Shown: one piece after another, positions 1 through 54,765 of the stretch
Layout: each line of letters begins with the position of its first letter
How positions within the stretch are numbered: position 1 is the stretch's first letter
Assembly: GCA_017404515.1 (NCBI GenBank)
Contig: JAFRCG010000023.1
Coordinates: forward strand, 1 to 54,765
From: Candidatus Saccharimonadota bacterium
Lineage (GTDB): Bacteria; Patescibacteriota; Saccharimonadia; Saccharimonadales; Saccharimonadaceae
Length of the DNA: 54,765 nt
Direction: 5' to 3'
Program-made: the position numbers and the translations under genes
The notes under the pieces: generated by a model
Databases searched by the model: none
What the model saw: only the letters and a program-made list of their open reading frames with translations
Told to the model about the DNA's origin: nothing

Positions 1-114
1 GCGGCTTACAGTGGTAGTAACGCGTACTACCTGGGCATGGATAGTAGCAATCTCGGCCCCCAGAGTAACGCTAATAAGGCCTTCGGGTTTGCTCTCCGCT
101 GCGTCTCCCTCTAA
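1..114 (+). repeat. Surface-protein (FISUMP-like) cassette C1, 3' end only
   Basis: This is the last 37 codons of a cassette, cut by the window edge. It reads in frame from base 1 to TAA at 112-114 and shows the family's 3' pattern: Ser-Asn-Ala-Tyr-Tyr-Leu, then Leu-Gly-Pro-Gln, then Gly-Phe-Ala-Leu-Arg-Cys-Val-Ser. The stop codon and about 40 bases after it match the 3' flank of cassette C4 at 10000-10037 (minus strand). It could be the end of a complete gene or of another silent copy; the upstream part lies outside the window. Confidence 0.75.
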
Positions 115-184
115 TTAGCAACCCATACCCACACATTACCCCCTAGCCAAAAAGGAATTTGAATTGATTTGGAAAAAGGAATTG

Positions 185-215
185 CGCGCAAAAAAATGGG
201 GTTAGCATACCCCAT
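185..215 (-). terminator. Intrinsic terminator, minus strand
   Basis: A 7-bp perfect stem (ATGGGGT at 196-202, ACCCCAT at 209-215, 6-nt loop) is followed on the minus strand by an uninterrupted T run. It would end the transcript of the minus-strand regulator that stops at 311. Confidence 0.7.
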
Positions 216-243
216 ATAAAATAAAAATTTAAAAAATCTGTGC

Positions 244-315
244 TACAATGTAGGCAAATTACCATGAGGGCAGTGCAAACGGTTGGCTACCTAAGCGAAG
301 CCCTCTATTTTTATT
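244..315 (+). ncRNA. Candidate short plus-strand transcript with terminator
   Basis: An extended -10 box (TGTGC then TACAAT at 244-249) is followed by a hairpin with a 6-bp stem (266-271 with 300-305) and a T-rich tail (306-315). The transcript would be about 60 nt and would run into the 3' end of the minus-strand gene that ends at 311. A 21-codon ORF starts at 264 and ends with TAA at 327-329, past the hairpin. No good -35 is visible. It could be an antisense RNA or an attenuated leader. Confidence 0.4.
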
Positions 316-1342
316 CAGCTAACTTGTAAGAATTTTTGCCAACTTTTTTGAAGAATTTCTTGTTTTGGAGATTAAGTAAAATAGTGGTCTCTTTGACTTT
401 GCGGGAACGCAAAACTTGTTTGACGATCTCTTCCCTGGTCATTGGCTCGCCAGATTTGGCTAAAATATCTTTGATAATGTCTGATACAGTTCCCTTTTTG
501 TAACCCCAAGAATCTAGGGCGTAGATACCGCGGCCAATCAATACAAAACGAGCGTCTTTGATGAGTTCGTTATGAATAGCTTGGATGGTGACATTTTTGC
601 GCTTGAAATCGGACTCGGAAATAGTCTTGGCAATGTCGGCAAAATGCATTGGCTCCTTCTTGGTCTCTAAAACGACAAAGATTTTGTCACGGATATTCTT
701 AGGATTGACAGTTGGCCATTTGGCAAGGCCCCAGAGGCCATTTAGAGAAGCGAGTTGCTTGGAAACGGAGGCGATGGCCTCAATATGGGATGGGTGCTCG
801 TAATTCAACTTACTATCAAGCTCGTCTAAGGTCATTGGCTTTTTGTTCTTTTTGATAACAGAGACGATCTCGTCTACTTTTTTCTTGATTTCAGAGGTGG
901 AGCCATATTCGGCGATACCAACAGCGGCATAATATTGATCGTTTTCGTCGATGGTGGTAAGGGCGGAAGAGATATTGCCAAGGAAGGCAAGATTGGCACA
1001 TTCTTTGGCGGTAGGTTTTTTGCCATAAATTTTTTCGGCGATGGTGGAGATGCGAGCGATGCGACCAGTTTCAGTAAGATTGCGGATGATGATCTTTTCT
1101 GCGGCGGCGAGCTCGACGATTTCTCCTTCCTCTGAACAGACTCGGAGGCGAATAAGAATGGCTTTTTCTAGTTGGCGGACACGCTCTCTTGTGATAGACA
1201 ACATATCTCCAATTTGTTCCAGTGTTTCTTTTTGGCCGGTAAGTCCGAAACGGCGCGAAATGATTTCCTTTTCACGGTCCTGTTCGATAACTTTTAGGCT
1301 GCCTTTGATTGCATTTGCAATCGCATCCGCATTTTGGTCCAT
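311..1342 (-). CDS. Sigma-70 region 4-like HTH protein with HARE-HTH repeats
   Basis: This is a 343-residue protein probably acting on transcription. Residues about 28-68 match the sigma region 4 helix-turn-helix (RRFGLTG, then EQIGDMLSITRERVRQLE), the part that reads the -35 box. No region 2 is present, so it cannot melt promoters as a complete sigma factor. Three winged-helix segments of the HARE-HTH type (related to the RNA polymerase delta subunit) begin near residues 146, 213 and 292, each with a [KG]-x-PM motif. The start has a good Shine-Dalgarno (AAAGGA) about 10 nt upstream. A regulator or polymerase accessory factor is the likeliest reading; its targets are unknown. Confidence 0.75.
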   Translation of the reverse strand: MDQNADAIANAIKGSLKVIEQDREKEIISRRFGLTGQKETLEQIGDMLSITRERVRQLEKAILIRLRVCSEEGEIVELAAAEKIIIRNLTETGRIARISTIAEKIYGKKPTAKECANLAFLGNISSALTTIDENDQYYAAVGIAEYGSTSEIKKKVDEIVSVIKKNKKPMTLDELDSKLNYEHPSHIEAIASVSKQLASLNGLWGLAKWPTVNPKNIRDKIFVVLETKKEPMHFADIAKTISESDFKRKNVTIQAIHNELIKDARFVLIGRGIYALDSWGYKKGTVSDIIKDILAKSGEPMTREEIVKQVLRSRKVKETTILLNLQNKKFFKKVGKNSYKLAE

Positions 1343-1390
1343 AAAAATTATTCCTTTATTCCACCCCTGTTAATATTATCTATTTAGCTT

Positions 1391-1419
1391 ATGATAGCAT
1401 AATTTGTACTAAATGTCAA
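1391..1419 (-). promoter_or_regulatory. Promoter of the sigma-like gene
   Basis: On the minus strand, TTGACA (1414-1419) is separated by exactly 17 nt from an extended -10, TGC-TATCAT (1391-1396). The leader is about 40 nt and carries a Shine-Dalgarno before the ATG at 1342. Confidence 0.75.
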
Positions 1420-1530
1420 CTGGGCATTTCTAGCTTTCTATGTTCTATTGTATCATATTTTTTACATAGTCAATAATTTATTTTAAGAAAGTTTAAAAAT
1501 AAGCGAAATAGGATATAGAAAAGTTTGTGC

Positions 1531-1645
1531 TTGCATTAGATATTTTCTTCTGATAAGATTATGGCATGAAACGGACAGGGGCTTTTACTCTTGTATTGCT
1601 CCAACCAGGACCCTGTCGAAATGCCGTGCCAAGCATACCTTTTAA
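1531..1645 (+). ncRNA. Candidate structured RNA in the regulator-topA gap
   Basis: A promoter-like pair, TTGCAT (1531-1536) and TAAGAT (1554-1559) with 17-nt spacing, precedes a two-helix structure: GGCAT/ATGCC (1563-1567 with 1621-1625) enclosing GACAGGG/CCCTGTC (1574-1580 with 1611-1617). No clear plus-strand terminator follows. I could not match it to a known RNA class. The rest of the 1343-1685 gap holds only the regulator's promoter and AT-rich sequence. Confidence 0.35.
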
Positions 1646-1685
1646 GACAACGAAAACTAATTACTGTGATCAAAGTGATAGATAA

Positions 1686-1742
1686 AAAATAGCTGGTAGT
1701 AACAAGCTCCAATAGGGGGAGCAAATACTACCAGCTATCTGT
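1686..1742 (-). terminator. Intrinsic terminator of topA
   Basis: A long stem (ATAGCTGGTAGTA paired with TACTACCAGCTAT) with an inner GCTCC/GGAGC helix is followed on the minus strand by TTTTTTATC. It lies about 45 nt beyond the topA stop. Confidence 0.85.
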
Positions 1743-1786
1743 GACTTCATTATAGTATCTATGTTAAAATTTCGCAATAATATGAT

Positions 1787-4129
1787 TTAGTTATGTTTGG
1801 TAGCTCTCTTGGTGGCCCTTTTGCGGTGTGGGGCGTGGCGGGAGGAAGATTTTGGCTTTTCGGCCAGAAGTTTTTCGGCGGCTTTTTTGGTAAGTTTCTT
1901 GGGGTCGGTCTCTTTTGGAATTTTGGCAAAATTTCTACGGCCTGGGCCCTTGACATATGGGCCATAGGCGCCATTGATAATCATAATCTCTCCCCAATCG
2001 GCAATAATAGAATCAACTTTGGCCTGATAAAGCGGCTCAGCCTCTTTGAGAGTGATTTTGTAAGGGTCGTAGCCTTTCATTGGGATATTATAGGCGCCAG
2101 CTTTGAGGTAAGGGCCAAACGGGCCAGCGGCAGCAATGATTTCTGTACCATCTTTAGCCTTGCCCAGAGACCTTGGTAAAACTGGGAGTGCAAGTTGCTT
2201 GATAGCCTGCTCTAAGGTAACATCTTTGACAGAGATACCCTTTGGTAGTGGCGCAAAACGAGGCTTTTCGCTGCCAGGATCTTTGCTGTTTTCTCCTAAT
2301 TGGATAAAACCACCGTTTTTGCCGATCTTGGCGTAGATATTCTTCCCTGTTTTGGGATCTACGCCTAGAGTATTAGCATTGTTGTAGCGGGCAACATCAT
2401 CGGATTTTTTAATTAAACTAGAAAATGGAGTATAAAAATCGCGGAGCATCTTGACTTTTTCTAGCTTTTTCTCGGCGATTTGGTCGAGTTTGCCCTCGAC
2501 ATCAGCGGTAAAGCCGTAATCTACGATTTGGTTGAAATGATCGGACAAGAAATCGGAAATTAGCTCGCCAACAGGGGTAGGAATGAGTTTGCCCTTGGTG
2601 GAGCCGGATTTTTCCTGAACGGTGTTTTCGGAAACGGTATCACCTTGGAGGGTGATTTCGGTGATATCTCTAGGCTCACCTTCGGATTCACCTTTTTTGA
2701 CATAACCACGGGCTTGAATGGCGGACATAATAGAGGCGTAGGTAGACGGGCGGCCAATGCCAAGCTCTTCAAGTTTTTTGACAAGGGAGCCCTCTGTATA
2801 TCTGGCAGGTGGGCGCTCAAAAGTTTCTCTGGCGATGATAGATTCGGCGCTGCAAGTATCACCCTTGGCTAGCTCTGGCAAATCTAGTTCTTTGGAGCTG
2901 CCATAGACCTTGAGAAAACCGTCAAAAATGATAACTTCGCCCTTGGCGGTGAAGGTGGCGGATTTGGCCTTGGTGCCAGTGGATTTTAGCTTAACAGTGG
3001 TGCGATTAACGCGGGCATTTGCCATCTGGGTAGCAAGGGTACGGGTACGGATTAGGTGATATAATCTGCGCTCAAAATCGTTGGTGCCGGCATCTTCTAC
3101 CTCTATATGGGTAGGGCGAATGGCTTCGTGCGCCTCTTGAGCGCCGGCGGATTTGGTCTTGAAATGACGGACTTTGAGGTAATTTTTGCCAAAATTGCTC
3201 TCGATATAATTAGCGATGCTGCCAAGGGCAAGATTGCTCAGATTAAGAGAATCTGTACGGTGATAAGTAATGTGGCCAGCTTGGTACAACCCCTGGGCGG
3301 CACGCATAGTAGTACTAGAAGAAAAACCAAGTTTGGCGTTGGCTTCTATCTGGAGAGCGGCGGTGGCAAATGGTACCGGGTTGGCTTTTAGGGCTTCGGC
3401 TTGTTCTACGGAAAACACCTCGTATTTGGCGTTTTTTAGCGACTCTAAGAGCTTTTTGGCGGATTCCTTGGTATTTGGGCTATCCCCGTCTAAAACAGCT
3501 TGAAACGGTGTTTTTTGAGGTTTTTTGGCAAATTTGAGGTCGTCTTTAAAGAAGTTACCGGTGATTTTGAAAGAAGATTTGGCGGCAAATTTTTCGATCT
3601 CGCGCTCTTTTTCTACGATTAGGCGCAGGGCTGGGCTCTGGACACGGCCAGCGGAGATAGCTCCAGGGACCTTCTTGCGGACTACCCCTGATAGATCATA
3701 GCCTACCAGCATATCCAAGGTCTGGCGAGCTTGCTGGCTCATTACCATGTCCATATCAACTTTTCTAGGGTGTTTGACGGCTTCTTCTAGAGCTGGTTTG
3801 GTGATCTCGTGAAAAGTGATGCGATTGGTATTTTTGGGAAGATTTAGCACCTCTAAGAGATGCCAAGAAATAGATTCTCCTTCGCGGTCTTCATCAGTTG
3901 CGAGCCAGATAGTAGAGGCGGATTTGGCGGCTTTTTTGAGAGCGTCTACGACTTTGGTGTGACCTTCTTCAATCTCATAAGTAACGGCAAAATCATTTTC
4001 TACATCTACCTTGGTGTCTTTTCTGATGTGTCCAACAGAGGACATCACCTTAAAATCTTTTCCTAGGTATTTTTCTATGGTTTTGGCCTTGGCAGGCGAC
4101 TCGACGATAACTAGATTTTTTGCGCTCAT
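1787..4129 (-). CDS. topA: DNA topoisomerase I
   Basis: Type IA topoisomerase that relaxes negative supercoils through a transient 5'-phosphotyrosine. In the frame opened at 4159, the Toprim domain lies at about residues 14-130 (Glu20 in VIVESPAKA; acidic TDEDREGE at 88-95). The catalytic tyrosine is Tyr299 in ITYHRTDS. C-terminal repeats of the type GPFGPYLK and YGPYVKGP and a Lys/Arg-rich tail follow; no zinc-finger cysteine clusters are seen. I start at 4129 (MSAKNLVIVE, 780 residues), because the ten residues before it are not family-like and a TGTTATTAT -10 lies 7 nt upstream of that ATG. The next feature upstream is hairpin element HP1. Confidence 0.95.
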   Translation of the reverse strand: MSAKNLVIVESPAKAKTIEKYLGKDFKVMSSVGHIRKDTKVDVENDFAVTYEIEEGHTKVVDALKKAAKSASTIWLATDEDREGESISWHLLEVLNLPKNTNRITFHEITKPALEEAVKHPRKVDMDMVMSQQARQTLDMLVGYDLSGVVRKKVPGAISAGRVQSPALRLIVEKEREIEKFAAKSSFKITGNFFKDDLKFAKKPQKTPFQAVLDGDSPNTKESAKKLLESLKNAKYEVFSVEQAEALKANPVPFATAALQIEANAKLGFSSSTTMRAAQGLYQAGHITYHRTDSLNLSNLALGSIANYIESNFGKNYLKVRHFKTKSAGAQEAHEAIRPTHIEVEDAGTNDFERRLYHLIRTRTLATQMANARVNRTTVKLKSTGTKAKSATFTAKGEVIIFDGFLKVYGSSKELDLPELAKGDTCSAESIIARETFERPPARYTEGSLVKKLEELGIGRPSTYASIMSAIQARGYVKKGESEGEPRDITEITLQGDTVSENTVQEKSGSTKGKLIPTPVGELISDFLSDHFNQIVDYGFTADVEGKLDQIAEKKLEKVKMLRDFYTPFSSLIKKSDDVARYNNANTLGVDPKTGKNIYAKIGKNGGFIQLGENSKDPGSEKPRFAPLPKGISVKDVTLEQAIKQLALPVLPRSLGKAKDGTEIIAAAGPFGPYLKAGAYNIPMKGYDPYKITLKEAEPLYQAKVDSIIADWGEIMIINGAYGPYVKGPGRRNFAKIPKETDPKKLTKKAAEKLLAEKPKSSSRHAPHRKRATKRATKHN

Positions 4130-4180
4130 ATATTCTATAATAACATAGCTGTCAAGCATAAGGGGATTAAAATGAGATCT

Positions 4181-4349
4181 GGCTCCACCTTTACAAATCT
4201 TTTCTGATTGGTTGGCTCAAGTCAAATGGGAATAATTATTCTAGGCAGCTCTGCGCCGGAATTGACAGTTCCGTACTCGAGCTGTAGAATAATTATTCCC
4301 ATTTGTTTCGCCAACAAACAGTCAGAAAAGTCTTTGTAAAGTTGGAGCC
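4181..4349. repeat. Inverted-repeat hairpin element HP1
   Basis: Two imperfect arms of about 60 nt face each other: GGCTCCACCTTTACAAA... at the left and its mirror ...TTTGTAAAGTTGGAGCC at the right, meeting at AATAATTATT. Between them is a 43-nt loop that has its own small hairpin. The same element recurs at 43444-43554 (without the loop) and 47990-48157. Each copy lies just upstream of a minus-strand gene promoter, and each is followed about 20 nt later by a plus-strand surface cassette. Confidence 0.85.
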
Positions 4350-4368
4350 TCTCCTCTTCCCCTTTTCC

Positions 4369-4569
4369 CGTCGGTATCCGCTTTCGTATGTATATGCTGG
4401 GTGGTATGGCTGGAATGGCCGTAGTCTAAACGAACAAGGTCTAAGTAGCTTCTGGTGGTCTACTCTTGCTAATGATAGTGCTGATGCTTACTATCTGGGT
4501 GTAACTAGGGAAATTCTTGACCCGCAACTTGCTGGTAGTAAGCTTTATGGATATTCTCTCCGCTATGCC
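4369..4569 (+). repeat. Surface-protein cassette C2
   Basis: It begins RRYPLSYVYAGWYGW and ends LYGYSLRYAS. It has the family's core WWST, then AYYLG, then LDPQ, but more changes than most copies. An open frame continues upstream into HP1 from a TTG codon, without a ribosome binding site, so I do not call it a gene. It meets cassette C3 tail to tail at 4556-4578. Confidence 0.75.
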
Positions 4570-4784
4570 AGCGGAGAGCAAACCCGTTGGCTTTATTACT
4601 GAAATCCTGGGGGCCGAGATTGCTACTATTCATACCCAGGCGGTACACATTAATACCACTGTAGGCTGCGGTAGACCACCAGTTCCCGCTGGAGTCCTGG
4701 CTGGTCAGGTTACCAGTGACCCAGTAGTAGTAGCCTGAGAATACATACGAAAGCGGATACCGACGGGCACCGGTGGAGCCGGAG
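4570..4784 (-). repeat. Surface-protein cassette C3
   Basis: On the minus strand it reads SGSTGARRYPLSYVFSG at the 5' end and GFALR at the 3' end, with WWSTAA and NLGPQ in the core. Upstream, a CTTTTTGA-type motif shared with cassette C5 is 1 nt out of frame, so the longer copy is frameshifted. Confidence 0.75.
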
Positions 4785-4797
4785 AAAAAATGGTATC

Positions 4798-4856
4798 AAA
4801 AAGCCCCTGGACGGGGTTAGGTAAGGGTGGGCATCACCTAACCCCATCTAGGGGCT
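4798..4856 (-). terminator. Terminator of the candidate ncRNA
   Basis: Nested stems AGCCCCT/AGGGGCT (4802-4808 with 4850-4856) and GGGGTTAGGT/ACCTAACCCC (4813-4822 with 4836-4845) are followed on the minus strand by TTTTTG. Confidence 0.85.
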
Positions 4857-5057
4857 CTTTGAACACCCCACAACGCTTCTTTTACTAGATACCGGGGAAG
4901 CCCCGGAAGCGCGACCCACCTCACACAAAATTGGGGCCCGCCGGTTATGGGGGTTGCTGTGCCCTCGAAAGATCTTTCAAAGTGGAGGTAATACTTATAA
5001 TCTTATGACCATTAAGAGAAATCATAAGATCGAAAGGATTCAAGAACACGCAACTTC
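4798..5057 (-). ncRNA. Candidate structured ncRNA of unknown class
   Basis: This is a GC-rich minus-strand transcript of about 260 nt. An extended -10 (TGC-TAAAAT, 5064-5072) lies upstream. Near the 5' end is a 9-bp hairpin (5000-5008 with 5022-5030). The core can form CTTTGAA/TTCAAAG, a long AACCCCCATAAC/GTTGTGGGGTGTT helix, a CGCTTC/GAAGCG stem and a CCGGGG/CCCCGG stem-loop. A strong terminator closes it. I looked for landmarks of SRP RNA, tmRNA and RNase P RNA and found none; a divergent 6S-like RNA remains possible. Confidence 0.5.
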
Positions 5058-5081
5058 TGCTCCATTTTAGCAAAAGTATGC

Positions 5082-5172
5082 TACAATAAGAGTAGAAATT
5101 ATGATTTATTTAGGTGCAGTTGGGCTTTTTGGAGCCCTAACTGTTTTCATTATAGCATACTTGAAAAAATAA
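5082..5172 (+). CDS. Possible 23-residue hydrophobic peptide or attenuated leader
   Basis: An extended -10 (TATGC then TACAAT, 5082-5087) precedes an ATG at 5101 opening 23 codons to TAA at 5170-5172. The predicted peptide is almost entirely hydrophobic (LGAVGLFGALTVFIIAY) and ends Leu-Lys-Lys, like a single membrane helix. There is no clear ribosome binding site. The same DNA (5118-5144) forms a hairpin followed by TTTTC, so it may instead be a short terminated leader of dprA. It diverges from the ncRNA at 4798-5057; the two -10 boxes are about 12 nt apart. Confidence 0.4.
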
Positions 5173-5196
5173 GTCAACACTTTTTTAACATTTTTA

Positions 5197-6150
5197 ATGA
5201 AAATCAATAAAATTCGACCTCTAGAGCATATTTTTACAAAGAGGTTAAAAACGCTTGCGCTTATTCCAAAAATGTTGTATTTCTATGGAAAATTGCCAGA
5301 AATTAGTAATGATTCCCTGTTTGGCGAGACTGGAAACAGGGGGAGACCCAGGAGTGTAGCAATCGTAGGATCACGCAAAAATACAGTCTATGGAAAAGAG
5401 GTAGCCTACAAGGCGGCATATGAGGCGGCAAAAGCTGGTGCGGTGGTGATATCTGGGCTGGCTTACGGGATAGATAGCGTGGCTCACAGGGGTGCTTTGG
5501 ATGCTGGTGGAGTGACGGTGGCGGTGCTAGGTACACCAATAGACCAGATATACCCCAGGGAGCATAGTGGCCTAGCTAAGGAGATTATAGAGAAGGGTGG
5601 AGCGGTGATTTCTGAGTATGGCCCAGGGAGTAGCGCAGATAGCGGTACAGAGATAAAAACGCGATTTTTGGCACGAAACCGCCTGATTGCGGCATTGTCT
5701 GATGTGGTACTTATAACAGAGGCGGCAGCCAGAAGTGGTACACTAAATACGGCGATGCATGCGCTAGATAACGGAGTAGATTTGATGGCGACGCCTGGGG
5801 ACATTACTAAACTGAGTTCAGAGGGCTGCAATAGACTAATTTCCCAGGGAGCAATCCCCTATCTGGGCCCGGATGGACTACTGGATTTGTTGTTTCCGGG
5901 GCGGTTGACCAAGAAAAGATCCAGAAAGAAGGATCTGGAATTAGAAATAGAGCAGCAATTAGCGCATTTTGCGGAAACAGAGGTAGAGCGGAAGGTGCTA
6001 AAGCAGATACTAACAGGGGTGAGAGATGGCGATGAAATTATTGAGGAGTTGGGGATCTCGGCGGCAGAATTTGGACAGACGGTGACAATTCTAGAAATCA
6101 AAGGAGCAATAAAACCCCTGGGAATGAATCAGTGGGTGAGTGGAAAATAG
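5197..6150 (+). CDS. dprA: DNA processing protein DprA
   Basis: DprA binds incoming single-stranded DNA during natural transformation and loads RecA. The Rossmann-like DprA domain spans about residues 35-235: IVGSRKNTVYG near 52, VISGLAYGIDSVAH near 83, then FLARNRLIAALSD and a Ser-Gly-Thr-Leu segment (RSGTLNTA). The last 60 residues look like the DprA winged helix. At 317 residues it lacks the N-terminal SAM extension of longer homologues. No Shine-Dalgarno is visible. It converges with pth with only 2 nt between stops. Its presence shows a capacity for recombination that would suit exchange between the cassette copies, but the link is inference. Confidence 0.93.
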   Translation: MKINKIRPLEHIFTKRLKTLALIPKMLYFYGKLPEISNDSLFGETGNRGRPRSVAIVGSRKNTVYGKEVAYKAAYEAAKAGAVVISGLAYGIDSVAHRGALDAGGVTVAVLGTPIDQIYPREHSGLAKEIIEKGGAVISEYGPGSSADSGTEIKTRFLARNRLIAALSDVVLITEAAARSGTLNTAMHALDNGVDLMATPGDITKLSSEGCNRLISQGAIPYLGPDGLLDLLFPGRLTKKRSRKKDLELEIEQQLAHFAETEVERKVLKQILTGVRDGDEIIEELGISAAEFGQTVTILEIKGAIKPLGMNQWVSGK

Positions 6151-6152
6151 GA

Positions 6153-6671
6153 TTAGTTTAGCCAAGAATCAATTTCTGCGCTGGCAGATTTTAGAATTTC
6201 TGGGAGCCTCTCTTTTTCGGCGGCGGTAAATTTGCCAAGGACAAAATCAGTGTCACCTGCTTTTTGGCGGAGACTGGAATCTGTCCCTAGGCGAAGTCTA
6301 GGAAAGTCTTGGGTGCCAAGCTCAGCGATGGTGGATTTGAGACCATTATTACCACCGGCAGAGCCTTTTTCGCGCCAGCGGATTTTGCCAAAATCTAGGT
6401 TGAAATCGTCACAAATGATCAAAATATTCTGAGGGGAGATTTTGTAGAAATGAGAGAAAGCTTGGATACTACGGCCAACTTCATTGTAATAGGTCTGAGG
6501 TTTGATAAAGATAAAATCCTTAGTTTTGAGCCACAAAGCGTTAAATTTCTCAGCTTTTTCCCATTCTAGTTGGTGGATTTTGGCATAAAAATCAAGGGTC
6601 AGAAAGCCAAAATTATGGCGAGTAAAATTGTATTTTGCTTCTGGATTACCAAAACCAACTATTAGTTTCAT
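6153..6671 (-). CDS. pth: Peptidyl-tRNA hydrolase
   Basis: Releases tRNA from peptidyl-tRNAs that drop off ribosomes. The 172-residue protein has the family landmarks: LIVGFGNPEAKYNFTRHN (catalytic His19, Asn near 9), the ICDDFNLDFGKIRWREKGSAGG segment with the conserved Asp, and GLKSI-like helix GLKSTIAELG. It is slightly short (family about 185-195), losing length at the C terminus. The start is supported by a leaderless-type promoter, TGT-TAAAAT, ending 6 nt before ATG. Confidence 0.94.
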   Translation of the reverse strand: MKLIVGFGNPEAKYNFTRHNFGFLTLDFYAKIHQLEWEKAEKFNALWLKTKDFIFIKPQTYYNEVGRSIQAFSHFYKISPQNILIICDDFNLDFGKIRWREKGSAGGNNGLKSTIAELGTQDFPRLRLGTDSSLRQKAGDTDFVLGKFTAAEKERLPEILKSASAEIDSWLN

Positions 6672-6677
6672 GGTGAT

Positions 6678-6686
6678 ATTTTAACA
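6678..6686 (-). promoter_or_regulatory. Leaderless -10 of pth
   Basis: TG-T-TAAAAT on the minus strand; the hexamer ends exactly 6 nt before the ATG. Confidence 0.6.
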
Positions 6687-6720
6687 TATTTTCTGTAAAA
6701 GAAAAATTCTGGAAAAGAAA

Positions 6721-6747
6721 ATAGCCCCTAAAGATAGGGGCCATTTC
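6721..6747 (-). terminator. Terminator of the PIN-PhoH gene
   Basis: On the minus strand GGCCCCT/AGGGGCT closes a 5-6 nt loop and is followed by ATTTTCTTTT; it lies just after the stop at 6761. Confidence 0.8.
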
Positions 6748-6760
6748 CGAAAGACTTGGG

Positions 6761-8317
6761 TTAGTTGCCAAGAGCTTTCGCGACTTCGCGCAGAACCCAG
6801 TGACGGACGATCTCGTCTTCGTTGTTGCTGGTGATGACGGCAGCATAGGGTTTGTCGGCCAGTTTGGTGGCGATGTAATTGAGACCGTTGCTGGTGCGTC
6901 CCAGATGAGGATTAGAAAGCTGAGTAGGATCTCCAGCGATAACTATCTTGCTGCCGTTACCGATACGGCTGACCAATTCCCTGGCCTGGAAACGCTCTAC
7001 ATCCTGGAACTCATCATAGATAATTAATGAATTGGAGATAGAACGCCCTCCCATAAAGATAAGGGGTTGGAACTCAAAATACCGATTGATTACATCTGTT
7101 ACGGCGCTGTTGATACTGAAGGAAGTGGTGCCAGAAGTAGGCTTAGTCTTCCTCTTCGTCTTCTTGCGGCGAGATTTGACGGCGTTTTCCGCGTTGCCGT
7201 TTTTCTCCTCGTCCGAATCAGAATCAACGATTTCGTCTACCAACTTGCGGATATCTTCTTTGTCTACCGGGTACGCATCCTTGGGGGTGTCGTTTAAGAT
7301 TTTGATGACATCGCGGACATTATCAAGTACCGGCATGGCTTTGGCCATAACTTTGGAAGTAATGTCTCCCGGCAGAAAACCAACATCTTGTCCAAGAGCA
7401 GAGTCGCGCGGGCAGACAAAGATCCGTTCGATGTTCAGATTGGATTTGCTGGTGTGATAACCAACACCGTTGAGCCCAACGGCTATCGGCAAGAAAGTTT
7501 TGCCAGTACCAAACAAGCCAGAAAAGATGACAATCGGGATTTCGTCAACCGGAGCCAGCAATGCTTCCATGTACATAGCCTGGACATTGGTGATGGGACG
7601 AATACCCTTGTACGACGGCGAATAAAACTTGGTGTAGCAAAGCGGCACAACCGCGGGATTGCCACTATTGTCGTAAGTGAAACGACCGATGGAAGAATAT
7701 CCACCCCTGTGAGGCTGGCCAAAATTGGTCATCTCAAACTCCACAAATTCATTAAAATGAATTGGGTGCTTGGGGAATAAATCTTCCCATTCTGCCTGGC
7801 TGATGTGGTGCTGACGAGTCCAGAGCGATATAGCGTCTTCCGGCAGACGCACTTTGGTGCGTCCGGTATAGACCTCCGGATTGATCTTGGCGACATCAAT
7901 TTTGGCGGCAGAAGCTTTGGCGGTCATCCAGTCGCTACCAGTCATGATGGCGACATTGCTGTTACCCTCTCTCTGAAGCTGTTTGGCCAGAGCAATAGCG
8001 TTTTCTACACTACTGTCACTGTTGCTTATAGCGTCGAAAAATTTGATCTTCATCTTGTTTCTGCAAGTAAAAGCGTCGGTATCACTGTGGTTATTGAGAT
8101 AGACCAACATCTCTCCGATAGAATGAATAAGACGAGTAGCTGCCTCACCACGGGTACTATGCTCTTTGCGCCAATTGCCCAGTCGATCAATAAATTGATA
8201 CGGGATGCAGAGATAATCGGCCTTTTTCTTGGTGTTTTCCGCTGGCGTAAGGACATCAGGATCGCCTATTAGCATATCCATCGCTGTTACGATATAGTTG
8301 TGGTAATATTTTGACAT
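6761..8317 (-). CDS. PIN domain-PhoH family ATPase
   Basis: A 518-residue protein joining an N-terminal PIN-type domain (about residues 8-150, with NVAIMTGSDWMTAKASA near its end) to a PhoH P-loop ATPase. Walker A is GLFGTGKT at about 267-274, Walker B is IIYDEFQD, and the GDPTQLSNPHLGR motif follows. The layout matches the YlaK/PhoH2 type, known as RNA helicase-nuclease proteins. A highly charged linker (DSDSDEE, then RRKKTKRKTK) of about 35 residues interrupts the ATPase between Walker A and B. I chose the ATG at 8317 because of the Shine-Dalgarno GGGAGGTGAG before it, the strongest in the window. GC looks higher than in its neighbours. Confidence 0.85.
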   Translation of the reverse strand: MSKYYHNYIVTAMDMLIGDPDVLTPAENTKKKADYLCIPYQFIDRLGNWRKEHSTRGEAATRLIHSIGEMLVYLNNHSDTDAFTCRNKMKIKFFDAISNSDSSVENAIALAKQLQREGNSNVAIMTGSDWMTAKASAAKIDVAKINPEVYTGRTKVRLPEDAISLWTRQHHISQAEWEDLFPKHPIHFNEFVEFEMTNFGQPHRGGYSSIGRFTYDNSGNPAVVPLCYTKFYSPSYKGIRPITNVQAMYMEALLAPVDEIPIVIFSGLFGTGKTFLPIAVGLNGVGYHTSKSNLNIERIFVCPRDSALGQDVGFLPGDITSKVMAKAMPVLDNVRDVIKILNDTPKDAYPVDKEDIRKLVDEIVDSDSDEEKNGNAENAVKSRRKKTKRKTKPTSGTTSFSINSAVTDVINRYFEFQPLIFMGGRSISNSLIIYDEFQDVERFQARELVSRIGNGSKIVIAGDPTQLSNPHLGRTSNGLNYIATKLADKPYAAVITSNNEDEIVRHWVLREVAKALGN

Positions 8318-8424
8318 ATAACTCACCTCCCTTATATATGCAAAATTACCGTGCGCGATTTTAAGTTGCGTGGCCTGAAAAAATGGGCCATAACCCACCT
8401 GAGTAAAATATAGCAGATTTTTTC

Positions 8425-9939
8425 CTATTTGTCATCTCTAAAAGAGAAGAAAATAGGTGTGCCAAGATAAGGGTAAAATTCGCGGATTTTGCGCTCTAAG
8501 AAGCGTTTGTAGGACCAGTGTAAAAGCCCTAACTCGTGCCCATGAATCACAAACCAAGGTGGGCAGGTATCAGTTTGGACGATATATTTTGGCTTGGGAT
8601 GAGTGTTTTTGAGGCCGGCTGGTAGGTGCTCGGAAATGGCTTGGTGCAAAATAGTGTTTAGGTCTGCGGTTTTGAGTTGATGATGGCGAGCTTCATCGAT
8701 TTCTAGGGCTAGATCAAAGATTTTGGTGACATTCTTGCCAGTTTCAGAGCTAGTGATGACTACTGGAGCATAAGGCAAAAAGTCAAAATCTTTCTCTAGG
8801 CCGTCAATAAGGAAGTCGGCGTTGCTGCGATTTTTGATGTTTTGTTCTCCAAAATAATTGGTAGGAGTAGCGTTTTCTAAGAGGTCAGACTTGGTAACTA
8901 CCATGATGATACTTTTGCCGGCATCAACAATTTGCCCAGCAAGAGATTGATCTAGCTTGCTGTGAGGCTCAGTAGAATCAATCAAGAGGCAGCAGATGTC
9001 AGCTTCTTCGATGGCGGCCAGAGTGCGAATAGCAGAAAATTTTTCGATACCAACCTCCCTTTTGCCGGGTTTTCTAAGACCGGCGGTGTCTAGGATCTCA
9101 ATAGGGCGGTTTTTGAATCTAATTTCTAGGCGATTAATATCTCTAGTAGTTCCCTGGCGGCTACTGACGATAGCTTGCTGCTTTTTGCCAAGAGTATTAA
9201 ACAGTGACGATTTACCCACATTTGGGCGGCCAATCAGAGCGATTTTGAGGGGTGCTTCGTTGCGACCAGCAACAGTCACTTCTGGGGCACCGGTCGCTCG
9301 GCCTGTCTGTCCCTTCGGGCCAGAATTTCCCTCATTCGCAGAAATCGCGCAAGCGCGTTCCTGCTCATATCGGAAGTTCGTTACAGGCGAGCTCCCTATC
9401 GCTTGCTCCCGTTGTCGCAAGGGATCCCCAGAAGTAACTATTTGCTGCTCGCCTAAGCAACCTAAAATCGCAGCTTCTAGCTCTTTAATGCCCTGCCCAG
9501 TGGTGGCAGAAGTGCGGAAAATGTGCTCTTCTGGGATACCAAGTGCACGAAATTCATTAATATCTAGAGCTTCACCTCTGTCAGATTTGTTCAAAACTAG
9601 AAAAACTGGTTTTTTGGAGCGGAGAGCGGATTTGGCAATATTCTTGTCGTAGTGGTTAAAATATTTAGTGCTATCTAAAGTGAGCAAAATTAGATCGGCG
9701 GTATCAATGGCGTCGGCGATTTGCTCTTGGATGCTAGCCTCAAAACTGTCTTCTGGATTTTTAAGACCGGCAGTATCAATCAAAAGAAAGCGGTTTTTGA
9801 TTTTGGCGGAAACATTATCTCTAGTGGTGCCTTCTTCTCTGGCAACAATGGCAATATTTTGGTGCGCAAAACGATTAAGCAGGCTAGATTTGCCGGCGTT
9901 AGTTTGGCCAATTAGGGCAACGATAGGTAGAGATTTCAT
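8425..9939 (-). CDS. der: Ribosome assembly GTPase Der (EngA) with an inserted linker
   Basis: Double GTPase needed for maturation of the large ribosomal subunit. The G1 loops are GQTNAGKSS (residues 10-18) and GRPNVGKSS (about 237-245). Both domains have TTRD switch motifs, DTAGL, and NKSD or TKSD, and the KH-like domain fills about the last 90 residues. At 504 residues it is long for the family. The excess is residues about 168-223, rich in Gly, Ser, Thr and Arg, encoded by a segment bounded by perfect 10-bp inverted repeats (see 9278-9435). Start at 9939 is supported by TGT-TATGAT ending 6 nt upstream; the 16 residues before it are not family-like. Confidence 0.93.
   Translation of the reverse strand: MKSLPIVALIGQTNAGKSSLLNRFAHQNIAIVAREEGTTRDNVSAKIKNRFLLIDTAGLKNPEDSFEASIQEQIADAIDTADLILLTLDSTKYFNHYDKNIAKSALRSKKPVFLVLNKSDRGEALDINEFRALGIPEEHIFRTSATTGQGIKELEAAILGCLGEQQIVTSGDPLRQREQAIGSSPVTNFRYEQERACAISANEGNSGPKGQTGRATGAPEVTVAGRNEAPLKIALIGRPNVGKSSLFNTLGKKQQAIVSSRQGTTRDINRLEIRFKNRPIEILDTAGLRKPGKREVGIEKFSAIRTLAAIEEADICCLLIDSTEPHSKLDQSLAGQIVDAGKSIIMVVTKSDLLENATPTNYFGEQNIKNRSNADFLIDGLEKDFDFLPYAPVVITSSETGKNVTKIFDLALEIDEARHHQLKTADLNTILHQAISEHLPAGLKNTHPKPKYIVQTDTCPPWFVIHGHELGLLHWSYKRFLERKIREFYPYLGTPIFFSFRDDK
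9278..9435. repeat. Inverted-repeat-bounded insertion inside der
   Basis: ACTTCTGGGG (9278-9287) and CCCCAGAAGT (9426-9435) are perfect inverted copies; allowing one mismatch they extend to 14 bp (9274-9439). The 158-bp interior has higher GC and a different codon pattern, and is read through in frame in the linker between the two G domains. It resembles palindromic elements that insert in frame in Rickettsia genes, but I cannot assign it to a named family. Confidence 0.65.
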
Positions 9940-9945
9940 GAATAT

Positions 9946-9954
9946 ATCATAACA
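9946..9954 (-). promoter_or_regulatory. Leaderless -10 of der
   Basis: TG-T-TATGAT on the minus strand, 6 nt before the ATG at 9939. Confidence 0.6.
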
Positions 9955-10034
9955 TATTTTGCAAGAAAATAAAAGGATAGACGGCAAAGTTTGGCGTGTA
10001 TAGCTAGGGGTAATGCGTGGGCATGGGTTGCTAA

Positions 10035-10245
10035 TTAGAGGGAGACGCAGCGGAGAGTAGCCCCGCGGGCTATATTACTGTTATCCTGGGGGAAGAGATT
10101 GCTACTAGTCATGTACAAGTCGTACGCGCCACTAGCACTGCTAGCCGTGGCAGACCACCAGAGCCCGATGGAGCCCTGGCCGTACAGGTCACCATCGCCC
10201 CAGAGGTAGTTGCCTGAGAATACATACGAAAGCGGATACCGACGG
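10035..10245 (-). repeat. Surface-protein cassette C4
   Basis: Reads RRYPLSYVFSGNYLWGDGDLY at the 5' end, WWSATASS and LFPQD in the core, and TLRCVSL followed by TAA at the 3' end. With C1 it is one of two copies that keep the stop codon and the same 3' flank. It lies head to tail with C5. Confidence 0.8.
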
Positions 10246-10260
10246 GTATTTGGTGGAGTA

Positions 10261-10490
10261 GGAGACGCAGCGGAGAGAAAAGCCACCGATTTTAGGATAG
10301 TTAGTTTGAGGAGTGAGGTAGTTAGGATCTATACCTAGGATGTATGTGTTGCTAGCACTATAGGCGATAGTAGACCAGTAGAAACCGCGGTAACCTTGGT
10401 CAGCTATGTTAAAACCACTCCAGCTAGAAATTCCAGACAATACATACGAAAGCGGATACCGACGGGCACCGGTGGAGCCGGAGGAGTTTA
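10261..10490 (-). repeat. Surface-protein cassette C5
   Basis: Carries the 5' extension VNSSGSTGARRYPLSYVLSG and ends GGFSLRCVS. Its core is the most divergent (SSWSGFNIADQ, YWSTIAYSASN). Its 3' end joins the 5' end of C4 through a spacer of about 15 nt. The 5' extension stops about 35 nt from tRNA-Glu. Confidence 0.8.
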
Positions 10491-10524
10491 CAATGGAGTC
10501 AAAAAGTGATAGAATAATCCTAGT

Positions 10525-10601
10525 GGTCGCGTCGTCTAGTGGTCTAGGACGCCTGGTTCTCATCCAGGAAATCGCGGGTTCGACTCCCGCCGCGACTACC
10601 A
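10525..10601 (+). tRNA. tRNA-Glu (CTC)
   Basis: It folds as a complete cloverleaf with acceptor GGTCGCG/CGCGACT (one G-T pair), anticodon stem CCTGG/CCAGG with loop TTCTCAT (anticodon CTC), T arm GCGGG/CCCGC with TTCGACT, and an encoded CCA. A T6 run follows directly. It sits between cassette locus 2 and the flavodoxin gene. Confidence 0.95.
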
Positions 10602-10609
10602 TTTTTTGT

Positions 10610-11131
10610 CTAATATCCCAGTTCTTTTGCCCAGCTGGTGATTTTTTCTTTGCCTTCTTCTTCCCTAGCTTTGATTCCGGAAATATTGAATCCGTTGCCT
10701 ATGACATTGGCGGTAGATAATTTGGCTTTTAGAGCTTCAAAAGTGCCAGCATTGCCAGAACCCTCGTGAGTATTGAATGGAATGACGGTTTTACCACTAA
10801 AATCGTGGTTTTCTAGGAAGGTATAGACTATCATTGGCAAGTCTCCCCACCAGATAGGATAACCCAAAAAGATAGTGTCGTAATCATCGAAATTCTCCAC
10901 CTCGCCGATGTAGGCTGGACGAGCGTCGGCATCTTTTTCCTCGGTGGCTTTTTCTACGCAAGATTGATAATCTGCAGGATATTTTTCTTGAGGGACAATA
11001 GCAAAAGTGTCGGCAGAAAGATATTCTGCTAAGTTTTTGGCTAAAATTTCGGTGTTTCCAACTTTTGTATCGCCAACATTGTAGTTTTCGTCTGGGCGAG
11101 AAAAGAATATGACAAGAGATTTATGGTTCAT
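10610..11131 (-). CDS. Flavodoxin family protein
   Basis: A 173-residue FMN-binding electron carrier or NAD(P)H oxidoreductase of the flavodoxin fold. The phosphate loop follows LVIFFSRP (about residues 6-13) and includes GNTEILA near 26. YDTIFLGYPIWWGDLP (about 83-98) is the second FMN loop typical of the flavodoxin_4 group, and NTHEGSGNAGTFEAL the third. An AAAGGAG ribosome binding site lies 8 nt before ATG. It converges with tRNA-Glu. The redox partner cannot be told from context. Confidence 0.88.
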   Translation of the reverse strand: MNHKSLVIFFSRPDENYNVGDTKVGNTEILAKNLAEYLSADTFAIVPQEKYPADYQSCVEKATEEKDADARPAYIGEVENFDDYDTIFLGYPIWWGDLPMIVYTFLENHDFSGKTVIPFNTHEGSGNAGTFEALKAKLSTANVIGNGFNISGIKAREEEGKEKITSWAKELGY

Positions 11132-11175
11132 GATGACTCCTTTTTAGAAATTATATCAAATGTTGGCGGAGATAT

Positions 11176-12606
11176 TTAGTATTTGACGCTGCCAGTACCA
11201 TTTGGAATAGCGGAGATAAAGATTTGACCAGGGGTGAAAGAGATAGCTTCGCCAGAGTCAGACTTGAAGGTGATTTGGTCAGACTTGTTGTTTTTGACCC
11301 AAACGCCTTTGGTGCTGGTGCCATTTTGGAAAATGTAGGCTGTGCCAGTGCCGATGGTTTGAACAACTTGGTGATATCTGTCGGAGTCTAGGTATTCGTC
11401 AACTTTGATGACAACAATAGCGGAAGGGCTGAGCTGTTTGGCATCCCCACAAGTAGTTTTAGGGCTAGGCTGAGTAAGTCCGTCTGGACAGGAATAAACC
11501 AGATGAGCTTGTCCGTTTTGATAAGAGCGAAGATAAGAATTGGTCTGGCGATTGTATTGATAGTGAACATTAAAAGCATCAACATAGCCAAAATTGACAT
11601 CAATACTTTCTACTAGTGGAGTGACTGTTTCGGTGTTTTCACCTTCAGTATTATCACCTTCTGTGGTCTTTTTGATTTGCTCATTAGTCTCTGGATCAAT
11701 ACCGGCACTCTTAAAGGCGGCATTTTTCTTTTCGGTGGCTTCGTTTGGCAGCAATCTAGAGAAAGTGACTGGATTAGAAGTATTATAGCCGTTTGCTTTA
11801 TTGAACTCAGCGAGGAGTGCTGGAGAAGTCATGAGATTGTTAGGCGCCCAGTAGCTAGATTGGTCGCGCCACATGTAGTCGTAAGATTCGGTGAGGTCGC
11901 GATATCCGCCGCTGCGCACGGCAGCAATAGCATCGTTGGAGCCGCCAGCATGAACAATCGTACAGTCAAATGGAGTATCCCAATCCAGATAATAACTCCT
12001 AAGAGAGCGGATTGGCCCGATGACGGAATTTTGAGGATTTTGGAAGATGGCGGCAAAGCGAGTAATGCCAGCTTCGGCGATGGCTTCAAAGATTACAGCG
12101 GCGCTATCCAGCCCGGTCTGAGGGCGAGCGCCGTCTAGGCCGTTAGGAATTTGGATGCAGTAAGTAGGCATGGAATTGATAGATTCGTTCTCGATTTCTA
12201 GACCGCTTAATTTGCTGTAGTATTTAGGTTTTTCTACGACTACGATTTCTTCTTCTTGGACATTTTCTGGAGCTGGTTTGTAGAAGAAAATAAAATAGCA
12301 GGCGGTGGCAATACCAGCGAGTAAAAGAACGACAATAATAGAGATGATGATAATCTTTTTGCGTTTTTTGTGCTTAACCTCGGTAGGCGTAAGAGGCTTT
12401 TTGGCAGGTTTGGGATCGTAGACTTCGTCGTCTGACTGGATGCGAGATTTATCCTCTTTTTCGATAGCTTCGACAGCGGCTTCCTCGGTATTTTTCTCAG
12501 TAGCTTTTTTCTTTTCAAGTTCTTTTGCTACTATTTTAGCTTTATTGACTTCTTCTTTTGAGGTTGTTGAATCATCAACAACATCTTCCACGCTCTTTTT
12601 ACTCAT
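11176..12606 (-). CDS. DUF3048 (YerB-like) membrane-anchored protein
   Basis: This 476-residue protein has a charged, Lys/Glu-rich cytoplasmic N terminus, one membrane helix (about residues 85-108, IIIISIIVVLLLAGIA), and an outer DUF3048 module from about 130 to the end. The module shows ARPQTGLDSAAVIFEAIAEAGITRF and SVIGPIRSLR, hallmarks of the family, whose biochemical function is not known. A GSNDAI segment and a C-terminal half with DRYHQV follow. Start is fixed by a leaderless promoter, TATAAT 6 nt upstream. A Glu/Thr-rich insertion interrupts the domain near residue 330. Confidence 0.85.
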   Translation of the reverse strand: MSKKSVEDVVDDSTTSKEEVNKAKIVAKELEKKKATEKNTEEAAVEAIEKEDKSRIQSDDEVYDPKPAKKPLTPTEVKHKKRKKIIIISIIVVLLLAGIATACYFIFFYKPAPENVQEEEIVVVEKPKYYSKLSGLEIENESINSMPTYCIQIPNGLDGARPQTGLDSAAVIFEAIAEAGITRFAAIFQNPQNSVIGPIRSLRSYYLDWDTPFDCTIVHAGGSNDAIAAVRSGGYRDLTESYDYMWRDQSSYWAPNNLMTSPALLAEFNKANGYNTSNPVTFSRLLPNEATEKKNAAFKSAGIDPETNEQIKKTTEGDNTEGENTETVTPLVESIDVNFGYVDAFNVHYQYNRQTNSYLRSYQNGQAHLVYSCPDGLTQPSPKTTCGDAKQLSPSAIVVIKVDEYLDSDRYHQVVQTIGTGTAYIFQNGTSTKGVWVKNNKSDQITFKSDSGEAISFTPGQIFISAIPNGTGSVKY

Positions 12607-12612
12607 GGTTTT

Positions 12613-12621
12613 ATTATAACA
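12613..12621 (-). promoter_or_regulatory. Leaderless -10 of the DUF3048 gene
   Basis: TG-T-TATAAT, 6 nt before ATG. Confidence 0.65.
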
Positions 12622-12648
12622 CGCCTATGCTTATTTATTGCAAAATGA

Positions 12649-14145
12649 TTATAAATCATTAACGATGGCAGAATGTGCGGAATTTAGGCGGGAGATGGTG
12701 GTGTTTTTGCCAAGGACTGCCATGGTGAGATGTAAAGCTGGGGAAAATGGTGCAAAAGAAATTGCAATACGGATGAGACTAAAGAGTTCGGCTGGTTTTT
12801 TGCCGGATTTTTCCAAGAGCTCATTAAGAGCGTTTTGGAGGTTTTCGGCTTGCCAATCTTCCTCAGGGATAGACTGTAGTTTGTTGGAGACCATCATTAG
12901 CAAATCCCCCTGCTCTTTTTCGGACATTTTCTTTAGGAACTTATTATTTAGCAACATTTCTAGATCTATGCGTGGATCTTCAAAGAAGTAAGTGGTAAAT
13001 TCTCTGATATCAGAGAGAGTTTTGAGGCGATCGTAGATGATGCTAAGAACTTTTTTGAGGTAATCTTCTGGGTAATTTTGGGCAGATTCTGGCCAGTAAT
13101 TGACATCTTTTGAAAGAGTACGAGCAAAAAGTGCATCTACACCTTGTTCGTCAAAGATTTTTCTAATCCATTGGCCGTTTTGCCAGAGTAATTTGACTTC
13201 GTCAAAGCGGGCACCGGAATTTTGGATGCGATCAATAGAGAAAGATTTTAGAAGTTCCTCTTTAGTGTAAAGCTCTTTTTCGGTGCCGTCGTTCCAGCCT
13301 AGACAGGCAAGATAATTTAGCATGGCCTCTGGAAGGATGCCGTCGTTTTTGTAGTCGATGACTGATTTGGCGCCATCACGCTTGGATAGTTTTTTGTTGC
13401 CTTGAGTAGCAAGAACATGTGGCAAAGAGACAAATTTAGGGTGTTCGATACCAAGAGCCTCGTAAATTCCGAGGTAATTTGGCATGCTGGATAGATATTC
13501 TACACCACGGACAATGTGGGTAACATGCATTTCGTAATCATCAACAATATGAGCAAAATTGTAAGTAGGCAGGCCATCGGCTTTGATAAGGATGATGTCG
13601 TCGCAAACTTCTGGGCCGGTTTCAAGATCACCCATGACTTCGTCGTGCCATTTATAAGATTTTGGCTCAGACTTGAAACGAAGAGGAACACCTGGCTCCC
13701 AAGTCTGTTGCATTGCGGATTCGTCAGGGCGGTGGTTGCGATAGAGATAAGGGATTTTCTTTTGACTATCAGCTTGACGATAGGAATTGATGGTTTCGGA
13801 GCTGGTACTATCTGGATAAGCGCGGCCAGCGGCGATCAGTTTTCTGGCATAGGCGTGATAAATGTCTCGGCGCTCGGATTGGAAATAAGGCTGGTTAGGC
13901 CCACCGACTTCTATACCTTCGTTCCAGTCTAGTCCTAGCCATTTGAGAGTTTCGACAATAAGATCGGTTGCTCCTGGAACATAGCGTTCCCTGTCAGTGT
14001 CTTCGATACGCAGAATAAAAGTGCCATTAGTCTGCTTGGCGATAAGATATGGATAAATAGCACTACGGACATTGCCGATATGAATGTATCCAGTAGGGCT
14101 AGGTGCAAAACGAGTCACAAAATGTGAGTTTTTTGAATTTGACAT
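12649..14145 (-). CDS. gltX: Glutamyl-tRNA synthetase
   Basis: Class I aminoacyl-tRNA synthetase charging tRNA-Glu. It has RFAPSPTGYIHIGN (HIGH-type signature at about 20-24), FILRIEDTDRERYV, and KLSKRDGAKSV (KMSKS-type loop near 257). The 498-residue length is normal. No zinc-binding cysteines are evident. I cannot tell from the sequence whether it also charges tRNA-Gln. Start is supported by TATAAT 6 nt upstream. It lies between two envelope-protein genes with separate promoters. Confidence 0.95.
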   Translation of the reverse strand: MSNSKNSHFVTRFAPSPTGYIHIGNVRSAIYPYLIAKQTNGTFILRIEDTDRERYVPGATDLIVETLKWLGLDWNEGIEVGGPNQPYFQSERRDIYHAYARKLIAAGRAYPDSTSSETINSYRQADSQKKIPYLYRNHRPDESAMQQTWEPGVPLRFKSEPKSYKWHDEVMGDLETGPEVCDDIILIKADGLPTYNFAHIVDDYEMHVTHIVRGVEYLSSMPNYLGIYEALGIEHPKFVSLPHVLATQGNKKLSKRDGAKSVIDYKNDGILPEAMLNYLACLGWNDGTEKELYTKEELLKSFSIDRIQNSGARFDEVKLLWQNGQWIRKIFDEQGVDALFARTLSKDVNYWPESAQNYPEDYLKKVLSIIYDRLKTLSDIREFTTYFFEDPRIDLEMLLNNKFLKKMSEKEQGDLLMMVSNKLQSIPEEDWQAENLQNALNELLEKSGKKPAELFSLIRIAISFAPFSPALHLTMAVLGKNTTISRLNSAHSAIVNDL

Positions 14146-14151
14146 AAATAA

Positions 14152-14157
14152 ATTATA
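14152..14157 (-). promoter_or_regulatory. Leaderless -10 of gltX
   Basis: TATAAT, 6 nt before ATG. Confidence 0.6.
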
Positions 14158-14184
14158 CTATGAAAACCAAAAAAACTCAAAAGA

Positions 14185-15720
14185 TTACATAGAGGTGGCT
14201 AGATTGCGAATTTGCTCTTTGGTGAGCCACTTGCCAGAGGTGCTTTTGACAGTGAAAAACAGCCCGCCGTTGACCCAGACAGCCTGGTCTTTTTCGGCGT
14301 AGATGGTGATTCCCTGTTCGCGGATGGTGGAATAATCGCCGCTCATAGCTTTTTTGACATAGTTATTGAGAAGCGCGGTGCTGTCCCAGGTGGATTTTTC
14401 CTCGGAGAGAGAGAATTTGCCACCCTCGGAGTTTTCGAAGTACATGATGATTTCACCATCTTTATCGGATGAAACATTAGAGAGAGTATAGCCTCTAGGA
14501 ATGATGTCTGGGTAGACGGCTTCGATGCCGGTTTGCATGGCGGCGACTTTGACGGTGATATCTGGCATATTGAAATGGACAAAGGCAAAGAGTGCGCCCA
14601 CGGTGATACCAGAACAAAGTAGAGCTAGAACGATGCGTCCACCTCTGCGTTTTTTGTGGAATTTGCCCTGCATCATGTCGGAATCTTCTAGAGTGGCAGT
14701 TTTTCGCATGGCGGATCTTAGGACTCTGTCGTCGGCTTTGGTGCGATGTGGGAAGGAAACCTTCATTGACGGCATACTGTTGGCGCGAGCCTGTTTTTTG
14801 GCGGCTTTAGCAGCTTTGACAGCCTCGGCAGTGGCTTTTCTAGCAGCTTTTGCTTCGGCGCGCTGCTGTTTTTTGGCAAGTTTAGGAGAGATTTTGACAG
14901 CCGGTTCTTTTGGTGCGTCCGTCTTAGTAATAGAGATTTCGGTGGTAGCTTCAGGAGTATTAGTGGCGCTTTCGGCTGGTTTTGCTTCTGCTACTACTGC
15001 TTCTACTGCTTTTGCTGCTTCTGTTGCCTCTATTATCTCTACTTTTGCGGTAGTCTCTGCTGTCTCTGGCTTTACATCAGACTGAGATTCTGTTGTAATT
15101 GGTACTGTTGTAGTATTGGTCTCTGGTGCGGATGCTGCCTCTGATTTTGTTTCTACCTGGGTTTCTACTTTGACAGGCGTTGCCGTGGATTCGGCTTCTA
15201 CTGTGGCAGGCTCTGTTGTGGCTTTAGCCTCTGATTTTGCCTCTGATTTTGCCTCTGCTGCAGCTTCTATTTTGGTTGTAGCTTTACTGGCTGGTGTTTC
15301 ATCTGGGCGTTTGACATAGCGACGAGACAAAGTGGTAGATTTTTGCAAGAAACTATGGGTGTCAGCGCTAGAAATAGATTTTTCTGCAACTTTGTCAGGG
15401 GTGGAAGTTTTTGCACGGGTTTCTTTGGCGGACTTTTTGGTGGCTTTTTTTGCTACTTTTTCTTCTTTGGAATCGGAAATTTTGATGATTTTTGGTGCTT
15501 TGGCGGAAGGTTTGTTGATGTCGGTACTTTTCCTGCTGGCGCTGGATGATTTCTTTTTAGGGGTGGCCTTAATAGCCACTTTGCCCATGGCTTTTTTGGT
15601 GGCCTTCTTAGAGGAGGCTCCAACTTTTTCTACGGTGATTTTCTTGACTTTTTTAGGGGCTATAGATTTTTTAGCAGCTTTTTTCTTGTCATTAGAATCT
15701 GTAATCTGAATTTTGGTCAT
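14185..15720 (-). CDS. Low-complexity membrane protein with DUF4367-like outer domain
   Basis: This is a 511-residue protein. The first 370 residues are low complexity, rich in Lys, Ala, Thr and Glu, with repeats such as EAKSEAKSEAK, so they are probably disordered and cytoplasmic. One membrane helix follows (IVLALLCSGITVGALFAFV). The last 110 residues form a small outer domain with YPDIIPRGYTLSNV, resembling DUF4367. Start at 15720 (MTKIQITD) is preferred over the longer frame because GGAAGG lies 12 nt upstream and a TATAAT box about 40 nt upstream. The function is unknown; a link between cytoplasm and envelope would fit the architecture. Confidence 0.6.
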   Translation of the reverse strand: MTKIQITDSNDKKKAAKKSIAPKKVKKITVEKVGASSKKATKKAMGKVAIKATPKKKSSSASRKSTDINKPSAKAPKIIKISDSKEEKVAKKATKKSAKETRAKTSTPDKVAEKSISSADTHSFLQKSTTLSRRYVKRPDETPASKATTKIEAAAEAKSEAKSEAKATTEPATVEAESTATPVKVETQVETKSEAASAPETNTTTVPITTESQSDVKPETAETTAKVEIIEATEAAKAVEAVVAEAKPAESATNTPEATTEISITKTDAPKEPAVKISPKLAKKQQRAEAKAARKATAEAVKAAKAAKKQARANSMPSMKVSFPHRTKADDRVLRSAMRKTATLEDSDMMQGKFHKKRRGGRIVLALLCSGITVGALFAFVHFNMPDITVKVAAMQTGIEAVYPDIIPRGYTLSNVSSDKDGEIIMYFENSEGGKFSLSEEKSTWDSTALLNNYVKKAMSGDYSTIREQGITIYAEKDQAVWVNGGLFFTVKSTSGKWLTKEQIRNLATSM

Positions 15721-15861
15721 GAATATATTACCTTCCACAAATAGATTATCCTTATTATAACTGAAAGCGGAATAAAAAAGCAAGAACAATTTGGACAAAA
15801 TGCATAAAAATAATAGAAAAAGTTCAAAATAAACTTAAACAATTTATTTTGAAAAATATAG

Positions 15862-15867
15862 TATAAT
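15862..15867 (+). promoter_or_regulatory. -10 box of the PEGA gene
   Basis: TATAAT, 7 nt before ATG, with AAGG in between. Confidence 0.6.
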
Positions 15868-15874
15868 TAAGGAT

Positions 15875-17266
15875 ATGGATAAAGAACACAAGAAGAAAAT
15901 GCACACTATAAAAGTGATAATTACTGAAATAGTGATGGTGCTTGTGGCAATCGTGACAGTGATAGTGCTAACTTTCTTGGCGATGGGGTACAATGTTAAT
16001 AGAAATGGAGAGCTAGGACAATCTGGTCTTTTGCAGCTAAAGTCTATTCCAACTGGTGCAATGGTGGAAATTGACGGTGAAATTATGTTTTCTAAGACCA
16101 ATATGAGTAGAATGCTCTCTGAAGGCAAACATAAATTAGTAGTATCAAAAGATGGTTATGATACCTGGGAAAAAGAAATAGTAAGTGATCCGGGATGGCT
16201 TTTGAAATTAGATTACCCAAGATTATTTTTGAAAGAACGCACACCGGAAAAAGTAAGAGACACGGAAAATCTGCAATTTGTATCGATGGATGATAGCGGT
16301 ACGCAGATTTTGTACGCTACAAATAATGACAAGTGGCAACTACTAAATATCCGTGGAGATGAAGTTTCGGAACAAAGTTTGAATGTCTCTGAATATATTG
16401 GCAAAGAGGCGCAAATTACAAATATTAAGTGGAACAAGAATAGCGACAAAGTGCTGGTTCGCGCCAAAAACAGAGAAAATATAGAATGGTCGCTAATAAA
16501 TTTGAAAAATGTTGATAGTAGTTTGAATTTGACCCAGAAATTTGCTTTTAATTTTGATATGATTGAGTTCTCTACGGACTCTGGCGAGCGACTGATTGTG
16601 TTAGAAAATGGAAATTTGCGCTCGATTCTGGCTAGCGAGCGGACGGTTTCGCAGGTGATGGCTAAAAATGTAGAGAGTTTTTATAATAACGACACCAATT
16701 TGGCTTATATCGCTATTTCTGGTACAAAAAAGAACCTAATGCTTTATCAAGAGGGGTCAAATGATATCTTGGTGACAGAGTTAAATAATGCTAGCAAGGT
16801 AAAAGTTTCGCTTTCGGACTATCTGAACAAAAAATACATTAGCTTTACGATTGATAGTAGATTATTCATTTATAGAGGAGAATATCCAACAGCGGAGCGA
16901 ACTCTTTCTGATATGGAGCTGGTAGTAGAAAAAGATATCAAATTCATTCCAGATGAATTAGTAGTTTGGGCGGAAGATCAGCTGATTATGGTAAAATCTG
17001 GGAAAAATATTGCAATGTTTAATGCAGAGCTTTCTGAGCTTTCTGAATATGAGGTGGAAGGAGAAAACGCATTCTTCCTAGCTCCGTATCTTGTAGGTGT
17101 GACTGCCAATGGACAACTGATAGTTAGGGATTTTGATGGAAATAATAGGCGCGAGCTTGCTGTAGCTGAGCTAAGAGCAACGATTTCTAAGAACAATAAA
17201 TGGTTATATTATCTGAATACTGTAGATAGCAAAGTGGCTATTTATAGAGAAAAGATAATGGATTAA
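15875..17266 (+). CDS. PEGA-domain membrane-anchored protein
   Basis: A 463-residue protein with an N-terminal membrane anchor (about residues 12-35, IIVTEIVMVLVAIVTVIVLTF-like stretch) and an outer PEGA repeat (about 48-108: LKSIPTGAMVEIDGE, then EGKHKLVVSKDGY). The rest is a series of beta-rich segments with WxxxSDKVLVRA and VVWAEDQLIMV patterns, suggesting a beta-propeller, but I cannot assign a family. The start is fixed by TATAAT and AAGG directly upstream. Its stop overlaps that of the convergent sortase gene by 3 nt. A cell-surface role is likely. Confidence 0.7.
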   Translation: MDKEHKKKMHTIKVIITEIVMVLVAIVTVIVLTFLAMGYNVNRNGELGQSGLLQLKSIPTGAMVEIDGEIMFSKTNMSRMLSEGKHKLVVSKDGYDTWEKEIVSDPGWLLKLDYPRLFLKERTPEKVRDTENLQFVSMDDSGTQILYATNNDKWQLLNIRGDEVSEQSLNVSEYIGKEAQITNIKWNKNSDKVLVRAKNRENIEWSLINLKNVDSSLNLTQKFAFNFDMIEFSTDSGERLIVLENGNLRSILASERTVSQVMAKNVESFYNNDTNLAYIAISGTKKNLMLYQEGSNDILVTELNNASKVKVSLSDYLNKKYISFTIDSRLFIYRGEYPTAERTLSDMELVVEKDIKFIPDELVVWAEDQLIMVKSGKNIAMFNAELSELSEYEVEGENAFFLAPYLVGVTANGQLIVRDFDGNNRRELAVAELRATISKNNKWLYYLNTVDSKVAIYREKIMD

Positions 17267-18600
17267 TTCCCGGTTAGGAAGTTCCAGATTCGCTCAAAGA
17301 AAGTAGGTTCGTTTTGAGGCATTACTTCGGTGGTGCTGGTGCCGTTATCATCTACGGTTTCGGTTTGCATGGCTCCTGATGGGGCTGGATTGACTTGTTC
17401 GGCAGAAACTAATAGACGGTAGCGAGCAGTGCCAAGTGGGGTACAAGTGATGAGCGTAAGCATGGGCTTGGAGGTTTCGTAGACTAAAGCGGCTACATCG
17501 CTAGGCTCAACGGTTTGCGAGCCGGTTACAGAATAGGTGTAGCGGACGCCTTGGTAGTCAATGTAGATTAGGTCTCCTTGGGTGAGGCGCTCTAGGCCAG
17601 AAAAGATAAATTTGTATTGATTATTACTGTAAATATCGCCAGCAGAATGGCCAGTGATGACCAGATTGCCGATTTCACCAGGCATGGCCGAAGCGCCAGG
17701 GATAGAAAATTGCGCAACACCGTTTTCCATAGCGTTATTGATACTGTCGGTGTCATTAGGGATGCCAAAATTGACTGGTACGTCGACATTGAGTTTTGGA
17801 ATGATTAGGCGATTATCTTCGCCGACACCAGTGGCAATGGTAGGGTCAAGGGCGGTGATACCGACATCAGTGGAATTCCCTGGCGAAACATAGGCCATAA
17901 TAGGGGCAAAAATGAGGCGGTTGTATTGCAAAAACAAGATAAGTAGTACTACCGCTACTCCAGCGATGATCGGCATTAGATGTTTAATTTTGCGAGAATG
18001 TTTGGTTTGCTTGACGGCTTTTTCGCGGACTTTCTGTTTGAGGGAGTCCATGATACCCTGTTCCTCCTCTGGTGTAGGATTGCTAGGTTGGTTGGTGTTT
18101 TCTAAAAGCCTTTCGTCGTCGTGTTTTTTGCGCTCTGTTTTTAGCTTTTCTGATTCAAGGTAATCGTGAGCGGCCTTGGCATAATATTCGCTGTAATATT
18201 TTTGATAATATCCTTGCCAGGCGGTATGATATTTTTTCCAATCTTCGCTGGTGGCCTTGTTTTCAGTAACAGAGGTGCTGATAGGAGTTTGTTTGTAACT
18301 ATTGATAGCGGTGGTAGGAGTTGGGATGTTTGGCGCGCCTATGGTAGGGTTTGCAACAGGTGTGGCATTAGAAGAGGCAGTATGGGGAGCGATATCGGGA
18401 GTTTTGTTAGGAGTCTGGGTTTGGTTAAAAGTACTAGAGCTATCCTCGGTATGGAAATTGCGAGAGATTGAAGGTGACTGCGCAGTTTTTTGAGCATTAG
18501 AATAATAGGCCGCAAGGACTTTCTTGCGGGCGATTTCGGCGGCAGTTTGGCGCTGGCGCTCTTCTGGACTAGTAGTATGCCCACCAGGGTTAGAATCCAT
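17263..18600 (-). CDS. Sortase (class D-like) with long cytoplasmic N terminus
   Basis: Membrane transpeptidase that attaches surface proteins to the envelope. The sortase barrel covers about residues 265-400 and has the full triad: His318 in TGHSAG, Cys386 in LITCTP, Arg393 in TARYRLLV. A membrane helix (208-227) precedes it. The first 200 residues are a Ser/Thr/Pro/Gln-rich region then a Tyr-rich, charged helix (WQGYYQKYYSEYYAKAA), unusual for sortases and of unknown role. TATAAT 6 nt upstream supports the start. The FISUMP-like surface proteins represented by the cassettes could be substrates, but no sorting signal is present in the fragments. Confidence 0.88.
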   Translation of the reverse strand: MDSNPGGHTTSPEERQRQTAAEIARKKVLAAYYSNAQKTAQSPSISRNFHTEDSSSTFNQTQTPNKTPDIAPHTASSNATPVANPTIGAPNIPTPTTAINSYKQTPISTSVTENKATSEDWKKYHTAWQGYYQKYYSEYYAKAAHDYLESEKLKTERKKHDDERLLENTNQPSNPTPEEEQGIMDSLKQKVREKAVKQTKHSRKIKHLMPIIAGVAVVLLILFLQYNRLIFAPIMAYVSPGNSTDVGITALDPTIATGVGEDNRLIIPKLNVDVPVNFGIPNDTDSINNAMENGVAQFSIPGASAMPGEIGNLVITGHSAGDIYSNNQYKFIFSGLERLTQGDLIYIDYQGVRYTYSVTGSQTVEPSDVAALVYETSKPMLTLITCTPLGTARYRLLVSAEQVNPAPSGAMQTETVDDNGTSTTEVMPQNEPTFFERIWNFLTGN

Positions 18601-18606
18601 GGGAAT

Positions 18607-18615
18607 ATTATAACA
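18607..18615 (-). promoter_or_regulatory. Leaderless -10 of the sortase gene
   Basis: TG-T-TATAAT, 6 nt before ATG. Confidence 0.65.
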
Positions 18616-18684
18616 CAGATAGGGATTTTTAGAAAATGTTAGTGTTTACAGAGAGGAGAAAATTAATCTTATCTTTGTATTATA

Positions 18685-18721
18685 CCACACTTTGCCTTAA
18701 AAGTCAATAAGTGGTATAATG
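18685..18721 (+). promoter_or_regulatory. Promoter of tRNA-Leu
   Basis: TTGCCT and TATAAT separated by 17 nt; the -10 ends about 10 nt before the mature tRNA. Confidence 0.75.
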
Positions 18722-18729
18722 TGATAGAT

Positions 18730-18816
18730 GGGCGAGTGGCGGAATTGGTAGACGCGCTAGACTCAAAATCTGGTTCCAGCAATGGAGTGAGGGTTCGATT
18801 CCCTCCCCGCCCACCA
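18730..18816 (+). tRNA. tRNA-Leu (CAA)
   Basis: Class II tRNA with D arm GCGGAATTGGTAGACGC, anticodon stem-loop CTAGA-CTCAAAA-TCTGG (anticodon CAA), a variable arm, T arm GAGGG/CCCTC with TTCGATT, and an encoded CCA. The acceptor has one A-C mismatch at its sixth pair. Confidence 0.92.
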
Positions 18817-18826
18817 AAAATAAAAT

Positions 18827-18850
18827 AGACTCTGAGAGAGTCTGTTTTTT
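18827..18850 (+). terminator. Terminator of tRNA-Leu
   Basis: AGACTCT/AGAGTCT with a 3-nt loop followed by GTTTTTT. Confidence 0.85.
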
Positions 18851-18877
18851 GAGGCGACGCCCGAGAGGAGCCGGCGC

Positions 18878-18898
18878 ATTCCCTCCCCGCCCACCAAA
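18878..18898 (+). repeat. Duplicated 3' end of tRNA-Leu
   Basis: These 21 bases repeat exactly the T-arm-to-CCA end of the tRNA at 18798-18818, 80 nt downstream and beyond the terminator. Such copies mark integration sites of mobile elements that use tRNA genes, or the remnant of a deleted tandem tRNA. Confidence 0.7.
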
Positions 18899-18910
18899 TA
18901 GATTAAATGC

Positions 18911-18935
18911 AAAAAACATCCCCAAATGGGGATGT
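18911..18935 (-). terminator. Terminator of the four-helix membrane protein gene
   Basis: ACATCCCC/GGGGATGT with a 4-nt loop and a T6 run on the minus strand, just after the stop at 18953. Confidence 0.85.
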
Positions 18936-18952
18936 TCTGAATGGGGGTAAAA

Positions 18953-19408
18953 TTACTCGTCGATTTCTCTGCGGATTCTAAGGACTGCCATGACGGCAAG
19001 GATATTGATGATAAGAGAAATAGTATTACTAAGCACGGTACCCCAGTTGCTAAAGCCGGCACTAAAGAGTTGAACAGTAGAGCTGACGGTTGCGATTACT
19101 AATAATACCAATACAAAAGTGGATTTTTGTGGATTATTAGCGGCGCGAATAAGCAACCAGCCAATAAGGACATAGAGCAAACAGACAAAGATATATGCGC
19201 CACCTGCGATGACTCTGAATGTATCTTCGGAGATATTTTGTTTTTGGAGTTCGGAAATTGTATTCGTGTCTAGCCCCAGATCAGTAAAAGTCATCTTGGA
19301 GCAGAATAAAAAGACTGCGAGGATGGCCATAAGTACTGCGAGTACGATATTTATGATACCGAGAGCTTTTAAGTAGGTTTTGCTGGCACCAGATGGTTTC
19401 TTTGCCAT
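18953..19408 (-). CDS. Four-helix membrane protein, unknown
   Basis: A 151-residue protein I do not recognise. It has a short basic N terminus and four likely membrane helices (about residues 14-34, 66-86, 95-114 and 122-143). A loop of about 30 residues between helices 1 and 2 carries LGLDTNTISELQKQNISED. AAAGGA lies about 6 nt before ATG, and a strong terminator follows, so it is a single-gene unit. Confidence 0.65.
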   Translation of the reverse strand: MAKKPSGASKTYLKALGIINIVLAVLMAILAVFLFCSKMTFTDLGLDTNTISELQKQNISEDTFRVIAGGAYIFVCLLYVLIGWLLIRAANNPQKSTFVLVLLVIATVSSTVQLFSAGFSNWGTVLSNTISLIINILAVMAVLRIRREIDE

Positions 19409-19560
19409 TTAATTCCTTTCTTTGGTGTTGTTTGCGCAATTAGCGCGTTAGTTGATATTTTAAACAGATTTAACACTCTGTTAGCACACCTTGATAATAG
19501 CTAAGCATAAGCGAAAAGTCAAGAATCTTTCGGAAAATTTAGAATTTTATATTAAAACAC

Positions 19561-19637
19561 TTGCTTTTTTATTGAAATTACGATACACTGGGGGTGTAGA
19601 GTTGAGTTTTGCCCCCGTCATGTTCGGGGGTTTTATG
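19561..19637 (+). ncRNA. Candidate short terminated transcript
   Basis: TTGCTT (19561-19566) and TACACT (19584-19589), 17 nt apart, are followed by a terminator CCCCCG/CGGGGG (7-nt loop) and TTTTATG, giving an RNA of about 40 nt. A GGGGG run at the expected start could compete for the CCCCC arm. It lies 140 nt before the membrane protein gene at 19776 and could be an attenuator. The rest of the 19409-19775 gap holds a second promoter (TATAAT at 19682-19687) and a leader with small hairpins. Confidence 0.4.
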
Positions 19638-19775
19638 ATGTCAAGACAAATTTTACTTTCTTGGAAATGGTGTGAATGTGCTATAATAGAAGAAAAGGAG
19701 GTTTGGCAAAGTTTTCGCCACTGGATTATCTCTGGTGGGTTTGGCTTGATTAACTGATGGAAGGCGAGACGAAAA

Positions 19776-20219
19776 ATGGAAAAAAGAATTAAGGAATACG
19801 AAGAGTTTATTAAAAAAAGATTGAAAAATCCAGACAAAGGGTTGTTGGATTACCACAGAGAGGTGCTGGCAAATTTTCAGCATGAAAGAATGGTACATCT
19901 GGTGATTATGGTGTTTTTTATCATCTTGACGCTAGGTATGACGGTGGTATGTTTGATAGCAATGTATGGCATCAAGATCTATCATTGGTGGGATTTTCTA
20001 CCACTAGCACTAGCAGCATTTATTATGTGGATTTTGTCGATATTCTATGTAAAGCATTACTATTTTCTAGAGAACCATGTTCAGGGACTCTATGATATAT
20101 CTAAAGAACTTTACGAAAATTACGAGAATGCCAAGAAAGACACTCTGATGACTGCTGGAGTGGAGCTTGGCCAAAAGATTGTAAAGAGAGTAGAAAAAAT
20201 AATTAAAAAGGAGAAATAA
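19776..20219 (+). CDS. Two-helix membrane protein, unknown
   Basis: A 147-residue protein I do not recognise. It has a charged helix (about 1-38), two membrane helices (about 40-63 and 71-90), and a Lys/Glu-rich C-terminal helix, so both ends are probably cytoplasmic. It is the first gene of a unit with the SDR (1-nt gap) and a GT4 glycosyltransferase (2-nt gap), which suggests a role near membrane lipid or glycan synthesis. A TATAAT box with an upstream TGTGC lies about 90 nt before the start. Confidence 0.6.
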   Translation: MEKRIKEYEEFIKKRLKNPDKGLLDYHREVLANFQHERMVHLVIMVFFIILTLGMTVVCLIAMYGIKIYHWWDFLPLALAAFIMWILSIFYVKHYYFLENHVQGLYDISKELYENYENAKKDTLMTAGVELGQKIVKRVEKIIKKEK

Positions 20220-20220
20220 G

Positions 20221-20982
20221 ATGTTTGATCTAAAAGGACAGGTGGCGGTAATTACAGGTGCGAGTTCTGGCTTGGGTAAGCAAATGGCAGAGGCGTTTGC
20301 AGCACAGGGGGCAGATTTGGCAATTTTGGCACGTAGATTTGAGCGTCTAGAGGAATTTGCCAAAGAATTAAAAGATAAGTATAAAGTAAAAGTTTTTCCG
20401 GTAAAATGTGATGTCACCTCTACAGAGAGTATCAATGATGCCGCTAAGGCTGTAGAAAAAGAATACGGCAAGGTGGATATCTTGCTAAACTGCGCTGGGT
20501 CTTCCAAAGACAAGGGTGTGCTAGATATGGCCGATGACGAGTGGGATTTTACGATTGCCACTGATGAAACCAGTGTATTTAAGATGACAAGGGCATTTGG
20601 TAATATTATGAAAAAGAAAAAATATGGTCGTATTATCAATATCGCCTCAATGTATGGCTTGGTGGGAAACACTGAGATTCCAACGATTGCCTACCATGCG
20701 TCAAAGGGCGCAGTGGTCAATTTTACAAGGGCGGTAGCGGCAGAATTAGCCACGAGTGGAATTACATGTAATGCAATTTGCCCAGGGTATTTCTATACGG
20801 AATTGACACAGCCAGTGCTTGATACAGAGAGATTTCAGCAATTTGCAAAACAAACTGTGCCAATGCAGCGCTATGGTAAGCCAGGAGAGCTAAATGCAGC
20901 GGCGATTTTCCTAGCTAGCAAAGAAGCTAGCTATGTGACGGGAGCGATTTTGCCGGTAGATGGTGGTTACACAGCGGTGTAG
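20221..20982 (+). CDS. SDR-family oxidoreductase (FabG-like)
   Basis: A 253-residue NAD(P)-dependent short-chain dehydrogenase. It shows the cofactor motif ITGASSGLGKQMA (about 10-22), LNCAGSS, and the catalytic Ser (IASMYG, about 142) and YHASK (Tyr155, Lys159 approximately). CPGYFYTEL and the C-terminal GAILPVDGGYTA are typical. It resembles 3-oxoacyl-ACP reductase and gluconate dehydrogenase; the substrate cannot be fixed. AAAGGAG lies 6 nt upstream, inside the preceding gene. Confidence 0.85.
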   Translation: MFDLKGQVAVITGASSGLGKQMAEAFAAQGADLAILARRFERLEEFAKELKDKYKVKVFPVKCDVTSTESINDAAKAVEKEYGKVDILLNCAGSSKDKGVLDMADDEWDFTIATDETSVFKMTRAFGNIMKKKKYGRIINIASMYGLVGNTEIPTIAYHASKGAVVNFTRAVAAELATSGITCNAICPGYFYTELTQPVLDTERFQQFAKQTVPMQRYGKPGELNAAAIFLASKEASYVTGAILPVDGGYTAV

Positions 20983-20984
20983 AT

Positions 20985-22223
20985 ATGAATATAGCGATTT
21001 TTACGGATGTATTTTTGGAAGTACCGGGTGGGATACCTTCGTCAATTAATGCGCAGAAAGAAAGTTTGGAAAAATTAGGACACAAAGTAACAGTGTTTTG
21101 CCCTGGTTTTTCTTCTGATGACAAAAATGTAATAGTGGTGCCTACGCACAAAAAAATTAGGGTAAATGGTGCTCCACTAGCTAAAGCTCCAGAGATAGTA
21201 GAGCGGTGGATGATGGAAAACTTCCCGATGTTCTCTCAGTTTGATTTGGTGCATGTTCACTACGAAGCAAGTTGTTCCCTGGCGGGAATGAGACTAGCTA
21301 GGAGATTTGAGATTCCACTGGTACAGACAATGCACGGGCGAGAAGATATGGCAATTGCGATGAATGTTCCGCACCCGTTTAAGACACTAGCTGCGGTGGC
21401 GCTAAATTTCTTACACAGTAAATACATCCCACACAAAAAAGTAGTGCGACGCGATAACAAACTAGCCCCAACTGTGGCTAGAGCCAAGATGTGGACGCTG
21501 ATGGTAAATCACGCTAATTTTGCCGATCAGGTGATTACTCCTTCTCAGCATTTTGCAGACAAGCTAAAACACTATGGAGTGAGTAGGCCAATCGCGGTAG
21601 TGTCAAACGGCGTGGCTGATGAAATGGTAAAAGATATAGATCGGAAAGTAAAAAAGAACGGCGGAGCATTGATTAGAAGTCTAAAACCAGGTGAGCCGTT
21701 GAGGATTTTTTGGAATAGTAGGCTTTCTAACGAGAAGCGGATAATGCCGTTTCTGGAGGCACTAAATATGATGCACGGATCGTTTATATTCTCGGCTTGT
21801 GGAGATGGCAATGCTTTTGATGCAGCACAGAAATATATAAAAAAGCATAAGCTGGAAAAATATGTCAATCTGTATGGCAGGGTGCCACACGAGCAAGTAC
21901 TAGATAAAATGTTAAAAGAACATCTTTCGGTGACGGTTTCTTATGGGTTTGACACTCAAGGGTTGACTTTGCTTGAGGCAGAAGCGGTGGGAATGCCAGT
22001 GTTTTTCTGTGATCCAGATATGAAAGAGGTAGTACCAAGTGATGGCGCAGTGATAGCGACTGGTCCTAGTCCAAAAGAAATGGCAGAGGCATTAGACGAT
22101 TTGATAAATACACCTTCTAGAATTGAAAAAATGAGTAAAGTGATGTTGAAGCATCGCCAAGAGATTTTGCAATCTACTCAGATTAAGAAGCTGCTTGAAG
22201 TTTACGATTCTGTAATAGACTAG
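20985..22223 (+). CDS. GT4 glycosyltransferase
   Basis: A 412-residue GT-B fold enzyme. The N-terminal Rossmann half begins AIFTDVFLEVPGGIPSSI and has VHVHYEAS and TMHGREDM; the C-terminal half has VSNGV, a FWNSRLSNEKRI donor segment, and DTQGLTLLEAEAVGMPV with the E-x7-E motif. Members of this group add sugars to diacylglycerol or phosphatidylinositol, or to polyprenyl carriers. It closes the 19776-22223 operon and is a paralogue of the enzyme at 24284. Confidence 0.85.
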   Translation: MNIAIFTDVFLEVPGGIPSSINAQKESLEKLGHKVTVFCPGFSSDDKNVIVVPTHKKIRVNGAPLAKAPEIVERWMMENFPMFSQFDLVHVHYEASCSLAGMRLARRFEIPLVQTMHGREDMAIAMNVPHPFKTLAAVALNFLHSKYIPHKKVVRRDNKLAPTVARAKMWTLMVNHANFADQVITPSQHFADKLKHYGVSRPIAVVSNGVADEMVKDIDRKVKKNGGALIRSLKPGEPLRIFWNSRLSNEKRIMPFLEALNMMHGSFIFSACGDGNAFDAAQKYIKKHKLEKYVNLYGRVPHEQVLDKMLKEHLSVTVSYGFDTQGLTLLEAEAVGMPVFFCDPDMKEVVPSDGAVIATGPSPKEMAEALDDLINTPSRIEKMSKVMLKHRQEILQSTQIKKLLEVYDSVID

Positions 22224-23018
22224 TTAGCTTAACGCCGCGATTGTTGCCTCTAGTGGTTTTCCTGGGGTATAGAGATTCATCATGGCGATTTTGCAAGCTA
22301 TATTTCCGCTCCAGATTGAGATTGGAGTGTATGGAGTGCTACTAATAGGAACAGTGGCAACCTCTCCGGCATTTGCAATGATGATTTTTTCTTGATGAAA
22401 AGTAAAAATAGTAACCGGATAGCTTAAAGTAAATTTATGCAAAGCCTCTACTGCTTGCATGATAGGCATGGAAAGCAAGAGCACTTTGGGATAGTAAATG
22501 GCACGGAACATTTTTTGTAGTTGGATCATTGAGCCAATAATAAAAAGTCCTTCTTCGCGGTCAACGATATTAGCCATCTCTGGCCCAAGCAAGTCTATGG
22601 TGTCTCTGGCTAATAAAATTTTGCTAGTAGAAGATTTGATGGCGTCGGAAATGGCAATAGTGGTAGCAGAATTTTTAGAAAAATCACCTAGGAGAATATT
22701 AAAATCGGTGTTTTTGAGAGAGTCAGATAGAAGTGGCGATTTATCAAAGGAGCCAGAGCTGGTAGAAGGGGTAAAAATAGCCGTTTCTAGAGGTGGAAGT
22801 TTGGTCTTGAGGCTATCTGGAAGGATGATTTTTAAGGTATTAATAGGATAGGTTTGCTGCAAAAATTCGGCACTTTTGATAATACTTGAGAAATTTTGTG
22901 AATTACCGCCAACAATAGAGATGGTACCAGTTTTTTGCTCTGGAATATTCCACTCTAAATTCTGATATTCTTTGGGAAAGAGATCTTTTTTCCAGTAATC
23001 CATTTTTTCCATAGGCAT
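22224..23018 (-). CDS. Ribokinase-like protein, YjeF C-domain-related
   Basis: A 264-residue protein weakly resembling the C-terminal domain of NAD(P)H-hydrate dehydratase: TISIVGGNSQNFSSIIKSAEFL near residue 30 recalls the family's first Gly-rich strand, and the last third has Gly-Glu-Val-Ala-Thr and WSGNIACKIAMM. Conserved catalytic GxGD-type residues are not clear, so it may be inactive or a different member. I start at 23018 because GGAG lies 9 nt upstream, just beyond the xth stop at 23023. It ends right next to the stop of the convergent glycosyltransferase. Confidence 0.5.
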   Translation of the reverse strand: MPMEKMDYWKKDLFPKEYQNLEWNIPEQKTGTISIVGGNSQNFSSIIKSAEFLQQTYPINTLKIILPDSLKTKLPPLETAIFTPSTSSGSFDKSPLLSDSLKNTDFNILLGDFSKNSATTIAISDAIKSSTSKILLARDTIDLLGPEMANIVDREEGLFIIGSMIQLQKMFRAIYYPKVLLLSMPIMQAVEALHKFTLSYPVTIFTFHQEKIIIANAGEVATVPISSTPYTPISIWSGNIACKIAMMNLYTPGKPLEATIAALS

Positions 23019-23022
23019 AGCG

Positions 23023-23829
23023 TTAAAACTCCAAGGTGATTGAAATAGGACAGTGGTCTGAGCCGGTAATCTCCTCGTAGATTTCAGCACTTTTTAGATT
23101 TGATTTTAGGGATTTACTAATAAAGAAATAATCTATACGCCAGCCGATATTGCGAGCACGAGCCTTGGCACGCCAAGTCCACCAGGTGTAACGACCAGTT
23201 TCTTCTGGATGCAGGTGCCTAAAAGTGTCAATTAAATCGGCGTTAACAATATTATCAATTCCCTTGCGCTCGGCCAGAGTAAAACCGGCGTTTTCTTCGT
23301 TATCTTTGGGTCTAGCGAGATCGATGGCGGTATGTGCAGCGTTAAAATCCCCACAAACGACTATGGGCTTTTCTTTTTCAAGGTCTTTGAGATATTGGAG
23401 AAAGGCTGGATCCCAAAGTTTCTCGCGAAGTCCCAGACGAGAGAGGTCATGCTTGCTATTAGGGGTATAAACATTGACCAGATAGAATTCTGGAAATTCT
23501 GCAGTTTGGACGCGGCCTTCTGATAGTGGGCTACCATAAGCGTCGTTATCCCAGTCGTGGGAGATGTTGATATCGTCCGAAAAACCGGAAAAATAATTTT
23601 TTGCAGGATGTTTAGCGAAAATGGCGGTTCCGGAATAACCTGGACGCTTGGCGGAATTCCAATATTCGGTATATTCTGGTAAGTCAATTTCGGCCTGGCC
23701 TTCTTTGGCTTTGGTTTCTTGAAGGCAGAGGATGGTAGGATCTTTTTGGCTGATAAATTTTTGAAGAGCGCCTTTAGTAACGGCTGCTCTAATCCCATTG
23801 ATATTCCATGAAAATATGTTATAAACCAT
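23023..23829 (-). CDS. xth: Exodeoxyribonuclease III
   Basis: AP endonuclease and 3'-phosphatase/exonuclease of base-excision repair, 268 residues. Metal and catalytic motifs are all present: SWNINGIRAA (Asn9), CLQETKA (Glu), NVYTPN (Tyr), CGDFNAAH (Asp/Asn), DYFFIS and GSDHCPI (Asp-His). Its ATG overlaps the smpB stop by 1 nt (TAATG), so the two are translationally coupled. Confidence 0.95.
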   Translation of the reverse strand: MVYNIFSWNINGIRAAVTKGALQKFISQKDPTILCLQETKAKEGQAEIDLPEYTEYWNSAKRPGYSGTAIFAKHPAKNYFSGFSDDINISHDWDNDAYGSPLSEGRVQTAEFPEFYLVNVYTPNSKHDLSRLGLREKLWDPAFLQYLKDLEKEKPIVVCGDFNAAHTAIDLARPKDNEENAGFTLAERKGIDNIVNADLIDTFRHLHPEETGRYTWWTWRAKARARNIGWRIDYFFISKSLKSNLKSAEIYEEITGSDHCPISITLEF

Positions 23830-24242
23830 TAGTATTTACCTCTGTTGATATCGCGCTCTTTGATAGATTGACGCTTGTCGTATTTCTTTTTGCTCTTCCC
23901 TACGGAAATTACAAGCTTGATATATCTGCCACCGCCTAAAAGTTTGACTGGGATTAGCTGGTGGCCATCTTGTTTAGCACGGCTAAGTTCACGGAGTTGG
24001 CGTTTAGTAACGAGCAGTCGAATATTTCTGGCAGTTTCTGCGCCTAGGGTGAGGTTGCTAAGCCAAAGTTCATTATTCTTAATGATAACGAAAGAGCCTT
24101 TGAGTTGAACATGGTGGTCGCGGATACTTCTAACTTCTAAGCCGGTAAGGCTCATGCCACAAGTAAGTTCCTCGCCGAGTTGGTAATCAAACCGTGCGCG
24201 ACGGTTAACAGTAACAGAGTCTGGAACTTTCTTCTTTTTCAT
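23829..24242 (-). CDS. smpB: SsrA-binding protein
   Basis: SmpB brings tmRNA to stalled ribosomes. The 137-residue protein has RRARFDYQLGEELTCGMSLTGLEVRSIR (usually GxxLxGxEVKS), LWLSNLTLG in place of the usual N-x-HI-Y patch, and the basic C-terminal tail KKKYDKRQSIKERD that enters the ribosomal mRNA channel. The tmRNA gene itself is not in the window. A leaderless promoter fixes the start and is divergent from the glycosyltransferase promoter 17 nt away. Confidence 0.95.
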   Translation of the reverse strand: MKKKKVPDSVTVNRRARFDYQLGEELTCGMSLTGLEVRSIRDHHVQLKGSFVIIKNNELWLSNLTLGAETARNIRLLVTKRQLRELSRAKQDGHQLIPVKLLGGGRYIKLVISVGKSKKKYDKRQSIKERDINRGKY

Positions 24243-24248
24243 GACTTA

Positions 24249-24257
24249 ATTATATCA
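24249..24257 (-). promoter_or_regulatory. Leaderless -10 of smpB-xth
   Basis: TG-A-TATAAT, 6 nt before ATG. Confidence 0.65.
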
Positions 24258-24271
24258 CAGAGAGAATGTAG

Positions 24272-24277
24272 TATAAT
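24272..24277 (+). promoter_or_regulatory. Leaderless -10 of the GT4 gene at 24284
   Basis: TATAAT preceded by TGTAG, 6 nt before ATG. Confidence 0.65.
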
Positions 24278-24283
24278 AGAACT

Positions 24284-25558
24284 ATGAAAATTGCAATCGC
24301 TTCCGATATCTACTACCCAATGACTAATGGCGTAGCGGTTTTTTCGCACAACCTAGCAAATGGCTTAGCCAAACGCGGACACGAAGTATTGGTGATTGCG
24401 CCAAGTTTTAATGGTAAATATCACATTACTAAGGATGCAGAAACTGGAGTAAAAACGGTACACCTAACATCTATGCGGTTTCCGTTTTATCCAGATCAAA
24501 TTAACAAAGTACCAGAGAAAAAGAAACTTTTTGGCAAGAGAATGCCAAGGTTAGCCTACAAGCATGGTATTTGGTGGAGCATAAATCCTTTTTCTGAAAT
24601 CAAAGAGATATTAGACAAGTTTCAGCCAGATGTGGTACATTTACAGACGGCGGAGACTATTGCCTTAGCAACGATGCGTTATGTGCGGAAAAATGATGTC
24701 CCTTTGGTATCAACTGGGCACGCGTACCCAGATAATGTTACAGGGCAATTTAAGTTCTTAAAGCCGGTAAAAAAGCCAGTGGATGCTGCGGTAAGGACCT
24801 ATATGGCAAGCTTTCTTAAGCACAGTGAATATGCTACTGTCCCTACGGAAATTGCGATTGATGGCTTAATACCAAAAAATCGTAAGAGATTTAATGTAAC
24901 AGTAGAGGCTCTATCAAACGGAATTGATTTGTCGCAATTTCGTCCAGGAAAACCAAGTAAAAAGATTTGTGAAAAATACAAAATTGAATTAGATCGACCA
25001 AGGGTAATTTATGTTGGTAGAGTAGACCCAGAAAAAAGTATTGGTGTGGTAGTGGAAGCCTTTTCCAAAATCTTACCAAAAATTCCAAAAGCAGAATTTT
25101 TGATAGTGGGTGACGGAATAGACAAAACTGATTTGGAAAGACAAGTAAAAGAACTAGGTATAGAGGAAAATGTACGCTTTTTGGGAAGAGTGATGCCGCC
25201 AGATTTGCAAGAATTGTATAGAACTGGTACAGTATTTGCCACTGCAAGTGAAACGGAAACTCAGGGTATAGTATTAATTGAGGCGGCGGCAACGGGTTTG
25301 CCTTTGATTGCGGTAGATGCCGGGGCTGTGCGCGAGCTATGCCAAAACAAGAAAAACGGTATTTTGTGCAAACCTGGGAATGTACAGGCAATCACTAGAG
25401 CGATGACAAAGATTTTAACTGATAAGAGATTGCAAAAACAATATGGAGATTATAGTCTAGAGATTGCTAAAAAACACGATATAAACTACACACTTTCTAG
25501 ATTTGAAAAAATTTACCAGATGGCAATTGAACTAAATAAAGAAGACGCAGCTATTTAG
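24284..25558 (+). CDS. GT4 glycosyltransferase
   Basis: A 424-residue GT-B enzyme: IASDIYYPMTNGVAVFSHNLA at the start, VVHLQTAET and STGHAYP in the acceptor half, then YVGRVDPEKSI, FLIVGDGIDKTDLE and ETETQGIVLIEAAATGLPLIA with E-x7-E in the donor half. Like its paralogue at 20985 it resembles glucosyl-diacylglycerol or mannosyl-lipid synthases. Its end overlaps the convergent hydrolase gene by 8 nt. Confidence 0.87.
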   Translation: MKIAIASDIYYPMTNGVAVFSHNLANGLAKRGHEVLVIAPSFNGKYHITKDAETGVKTVHLTSMRFPFYPDQINKVPEKKKLFGKRMPRLAYKHGIWWSINPFSEIKEILDKFQPDVVHLQTAETIALATMRYVRKNDVPLVSTGHAYPDNVTGQFKFLKPVKKPVDAAVRTYMASFLKHSEYATVPTEIAIDGLIPKNRKRFNVTVEALSNGIDLSQFRPGKPSKKICEKYKIELDRPRVIYVGRVDPEKSIGVVVEAFSKILPKIPKAEFLIVGDGIDKTDLERQVKELGIEENVRFLGRVMPPDLQELYRTGTVFATASETETQGIVLIEAAATGLPLIAVDAGAVRELCQNKKNGILCKPGNVQAITRAMTKILTDKRLQKQYGDYSLEIAKKHDINYTLSRFEKIYQMAIELNKEDAAI

Positions 25559-26273
25559 TATTAATGAATTTTTCGATAGCAGCGGCGGTTGCTTTGGGAT
25601 TTTCGTAGTTGACTAAGTGTCCGGCGTCTTTGATGAAAGTAATGGTGCCACCAAGCTTTTTAGAGGCGTTTTTAGTCCTTTCTTTGGGGACTAGGCGATC
25701 TTTTTCTCCGGCAATATAGTGGATATCTTTGCCAGCAAGATCAAAGTCTAAAATACTATAATTGGCGGAGAATTTGGCTGATTTGTAAGAATCTTTTTTG
25801 CTAGTGCTATCAGCACCGCCAATCATGGTTAAATCAATAGTCTTTTTGTATAGATCTTTATCTTTGGAAACAAAGAAATATTTGGTGGTAACATGGGAGA
25901 TGAGATGATTAGGAAGAACTGCAGAAAGTGGAGAGAGTGCCTTAAAGAAAGATGCCACTTTGACAGATATAGGTGAGATAAAAATGATTTTTTTGTTGAT
26001 AAGTTCTGGGTAATTTTCTGCTACGGCAGCAGCAACGATGGAACCCATGGAATGTCCAATAAGGATAGGGCTTTTAATGCCGTTAGACTTAATGTAATTA
26101 GCGATAAACTCGGCGTAAGTTTCTGGAGTGTAGCTTTTCATAGAATTACTACCGGCTGGGGGAATATCTGGGGCATAAATATTGTATTTGTCTCGATCAA
26201 AATATTTAATGACATCCTCTAGACCTAAGTGATTACCTCTGAATCCGTGAATGAATAATAAATTTTGTTTCAT
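25551..26273 (-). CDS. Alpha/beta hydrolase
   Basis: A 240-residue hydrolase with the oxyanion segment LLFIHGFRGN, the nucleophile elbow GHSMGS (Ser near 75), an acid residue in the AGEKDRLVP strand and the catalytic His in DAGHLVNYE. Substrate unknown. Its start overlaps the stop of the glutaredoxin-like gene (TAATG). Confidence 0.85.
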   Translation of the reverse strand: MKQNLLFIHGFRGNHLGLEDVIKYFDRDKYNIYAPDIPPAGSNSMKSYTPETYAEFIANYIKSNGIKSPILIGHSMGSIVAAAVAENYPELINKKIIFISPISVKVASFFKALSPLSAVLPNHLISHVTTKYFFVSKDKDLYKKTIDLTMIGGADSTSKKDSYKSAKFSANYSILDFDLAGKDIHYIAGEKDRLVPKERTKNASKKLGGTITFIKDAGHLVNYENPKATAAAIEKFINTK

Positions 26274-26482
26274 TAGAGTAATCCTTTGGATTTTAGGGCT
26301 TTTTTGATGGCTGGACGATCAAAGCCAATAATTTCTTCGTCGTCGATAACGGTAACTGGTACACTTTTTAGATTCATATTTTCGGCATTTATTTCTTGAT
26401 ATTTAACGCCTTTTTTGTCGAGCCAAGCCATCAGCGCATGGCAGTAGGGGCACCAGCTAGTAGAATAGACCTTGACTTTCAT
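26273..26482 (-). CDS. Glutaredoxin-like thiol protein
   Basis: A 69-residue thioredoxin-fold protein with the redox motif SWCPYCHAL (Cys11 and Cys14), the cis-Pro segment SVPVTVIDDEEIIGF, and length typical of NrdH/mycoredoxin-type glutaredoxins. It lies 1 nt after the Ctp protease and is coupled to the hydrolase. Confidence 0.9.
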   Translation of the reverse strand: MKVKVYSTSWCPYCHALMAWLDKKGVKYQEINAENMNLKSVPVTVIDDEEIIGFDRPAIKKALKSKGLL

Positions 26483-26483
26483 A

Positions 26484-27674
26484 CTAATACTCCAATGCGG
26501 CTTGCAATTGAGGATCTTTGCCGCTATTAATATCGGCGTAAGATCGCTCTACAACCTTGTCTGGCTCGATACCGGTTTTATTGATGGAATTACCCTTAGG
26601 AGTGTACCAATGATTGATAGTAACTTTGAGAATAGCGCCGCCAGAGAGATCGATTAGCTGCTGGACTACGCCTTTGCCATAGGTTTTTTCGCCGATGATG
26701 GTGGCTTTGCCGTAATCTTTGAGTGCGCCGGCGACAATTTCTGAGGCAGAAGCAGTAGCGCCATTAGTGAGGACAATAGTTTTCATGTCGGAGAGGATGG
26801 CTTGACCGTGGTTGGCGTAGATAGTTTCGTCGGCTAGGCGGGCGGATTTTTGAATAAGGACAGCTTCACTGTCTATCCAGAGAGATAGAAGATCCTTAGC
26901 AGCCGAAACATAGCCACCGCCATTGTCGCGCAGGTCGATGATGACCTTGTTGATTCCCTTGTCTTTGAACTCATTTGCAAAATTTTTGACGATTTGCCCG
27001 GTATCAGTATCAAATCTAGTGATATGGACAATAGCAGTATCGCCCTGATATTCTATATAGGCAGAAACATTGTTGATGTCTTCCCTGGTAAGGTTGAAAG
27101 TTTTTTCTTCGCCATCACGGATAATGGTGAGTTTTACGGAAGTGCCCTTCTCTCCACGGAGCTTGGTAGCAATATCGGTAGCTTCTTGCTGCCAAACTTC
27201 TTGGTCATTGATTTTGTAGATGATGTCTCCAGCGAGGATGCCGGCTTTGCTGGCAGGGTTGTCTGGAAGGGTTCTGACTATACGGACGTAATTGTCGCGA
27301 AGGGCAAGGACTACGCCGATGCCAGAGCCAACTTCGCCATGGAGAGATTTGGTGAATTCATTAGCTTCACTGCTGGTCATATATGAGGTATAAATATCTC
27401 CAACTGATTCAGCGATTCCCTTTTTGGCGCCTTCGATAGCGGAGTTTAGATCGACATTGCCATCGTATTTAGACACGAGAGTGTTATAGACCTCATTAAG
27501 AGAGCTCCAATCAACTGTACTACTAGTATTTTTGAATCCTAGATATGGTAAAAAGGTAGAGCTAAAAGTATTCCAGTTGAGGCCAACAAAAACTCCTAGT
27601 GCAAGTGTAATAAAACCACCAATAATGGCACTGCTTAATTTAACTCGTTTTTCCTTGTCTTCGCGTTTTACCAT
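26484..27674 (-). CDS. S41 carboxyl-terminal processing peptidase
   Basis: A 396-residue envelope protease with a membrane anchor (about residues 14-33), a PDZ domain (about 110-195, GSGIGVVLALRDNYVRIV and AGILAGDIIYKI), and the Ser-Lys dyad Ser309 (GATASASEI) and Lys334 (TYGKG), with the family's 25-residue spacing. CtpA/CtpB enzymes trim or degrade envelope proteins and often control peptidoglycan hydrolases, which fits the CHAP hydrolase gene directly upstream. Own leaderless promoter (TATAAT, 6 nt). Confidence 0.93.
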   Translation of the reverse strand: MVKREDKEKRVKLSSAIIGGFITLALGVFVGLNWNTFSSTFLPYLGFKNTSSTVDWSSLNEVYNTLVSKYDGNVDLNSAIEGAKKGIAESVGDIYTSYMTSSEANEFTKSLHGEVGSGIGVVLALRDNYVRIVRTLPDNPASKAGILAGDIIYKINDQEVWQQEATDIATKLRGEKGTSVKLTIIRDGEEKTFNLTREDINNVSAYIEYQGDTAIVHITRFDTDTGQIVKNFANEFKDKGINKVIIDLRDNGGGYVSAAKDLLSLWIDSEAVLIQKSARLADETIYANHGQAILSDMKTIVLTNGATASASEIVAGALKDYGKATIIGEKTYGKGVVQQLIDLSGGAILKVTINHWYTPKGNSINKTGIEPDKVVERSYADINSGKDPQLQAALEY

Positions 27675-27680
27675 TATCTA

Positions 27681-27689
27681 ATTATAACA
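27681..27689 (-). promoter_or_regulatory. Leaderless -10 of the S41 peptidase gene
   Basis: TG-T-TATAAT, 6 nt before ATG; lies between the CHAP gene stop and this start. Confidence 0.65.
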
Positions 27690-27692
27690 GAT

Positions 27693-28853
27693 TTAATGGT
27701 AGTTATCTAGATGTATGTATGATAAGCCAGATGGATTAGTAACTACGCCGGTAGAAAATGCATATGGATACCAGTTGTATTCTGAAATATTGAGAGTACC
27801 ATCTGGATTGACAGATTCTACCCACATAACATGTCCGTAACCACCGTAACCGCTAACGGCAACAGTATTGGCGGCTGGAGTATTGTCTACCCAGATGCCG
27901 CTATATCTTTGTGCAGAAGAGGCCCACATGTTGGCGTTACCCCAACTCTCAGCACGGACTCTGCCGTGAGTATATTCGTAAACTTTCCATCCGGCATAGT
28001 CGACACATTGACAGTATAGTCCGCCATAGCCACCAGATTTCCAGTTAATGACTGCCCATTGTCCAAGTCCTTCATAAAGACAGCCATTACGCCATGGGTA
28101 TGAGTCGTAGCCAGAGGTAGAGCGTGGACCACCAATATTACCAGAAGATTGAACTTGAGTACGCACCCATTCAACTTGAGCCAGCATTTCTTGATGTGCA
28201 GCTTCGGCATCAGCAGTAAAGGCGGCGGCGTTTTCACGATATTTAGTTGCGATTTCGTTTTGTTCGGCACGTTTTTCGGCTACAGCGGCTTTTTGACCTT
28301 CTTGTTCGATGATCAATCTTTCAACATCGGCTTTTTCGTTTTCTAAGTCAGCTTTTAGTTCCTTAATAGCTTCAATGCCAGCAGAAATTTGCGATTTGAT
28401 GGTTTCATTTCTAGCTTGTTTTTCAGCGTAATCAGAAAGTGTATTAGACCCTGCCAAGATAGAAATAGGATTGCTGCTATTATCAAAATGCATTTGTACA
28501 AGAAGACTAGCAAGACCTGATTGTTGGGTATCAAGTTTTTCTTCGGTCTCTTTGATTTGCTGTTTAAGGTCATTAACCATTGCTACGGAAGTTTCAATAT
28601 TTGCTTCAATAGCAGAAATCTCAACATTCAATTTTTCAATTTCACCCTCTACGGTAAGAGCTTCGTTAGTAGCTTCATTGGCTTTTTGACGCAGTTGATT
28701 TTCTTTTTCTTGAGCAGCTTTACACTCTTCGCTACGACAGATAGAATAGTCGGCATAAGCAGAGTCTTTAGGAATAAAAACCAAGGATACTAAAAGTGCA
28801 GGAATTGTTAGCAGGATAAAAAATCTTTTTATTTTAGTGTTGAGAGCTTTCAT
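27693..28853 (-). CDS. Secreted coiled-coil CHAP peptidoglycan hydrolase (PcsB-like)
   Basis: A 386-residue exported hydrolase with a signal peptide (cleavage after SAYA, near residue 34), a long coiled coil (about 40-230) and a CHAP domain (about 250-386). Catalytic Cys283 lies in CVDYAGW and His341 in YGHVMWVE; the domain is Trp/Tyr/Gly-rich. The coiled-coil plus CHAP layout and the position after ftsX match PcsB of streptococci, where FtsEX activates the hydrolase at the septum. I infer the same circuit here. Confidence 0.9.
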   Translation of the reverse strand: MKALNTKIKRFFILLTIPALLVSLVFIPKDSAYADYSICRSEECKAAQEKENQLRQKANEATNEALTVEGEIEKLNVEISAIEANIETSVAMVNDLKQQIKETEEKLDTQQSGLASLLVQMHFDNSSNPISILAGSNTLSDYAEKQARNETIKSQISAGIEAIKELKADLENEKADVERLIIEQEGQKAAVAEKRAEQNEIATKYRENAAAFTADAEAAHQEMLAQVEWVRTQVQSSGNIGGPRSTSGYDSYPWRNGCLYEGLGQWAVINWKSGGYGGLYCQCVDYAGWKVYEYTHGRVRAESWGNANMWASSAQRYSGIWVDNTPAANTVAVSGYGGYGHVMWVESVNPDGTLNISEYNWYPYAFSTGVVTNPSGLSYIHLDNYH

Positions 28854-28898
28854 AAGCTCATAATAGCATAAGCGGAATGATTTGTAAAGCCCTTTAGA

Positions 28899-29936
28899 TT
28901 ACTTTCTGTGTTTGCGACTACCTCTATTGCCGCGAAGATATTTGCGAATGGCAAGTGAGGATGAGAATGTACCAATAAGAATACCAATAATGATAGTGAT
29001 GAAGTAGACGACTACTAGCCAATTAGTTTCTAATATATTGCTGATAGCCGATACATTAATACCGTAATTTTCTAGATGCGGAGACAAGATATGAAAGCCA
29101 ACATAGCTTAAGGTGGCGGCAATAATACCAGAAATAACACCACAAATTTGGGCTTCAATAAGGAATGGTCCGCGAATGAAACTATTGTCGGCTCCAACTA
29201 GCTTCATCATGTAAATTTCTTCACGACGAGAGAAGATAGCCATACGAATAGTATTAAAGATAACGAGAATGGAGATTGCGACAAATACTATTGATAGAAT
29301 AATGCCGCCATTTCTGGCAATGTTTGCCCAGTTGGTAATAGTTTCAATTTCGGCGCGATTGACATCGTAAGTAGGTGGTTTGTCTTGGTCAATATTAGTG
29401 ATAAACATGCGATCTGTAGTGACGATTTTCTCGATACTATCAAGATTGTCGATGTCATAGACTTTGATGCGCATAGTGGATTGCATGGTAGAAATCATCA
29501 GCTCGCGCATGGCAGGGTCGTCTAGAGCGGACATTAGGGATTCATCATCGGCATTATCTCTCAAAAAAGCATCGTATTCTTCTTCGGAGGTGGATACCTC
29601 TACACTTTTGATGTTTTCATCATTACTCATAGTGCTAGCCATTTGGCCTAGGGTAGTCATGGATGTGCCTGGCTTGAAATAGATAGTAATATCGATTTTT
29701 TCACGCATGGTATCAGCCGTGGAGGACAGAATAGCACTAGCTAGAATAGTAGTAAACAAGATAATGAGGGTGATAGTCATAACTAAAGTAGAGGCAATAG
29801 ATAGCCAGATATTACGAGCAAAACCAATAGCCCCATACCTCAAGATGCGTGAGCCACTACGGAGCCTATGGACGCTGCCATTTTTGCTCATGGTTTTGAG
29901 ATTTTTCTTGGTGGACTTTTCTTGAGCGTTAGCCAT
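28899..29936 (-). CDS. ftsX: Cell-division protein FtsX
   Basis: The membrane half of FtsEX, 345 residues. A basic cytoplasmic N terminus is followed by helix 1 (about 45-70), a large outer loop (about 70-215) that should contact the hydrolase, and helices 2-4 (about 216-240, 265-290 and 305-328) with FSRREEIYMMKLVGA between 2 and 3, typical of FtsX. Start overlaps the ftsE stop by 1 nt. Confidence 0.93.
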   Translation of the reverse strand: MANAQEKSTKKNLKTMSKNGSVHRLRSGSRILRYGAIGFARNIWLSIASTLVMTITLIILFTTILASAILSSTADTMREKIDITIYFKPGTSMTTLGQMASTMSNDENIKSVEVSTSEEEYDAFLRDNADDESLMSALDDPAMRELMISTMQSTMRIKVYDIDNLDSIEKIVTTDRMFITNIDQDKPPTYDVNRAEIETITNWANIARNGGIILSIVFVAISILVIFNTIRMAIFSRREEIYMMKLVGADNSFIRGPFLIEAQICGVISGIIAATLSYVGFHILSPHLENYGINVSAISNILETNWLVVVYFITIIIGILIGTFSSSLAIRKYLRGNRGSRKHRK

Positions 29937-30880
29937 TATACTACCCTCCTTGAGCGATAACGACGCGGATCACGAACATTAGTAGGCGTAGTAGCTGGGC
30001 GAGCGGAACGACGGCGTGGAATACTGGAGCTAGGAGAAAGTGTAGCTGCTGATGTCTGTACTGCAGCAGCTTCTTTTTTGATTGGTCTGGCTGCTGGTGC
30101 GACCGGCGCAGATGCTGGTGATACTGGAGGTGCTGGAGCAAAGCTGGCAGTACGAATAATGCGTTGAGCTGGCCTTTGGATAGTCTTAGCGCCATCTAGA
30201 CGATAAATGCCATGATTTTTCTGGTCGGCGACGATTTTGCCATCTTTGAGGGTGACTACGCGTTTTTGGAGATTATTAACGATGTTTTCATCATGAGTGG
30301 TAACTAGTAAAGTGGTGCCAAAATCATTAATTTTTTGGAGTAAATCAATAATTTCTGCGCGAGTGAGTTTGTCTAGGTTGCCAGTAGGCTCGTCGGCGAT
30401 GAGAATTTTTGGCTGTCTAGCTACAGAGCGAGCAATAGATACACGTTGCTGTTCCCCACCAGAGAGATGTCTAGGAAACTTCTTGGCTTTATCAGAAAGA
30501 CCAACTAGCTCTAGAACTTTTGGTACAGTCTTGTTGATTTCGTGATTGCTCATGCCGGCAATTTCTAGTGCAAAAGCGACATTCTCAAAAACGGTGCGTC
30601 CAGGTAAAAGCTTAAAATCCTGAAAAACTACACCTAGGCGACGACGGTAATGTGGAATATAGCGTTTTTTGACATAGTCTAGATCAATACCGCCGATAAT
30701 AATTTTGCCAGAGTCTGGTATTTCCTCTTTGGTAATCATTTTCATGAGAGTAGATTTGCCGGCACCGGATTTTCCCACTAAGAAAACAAATTCATTAGGC
30801 TCAATATGGAGGGAGACATGATCAAGTGCTGGTCGAGAATCGCCAGGATAGATTTTGGTTACTTGATCAAGTAAAATCAT
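29936..30880 (-). CDS. ftsE: Cell-division ATPase FtsE with C-terminal extension
   Basis: ABC-type ATPase that works with FtsX. Walker A GKSGAGKST (about 37-45), signature LSGGEQQRVSIARS, Walker B ILIADEPTGNLD and the H-loop VTTHD are intact. About 85 residues beyond the usual end (around 225) are rich in Pro, Ala and Arg (PAPPVSPASAPVAPAARP), which FtsE proteins normally lack; they may be a flexible partner-binding tail. It has its own -10 (TGC-TATATT, 6 nt before ATG) although prfB lies just upstream. Confidence 0.93.
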   Translation of the reverse strand: MILLDQVTKIYPGDSRPALDHVSLHIEPNEFVFLVGKSGAGKSTLMKMITKEEIPDSGKIIIGGIDLDYVKKRYIPHYRRRLGVVFQDFKLLPGRTVFENVAFALEIAGMSNHEINKTVPKVLELVGLSDKAKKFPRHLSGGEQQRVSIARSVARQPKILIADEPTGNLDKLTRAEIIDLLQKINDFGTTLLVTTHDENIVNNLQKRVVTLKDGKIVADQKNHGIYRLDGAKTIQRPAQRIIRTASFAPAPPVSPASAPVAPAARPIKKEAAAVQTSAATLSPSSSIPRRRSARPATTPTNVRDPRRYRSRRVV

Positions 30881-30886
30881 AATATA

Positions 30887-30895
30887 AATATAGCA
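30887..30895 (-). promoter_or_regulatory. Leaderless -10 of ftsE
   Basis: TG-C-TATATT, 6 nt before ATG. Confidence 0.5.
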
Positions 30896-30927
30896 TAAGC
30901 TAAAAACAAGTGCAAGTATAGGGCCAG

Positions 30928-32004
30928 TTACTTGAGCTGATAGTCTAGGAAGGCGTTGATAAAGCCTTCGATTTTACCATCTAAAACTGCATCAACATCA
31001 GTTTCTTCGTATTTAGTACGGGTATCTTTGACTAATTTATAGGGTTGCATGACATAGTTTCTGATTTGCTGTCCCCAACTGGCGGATTCGCCGGCGCGTA
31101 GATTGTTAATACTTTCTGCTTGCTGCTCGAGCTGCATTTGGACTAATTTGCCGCGCAAAATTTCCATAGCTTTTTCTTTGTTTTGGAGCTGTGAGCGTTC
31201 GTTTTGGATGGTGACTACGGTATTGGTAGGAAGATGAGTAATGCGAATTGCAGAATTGGTAGTATTAACACTTTGGCCGCCATGCCCACCGGAATGAAAA
31301 GTATCAATGCGTAGATCCTTGTCATCGATTTTGACTTCATCATTTGCTTTGATAATTGGCAAAACTTCCACAAGCGAGAAGGAAGTTTGGCGAAGATTGT
31401 CAGCGTTAAATGGGCTAAGTCGGACTAAGCGATGTGTGCCATGTTCGCTTTTGAGATGACCATAAGTATCAATTCCAGAAATTTCATAAACAGCGGTTTT
31501 GATGCCAGCTTCTTCACCGGCAACGCGTTCCAAAAGTGAGTAAGAAAAATTATTTTTTTCGCAAAAACGCAGGTACATACGCTCCAACATACCAGCCCAA
31601 TCCATAGCTTCGGTACCACCAGCTCCTGCCGTGATACGCAAAATGGCGTTGTTATGATCGTATGGTCCAGTAAATTTGAGGGATTCTTTGAGACGATCTA
31701 GAGTTTGTTCTAGGGCAGAAATTTGCTCACTGATTTCTGCATCCAAATCTTCTTCTCCTAGCTCTAGCAATTCGGAAATATCGGAAATTTGGACTTTTAA
31801 AACTTGCCAAGGTTCCAAGGCATTTTTTAGGTGTGAAAGTTGCTCATTTTTTTCACGGGCAGACTCAGGATTTTTCCAAATTTCTGGATTAGCAACTTCA
31901 GCTTCAAGTTTTTTTAACTCCGATAATTTTTCGTCGATTTTTAATTTGTTATAGCTGTCGTCAAAAAGTTTTTTGATCTCTTCAAGGTGCTTCTTATTTT
32001 GCAT
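30928..32004 (-). CDS. prfB: Peptide chain release factor 2
   Basis: A 358-residue class I release factor with GGHGGQSVNTT (GGQ loop) and the anticodon-like tripeptide SPF (VRLSPFNAD), which reads UAA and UGA. The frame is continuous from its ATG: the programmed +1 frameshift found near codon 25 in many prfB genes is absent. It overlaps the murL stop by 11 nt. Its presence implies UGA is a stop here, although UGA is hardly used in this window. Confidence 0.94.
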   Translation of the reverse strand: MQNKKHLEEIKKLFDDSYNKLKIDEKLSELKKLEAEVANPEIWKNPESAREKNEQLSHLKNALEPWQVLKVQISDISELLELGEEDLDAEISEQISALEQTLDRLKESLKFTGPYDHNNAILRITAGAGGTEAMDWAGMLERMYLRFCEKNNFSYSLLERVAGEEAGIKTAVYEISGIDTYGHLKSEHGTHRLVRLSPFNADNLRQTSFSLVEVLPIIKANDEVKIDDKDLRIDTFHSGGHGGQSVNTTNSAIRITHLPTNTVVTIQNERSQLQNKEKAMEILRGKLVQMQLEQQAESINNLRAGESASWGQQIRNYVMQPYKLVKDTRTKYEETDVDAVLDGKIEGFINAFLDYQLK

Positions 32005-33271
32005 AATTTAGCTCCAAAAGATTTTGCGCAGGATACTCTTTGCGGTAGTCAAAGGTTGAGGCCGGGATGTCAAACGGGAGATTTTTGTAGCCTGGTTTTT
32101 TCATATGGTAGGCGGCGCGTAACTCGTCGATTTCCCCTACACACTCAAATGGTTTCATGATACCATCAAGGCCAAGTAGGCCTTTGAAGTCATCGGCAAG
32201 TTCTGGTTTTTCAAATAATGATTCTTGGTTTTCAAAAATAGAGTCTAATTCTGCCGGTTCTAGAAACGGTGCAAAAAGAAGATAGGAATTGGCACATTTA
32301 GCGCATAGTCCACACCAAGAAAGCTTGGAATTATCGTTTCCCTGCTTGTAGTTTGCAACATTGCAGGAGCTAAATTGGTGTCCGTACTCCGCCCAGCAAT
32401 TTTTGACAAAAAGTTCGGCAATTTTGAGTTCTGAAAATTGACGGATAGGTGAGCCAATTTTGATATTTTTGGAGATGTAGCGTCTGGTGTAGTCTGCAAA
32501 AAGCTGTTCTGCCTCCCAAGTTTTACTCCATTGATGGTTGACTAGCAGATCGCCGATAAAGGCATGCGGCTCTGCACCTTCGTGACCAATAGAAGTAAGG
32601 ATGATGCTGTCGCCATTCAAAATAGCTTGGACTAGTAAGATAGCCATATTAATATAGGTAATTGGTACATGTCCATTTAATCCATTGGCTTTTTGAAGAT
32701 TTTTGGTATCGATTTTGCGGATGATAATTTGTAGCTTTTGGGCGCCGATATGATCCAAGATTTTAGGGTAATTATTGGTACTAGAAATCATGGCGCCAGT
32801 CCAAGAGAGTTGGTTGTTTTGTAATATTTTGGAGACTAGCAGAGAGTCTTTGCCGCCAGATTCTCCGGCAAGGATGCCTTGGGCATGATAGTAGTCCTCA
32901 TTTTCTGATAAAGTATTGTCTGGCGTAGAGCTTTGGAAATGGGCTAAGTTGTCTCTAGTAAGATCATTTTCGTAAGCAAATTGTGACAAGCCCTCTTGAT
33001 ATACTTTATTAAAGAAATTAGCCTGCCAACTATCTAGTGCATAGCTTGAGGTTACCTGGCTTGTAGGGTGAGATTTGTAGTAAGAAACGCCAATAATAAT
33101 GTGGGCAAGATCTAGCGCACGGTCTAGAGTTTTGGCGTTTTGCCCTAAAAAGTCAAAATCGGTTTTTGTAAATTTGATGGTTTCTTGATATTCAATACTG
33201 TTGATATCGCGATAGTAAAAATGCGCTGTGAAAGTTTCCTGATCAAATTTGTGATTTAAAAATTCAAACAT
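31994..33271 (-). CDS. murL: UDP-MurNAc-L-Ala-L-Glu epimerase MurL
   Basis: A 425-residue ATP-using enzyme that converts the L-Glu of UDP-MurNAc-L-Ala-L-Glu to D-Glu. It has the PP-loop AGESGGKDSLLV (about 132-143), NGHVPITYINMA, SIGHEGAEPH, and the C-terminal signature WCGLCAKCANSYLLFAPFL followed by KPFECVGEIDELRAA, all as I recall from MurL of Xanthomonas. It is coupled (TAATG) to a MurD gene, the known partner arrangement. The older annotation of such proteins is endonuclease-like or hypothetical. Confidence 0.8.
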   Translation of the reverse strand: MFEFLNHKFDQETFTAHFYYRDINSIEYQETIKFTKTDFDFLGQNAKTLDRALDLAHIIIGVSYYKSHPTSQVTSSYALDSWQANFFNKVYQEGLSQFAYENDLTRDNLAHFQSSTPDNTLSENEDYYHAQGILAGESGGKDSLLVSKILQNNQLSWTGAMISSTNNYPKILDHIGAQKLQIIIRKIDTKNLQKANGLNGHVPITYINMAILLVQAILNGDSIILTSIGHEGAEPHAFIGDLLVNHQWSKTWEAEQLFADYTRRYISKNIKIGSPIRQFSELKIAELFVKNCWAEYGHQFSSCNVANYKQGNDNSKLSWCGLCAKCANSYLLFAPFLEPAELDSIFENQESLFEKPELADDFKGLLGLDGIMKPFECVGEIDELRAAYHMKKPGYKNLPFDIPASTFDYRKEYPAQNLLELNYAK

Positions 33272-34683
33272 TATTTTAGGCCTTTTACATATTTTTGAAA
33301 TTTTTCACCGCGGTCTTTGAAATTCTTAAACATATCAAAAGAAGCAGCGCCAGGAGACATTAGAACATTAGCATCGTTTTCTTCGGCGATTTCGCGAGCA
33401 GTGGCAACGGCAGTTTTTAGATCATCTACCAAAATGTATTTTTTGGGATTTTCGTGAGCGGCAAGCTGTTCTCTGGTTTCGCCAATTAAGATTACTTTGA
33501 TGATGCTTTTGGCGGAGAAAATACGAGTTTTGGTGGCAGTGAGATCTAGTCCACGATCTTTGCCGCCAGCGATAAGCACCAGGGGTTTTTCTGCTAGAGC
33601 GGAGATAGCAACATCTAATGCGGGAAAAGCAGAAGAGTAATTGTCGTCATAATATTTTACGCCGTTTAGTTCCCTCACAAATTCTAGACGATGAGGTAAA
33701 CCTTGGAAATTTTTGAAAGCGGATTCTAATGCAGGATAAAATTCTCCGGTTAGTAAATTTTCTATGTCGCCATTAAAATATCTAGCGGCAATAGCAAGCA
33801 GGGCGGCTTCGGCATTTTCGCGGTTGTGTTCTCCAGGCACTTGTAGGAGGTCTAGTAAAGCGTCCAGTTTTTTCTGTGCCGTGCTAGATAAATTCGGTGA
33901 ATTTTTGGCGGAATTATTTATAGGATAAGATAGTTTTCTGGCGGCGGAATTTTCGGCGATAGAAATGGTAGTTTCGTTGTTGTTAAAATAAATAAGATAG
34001 TCCGTGTTCCCTTTGTAGCGAGCGATAGTAGATTTGGCATGGACATACTCTTCAAAATCTTTGTGGACATTGAGATGGTCTGGTTCAATGCGAAGTAAAA
34101 CCCCAATGATGGATCCTTGGTGTAAATCCCAGAGCTGGAAGCTGCTAAGTTCGTAAACGACATTATCAAGTGCGGTAATTTTGTCAAGAACGTCTAGTGC
34201 TGGTGTGCCGATATTGCCGACTAAATAAGTTTTTGGCAGAGTTTTCTTGGGGTGTGCGCTATTGGAATTGGTACTATACATAAAATGATTGACGGCATTA
34301 ATGATGGCGGTGATCATAGAACAAGTAGTGCCTTTGCCCTTGGTGCCACTAACGGCGATAATTTCTGCAGGACAATGTTCAAAGAAATATTTAGTGGCAG
34401 AAGTCCAGTAAGGTTTTTTGTTGGCAATTTTGTATTGGTCTTCGTTGCCAAGTTGGATGTCTTCGTTTTCAAATTCGGTATAATTATAATGAGGGCGGAC
34501 AGATGGAGAGCGGAACACGACATCGAATTTTTCTAGGCCAAGATTTTCAATGTCTTCATCTTTGAAATCGTCAAAAATAGTGATTTCTATATCCTTAGGG
34601 GCGATATTCTCATAAGGGTGAGTTTTGAAATATTTTTCGACGCTCTTTCCTTCTACGCCATATCCTAAAATTGCTAGTCTCAT
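33271..34683 (-). CDS. murD: UDP-MurNAc-L-Ala-glutamate ligase (MurD, probably MurD2 type)
   Basis: A 470-residue Mur ligase: ATP loop AVSGTKGKGTTCSM (about 114-127), ELSSFQLWDL, and RIEPDHLNVHKDFEEYVHAKS, with the C-terminal domain carrying LIAGGKDRGLDL. Because murL follows directly, I infer that it adds L-Glu (MurD2) and not D-Glu. TATAAT ends 7 nt before ATG. Confidence 0.88.
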   Translation of the reverse strand: MRLAILGYGVEGKSVEKYFKTHPYENIAPKDIEITIFDDFKDEDIENLGLEKFDVVFRSPSVRPHYNYTEFENEDIQLGNEDQYKIANKKPYWTSATKYFFEHCPAEIIAVSGTKGKGTTCSMITAIINAVNHFMYSTNSNSAHPKKTLPKTYLVGNIGTPALDVLDKITALDNVVYELSSFQLWDLHQGSIIGVLLRIEPDHLNVHKDFEEYVHAKSTIARYKGNTDYLIYFNNNETTISIAENSAARKLSYPINNSAKNSPNLSSTAQKKLDALLDLLQVPGEHNRENAEAALLAIAARYFNGDIENLLTGEFYPALESAFKNFQGLPHRLEFVRELNGVKYYDDNYSSAFPALDVAISALAEKPLVLIAGGKDRGLDLTATKTRIFSAKSIIKVILIGETREQLAAHENPKKYILVDDLKTAVATAREIAEENDANVLMSPGAASFDMFKNFKDRGEKFQKYVKGLK

Positions 34684-34690
34684 ATAGTAT

Positions 34691-34696
34691 ATTATA
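34691..34696 (-). promoter_or_regulatory. Leaderless -10 of murD-murL-prfB
   Basis: TATAAT, 7 nt before ATG. Confidence 0.6.
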
Positions 34697-34706
34697 CTAT
34701 AAAAAC

Positions 34707-35978
34707 TTAGATTTTGAGTTTGTCAGCCATTTCTTGGATGAGAGATTTTTCGCAAGAGCTAACAGCGACAAATCCGGTAATGCCGCTATCTTTGAATTCG
34801 CGGGCAAGATTAACCAAATGTTCTTTTTTGATAGATTTGATGATGTCGGGGATACGCTCGTAGTTTTCGATTTCACCGTTAGTAAAATAATTTTCAGCAT
34901 AAAAGTCGGCAATTTGACTGGTGGTCTGAGCGCCCATTTGATAGCGGCCTAGAGCATAGGATTTAGCAGCTTCTAAATCCCCGTCTTTAATATCACCACT
35001 TAGGACTTTGGCAAGCTCTTTGCCAATAAGCTCAAATAAGGCAACAGCATCTTCAGTATTAACTTCCCCATCAAAATCCCATGATGAATTGTGATTAGTG
35101 TTAGAAAGACAACTGCCAATGCCATATACTAGACCGCGTTTTCTGGCTTGACCTAAAATCTTGCTATTCATAGTGCCGGTGAGGATATGGTTAAGACAAT
35201 CAATTGCACGAGCTTCCTTTTCGTCTAGACGACGAGGTGCGATGAAAGAAAAACCAAAAGTAATGTTGCTGGCATCTTTTCTGCGAATGAGCACTGGCTC
35301 GGAATCATGTAAATCGTCGACTGGTACATCAAAACGCTCGCCTGGCTTTAGATCCCAGTCTTCGAGCATACGAATAATTTGTCGCTTTCGATGATAGAGC
35401 TTCCCAGCAATAATGAAGCGCATATTATTGGCGGTGTGGGTGCGGCGGTAATGCTCGCGAATATCTTTTAACTCAATATTGGAAAGTGTGCCGATGCGCT
35501 CTCTTAGATTGGGTGTAGTTTCACCAATGGCGGTTTGTAATCTAGGCCACAATAGTCTGGAATAATCGTTGAGGTAGCCAGTAAGTTCTGCACGGACATT
35601 CCCTTTTTCGCTTTTTAGTTCTTCTTCATTAAAGCGCGGTGTAGTGATAGCAATGCGTTTTAAATCTAAAATACGGCCCCATTCAAAATCAGCACATTCA
35701 GTTTCGTAGCAAACGGAAAAATCTGAAGTCCAAGCATTATGGTAAGCTCCGTTTTTGGTGAAATCTGCTTCGTAGGCCTGTTCGTCTCTATATTTAGCAT
35801 TAGCCCCAAAACTTAAGTGTTCTACAACATGGGCGATTTCATAAAGCTCAGGCTTTTTGGCGTAGCGCATACCGGCGCGAAATTGCACTTTAGTGTTCAT
35901 TACGGTGGATTCGGGTACATCAATCAAGAGGCCCCTAGTGCCGTTTTTGAGGGAGATTTCTTCGACGGTATGTTTCAT
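34707..35978 (-). CDS. M16-family zinc peptidase
   Basis: A 423-residue pitrilysin/insulinase-type protein with the inverted zinc motif HVVEH (about 48-52) and a downstream Glu in EEELKSEKGNVRAE (about 116-129). It corresponds to one half-clamshell pair of the family. Most likely an oligopeptidase; partner unknown. It lies 26 nt after secA and may be co-transcribed. Confidence 0.88.
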   Translation of the reverse strand: MKHTVEEISLKNGTRGLLIDVPESTVMNTKVQFRAGMRYAKKPELYEIAHVVEHLSFGANAKYRDEQAYEADFTKNGAYHNAWTSDFSVCYETECADFEWGRILDLKRIAITTPRFNEEELKSEKGNVRAELTGYLNDYSRLLWPRLQTAIGETTPNLRERIGTLSNIELKDIREHYRRTHTANNMRFIIAGKLYHRKRQIIRMLEDWDLKPGERFDVPVDDLHDSEPVLIRRKDASNITFGFSFIAPRRLDEKEARAIDCLNHILTGTMNSKILGQARKRGLVYGIGSCLSNTNHNSSWDFDGEVNTEDAVALFELIGKELAKVLSGDIKDGDLEAAKSYALGRYQMGAQTTSQIADFYAENYFTNGEIENYERIPDIIKSIKKEHLVNLAREFKDSGITGFVAVSSCEKSLIQEMADKLKI

Positions 35979-36004
35979 ACTGTGGCCCGAAGCTAAATTA
36001 GATG

Positions 36005-38833
36005 TTACTTTCTCTTCTTGCTATTTTTGCGCTTGGCCTTTTTGGCTTTTCTAGCAGCATTGCGCTTTTTGTTTTGGATTTTAGTTTTGTTTGGAGCCTT
36101 GGCTTTTCCAGAAGATTTTTTGAACTCTGAATCCAAGTTCTTCTCTCCAGCAGAAATTTCATTGACGCCTTTCTCGGTGGAAGATTCGGCCATTTTAGTA
36201 AGCTCAGACTCGTATTCTTCACCATCGGTGACTTGAGCTTCGTCGGCCTCTTGCTTGGACAAGCTGAGGATAATCTTGAGAACCTCTTCGCGGAGATTTT
36301 TCTGCAATCCGTCAAAGAGTTTTTGGGATTCATTGCGGTATTCTACTAATGGATCTCTCTGTCCTACACTACGCCAATGAATGCCTTCACGTAGGTGCTG
36401 CATGTTTTCTAGATGCTGCATCCAAAGCGCATCCAAAATTTTGAGGTAGATTTCACGCTCAATTTTGCGCATGATGTCAGAACCAAACTCAGCTTCTTTG
36501 GCAGCGTAAGCTTCCCTAACCGCGGTGGTGGCTAGTTTGGCGCGATCTTTTTCTTTGCGCATAGCACCGATGGTGTCGACTAAATCATCATCTAATTTGA
36601 ACACGGCCTGAAATTCGGATTTGAAATTTTTGTTGACGCGAGAGCTGAATTTAGTCAAATCTTCGCAGGCGTCATTAATTAAACGCTCGATTTCGGATTC
36701 GATATTTTCGCCATCGAGAATTTTGCGACGCATACTGTAAACTACACGGCGATGGCGGTTGATAACATTATCGTATTGAACGACATTTTTACGGGAATCA
36801 AAGTTAAATCCTTCAATACGCTTCTGAGCAGACTCTAGAGTTTTGGAAACGGAACGAGTCTGGATTGGAGTATCCTCGTCTACACCTAGGCGGGCCATTA
36901 GCATTGCGATGCGGTCTCCTTGGAAAATACGCATGAGATCATCTTCGCAAGAAACAAAGAACTGAGTGGTGCCAGGATCGCCTTGGCGTCCACCACGACC
37001 ACGGAGCTGATTATCTACTCTGCGAGAATCGTGACGAGCAGAGCCAATGACTACAAGACCACCGAGCTCCTTAACGCCCTTACCAAGTTTGATATCGGTA
37101 CCACGACCAGCCATGTTGGTAGCAAGAGTGATAGCGCCTTTTTCGCCGGCTTTTTCGATAATGGCAGCTTCGCGCTCGTTGTTCTTGGCGTTTAGAATTT
37201 CGTAGCTGATGCCGCGTTTGTCTAGAAAATGGGCGATTTCCTCATTATTAGCAATGGAGTCGGAACCAACTAGAACTGGCTGGCCTTTAGCGTGATATTT
37301 TTCGATTTCATTAGCGATTGCGCGTAGCTTGCCAGCTTTAGTGCGGAAAATTAGATCGTCTTTGTCTACGCGTTTGATTGGGCGATTAGGCGGAATTTGG
37401 ATGACATCCAGAGCGTAAATTTGCTGGAATTCTTCGGCTTCGGTGAAGGCAGTACCGGTCATACCAGAGAGCTTGCGATATAGTCTAAAGAAATTCTGGA
37501 AAGAAATAGTAGCAAGCGTCATGGATTCTTCTTTGACCTGGACACCTTCTTTGGCTTCGATGGCCTGGTGAAGGCCCTCATTGTAGCGACGGCCTTGCAT
37601 GAGACGACCAGTGTGTTCGTCGACAATGATAACTTCACCGGAGTTGGTAACAACATAATCTTTGTCGCGCTTGAAAACTACTTCTGCGCGCAGAGCTTGA
37701 TCCATGTGATAAACTAAGCGAGTATTCTGAACGGAATATAGATTGTCGATGCCGAGGATTTTCTGGACCTTGTCTACGCCGGCGTCTGTAAGAGTGACGG
37801 AGCGGTGTTTTTCGTCTAGAACATAATCTTCGGGAGTAAGTTTGGCGGCAATTTTGGCAAACTGGTAGTAAGCTTCTGGATTGTCGCCTGCTGGAGCAGA
37901 AATGATAAGTGGGGTACGAGCTTCGTCGATCAAGATTGAGTCAACCTCATCAACGATGGCAAAATTGAGCTCGCGCTGACGCAAGAATTTAGGCTCGTTG
38001 ACCATATTATCGCGAAGATAATCAAAACCAAATTCATTATTGGTGCCGTAAGTAATATCGGCGTTATAAGCCTCTTTTCTGGAGCAAGGTTTGAGGTGGC
38101 GGAAACGCTCGTCTTCGTGTTCTTCGTTGACATATTCTTTGTCGTAAATATATGAGGCTTGATTGATAATGACACCAACCGAAAGTCCAAGAAAATCATA
38201 AACTGGGCCGTTCCAACCAGCATCACGCTGAGCTAGGTAGTCGTTGACGGTGACAACATGGACACCACGGCCAGAGAGCGCATTAAGATATGCTGGAAGA
38301 ATAGCAACTAGAGTTTTACCTTCGCCGGTCTTCATTTCGGCGACATTACCTTCGTGAAGGACCATACCACCAATGAGCTGAACATCGAAGTGTCGCATAC
38401 CCAAGATGCGATTAGTAGCTTCCCTAACAAGTGCGAAAGCATCTGGCAAAATAGCATCAAGAGCTTTTTCTAATGCGATGCCGCTTTTGTCGTCTCTGGA
38501 AGTTCCCTGGACATTATTAAGATTAACGGATGAAGATTTTTCTGATTTAGACTTCTTGGCTTTAGACTTTTCTTTGCTTAGTTTAGAGATTGCTATCTTA
38601 CCTTGCTCTTTTTTGGTGAGGTCGGCTAGGCGGTCTTTTAAGACGCTAGTCTGCTCGGCTAGCTCTTTCTTTGACATTTCTTGATATTTAGGTTCTAGAT
38701 TGTTTATCTCAAGAGTGCGTTTGTAGAGGCGTTTTAGGACTTTCTTTTGAGCGTCACCAAAAATTCCTTGGAGGAATTTGGTCATTGCAGTCTTGTCGGC
38801 TAGTTTGTCAGTCGGTTTCTTATCTTTTTTCAT
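36005..38833 (-). CDS. secA: Preprotein translocase ATPase SecA
   Basis: Motor of the Sec pathway, 942 residues. MKTGEGKT (Walker A), VDEVDSILIDEART, GTDIKLG and the RGRGGRQGD motif are present, and the preprotein-crosslinking and helical scaffold regions follow. About 30 residues near position 100 (KSKAKKSKSEKSSS) form a charged insertion. The C terminus ends in a Lys/Arg-rich tail without the zinc-binding cysteines of many SecA proteins. It begins 1 nt after the hpf stop. Confidence 0.96.
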   Translation of the reverse strand: MKKDKKPTDKLADKTAMTKFLQGIFGDAQKKVLKRLYKRTLEINNLEPKYQEMSKKELAEQTSVLKDRLADLTKKEQGKIAISKLSKEKSKAKKSKSEKSSSVNLNNVQGTSRDDKSGIALEKALDAILPDAFALVREATNRILGMRHFDVQLIGGMVLHEGNVAEMKTGEGKTLVAILPAYLNALSGRGVHVVTVNDYLAQRDAGWNGPVYDFLGLSVGVIINQASYIYDKEYVNEEHEDERFRHLKPCSRKEAYNADITYGTNNEFGFDYLRDNMVNEPKFLRQRELNFAIVDEVDSILIDEARTPLIISAPAGDNPEAYYQFAKIAAKLTPEDYVLDEKHRSVTLTDAGVDKVQKILGIDNLYSVQNTRLVYHMDQALRAEVVFKRDKDYVVTNSGEVIIVDEHTGRLMQGRRYNEGLHQAIEAKEGVQVKEESMTLATISFQNFFRLYRKLSGMTGTAFTEAEEFQQIYALDVIQIPPNRPIKRVDKDDLIFRTKAGKLRAIANEIEKYHAKGQPVLVGSDSIANNEEIAHFLDKRGISYEILNAKNNEREAAIIEKAGEKGAITLATNMAGRGTDIKLGKGVKELGGLVVIGSARHDSRRVDNQLRGRGGRQGDPGTTQFFVSCEDDLMRIFQGDRIAMLMARLGVDEDTPIQTRSVSKTLESAQKRIEGFNFDSRKNVVQYDNVINRHRRVVYSMRRKILDGENIESEIERLINDACEDLTKFSSRVNKNFKSEFQAVFKLDDDLVDTIGAMRKEKDRAKLATTAVREAYAAKEAEFGSDIMRKIEREIYLKILDALWMQHLENMQHLREGIHWRSVGQRDPLVEYRNESQKLFDGLQKNLREEVLKIILSLSKQEADEAQVTDGEEYESELTKMAESSTEKGVNEISAGEKNLDSEFKKSSGKAKAPNKTKIQNKKRNAARKAKKAKRKNSKKRK

Positions 38834-38834
38834 A

Positions 38835-39194
38835 CTAACCTCGCTTAAAAATGGATTTAATTTTATTTTTGCGAAGATGAGGAGTGCTTTCTAGCTTGTA
38901 TCTGCGGATTTGCCCCATGAGCTTAGCCTCGATAATGTCTATGCCAGCATAGACATTGGAAGACTCATCTCTAGCAGCAATAACTTTGCCACCTGGGATT
39001 TCCATAGCAGCGGCAATTTCGTATTTATTACCATGAGCGCGATCTACTTCGGTAACTACGACTTTGGCTAAGACATCTTTTTTGTTGCCACGAGGAAGAT
39101 AACGATCTAATTTGCCAATGCGTTTGGTCGCATATTTTCTGAAGCTTTCTTCGACTTTGTATTTGTTCCCACTAACCTCAATTTTATCAATCAT
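38835..39194 (-). CDS. hpf: Ribosome hibernation factor (short HPF/RaiA type)
   Basis: A 119-residue beta-alpha-beta protein that binds the 30S decoding centre and silences idle ribosomes. It shows EVSGNKYKVEESFRKYATKRIGKLDRYL, VVVTEVDRAHGNKYEIAAAMEIPGG and DIIEAKLMGQIRRYK. It lacks the C-terminal dimerisation domain of long HPF. Preceded by TATAAT and a leader with AAAGGAG; followed by secA, an arrangement known in other bacteria. Confidence 0.9.
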   Translation of the reverse strand: MIDKIEVSGNKYKVEESFRKYATKRIGKLDRYLPRGNKKDVLAKVVVTEVDRAHGNKYEIAAAMEIPGGKVIAARDESSNVYAGIDIIEAKLMGQIRRYKLESTPHLRKNKIKSIFKRG

Positions 39195-39217
39195 AACACT
39201 CCTTTTAATATATTATA

Positions 39218-40462
39218 CTAAAGTTCTTCTCTATTGCCAAGATAAGGTCTAAGACATTCTGGGACTTTGAATTTGCCATCTTCAGTGGCGTAATTTTCGA
39301 TGACGGCAACGAGGGCTCTAGCAAGTGAAATGGCGGTGCCGTTTAGGGTGTGGACGAATTCAATTTTGCCGTCTTTTCTCTTGACTCTAATATTGACGGA
39401 GCGAGACTGGAAATCTGTACAGTTGGAGCAGCTAGTAAGCTCTTGATACTTTTGGTTGACTGGAGACCAATATTCTAGATCGTATTTTTTGGCGGCTGGA
39501 GCGCCCAAATCTCCGGCAGCAATATTGATAACATGATACGGAATGCCAATTTCTTGCCAGATTTCTTCTTCGATAGCACGGATTTTTTCGTGGATTTCTT
39601 TGCTTTGTTCTGGTAGACAGAAACAATACATCTCTAGCTTATTGAATTGATGTACGCGAAAGAGGCCACGAGTGTATTTGCCATAAGCGCCAGCTTCTTT
39701 TCTGAAACAGGCAGAATAGCCAGCATAGAAAAGCGGAAGGTCTTTTTCTTCTAAGATTTCATCCATATGATAACCAGTGATTGGCATTTCGGCAGTGGCA
39801 ATTAGGGCCAAATCTTCCCCCTCGACAAAGTATTCATCACTCTGTTTGGAGCTACGAGGAGCAAAACCAGTGCCTTCCAAAACTTTGGAGGATACAAGAT
39901 CAGGAACGGTCATGTAGGTAAAGCCGTGTTCTAAAACCTTTTTCATGCCAAATTGAAGAAGCGCATTTTCTAGTAGAGCGAGGTCCCCTTTTAGATAATA
40001 GAACTTGTTGCCGGCGACTTTGGCACCGCGTTCAAAATCTACCCAGTCGCGAGAAATACAGTAGTCTAGATGGTCGACTCCAGAGGATTTGTTTTCTCCC
40101 CACTTGCCGACTTCTACACTTTTTTCTTCCCCACCAAGAGGAACATCATCAAAGATAATATTTGGAATGGTTTTGAGAGAATTATTTAGCTTGTTATCGA
40201 GCTCGGTAAGAACTGGCTCAACTTTTCCAAGCTGTTCTTTTAGAGCACGGCCTTTTTCGATTAGTTCTGGAGATGGTCTGCCGTTTTTCATTTTGGCAGC
40301 TATGTCATTACGCTCTTTTCTGAGACCTTCGATTTCGGTTAAGAGTTTTTTGCGTTCATCATCTAGTTTGAGTACGGCGTCAATATCAACATTATAGCCT
40401 TTTTCAGCGGATGAGTGCTTAACAGCCTTAAGATTTTCCCTAATAAAATTAACATCTAACAT
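39218..40462 (-). CDS. serS: Seryl-tRNA synthetase
   Basis: Class II synthetase, 414 residues. The N-terminal coiled-coil tRNA-binding arm spans about 30-100. Motif 2 (FRKEAGAYGKYTRGLFRVHQFNK) and motif 3 (NGTAISLARALVAVIEN) are intact. TGC-TATACT ends 7 nt before ATG. Confidence 0.96.
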   Translation of the reverse strand: MLDVNFIRENLKAVKHSSAEKGYNVDIDAVLKLDDERKKLLTEIEGLRKERNDIAAKMKNGRPSPELIEKGRALKEQLGKVEPVLTELDNKLNNSLKTIPNIIFDDVPLGGEEKSVEVGKWGENKSSGVDHLDYCISRDWVDFERGAKVAGNKFYYLKGDLALLENALLQFGMKKVLEHGFTYMTVPDLVSSKVLEGTGFAPRSSKQSDEYFVEGEDLALIATAEMPITGYHMDEILEEKDLPLFYAGYSACFRKEAGAYGKYTRGLFRVHQFNKLEMYCFCLPEQSKEIHEKIRAIEEEIWQEIGIPYHVINIAAGDLGAPAAKKYDLEYWSPVNQKYQELTSCSNCTDFQSRSVNIRVKRKDGKIEFVHTLNGTAISLARALVAVIENYATEDGKFKVPECLRPYLGNREEL

Positions 40463-40469
40463 ACTATCT

Positions 40470-40478
40470 AGTATAGCA
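40470..40478 (-). promoter_or_regulatory. Leaderless -10 of serS
   Basis: TG-C-TATACT, 7 nt before ATG. Confidence 0.6.
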
Positions 40479-40502
40479 TATTTTGGCTATTTTGGGGCGG
40501 TA

Positions 40503-42437
40503 TTACCAACCACCGCCGCCCCCGCCACCGCCACCGCCGCCGGAGAACCCTCCGCCCCCGCCACCACTAGAGGAAGAGGAGGATGAAGATGCAGGGTTGA
40601 CAGATACACTATTGTAGCTAGTTGAGACGCGAGAATTGAAGCTATAAAGTAACCAAAGATTTCTACCACTATACCAATCGTGTTCATAGTCTGGATATTC
40701 TTGGTAATATTTTTCTAGTTCTTTGAGCCAGCTTTTTTCTAGGCCAAAAATGCAGGCGTATGGCAGTAGCTTTTCGTAAATTTTGACGATACCCTGGCCA
40801 TCGCGAGGTGCTCCCTTGACTGACTGTAAGAAACGGAGGCGATCAGCTTCGGCCATCTTGATGTATAGTTTGAGGCCTTCGATGTGTTTGGAAGCTTCGA
40901 TACCCTCTATGGTGCGCTTGGTATAGACGGAAGCCTTTGTGGAGAGAACAATAGTAATAATTAGTGATACGAATAGAGATGCAAATGGCGCAAAAATAAT
41001 AAACAGCCCACCATAGAGAATATCATCTGGAAGATCACTTTTTAGCGCCAACATAAAGCCCCAGACAAAAGCAATGATAAATGTTGGAAGAATTAGAAGA
41101 GTGGTTGGCAGACTTTTGGTTACTTTTTCTGGAAGGAGGAGTTTTTTGGATTTGAGTGCGCTGATTATCTCGTCGTGATATCTCTTGGTGATGGCATGGA
41201 CGGTGGAGGAATAAGATTGTCTTTTGACAGCAAATGCTTCCTCGATTTCTGGCATGGCTCCACCGTTTAAAATCTTGAGGGCGTCTTTTTGGAAATCGGT
41301 AAGGCCGGATTCGCTTATAAGCTTGATGCTCCAGTCTTTTTTGTTTTCGGAATCGTTAATAATGGCGATGTTGTGATTTATGGCCATTTCTAGGATAGTA
41401 GCGGTGAATTTTGCAGAAGTTGGCTTGATGCTGATTTCGGAGCTTTCTGCAACGGAAAGATTTTTAGGCGGTTCATATTCTGGTTTGACAAAATGAGATT
41501 TGGCATAGTGGCGTTTTTCTTTGGTAAGTTTTATGTAGTAATAAATGGCAAAAATGATTGAGAAAAGGGCGGCTACTAAGCTAAGACAAGAGATAATAAA
41601 TAATGAGTAATCTTTTTGCGGAGCTGGAACATTGAAGGTACCCGGACGAAAATTAACGGCAAAAGTGAGGTTTTCTCTTGGTGAAAGTGAGGTAGTTTCA
41701 AAAGTAATGATGGTTTCGGCTTGATTCCCGGTGGTTGAATTAAGAGCACTAGAATTGTATGTGGTCTCATCGTTTGATGAAACTGTGCAACGGCTAGAAA
41801 TGTTGGCATGATTTTCGTTGCTGGTGCCTTGGTAGCCAACATAGCAGGAAGTGCCACTGGTAAGGTTTTTGGCGATGTCGGCTGGCAAGTGGAGATTGGC
41901 TGTTAGCTTGTTGAACTTTTGGCTCCAGCCAGTGCCGTTGGTATCCCAGTAGAGTTCTTGTTTTACGGCATTTTCATTTTGCCAGGTCATAGCACCGGAA
42001 GGATCGAATTCGGTGATGACATTTTGGAAATCGTATTCTATTTCGTAAGTCTGCTCTCCGTGAACATAAGAATTGGCGTTACCAACATAGAAAATATAGC
42101 TACCTTTTTCGGAGTCACTTTTGGCAATTTCCTCTTTGGCGCCATTTCTTTTGACAGTGAAATTGAGACTAGATTTGTCTGGAGCGGTGAGGTTGCTGCC
42201 ACCTTGGTTGGTGTATGGAATATAGCGAGTAATGCCGTGATTTTGATTGGAATCTGGGAAAACTGCTACCAGAGTTTCTTTGACATGCATTTTGCTGCCG
42301 GTTTCGGTTTTTTCTAGGTAATAATCAAAAGTAGCATCTTTGAAATAAAAATCTTGGGCACTAGCTGATACTGGATGGCAAAAAGTTAGCAGCGGCGTGA
42401 TGAGTATTGTAACAAAAAGTCCCCAAAGTTTTTTCAT
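40503..42437 (-). CDS. DUF2207 membrane protein with Gly-rich tail
   Basis: A 644-residue envelope protein of unknown role. It has a signal peptide (about 1-28, ending SASAQ), an outer DUF2207 domain (about 30-270) with FDYYLEKTETGSKMHVKET and VHGEQTYEIEYDF, a membrane helix (about 275-300), a cytoplasmic part with two further helices (about 440-495), and a C terminus of Ser then Gly runs ending GGGGGW. Gly-rich tails ending in Trp are usual for this family. GAAGGAGG lies 6 nt before ATG. Confidence 0.85.
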   Translation of the reverse strand: MKKLWGLFVTILITPLLTFCHPVSASAQDFYFKDATFDYYLEKTETGSKMHVKETLVAVFPDSNQNHGITRYIPYTNQGGSNLTAPDKSSLNFTVKRNGAKEEIAKSDSEKGSYIFYVGNANSYVHGEQTYEIEYDFQNVITEFDPSGAMTWQNENAVKQELYWDTNGTGWSQKFNKLTANLHLPADIAKNLTSGTSCYVGYQGTSNENHANISSRCTVSSNDETTYNSSALNSTTGNQAETIITFETTSLSPRENLTFAVNFRPGTFNVPAPQKDYSLFIISCLSLVAALFSIIFAIYYYIKLTKEKRHYAKSHFVKPEYEPPKNLSVAESSEISIKPTSAKFTATILEMAINHNIAIINDSENKKDWSIKLISESGLTDFQKDALKILNGGAMPEIEEAFAVKRQSYSSTVHAITKRYHDEIISALKSKKLLLPEKVTKSLPTTLLILPTFIIAFVWGFMLALKSDLPDDILYGGLFIIFAPFASLFVSLIITIVLSTKASVYTKRTIEGIEASKHIEGLKLYIKMAEADRLRFLQSVKGAPRDGQGIVKIYEKLLPYACIFGLEKSWLKELEKYYQEYPDYEHDWYSGRNLWLLYSFNSRVSTSYNSVSVNPASSSSSSSSGGGGGGFSGGGGGGGGGGGW

Positions 42438-42477
42438 ATATTCCTCCTTCTCATGCTTTGATTATAGCATAGCCAAT

Positions 42478-43398
42478 CTAGTTTTCGGAAATTCCAGCTT
42501 CTAAAATAGCTTCTTTGATAGCATTGGTGGATTTTTGAAGTTTGACGCCCTCTTCTTCGGTGAGTTTAACATCTAGGCGACGGATGATGCCGTTTCTGCC
42601 AAGAATGGCTGGGAAACCATTGTAGACATCGGTAAAATCATCATAAGAAGAGACTGTCATAATGCGACGCTCGTCTCCCAAAATACAATTAATAATTTTG
42701 GTAACACAAGCGCCGATGCCATAATAGGTGGCACCTTTTTTGTTGATGATTTCGTAAGCCTCTTTTCTGGCGAAATCTTCGATTTCTTGGCGTTCTTTGG
42801 CGCTCAATATTTTGTTTAGCGGCATGCCGCCCATGTTGGCGCTGGACCAAAGTGCAAATTCAGTATCGCCGTGCTCGCCAATTTGGAAAGCGTGGACGGA
42901 TTTTGGGGCAACGCCAAGGCGTTCGGAAATGCGATAGCGAAGTCTAGCAGAATCTAGTACGGTACCAGAACCAATAACTTGTTCGTGAGGCAAACCGGAG
43001 TAACGCCAAGTGAGATAGGTCATAACATCCATAGGATTAGTCACTACTAAGAAGATGCCAGAAAATCCGGAGTCCATGATTTCTTTGATCATATCTTTGA
43101 AAATGGCGGAGTTTTTCTTCAAAAGGTCCATGCGAGTTTCGCCAGGTTTTTGTGGAGCACCAGCAGTAATAATAATAATATCGCAATCGCCGGCATCTTT
43201 ATAAGTACCGGATTTAATTTTCATAAATGATGGTGAAACAGCCAAGGTATCTTTAAGATCCATAGCTTCACCTTCTGCATCTTCTGCAACAATATCGGTA
43301 AGTACTAAATCTGTGACGGCAGTGCGTTGGTTGACTAGACAGTAGCCAATACTAGCTCCAACATTACCAGTTCCGACGATCATGACTTTGTTTGACAT
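42478..43398 (-). CDS. ldh: L-lactate dehydrogenase
   Basis: A 306-residue NAD-dependent 2-hydroxyacid dehydrogenase: VGTGNVGAS (NAD loop), TAGAPQKPGETRMDL with Gln at the position that separates lactate from malate dehydrogenases (Arg in the latter), VTNPMDVMTY, and the catalytic His in GEHGDTEFALWS. This supports fermentation of pyruvate to lactate. AAAGGAG lies 6 nt before ATG; TGTGC-TATAAT (43429-43434) is the promoter, with hairpin element HP2 immediately upstream. Confidence 0.9.
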   Translation of the reverse strand: MSNKVMIVGTGNVGASIGYCLVNQRTAVTDLVLTDIVAEDAEGEAMDLKDTLAVSPSFMKIKSGTYKDAGDCDIIIITAGAPQKPGETRMDLLKKNSAIFKDMIKEIMDSGFSGIFLVVTNPMDVMTYLTWRYSGLPHEQVIGSGTVLDSARLRYRISERLGVAPKSVHAFQIGEHGDTEFALWSSANMGGMPLNKILSAKERQEIEDFARKEAYEIINKKGATYYGIGACVTKIINCILGDERRIMTVSSYDDFTDVYNGFPAILGRNGIIRRLDVKLTEEEGVKLQKSTNAIKEAILEAGISEN

Positions 43399-43443
43399 AG
43401 GTGCTCCTTTTGTAATACTTATGGTAATTATAGCACAGTTATT

Positions 43444-43554
43444 GGCTCCACCTTTACAAATCTTTTCTGACTGGTTGGCTCAAATCAAATGGGAATAATT
43501 ATTCCCATTTGATTCGCCAACAAACAGTCAGAAAAGTTTTTGTAAAGTTGGAGC
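43444..43554. repeat. Inverted-repeat hairpin element HP2 (loopless)
   Basis: Same arms as HP1 and HP3 but meeting directly at AATAATTATT, without the 43-nt loop. It begins 10 nt upstream of the ldh -10 box and ends 21 nt before cassette C6. Confidence 0.85.
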
Positions 43555-43574
43555 TTCTCCCCTTCTCCTTTTCC

Positions 43575-43770
43575 CGTCGGTATCCGCTTTCGTATGTGTA
43601 TTCTGGTAGTTTTGAATGGACAGACGGAACATTATATGTGCAGGGGCTTGGTTCATATTGGTGGTCTAGCACGAGTAGTAGTAGCATTGCGGCATATTTT
43701 CTTATACATGGGAGCAATGACTTGAATCCAGCAATCGCCAGAAACAAAGCTCTTGGCTTTACTCTCCGCC
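43575..43770 (+). repeat. Surface-protein cassette C6
   Basis: Begins RRYPLSYVYSGSFEW and ends LGFTLRRR; the core has YWWSSTSSSS and LNPA. It follows HP2 and meets C7 tail to tail at 43762-43779. Confidence 0.78.
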
Positions 43771-43975
43771 GGCGGAGAGTAAACCCGACGGCCTTATTAT
43801 TGCTATCCTGGGGGCGGAGATTGCTACTATACACGTACAAGCTGTACGCGTAACTATCACTGTCGGCTGCGGTAGACCACCAGACCCCGAGGGAGTCCTG
43901 GTAGTCCAGGTTACCATTGCCCCAGTAGTAGCGGCCTGAGAACACATACGAAAGCGGATACCGACGGGCAGAAGT
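43771..43975 (-). repeat. Surface-protein cassette C7
   Basis: Begins RRYPLSYVFSGRYYWGNGNLDY and ends GFTLRRR; the core has WWSTAADSDSYAY and LRPQDS. Upstream of its 5' end an extra AGCGGAGAG tail (about 43977-43986) abuts the antisense-RNA promoter of TA-like unit 1. Confidence 0.8.
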
Positions 43976-43989
43976 GGAGCGGAGAGGAT

Positions 43990-44018
43990 TTGACTAGTTC
44001 TGTAAGCTTTAGTATAAT
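43990..44018 (+). promoter_or_regulatory. Promoter of antisense RNA 1
   Basis: TTGACT (43990-43995), 17 nt, TATAAT (44013-44018). Hexamers and spacing are identical in unit 2. Confidence 0.85.
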
Positions 44019-44022
44019 AATA

Positions 44023-44107
44023 GCAAGTCAGTGTTGTATTTCTAGAAAATAAAACACTAACTTGCTGGGTTTGGGAGACCTTGCTAGCGGTGAGGTCTCT
44101 TATTTTG
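44023..44107 (+). ncRNA. Antisense-type small RNA of TA-like unit 1
   Basis: This is a transcript of about 85 nt. Hairpin 1 pairs AGCAAG/CTTGCT (44022-44027 with 44061-44066) and AGTGT/ACACT inside; the loop contains TTTCTAGAAA. Hairpin 2 is a terminator, GAGACCT/AGGTCTC (44075-44081 with 44093-44099) followed by TTATTTT. In unit 2 both strands of hairpin 1 have changed together. The 3' end overlaps the end of the 24-codon ORF on the other strand and is complementary to its mRNA. Confidence 0.75.
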
Positions 44108-44158
44108 TGACTTTCTTATAATCTTCTTTAGCCGAATAACGAAGCTAAGTTCAATCAT
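44084..44158 (-). CDS. 24-residue basic peptide of TA-like unit 1
   Basis: The ORF starts ATG at 44158 with AGGAAAGGA 7 nt upstream and ends TAG at 44084, inside the terminator hairpin of the opposing RNA. The peptide begins MIELSFVIRL and ends in a basic tail with NKRPHR. The copy at 49346 has the same length, the same MIE[LI]S start and the same KRP end with a different middle, so the frame appears maintained. By layout it is a candidate type I toxin. No homologue is known to me, and toxicity is inference. Confidence 0.65.
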   Translation of the reverse strand: MIELSFVIRLKKIIRKSQNKRPHR

Positions 44159-44339
44159 AGATTATTCCTTTCCTAAGAGATACCTAATCATGCATCTAGA
44201 ATGGATCTTTTCAGTGGCATCCCTCCACACTCCCACCATGTTGTAGAACATAATGCTTTGCAGATGCCAACGAATTGCCGTTTTTAAACAATATTTCCTA
44301 AACATATTCTACTTAAGCACACTTTTTCATCCTATCCAA
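44159..44339 (-). promoter_or_regulatory. Promoter and structured 5' leader of peptide 1
   Basis: TTGGAT (44334-44339), 17 nt, TTAAGT (44311-44316) with an upstream TG, conserved base for base in unit 2. The leader is about 147 nt with a TGGCATC/GATGCCA helix (44263-44269 with 44215-44221) enclosing a conserved purine-rich segment (GTGGGAGTGTGGAGG-like). Long structured leaders are usual for type I toxin mRNAs. Confidence 0.65.
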
Positions 44340-44372
44340 GCACGAGCTTGATAGAAAATTTATTTAAGCGCA

Positions 44373-44605
44373 AGCGGAGAGCAAACCCGTAGGGCTTACT
44401 ATAGTTATTCTGGGGGAGGAGACTGCTACTATACATGAGCAGGTGGTACGCGTTACTATCACTGAGGGCTGCGGTAGACCACCAGAGCCCGTAGGAGTCC
44501 TGGTAGTACAGGCGACCATTGCCCCAGTAGTAGTTGCCTGAGAACACATACGAAAGCGGATACCGACGGGCACCGGTGGAATAGTAGGAGGGTGCCGATA
44601 AAACA
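44373..44605 (-). repeat. Surface-protein cassette C8
   Basis: Begins YYSTGARRYPLSYVFSGNYYWG and ends YGFALRLR; the core has WWSTAALSDSNAY and LLPQN. Upstream it shares CTGTTTTATCGGC and CTATTCCACCGGTGCC with C14. Its 3' tail abuts TA-like unit 1. Confidence 0.8.
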
Positions 44606-44627
44606 GGGTTACTTCGTGTTTTATATA

Positions 44628-46181
44628 TTATTCGCGAGATTTAATAATTGGGAATGGTACGCCTTCGCGGCCGGAAACACCTTCAAGTAGCCAGAAATTA
44701 CGCTCGGAATTGCCCCAACCACAAGCTGGCGGCATGCCGTATTCTAGCATTTCTACAAAATCCATGTCTAGCATTTGCGCTTCGGTGTCGCCAGCATCGC
44801 GGGCGGCCTGCTGCTCTTTGAAACGAGCAAGTTGGTCTAGTGGGTCGTTTAATTCAGAGAAGCCATTGCCCATTTCTGTGCCGGCAATAATAGGGTGGAA
44901 TCTCTGGGTGACAAGGGGATTTTCTGGGCTAGTTTTGGCTAATGGTGAGAGGGCTAGAGGTTCTTCTACTAGCCAATATGGTCCGGCAGAAGTCTTGCGA
45001 ATTAGTTTCCATACAGCATCAATTAGGCGAGCATTAGTAGCAGTTTCTAAAGTATGCTCCAAAGATTTTCTGGCAGATTTGTCGTTTTTGTCGGCGGATT
45101 TATTGAAATCGTCTAGTAAAATTTGCTTCAACTGTTCCCTGTCTGGATTAAAGACATCGACATCATATTTCTCTTTGAGAAGATCGGCATATTTGATGCG
45201 TGGCCATTTTTGATCAAGATTGATATCAAAACCCCCAACATGAAATTCTAGTGTGCCCCAAGTTTCTTTGGCGACATATTTGATCATTTCTTCGTAGAGG
45301 TCCATGCCATCTTCGTAATCTTGATAGGCGGCATAAGATTCAAAAGCGACATGCTCTGGGAGGTGCTCGTCGTCAATGCCTTCATTTCTAAAGCGTGGGC
45401 CGATATCAAAGACGCGTTCAAACCCACCGCCAAGTAGGCGTTTTAGTGGTAGTTCATGAGAAATGCGAAGGTAAAAATCTTCGTCTAGCGCATCCATGTG
45501 GGTGACAAATGGGTTGGCGTCAGCACCACCAGTGGTATGCTCCAGAACTGGGATGTTGATTTCGATAAAACCGTGATCTAGCATGAATTTGCGAGTAGCC
45601 TGCCAGAATTTGGAACGGCGTACCATACGCTCGCGAACTTCTAGATTGACATTCATATCAACATAGCGACGGCGGAAACGCTCTTCCTTATTGGTAAAGC
45701 CATCGCGGCCAGGAAGAGGGCGAAGTGCCTTAGTGAGCAGGCGGACTTGGTTAGAAAAGACAGAAATTTCTCCAGTTTTGGACCTGTCAACTGTGCCGGT
45801 GGTCTCTATGAAATCGCCGGTATCTAGGAGCTTGAGGTCTTTGATGGATAGTAGATCGGAATTGCCCAAGTTGGAAATAGTGTTTTTCTCTCCATCGTTA
45901 GTCGATGCCTTATCTTCACTATCTCCAACTTGCTGCATAAAGATTTGAACTTCGCCGGTGTAATCACGAAGTTTGATAAAAGCGAGCTTACCAAAACTGC
46001 GGATGGCGGTAATGCGGCCAGCGATGGTGACAGTTTTTCCTTTTAGAGAGTCAAAATCATCTAGAACAGCGGAAATTTTGGTGTCACGGTGTGACTTAGC
46101 AGGATAAGGATTGATGCCCCGCTGCTTTAGTTCTTCTAGTTTTCTAATGCGCTCATCGCGGTAATCGGCTAAAGTTGTCAT
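44628..46181 (-). CDS. lysS: Lysyl-tRNA synthetase (class II)
   Basis: A 517-residue synthetase with an OB-fold anticodon domain (about 50-150, TIAGRITAIRSFGKLAFIKLRD), motif 2 (GPRFRNEGIDDEHLPEHVAFESY) and a C-terminal GEMGNGFSELNDP-like segment (GTEMGNGFSELND). I start at 46181 (MTTLADYRDERI); the 12 residues before it overlap the promoter. TTGCTT-17-TATAAT ends 7 nt before this ATG. Confidence 0.95.
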   Translation of the reverse strand: MTTLADYRDERIRKLEELKQRGINPYPAKSHRDTKISAVLDDFDSLKGKTVTIAGRITAIRSFGKLAFIKLRDYTGEVQIFMQQVGDSEDKASTNDGEKNTISNLGNSDLLSIKDLKLLDTGDFIETTGTVDRSKTGEISVFSNQVRLLTKALRPLPGRDGFTNKEERFRRRYVDMNVNLEVRERMVRRSKFWQATRKFMLDHGFIEINIPVLEHTTGGADANPFVTHMDALDEDFYLRISHELPLKRLLGGGFERVFDIGPRFRNEGIDDEHLPEHVAFESYAAYQDYEDGMDLYEEMIKYVAKETWGTLEFHVGGFDINLDQKWPRIKYADLLKEKYDVDVFNPDREQLKQILLDDFNKSADKNDKSARKSLEHTLETATNARLIDAVWKLIRKTSAGPYWLVEEPLALSPLAKTSPENPLVTQRFHPIIAGTEMGNGFSELNDPLDQLARFKEQQAARDAGDTEAQMLDMDFVEMLEYGMPPACGWGNSERNFWLLEGVSGREGVPFPIIKSRE

Positions 46182-46188
46182 ACCCAAA

Positions 46189-46217
46189 ATTATAACATAT
46201 CTTGACAATATAAGCAA
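46189..46217 (-). promoter_or_regulatory. Leaderless promoter of lysS
   Basis: TTGCTT (46212-46217), 17 nt, TATAAT (46189-46194), then 7 nt to ATG. It overlaps the opposite-strand consensus promoter at 46202-46230. Confidence 0.75.
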
Positions 46218-46266
46218 AGTGTGGTATAATGAAAGTATGGAGTGGCCGTAAGGGGCCGTTTTTTAT
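46202..46266 (+). ncRNA. Consensus promoter with 4-codon ORF and terminator
   Basis: TTGACA (46202-46207), 17 nt, TATAAT (46225-46230) is a perfect sigma-70 consensus. Exactly 6 nt later ATG opens a 4-codon ORF (MEWP) whose TAA lies within a small GC-rich hairpin followed by TTTTTT. The predicted RNA is only 30-35 nt and reaches the 3' end of greA on the other strand. It could be an attenuated leader left from a lost gene or an antisense RNA. Confidence 0.5.
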
Positions 46267-46709
46267 TCTATAGAGACGATTTTGCCCTTGTTGCCATTAG
46301 GGAGGGCGTAGGTGTCACCAACTTTTTTACCCATGAGGGCTTGGCCGATAGGTGAAACATCAGAGATGCGACCATTTAGTGGATCGGCTTCTACTGGGCC
46401 AACAATGGAATAGGTGTGGCGTTTGCCAGCAAGAGTAACAGTGACAGTGGCACCCATAGAAATTTTGTCATGAGAAGTATTGCGGATGATCTTGGCACTT
46501 TTTAGGATGCCTTCAATTTCGGCGATGCGATTTTCTACGGTTTTTTGTTCGGCGCGGGCGTCAGTATATTCCTGATTTTCTGAGAGATCGCCAAAAGAGC
46601 GCGCGGTCTGGAGGCGTTCAGCAATTTGAGGGCGTCTAGCAACTAGAGTTTTCAACTCTTCCTCTAGATCTAGTTTTCCTTGTTTGGTCAGATTAACGGT
46701 CTTTTTCAT
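46263..46709 (-). CDS. greA: Transcription elongation factor GreA
   Basis: A 148-residue protein that rescues backtracked RNA polymerase. The N-terminal coiled coil (about 1-72) has the acidic tip DLSENQEYTDAR; the C-terminal FKBP-like domain has GPVEADPLNGRISDVSPIGQALMGKKVGD. It overlaps the end of proS by 17 nt, so the two form an operon. Confidence 0.95.
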   Translation of the reverse strand: MKKTVNLTKQGKLDLEEELKTLVARRPQIAERLQTARSFGDLSENQEYTDARAEQKTVENRIAEIEGILKSAKIIRNTSHDKISMGATVTVTLAGKRHTYSIVGPVEADPLNGRISDVSPIGQALMGKKVGDTYALPNGNKGKIVSIE

Positions 46710-47943
46710 ACGAATGTAGTATATCTGTCATTTCTTTGATTGTCAAGAGTTTTTGCTGGCCGCTTTGGCGCTCAGTATATTCGACACTGTCTTTTTCTAG
46801 GGTTTTGTCGGAGATTACAATGCGATAAGGAATGCCAGTGAGCTCGGAATCGGCAAATTTTTCGCCAGGGCGAAGATCGCGGTCGTCTAACAAGATATCT
46901 TCTGGGAAGGCCGCTTCCCACTCTTTGGCAAGCTCGGTGGCTTTTTCGCCGATGGCTACAATGTAATGTCTGTATGGAGCGATTTGCTCTGGCCAGACTA
47001 AGCCTTTGTCGTCGGCAAATTTTTCGGCGATAACACCCATGACACGGGAAACACCGATACCGTATGAGCCCATATAAACTAGTTGCTCTTTGCCGTCTTT
47101 GTCTGTGTATGTGAGATTTAGTGGCTCGGAGAATTTGTAGCCCAGACTAAAGATATTGCCGACTTCGGCAGCTTGGCAAGATTCTAATTCTTCCCTCTTG
47201 ACACCAAGATCGGCCAAGACTTCTTCGTTTAAGACCTCTTCGTTTAAGACGACGGATTTGTCATGATTGTAATAAATAGTGTCCTCACCTACTGGGAGAA
47301 TGGTCTGAAATTCGTGGCTGTATTTGGAAAAGGCACCACCAGAAGCAAAAGTTTGATAAGTGCAGTCACCCAAGCCAAGGCGCTTAAAAATAGTATGATA
47401 GGATTTTTCTACTTTGGCATAAAATTTGTCATGTTCGGTTTTGTCTAAGTTGAAAGAATAGAGATCTTTCATCAGAAATTCACGAGTGCGCATAATGCCA
47501 GATTTGGCGCGAAGCTCATTTCTGAATTTGGTCTGGAATTGATAAAAACTAGCTGGGAGATCTTTGTAACTTTTGATGTAATCATGCATCATGGCCGTGC
47601 CTGGCTCTTCGTGAGTTGGACCAAGGCCTAATTCCCCACCGGCAGAAAGCTCAGTCTTGAACCAAATATCCATGCGTTCAGAGTTCCAACGCTCTGTAGC
47701 CTGCCAAGGAGCAGGATTTTGCAATGCAGTCATCTGGATTTCTGCGCTGCCCAAGGCGTTCATTTCTTCACGGATGATATTTTCGATTTTCTTGAGGGTC
47801 CTGAGCCCAAGTGGCAAAAAAGTATAAACGCCAGCTAGCTCTTTGTGGACATACCCAGCACGAACAAGATACTGGGCGCTTTTAGCAGTCTCGTCTTTAG
47901 GGGCGTTTCTTAAAGTTTTAACAAAAGATGTACTTAGTTTCAT
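46693..47943 (-). CDS. proS: Prolyl-tRNA synthetase lacking the editing insertion
   Basis: Class II synthetase, 416 residues: LPLGLRTLKKIENIIREEM, TKFRNELRAKSGIMRTREFLMKDLYSF (motif 2), and GSYGIGVSRVMG (motif 3), then an anticodon-binding domain. The roughly 180-residue INS domain that deacylates Ala-tRNA-Pro in most bacterial ProS is absent between motifs 2 and 3. A short tandem repeat (VLNEEVLNEEVL) sits in that place. Start at 47943 is fixed by TGT-TATAAT 6 nt upstream. Confidence 0.93.
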   Translation of the reverse strand: MKLSTSFVKTLRNAPKDETAKSAQYLVRAGYVHKELAGVYTFLPLGLRTLKKIENIIREEMNALGSAEIQMTALQNPAPWQATERWNSERMDIWFKTELSAGGELGLGPTHEEPGTAMMHDYIKSYKDLPASFYQFQTKFRNELRAKSGIMRTREFLMKDLYSFNLDKTEHDKFYAKVEKSYHTIFKRLGLGDCTYQTFASGGAFSKYSHEFQTILPVGEDTIYYNHDKSVVLNEEVLNEEVLADLGVKREELESCQAAEVGNIFSLGYKFSEPLNLTYTDKDGKEQLVYMGSYGIGVSRVMGVIAEKFADDKGLVWPEQIAPYRHYIVAIGEKATELAKEWEAAFPEDILLDDRDLRPGEKFADSELTGIPYRIVISDKTLEKDSVEYTERQSGQQKLLTIKEMTDILHSYEKDR

Positions 47944-47949
47944 AGGGGT

Positions 47950-47958
47950 ATTATAACA
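47950..47958 (-). promoter_or_regulatory. Leaderless -10 of proS-greA
   Basis: TG-T-TATAAT, 6 nt before ATG; HP3 begins about 30 nt upstream. Confidence 0.65.
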
Positions 47959-47989
47959 TATCTTTGGGATTGCTGATAGTGTGAGCTTT

Positions 47990-48157
47990 GGCTCCACCTT
48001 TACAAATCTTTTCTGACTGGTTGGCTCAAGTCAAATGGGAATAATTATTCTAGGCAGCTCTGCGCCAGAATTGACAGTTCCGTACTCGAGCTGTAGAATA
48101 ATTATTCCCATTTGTTTCGCCAACAAACAGTCAGAAAAGTCTTTGTAAAGTTGGAGC
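47990..48157. repeat. Inverted-repeat hairpin element HP3
   Basis: Nearly identical to HP1, including the 43-nt loop. It is placed between the proS promoter and cassette C9. Confidence 0.87.
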
Positions 48158-48177
48158 TTCTCCCCTTCTCCTTTTCC

Positions 48178-48372
48178 CGTCGGTATCCGCTTTCGTATGT
48201 ATGGTCTGGATTCTTCTATTATGGAGATGGCTATCTATATACTCAGGGAACACGGGGTGTATGGTGGTCTGCCACTGCAACTACTGACATAAATGCTTCT
48301 TATCTAAACTTACTTCCCGAAAGTACTTCCAATGGCAATAATAACAAATCTTACGCTTTTACTCTCCGCTGG
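48178..48372 (+). repeat. Surface-protein cassette C9
   Basis: Begins RRYPLSYVWSGFFYYGDGYLY and ends YAFTLRWR; the core has WWSATATTDINASYL. It meets C10 tail to tail (CTCTCCGCT/AGCGGAGAG at 48362-48384). Confidence 0.78.
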
Positions 48373-48375
48373 CGC

Positions 48376-48577
48376 AGCGGAGAGGAAAACCGAAGGCCCT
48401 ACCATAGTTGTTATCCTGGGGGTTGAGACCGCTACTATACATGACCAAGTAGTACGCGCCACTATTACCGTTGGCTGCGGTAGACCGCCAGTACCCGCCG
48501 GAGTCCTGGCCGTCCAGGTTACCAAAGTCCCAGCGGTAGAGACCTGAGTATACATACGAAAGCGGATACCGACGGGC
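48376..48577 (-). repeat. Surface-protein cassette C10
   Basis: Begins RRYPLSYVYSGLYRWDFGNLDG and ends GFPLRCAS; the core has YWRSTAANGNSGAYYL and LNPQDN. Confidence 0.8.
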
Positions 48578-48589
48578 AGATGTGGAGTA

Positions 48590-48795
48590 GGAGACGCAGC
48601 GGAGAGCGAACCCGTAGGCTTTAATAGTGTTATTCTGGGGGTCGAGACCGCTACTACCCATGCGCAAGTAGTACGCGTTACTATCACTGCTAGCCGTGGT
48701 AGGCCACCAGCCCCCGTAGGAGCCCTGGTAGAACAGGCTACCATTGCCCCAGTAGTAGTAGCCTGAGAACACATACGAAAGCGGATACCGACGGG
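48590..48795 (-). repeat. Surface-protein cassette C11
   Basis: Begins RRYPLSYVFSGYYYWGNGSLFY and ends GFALRCVS; the core has GWWPTTASSDSNAYYL and LDPQNN. A 12-15 nt spacer joins it to C10. Confidence 0.82.
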
Positions 48796-48809
48796 CATAG
48801 TATGGAGCG

Positions 48810-49015
48810 GGAGACACAGTGGAGAGCAAACCCGAGGGCTTTATTAACATTATGCTGGGGGAGGAGAGAGTTACTATCCATGTACAAGAGGTACGCGTTA
48901 CTATCACTGCTGGCTGCGGTAGACCACCAGACCCCGTAGGAGTCCTGGAGGTACAGGTCACCATCGCCCCAGCTGTAGCGACCTGAATATACATACGAAA
49001 GCGGATACCGACGGG
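48810..49015 (-). repeat. Surface-protein cassette C12
   Basis: Begins RRYPLSYVYSGRYSWGDGDLYL and ends GFALHCVS (His for Arg); the core has WWSTAASSDSNAYLL and LLPQHN. Confidence 0.82.
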
Positions 49016-49026
49016 CAGTATTGGAG

Positions 49027-49225
49027 CGGAGAGAGAAGCCATATAGTTTGTTGTTATGACCATCGCCCTGAAGGTAAGTAGTTGCCAAAATCATATAATA
49101 TGCATTACTGCTATCGTATGCTGTAGCGGTCCACCAATGTCCTAATGAATCTTGATTATACAAATAACCACTCGCCCAATAATAGACTCCAACTTGATTT
49201 ACATACGAAAGCGGATACCGACGGG
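49027..49225 (-). repeat. Surface-protein cassette C13
   Basis: Begins RRYPLSYVNQVGVYYWASGYLY and ends YGFSLRS; the core has HWWTATAYDSSNAYYM and a different third segment (YLQGDGHNN). Lower GC than the adjacent cassettes. Its 5' end lies about 25 nt from the antisense promoter of TA-like unit 2. Confidence 0.78.
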
Positions 49226-49250
49226 TATGGTTGAAGACGAAGCGCCACAC

Positions 49251-49279
49251 TTGACTGGGGGCATAAGCTTTAGTATAAT
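49251..49279 (+). promoter_or_regulatory. Promoter of antisense RNA 2
   Basis: TTGACT (49251-49256), 17 nt, TATAAT (49274-49279). Confidence 0.85.
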
Positions 49280-49283
49280 AATG

Positions 49284-49370
49284 AGCAAGCAAGAGATGTA
49301 TTTCTAGAAAATATATTCTCACCTGCTCGGTTGTGGGAGACCTTGCTAGTAGCGAGGTCTCTTAGTTTTT
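49284..49370 (+). ncRNA. Antisense-type small RNA of TA-like unit 2
   Basis: Second copy. Hairpin 1 has GAGCA/TGCTC (49283-49287 with 49324-49328) around an AGAGA/TCTC helix and the same TTTCTAGAAA loop. The terminator is GAGACCT/AGGTCTC (49337-49343 with 49355-49361) followed by TTAGTTTTT. Stem sequences differ from copy 1 on both sides while the pairing is kept. Confidence 0.75.
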
Positions 49371-49420
49371 AGAGTCTTTCTGACTTTGACAAATCCCCAA
49401 AAGAGACTAATTTCTATCAT
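49346..49420 (-). CDS. 24-residue basic peptide of TA-like unit 2
   Basis: ATG at 49420 with GAAAGGAG 9 nt upstream; TAG at 49346 inside the opposing terminator. The peptide begins MIEISLFWGFVKV and ends KTKRPRY. It shares length, start and end with the peptide of unit 1. Candidate type I toxin. Confidence 0.65.
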   Translation of the reverse strand: MIEISLFWGFVKVRKTLKTKRPRY

Positions 49421-49590
49421 TAAGCTTGCTCCTTTCTAAGGATACCTAGCATATCTAGAATAGCCATTCATTGGCACCTCCACACTCCCACCACAATTTT
49501 TAGTAGTGTTTGCCGTGCCAATTAGACGCTAATTTAGCGCAGCACTCCCCAACCAAAGCCTACTTAAGCACACTTTTCTTTCCTATCCAA
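49421..49590 (-). promoter_or_regulatory. Promoter and structured 5' leader of peptide 2
   Basis: TTGGAT (49585-49590), 17 nt, TTAAGT (49562-49567). The leader carries an 8-bp ATTGGCAC/GTGCCAAT helix (49515-49522 with 49470-49477) at the place of the 7-bp helix of unit 1, with compensated bases, and the same purine-rich segment. Confidence 0.65.
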
Positions 49591-49635
49591 GCACTAGCCC
49601 GATAGAAAATAATGCTATTGGTAAAATAATTAATG

Positions 49636-49971
49636 CTATTGGTAAAAATAGCGGAGAGACAAGCCATAAGTTCTATCTCCTTCAAAAATGCGTCGTGTAT
49701 CAAGTGTAGCTTCAAGCATACCCAAAAAATAAGTCTGGCTAGCATTGTAGGCGGTAGCTGACCACGCGTTACCACCCGCGCCTTGGCTAGCACCCATATC
49801 ACCGTCTCCCCAATTATAGCGCCCAGCATACACATACGAAAGCGGATACTGACGGGCACCGGTGGAATAGAAGGAGGAGGCCGATAAAACAGCCCCCGTG
49901 TTCATACCAGGATCCGCTTTGTATTTAATATCAAAATCCAAGTCCGGCGATGAATATAAAATAAAATGCAA
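49636..49971 (-). repeat. Surface-protein cassette C14 with 5' extension
   Basis: This is the longest cassette frame: about 40 residues upstream (AVLSASSFYSTGARQYPLSYVYAG) and a TAA at 49636. The core has NAWSATAYNASQTYFL and ends YGLSLRYF. The Arg-Tyr of the conserved start is changed to Gln-Tyr. The frame's first 22 codons overlap the end of the CPBP gene in another frame, so the 5' boundary of real homology is near 49900. Confidence 0.75.
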
Positions 49972-50737
49972 CAGCGTTTTTTAGCATGTGTAGCAAGATT
50001 CCTGCGTAGATTGTGCCGGTGATTTCACGAAGAGCGCAAAGGACGATACTGAGTGCAAAGACATTTACTCCTACATTCCATTGTCCATGCATAATTCCAA
50101 ACACGACCGAAGTAATTATAGTGGCGATGATGATACCAAGGAGATTTTTGCGTTTTGATTTTTTGCTTTGCCCTTTTTCGGTGACAAGTTTGGCGCGTAG
50201 CTTGCCATATAGGAAACCTCTAAAAATAATTTCTTCGGCGATAGGTGCGACTACTACAAGTACGGTAAGTATTAGATAACGGTCTGCACCTAAGACACCC
50301 GTATTGTAGCCGAGATTTTGGGTTTCGTTGGCATTAAACCATGGAAAAGCAGAAAAAATATTAGTAATGAGGGCTCCAAATATGAGGTAGACGATAAAGC
50401 CGATTGGCGCAAGTGCGATATCCCCCCATGTAGGTAACTCAATGATGCCGAGCTCTTCTAGGTTTAGCTTTTTCTGTTTGGATAATCTCCATGGTACTAA
50501 TATAATAATAGCTATAGAAACGAGGTAACACAAAATAGAATAAATACTCTGAAGCGCGGAGGAATTGCTGGTGGGATGAAAAATCCAGATGATGAGATTA
50601 GCAAGAACGAGTTGTGCGAGATAATAGACTAGTCCAACCCAGGATGTTACGACGATTATGGATAAAATAGTCTTAGCAACTTTGTGTGTTTTTAGGTAGG
50701 ATGTTGTTTTTTCTAAGAGCTTTGATTTTTTGTTCAT
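49931..50737 (-). CDS. CPBP-family intramembrane protease
   Basis: A 268-residue polytopic membrane protein with the CPBP/Abi motifs EEIIFRGFLYGKLR (about 172-185) and HGQWNVGVNVFAL (about 218-230). Such enzymes process prenylated or small secreted peptides, or give bacteriocin immunity; the substrate here is unknown. It starts 15 nt after the site-2 protease gene, with GAGG as ribosome binding site. It ends in TGA, the only UGA stop I found among the window's genes; a TAA follows one codon later. Cassette C14 begins at its 3' end. Confidence 0.87.
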   Translation of the reverse strand: MNKKSKLLEKTTSYLKTHKVAKTILSIIVVTSWVGLVYYLAQLVLANLIIWIFHPTSNSSALQSIYSILCYLVSIAIIILVPWRLSKQKKLNLEELGIIELPTWGDIALAPIGFIVYLIFGALITNIFSAFPWFNANETQNLGYNTGVLGADRYLILTVLVVVAPIAEEIIFRGFLYGKLRAKLVTEKGQSKKSKRKNLLGIIIATIITSVVFGIMHGQWNVGVNVFALSIVLCALREITGTIYAGILLHMLKNAVAFYFIFIAGLGF

Positions 50738-50752
50738 TTTGGCCTCTAAAAG

Positions 50753-52015
50753 TTAGAAAAACCTCAAGATATCAAGTACGGTGATAATGGCAATGAGGAT
50801 AAGTAGGAAAACAAAGGTGCGTGAAACTAGGCGCTCTTCTTTTTCTTTGGTAAGGACTTTGCCGCGTAGGCGATAGAAAGCAATCATAATAAAGCGGCCA
50901 CCGTCTAGCGCTGGGATAGGCAAGACATTCATACAGGCAAGAGAGATAGAAATAAGTGCAGCTAGAAAAGCAAGGGTAGTTGGGCCGGATTCAAAAGATT
51001 TAGGAAATAGGATGCCAATGATACCAACTGGCCCAGAGACAGAGTCACCGACGAATTTGATCTCGCTTTGACCTTCAGAGCGGATACTTTCGTCAGTATT
51101 AAATTGTTTGATAATGCCAGAAAAGAGTGATTTTAGCATTTCGTAGAGACCACGATAGGTTTCTCCGGTGAGCTGGACAGTACTAACTGCGCCAACGATA
51201 GGTGCAGACCAAGTAGAGTGATAGGTAGGAGTATTAGACTGAGCAAGATAGACGCCCAGGCGGTATTCGGAGCTAGAATCGTTGAGAGTAATGTCTACAA
51301 AATGAGGCTCAGTTTCTCCCTCGCTAATAACTTCGTAGGTGACGGTTTGGCCAGCGTGATCATGATTATAGTCAAAGATATCAGAGCTGGTGATGACTTC
51401 TGTGTCGCCAACCTTGACGATTTGATCGTTAGCTTTGAGATTTGAATGTGCGGCTGGCGAATCTTCCATGATTTCTCTGATAGTGACAATGGACGAATTG
51501 ACATAAGTGTCTCCAGGCATGTGGAACTGGTTGTCCATAAATTCTGGCATGCCAGTCCAGGCCAAGATGGTAAGAATTAGAAATGCTACTAACCAGTTCA
51601 TGGTGACGCCGGCAAAGAGGATTTTAGTCTTTTGCCAGAGAGAGGCGTTACCAAAACTATGTGGACGCTTATCGCTGTCTGATTCTCCTTTCATTTGGCA
51701 GAAGCCGCCAATAGGCAACCAGTTGATGGAAAAAACTAAGGTTTTTTGAGGCTTTTGCCATTCTGATTTTGGCAAGCGGAGCCATTTTTGAGGTTTTTTG
51801 GATTTGTCTAATTTTTTGCCAGCCTTTTTCCCTTCTTTCCATTTGATGTATTCTGGATTTTTAACCCAAGAGATAGCGCGTGGCGGAAAACCAATGCCGA
51901 ACTCTTCTACTTCCACGCCATTTCTTCTGGCAGCAATAAAATGGCCAAACTCATGTGCGACTACTAGCGCCATAAGAATAAAGAAACCAATGATAACTCC
52001 AAAAACAATATTCAT
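50753..52015 (-). CDS. Site-2 metalloprotease (M50, RseP type)
   Basis: A 420-residue intramembrane zinc protease: HEFGHFIAARR (about 23-33), a PDZ domain (about 195-260, EDSPAAHSNLKANDQIVKVG), and the third zinc ligand in MNVLPIPALDGGRF (about 365-378). Likely cleaves anti-sigma or signal-peptide remnants in the membrane. A Lys-rich insertion follows the first helix (GKKAGKKLDKSKKPQK). The leaderless promoter fixes the start. Confidence 0.93.
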   Translation of the reverse strand: MNIVFGVIIGFFILMALVVAHEFGHFIAARRNGVEVEEFGIGFPPRAISWVKNPEYIKWKEGKKAGKKLDKSKKPQKWLRLPKSEWQKPQKTLVFSINWLPIGGFCQMKGESDSDKRPHSFGNASLWQKTKILFAGVTMNWLVAFLILTILAWTGMPEFMDNQFHMPGDTYVNSSIVTIREIMEDSPAAHSNLKANDQIVKVGDTEVITSSDIFDYNHDHAGQTVTYEVISEGETEPHFVDITLNDSSSEYRLGVYLAQSNTPTYHSTWSAPIVGAVSTVQLTGETYRGLYEMLKSLFSGIIKQFNTDESIRSEGQSEIKFVGDSVSGPVGIIGILFPKSFESGPTTLAFLAALISISLACMNVLPIPALDGGRFIMIAFYRLRGKVLTKEKEERLVSRTFVFLLILIAIITVLDILRFF

Positions 52016-52021
52016 ATGCTT

Positions 52022-52030
52022 ATTATAACA
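52022..52030 (-). promoter_or_regulatory. Leaderless -10 of the site-2 protease gene
   Basis: TG-T-TATAAT, 6 nt before ATG. Confidence 0.65.
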
Positions 52031-52050
52031 CAGAGTGCGGATTTTAGTGA

Positions 52051-52752
52051 TTATTTACCAAAGCGGCGCTGACGAGAATTGAATTCTGCAATGATGTCGT
52101 CTAGGTCAGAGACTTTGATGTCTGGGAAATACTTTTCTAGGAACAAAAATTCGGAATAAGCAGCGCGCCACAGCATAAAACCAGAAATGCGTTCTTCCCC
52201 AGAGGTGCGTACAATTAAATCGCAAGGTGGTATTTCTGGATGATAGAGGCTGTCCTCGATGTCTTCCGGAGTGACCTCAGTATTTAGGTCTGACAAATTG
52301 GCTTTAGGATTTGCTTTTGCCTTTTTCTGAATAAATTTAGTGACGGCATCGGCAATTTCCCATTTTCCGCCATAGTTAAAACAGATACAAACAGTGCCAT
52401 TTTTGCCATCTTTGGTAGTTTCTTCGGCTTCTGCTAATTTTTCCAAAATATCTTTAGGTGCAGGATCTTTGCGGCCCAAAACTACCATTTTGATACCTTT
52501 TTTCTGTAGTTTTTTAGAAAGTCTGGTAATATTAACGCGTAAAAGATCCATTAGGTAAGCCACTTCTTCTTTGCTCCGGCCCCAATTCTCAGTAGAAAAA
52601 ACATAGAAACTAGCAAACTGGACGCCTTTATCAAAGATAGCTTCGGCGATTTTTTCCATTTGAGAAAAGCCGCGACGGTGGCCTTCTAGAGTGGGCAGGC
52701 CTCTTTCCCTGGCCCAACGGCGATTGCCGTCAACAATAAAACCAATATGCAT
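52051..52752 (-). CDS. uppS: Undecaprenyl diphosphate synthase
   Basis: A 233-residue cis-prenyltransferase making the lipid carrier for wall synthesis. HIGFIVDGNRRWARERGLPTLEGH carries the catalytic Asp and the diphosphate site; FYVFSTENWGRS and the C-terminal DLIVRTSGEERISGFMLWRAAYSEF are intact. It begins 1 nt after frr. The frr-uppS order is widespread. Confidence 0.95.
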   Translation of the reverse strand: MHIGFIVDGNRRWARERGLPTLEGHRRGFSQMEKIAEAIFDKGVQFASFYVFSTENWGRSKEEVAYLMDLLRVNITRLSKKLQKKGIKMVVLGRKDPAPKDILEKLAEAEETTKDGKNGTVCICFNYGGKWEIADAVTKFIQKKAKANPKANLSDLNTEVTPEDIEDSLYHPEIPPCDLIVRTSGEERISGFMLWRAAYSEFLFLEKYFPDIKVSDLDDIIAEFNSRQRRFGK

Positions 52753-52753
52753 A

Positions 52754-53296
52754 CTAGATTCTCATGATTTCTGCTTCTTTTTCTTTGAAAGCAACATCAA
52801 TTTTGTCGGTGTATTCCTTGGTGAGATCGTCGATGTCTTTTTCGGCGCGTTTAGTAGCATCTTCTGGAAGTTTGGCTTCTTTGATGTCTTTTCTGGCATC
52901 TTCACGGATGTTTCTGATACCGATTTTGGCCTCTTCTACTTTTTCCGAGGCGGTTTTTACGATTTCTTTGCGGCGTTCCTCAGTAAGAGGTGGAATAGGT
53001 ACGCGGATTACTCTGCCGTCATCTGCAGGATTGAGGCCAAGTGTGCTATCTGCACGGATGGCGCTTTCGATATTGCCAATATTGGCGGGATCAAACGGAG
53101 TAACAAGCAACATGGTGGCATCAGAGATAGTAACATTGGCAACTTGATTTAGTGGCATAAATTGGCCATAGGCTTCTACTTTGACGCCAGAAAGCATATC
53201 AGGGTGAGCACGGCCAGTGCGGACTTTTTTCATTTCGTCATTAAAACGAGTAAGAACAGTTGTCATTTTTTGCTTTTCTTCGTTGGTGTCAAACAT
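52754..53296 (-). CDS. frr: Ribosome recycling factor
   Basis: A 180-residue three-helix-bundle protein: TRFNDEMKKVRTGRAHPDML, YGQFMPLNQVANVTISD, VRIPIPPL-like segment (RVIRVPIPPLTEERRKEIVK) and a C-terminal DDLTKEYTDKID. I start at 53296 (MFDTNEEK) because GGAG lies 8 nt upstream; a TATAAT box is further upstream, so this gene has a short leader. Confidence 0.95.
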   Translation of the reverse strand: MFDTNEEKQKMTTVLTRFNDEMKKVRTGRAHPDMLSGVKVEAYGQFMPLNQVANVTISDATMLLVTPFDPANIGNIESAIRADSTLGLNPADDGRVIRVPIPPLTEERRKEIVKTASEKVEEAKIGIRNIREDARKDIKEAKLPEDATKRAEKDIDDLTKEYTDKIDVAFKEKEAEIMRI

Positions 53297-53352
53297 ATAA
53301 AACTCCAATTATTATATTTAAATTATAACATAGGAGATGGAATTAGTAAAAA

Positions 53353-54324
53353 TTAAATGATAAAAATGACAGAGTAGTAGACTGCAAAAGTGGCCAACAT
53401 GGCAACACCTTCTGCACGAGTGATTTTGTGTTTGGTGGCAGAAAAGATAAATAGCAAAATAGTGGAAAATATGAGAACGATGAGGTCTATAACTTGGAAA
53501 GAGGCTGGAGTAACAGTGCCAAAAATAGCAACTGGTATACCTAATACCATACAGATATTAAAGATATTAGAGCCTAAAATATTGCCGAGAAGCAAGTCAG
53601 TTTCACCCTTTTTGGCGGAAACAATAGTGGTGACAAGCTCTGGCAGAGAGGTACCAAGAGCAATTACAGTAAGAGAAATAAGTCTTTCAGACATGCCAAT
53701 ATGAGTAGCGATTTCGGAAGCGGAATTTACGACTAAGTCGGAGCCAAAGATGATGCCAGTTAGACCAAGAATTACGATAAGAATAGAAGGTAATAATTTC
53801 CAACGAGGTGATTCTTTTGCCTCTTGATTTTTGGATTTTTTATGTTCTGATATAGCAGTATTGATGAGATAGTACAGAAAAATTGCAAAAAATAGCAAAA
53901 TAGCAAGACCATCAGAACGCGCGATCCGGTTGACACTTGCCGCATTGATCCTGATATCTAAGAACAAGACTACTAAGAGAGTAGAGACCAAAACAGTAAT
54001 AGGAATTTCTTTTCTAATAGTGTTGTTTTTGATGCGAAGTGGGCGAATAACTGCCGCTACGCCTAAAATTAGCAAAATATTAATGATATTACTACCGATA
54101 ACGTTGCCAAGGACCATATCGGTATTACCCTCTGCTAGCGCTTGGATAGATACGGCAAGCTCTGGCGCGCTAGTGCCAAAGGCGATAATAGTGAGGCCAA
54201 TGAGGATTTTAGGAACTTTGAAATTAAGGGCGGTGCTAGATGCGCCGTCAACGAAGAAATCGGCACCTTTGATTAGTAAAACAAATCCAACAATCAATAA
54301 AAGAATTTGAGGAATAATCTCCAT
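53353..54324 (-). CDS. Calcium/sodium antiporter (CaCA family)
   Basis: A 323-residue protein with about ten membrane helices in two inverted halves. The alpha repeats are IAFGTSAPELAVS followed by GNVIGSNIINI, and IALGTSLPELVTT followed by GNILGSNIFNI, with the acidic Glu in each PE[L] that binds Ca. Resembles YrbG. A cytoplasmic charged loop (EHKKSKNQEAKES) separates the halves. Confidence 0.93.
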   Translation of the reverse strand: MEIIPQILLLIVGFVLLIKGADFFVDGASSTALNFKVPKILIGLTIIAFGTSAPELAVSIQALAEGNTDMVLGNVIGSNIINILLILGVAAVIRPLRIKNNTIRKEIPITVLVSTLLVVLFLDIRINAASVNRIARSDGLAILLFFAIFLYYLINTAISEHKKSKNQEAKESPRWKLLPSILIVILGLTGIIFGSDLVVNSASEIATHIGMSERLISLTVIALGTSLPELVTTIVSAKKGETDLLLGNILGSNIFNICMVLGIPVAIFGTVTPASFQVIDLIVLIFSTILLFIFSATKHKITRAEGVAMLATFAVYYSVIFII

Positions 54325-54330
54325 GTCTCA

Positions 54331-54339
54331 ATTATAGCA
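54331..54339 (-). promoter_or_regulatory. Leaderless -10 of the antiporter gene
   Basis: TG-C-TATAAT, 6 nt before ATG; overlaps the stop of the upstream YggU-like gene. Confidence 0.65.
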
Positions 54340-54553
54340 TAATCTCTATGAGTTTGTGTTTTGAAGTTTGACCTTTGACGATATTGATATTGCTTTTGGC
54401 GGTATGGAAATGCTTAGAGAGGATTTTGATAACATCGGCATTGGCCTCGCCGTCATGAGCTGGCTTGTGCGTGCGGACAACAATAGCGGAATCATCGATT
54501 ATCTCGACCGATTCGGTCTTGGAATTTGGTTTAACAAGAACGCTATAAATCAT
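54332..54553 (-). CDS. YggU-like DUF167 protein
   Basis: A 73-residue protein of the DUF167 family, unknown function. It shows VLVKPNSKTESVEI, VVRTHKPAHDGEANADVIKILSKHF and VKGQTSKHKLIEI, the usual order (KP-x-[AS]-K, G-x-AN, G-x-x-[ST]-x-x-K). I start at 54553 since TGT-TATAAT lies 6 nt upstream; the longer frame runs through that promoter. Confidence 0.88.
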   Translation of the reverse strand: MIYSVLVKPNSKTESVEIIDDSAIVVRTHKPAHDGEANADVIKILSKHFHTAKSNINIVKGQTSKHKLIEIML

Positions 54554-54559
54554 GTGATA

Positions 54560-54568
54560 ATTATAACA
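54560..54568 (-). promoter_or_regulatory. Leaderless -10 of the YggU-like gene
   Basis: TG-T-TATAAT, 6 nt before ATG. Confidence 0.65.
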
Positions 54569-54637
54569 CGAAGCGAGTTCTACAGTATAACACGGGGGCC
54601 TACATAAAACAGGTCTACTAGAGTACGAAGCGGGTCC

Positions 54638-54765
54638 TGGCATGACAGTGGTTTCTGACTGCTGACTTGGAAAGCAAAAATGTCATAATTGGTAAACGGC
54701 AATAATATACATTTTTGCTTTCCAAATCTAAATAATCAAGCAGTCTAAAACCACTGTGCATGCCA
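54638..54765. repeat. Large imperfect palindrome at the window end
   Basis: Arms of about 50 nt: TGGCATG...ACAGTGGTTT and GACTGCT at the outside, TTGGAAAGCAAAAATGT at the inside, around a loop of about 24 nt; the right arm ends in CACTGTGCATGCCA at the last base. No ORF. It may be a MITE-like element or the stem of an RNA; it is not related to HP1-HP3 by eye. Confidence 0.65.

Follow-up and report, generated by a model that had tools for sequence, protein, structure and literature searches.

A candidate type-I-like toxin-antitoxin family in Saccharimonadaceae whose peptide mRNA carries complementary loops at its two ends

The window, i.e. the whole 54,765-nucleotide stretch of contig JAFRCG010000023.1 from a Candidatus Saccharimonadota bacterium (family Saccharimonadaceae), contains two copies of a compact unit in which a short peptide gene on the minus strand is opposed by a small RNA on the plus strand. 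A sequence-only reading had described for 43990-44357 opposed promoters, a leader, a Shine-Dalgarno sequence, a 24-codon ORF and a T-tailed antisense RNA. All of these parts are present, and its second copy at 49251-49609 consists of the same set. The features are:

43990-44018, plus strand: copy 1, small-RNA promoter TTGACT-17-TATAAT (11/12 consensus positions; -10 region kept across copies)
44020-44108, plus strand: copy 1, putative antitoxin, an antisense small RNA of about 85 nt with two hairpins (ends estimated)
44021-44067, minus strand: copy 1, 3' hairpin and probable mRNA terminator, complement of small-RNA hairpin 1
44041-44046: copy 1, UCUAGA in the small-RNA loop (plus strand); on the mRNA strand, the 3'-hairpin loop pairing with the leader motif
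44072-44102, plus strand: copy 1, intrinsic terminator of the small RNA, T-tailed, overlapping the 3' end of the ORF
44084-44158, minus strand: copy 1, 24-codon ORF for a putative toxin, MIELSFVIRLKKIIRKSQNKRPHR
44159-44308, minus strand: copy 1, structured mRNA leader, about 150 nt
44166-44170, minus strand: copy 1, Shine-Dalgarno sequence AAGGA
44195-44200, minus strand: copy 1, leader motif UCUAGA, 5' half of the predicted 5'-3' loop-loop pairing
44311-44339, minus strand: copy 1, mRNA promoter TTGGAT-17-TTAAGT, weak by consensus, conserved with copy 2
49251-49279, plus strand: copy 2, small-RNA promoter
49282-49370, plus strand: copy 2, antisense small RNA (terminator 49334-49364)
49346-49420, minus strand: copy 2, 24-codon ORF, MIEISLFWGFVKVRKTLKTKRPRY
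49421-49561, minus strand: copy 2, mRNA leader (leader-model match, E 3.1e-7)
49454-49459, minus strand: copy 2, leader motif UCUAGA (partner loop 49303-49308)
49562-49590, minus strand: copy 2, mRNA promoter

Two details of the initial description needed correction. The location of the minus-strand promoter is supported by relatives, which have clear TATAAT boxes at this place, but the window copies themselves are weak and were not listed by a promoter scan. Moreover, the internal leader helix that had been pointed out is not the best-supported one; this is a stem enclosing CUAG about 40 nt upstream of the ATG.

The source genome (763 kb, 29 contigs) harbours four copies of the unit. The third complete one (L003:1323-1705) precedes a parA-like gene of the same orientation and has the 24-codon frame MREIRILWGLISIRTTAKYKKFRR, and the fourth (C13:34351-34436) is cut by a contig end. 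Covariance models strongly widened the family beyond the two copies initially known. A small-RNA model built from three copies retrieved 11 new ones in 10 genomes of the same genus, all 11 with an opposite-strand ATG ORF of 22-31 codons behind a Shine-Dalgarno sequence. A second small-RNA model yielded 97 copies in 61 of the genus's 174 genomes. It also found 7 in a sister genus, and a single weak match from another family was left out of the count. With the leader model we obtained about 130 copies in 74 of these 174 genomes and additional matches in the sister genera g101 and g111, and in a phylum-wide sample (380 genomes, 313 genera) matches came from the same family only. Structure models alone found these relatives: a DNA similarity search of 150 relatives gave no true copy, and exact-pattern scans of genome and viral collections returned nothing related, two genome matches being taken as chance. 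Weak matches in other families (L009, L064, L153) and weak small-RNA matches (L137, L140, L145) likewise look like chance. In one locus (L129:1501-1845) the small RNA occurs twice in tandem at a distance of about 230 nt, and one of the two copies has a clear peptide frame.

The small RNA of copy 1 folds into two hairpins with -36.4 kcal/mol (z -6.3; none of 200 shuffles as good). For copies 1 to 3 the z-scores are -6.3, -5.2 and -6.4, and in no case was a shuffle as good. In an alignment of 14 copies, which was fitted to the model and therefore leans toward it, compensatory changes occur at 26 of 30 pairs, exceeding every shuffle or slid register. A G-U pair becomes A-C, a mismatch, when read on the opposite strand, so counts of G-U wobbles discriminate between the strands on which a hairpin is used. 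In 121 copies, the small-RNA terminator hairpin has 64 G-U pairs in the small-RNA sense versus 8 in the mRNA sense, whereas the distal hairpin at the mRNA 3' end shows, family-wide, 223 in the mRNA sense versus 49 in the small-RNA sense. From this mirror-image bias it follows that each hairpin is selected mainly on the strand that it would terminate, and the bias thus provides indirect evidence for both transcripts. The mRNA-strand stretch following the 3' hairpin is also T-rich (0.54 versus a background of 0.29). As far as can be judged from sequence, the antisense RNA has the hallmarks of a type I antitoxin: complementarity to the mRNA together with a conserved promoter, structure and terminator.

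Nearly all leaders form a covarying stem whose loop, some 30-65 nt before the ATG, contains the hexamer NCUAGN. This stem shows compensatory changes at all six of its pairs, and it is 89% paired compared with 63% after shuffling. The loop of the small RNA carries the same hexamer and, as the small RNA complements the mRNA 3' end, the leader hexamer is complementary to the mRNA's own 3' loop. Scored on the flanking letters, with G-U allowed in the mRNA sense and the loops chosen from folds, leader motif and 3' loop are compatible in 60 of 62 copies, against a mean of 30.3 and a maximum of 41 in 20,000 permutations. The cognate duplex in 137 copies has a mean energy of -9.30 versus -7.98 for shuffled partners (sd 0.135), a distance of about ten standard deviations; because the copies are related, the permutation figures overstate independence and are not probabilities. 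Furthermore, changes within the core are matched on the two sides, giving UCCAGA in L083, L206, L211 and L218, GCUAAG in L115 and L232, GUUAGG in L213, and UCCAUG in L231 and L240. A single mismatch occurs in L228, and L239, which also has a truncated peptide, is a near-miss in the core. The minimum-energy fold of copy 1 alone lacks the long-range contact, a kind of contact that a nested fold cannot represent. Taken together, the comparison of copies shows a leader loop complementary to the mRNA's own 3'-hairpin loop and kept so by repeated compensatory changes, a feature beyond the sequence-only reading. Two other ideas on the leader were discarded. If the small-RNA loop paired directly with the leader, 45 of 62 copies would fit, versus the 60 of 62 for leader and 3' loop. 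Reading the leader block GGTGGGAGTGTGGAG as a G-quadruplex, by analogy to pilin variation, fails because the wider family does not conserve it.

For the peptide, we examined the opposite strand of loci found from RNA-only models, with shuffled upstream sequence as control. An ATG ORF of 18-32 codons that follows a Shine-Dalgarno sequence and ends in the terminator is present in 70 of 94 loci (about 75%), compared with a mean of 2.35 (2.5%) and a maximum of 7 in the control. Over codons 2-16, a range upstream of most of the small-RNA overlap, pN/pS within alignable groups is 0.32, indicating purifying selection on the peptide frame, and the Shine-Dalgarno sequence is conserved across the family. 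The frame thus resembles a type I toxin gene in having fewer than 60 codons (19-31) with an ATG and a ribosome-binding site, and in being, by its substitution pattern, selected as protein. The 129 distinct peptides comprise 19-31 residues, and all are net positive (median net charge +6), the N-terminal half being hydrophobic and the tail polar and basic. The hydrophobic moment has its maximum at 160-170 degrees, as in a beta strand (1.37 at 160 degrees versus 0.78 shuffled), whereas at 100 degrees it is below the shuffled value. A transmembrane helix is absent among them, the longest run without K, R, D, E, H, N or Q having a median of 6 and a maximum of 10 residues, and no export signal was seen. 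With their beta-pattern moment and nonpolar runs of at most 10 residues, the peptides are therefore unlike the transmembrane helices of known membrane-acting type I toxins (PMC8309996).

Peptide and RNA are lost unequally. About 15 small-RNA loci keep the RNA without an intact peptide, either because leader or start is lost or because the frame is shifted; in L072 and L106 only a C-terminal remnant of the frame is left, and L090 retains leader and Shine-Dalgarno sequence in front of a frameshifted ORF. Conversely, of the 58 loci that bear a leader and have enough sequence, 56 are recognized by the small-RNA model, and in L208 and L211 both hairpins are visible by eye, so that none of the 58 lacks the small RNA. 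The absence of toxin-only loci is in part forced, since the small RNA overlaps the mRNA 3' end. The sequence-only reading had held that broken frames beside a retained RNA would refute a peptide toxin; such loci do occur, yet no leader in the loci examined stands without the RNA, and a one-way decay of this kind fits toxin-antitoxin biology.

There is hardly any doubt that the module is a real family of two RNAs under selection. We consider it likely, on comparative grounds, that it represents a new family of type-I-like toxin-antitoxin modules with the peptide as putative toxin. The mRNA from one strand would carry a structured leader (about 150 nt) and a strong ribosome-binding site, encode a cationic peptide of 19-31 residues and end in a 3' hairpin. 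The other strand would yield a small RNA (about 85 nt) that complements the end of the ORF and the entire mRNA 3' end. The contact between leader loop and 3' loop may hold the full-length mRNA in a closed, poorly translated state. The small RNA could dock on the same 3' loop via the hexamer that it has in common with the leader, then zip into a duplex over the ORF end and block expression or trigger decay; the peptide would be toxic when the small RNA is missing. A more specific proposal, to which we give about even chances, is that leader and antitoxin RNA, with their identical loop hexamer, compete for the mRNA 3' loop, that the toxin is a cationic, beta-strand-like peptide with a new target, and that this is, in the literature searched, the first type I system from the candidate phyla radiation. 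The target would be new because such a peptide is not a membrane helix. In the competition scenario, the message would lock itself with a built-in copy of its antitoxin's recognition loop.

The peptide might instead be controlled by antisense RNA without being a self-toxin, e.g. as a secreted or surface cationic peptide directed against the host or competitors, or as a regulator whose dose is kept low. We regard this as rather unlikely. The evidence for translation and antisense control applies to it equally, the peptides are cationic and amphipathic in a beta pattern, and many copies lie near variable surface-protein genes; however, an export signal is not visible, and two features are more usual in toxin-antitoxin modules, namely the one-way loss of the peptide with the RNA kept and the presence of several divergent paralogues in a genome. 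Much less credible is a cassette-associated RNA belonging to an apparatus for surface-protein diversification. All four copies in the source genome do adjoin variable-repeat cassettes, and 22 of 80 complete loci have a surface-protein-type neighbour, but most copies elsewhere sit between unrelated genes, the element contains nothing resembling a template repeat, and its peptide is selected as a peptide. We attach equally little weight to a non-coding regulatory RNA pair with an incidental ORF: the roughly 15 loci with RNA and no intact frame would suit it, but the pN/pS value and the conserved Shine-Dalgarno sequence argue against it, as does an ORF frequency 30-fold above the shuffled expectation. 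Finally, a leader peptide or attenuator controlling a downstream gene, suggested by a short ORF that lies in a structured leader, by overlapping hairpins and by the parA-like gene behind copy 3, is strongly disfavoured and in effect ruled out, since no neighbour is conserved and the downstream gene is co-directional in 38 and not in 35 of 73 cases, and it would leave the conserved promoter and terminator on the opposite strand unexplained.

For the favoured type-I-like toxin-antitoxin reading, known systems offer several points of comparison. In Fst/RNAII, TxpA/RatA and BsrG/SR4, opposed transcripts overlap at the 3' end of a small-peptide mRNA, as they would here; those toxins, however, are helical membrane peptides, and no sequence match to them was found. 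The hok/sok system has a long structured mRNA with interacting 5' and 3' ends under antisense RNA control and is similar in both respects, but Hok is longer (about 50 residues) and has a transmembrane helix, and Sok overlaps the leader, whereas the small RNA considered here overlaps the ORF end. Orz is encoded as a separate, non-overlapping gene, unlike the present cis-antisense RNA. Common antitoxin-only loci are shared with zor/orz, where they occur as orz loci in more than 30% of E. coli genomes (PMC11264685). The nearest known logic is that of AapA/IsoA from Helicobacter, which combines a short peptide with a basic C-terminus, an antisense RNA and a closed mRNA (PMC6733600, PMC8309996); there, the mRNA is held untranslated by a 5'-3' interaction until its 3' end is trimmed, and repression is exerted in cis by an antisense RNA of about 80 nt (PMC6733600). 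The likeness extends to the peptide size of about 30 residues, the several copies per genome, the length of the antisense RNA (about 85 nt here) and the long-distance interaction in the mRNA, deduced here from sequence and not from probing. In AapA, however, the 3' end sequesters the Shine-Dalgarno sequence, whereas the contact supported here is between leader loop and 3' loop, and AapA1 has the transmembrane helix that our peptides lack. The module resembles AapA/IsoA in how it would work, not as a demonstrated relative, and the peptide class differs. More generally, lacking a hydrophobic, alpha-helical transmembrane segment, the peptides fall outside the class of membrane-acting type I toxins (Fst, TxpA, BsrG, Hok, AapA). 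What endures of the initial proposal of a new type I family is the repeated peptide/antisense unit, the type I layout and the lack of a match to RNA or peptide in Rfam, Pfam and NCBIfam, but not a kinship with Fst, TxpA and BsrG.

According to a review from 2021, known membrane-associated type I toxins are confined to Proteobacteria and Firmicutes (PMC8309996). In full-text literature, most subscription journals being outside the scope, we found no paper on type I systems in Saccharibacteria, Patescibacteria or the candidate phyla radiation. If the peptide is toxic, RNA-controlled toxin-antitoxin systems reach bacteria with very small genomes, and a toxin type without membrane helix is added to those known. 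The family would then also provide well over 100 naturally occurring versions of a long-range loop-loop switch, many of which amount to ready-made compensatory mutants.

The surroundings of the copies merit a separate description. Cassettes of about 200 nt (RRYPLSYVYSG...WWSTA...GFALRC), tandem as well as scattered, occupy 43767-43985, 44374-44580 and 48377-49032 of the window and about 40 more places in the genome. Compared with a candidate template repeat (G000:C29:14061-14249, plus strand), they have mismatches at 39% of A but at only 3-8% of C, G and T, and in this pattern they act like the variable repeats of a diversity-generating retroelement. Dozens of such repeats, many of them apparently lacking the remainder of a gene, seem to share a single template. 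Three reverse-transcriptase genes are present (G000:C13:3916-4626, G000:C29:14484-15203 and G000:C26:38876-39403); the one on C29 adjoins the candidate template repeat, and the one on C26, in an open frame of 491 aa, may be of another type. Across the family, surface-protein neighbours with the pattern CPKGWRLP...WWSST...GF.VRC occur at L058, L059, L068, L082, L087, L088, L101, L111, L116, L126, L128, L130, L138 and others, perhaps above the expectation for unlinked genes, this being a count without control. Within the window, 43442-43560 and 47988-48170 are near-identical (96-98%) and contain long inverted-repeat arms (GGCTCCACCTTTACAAATCTTTTCTGACTG...), with a diverged plus-strand cassette behind each region. 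An imperfect palindrome, CTATCAAGCTCGTGCTTGGATAG, marks the upstream end of the element (window 44334-44359) and recurs in part at other intergenic places (L004, L005, L006); in L004 and L005 it is contained in a common repeat of about 120 nt.
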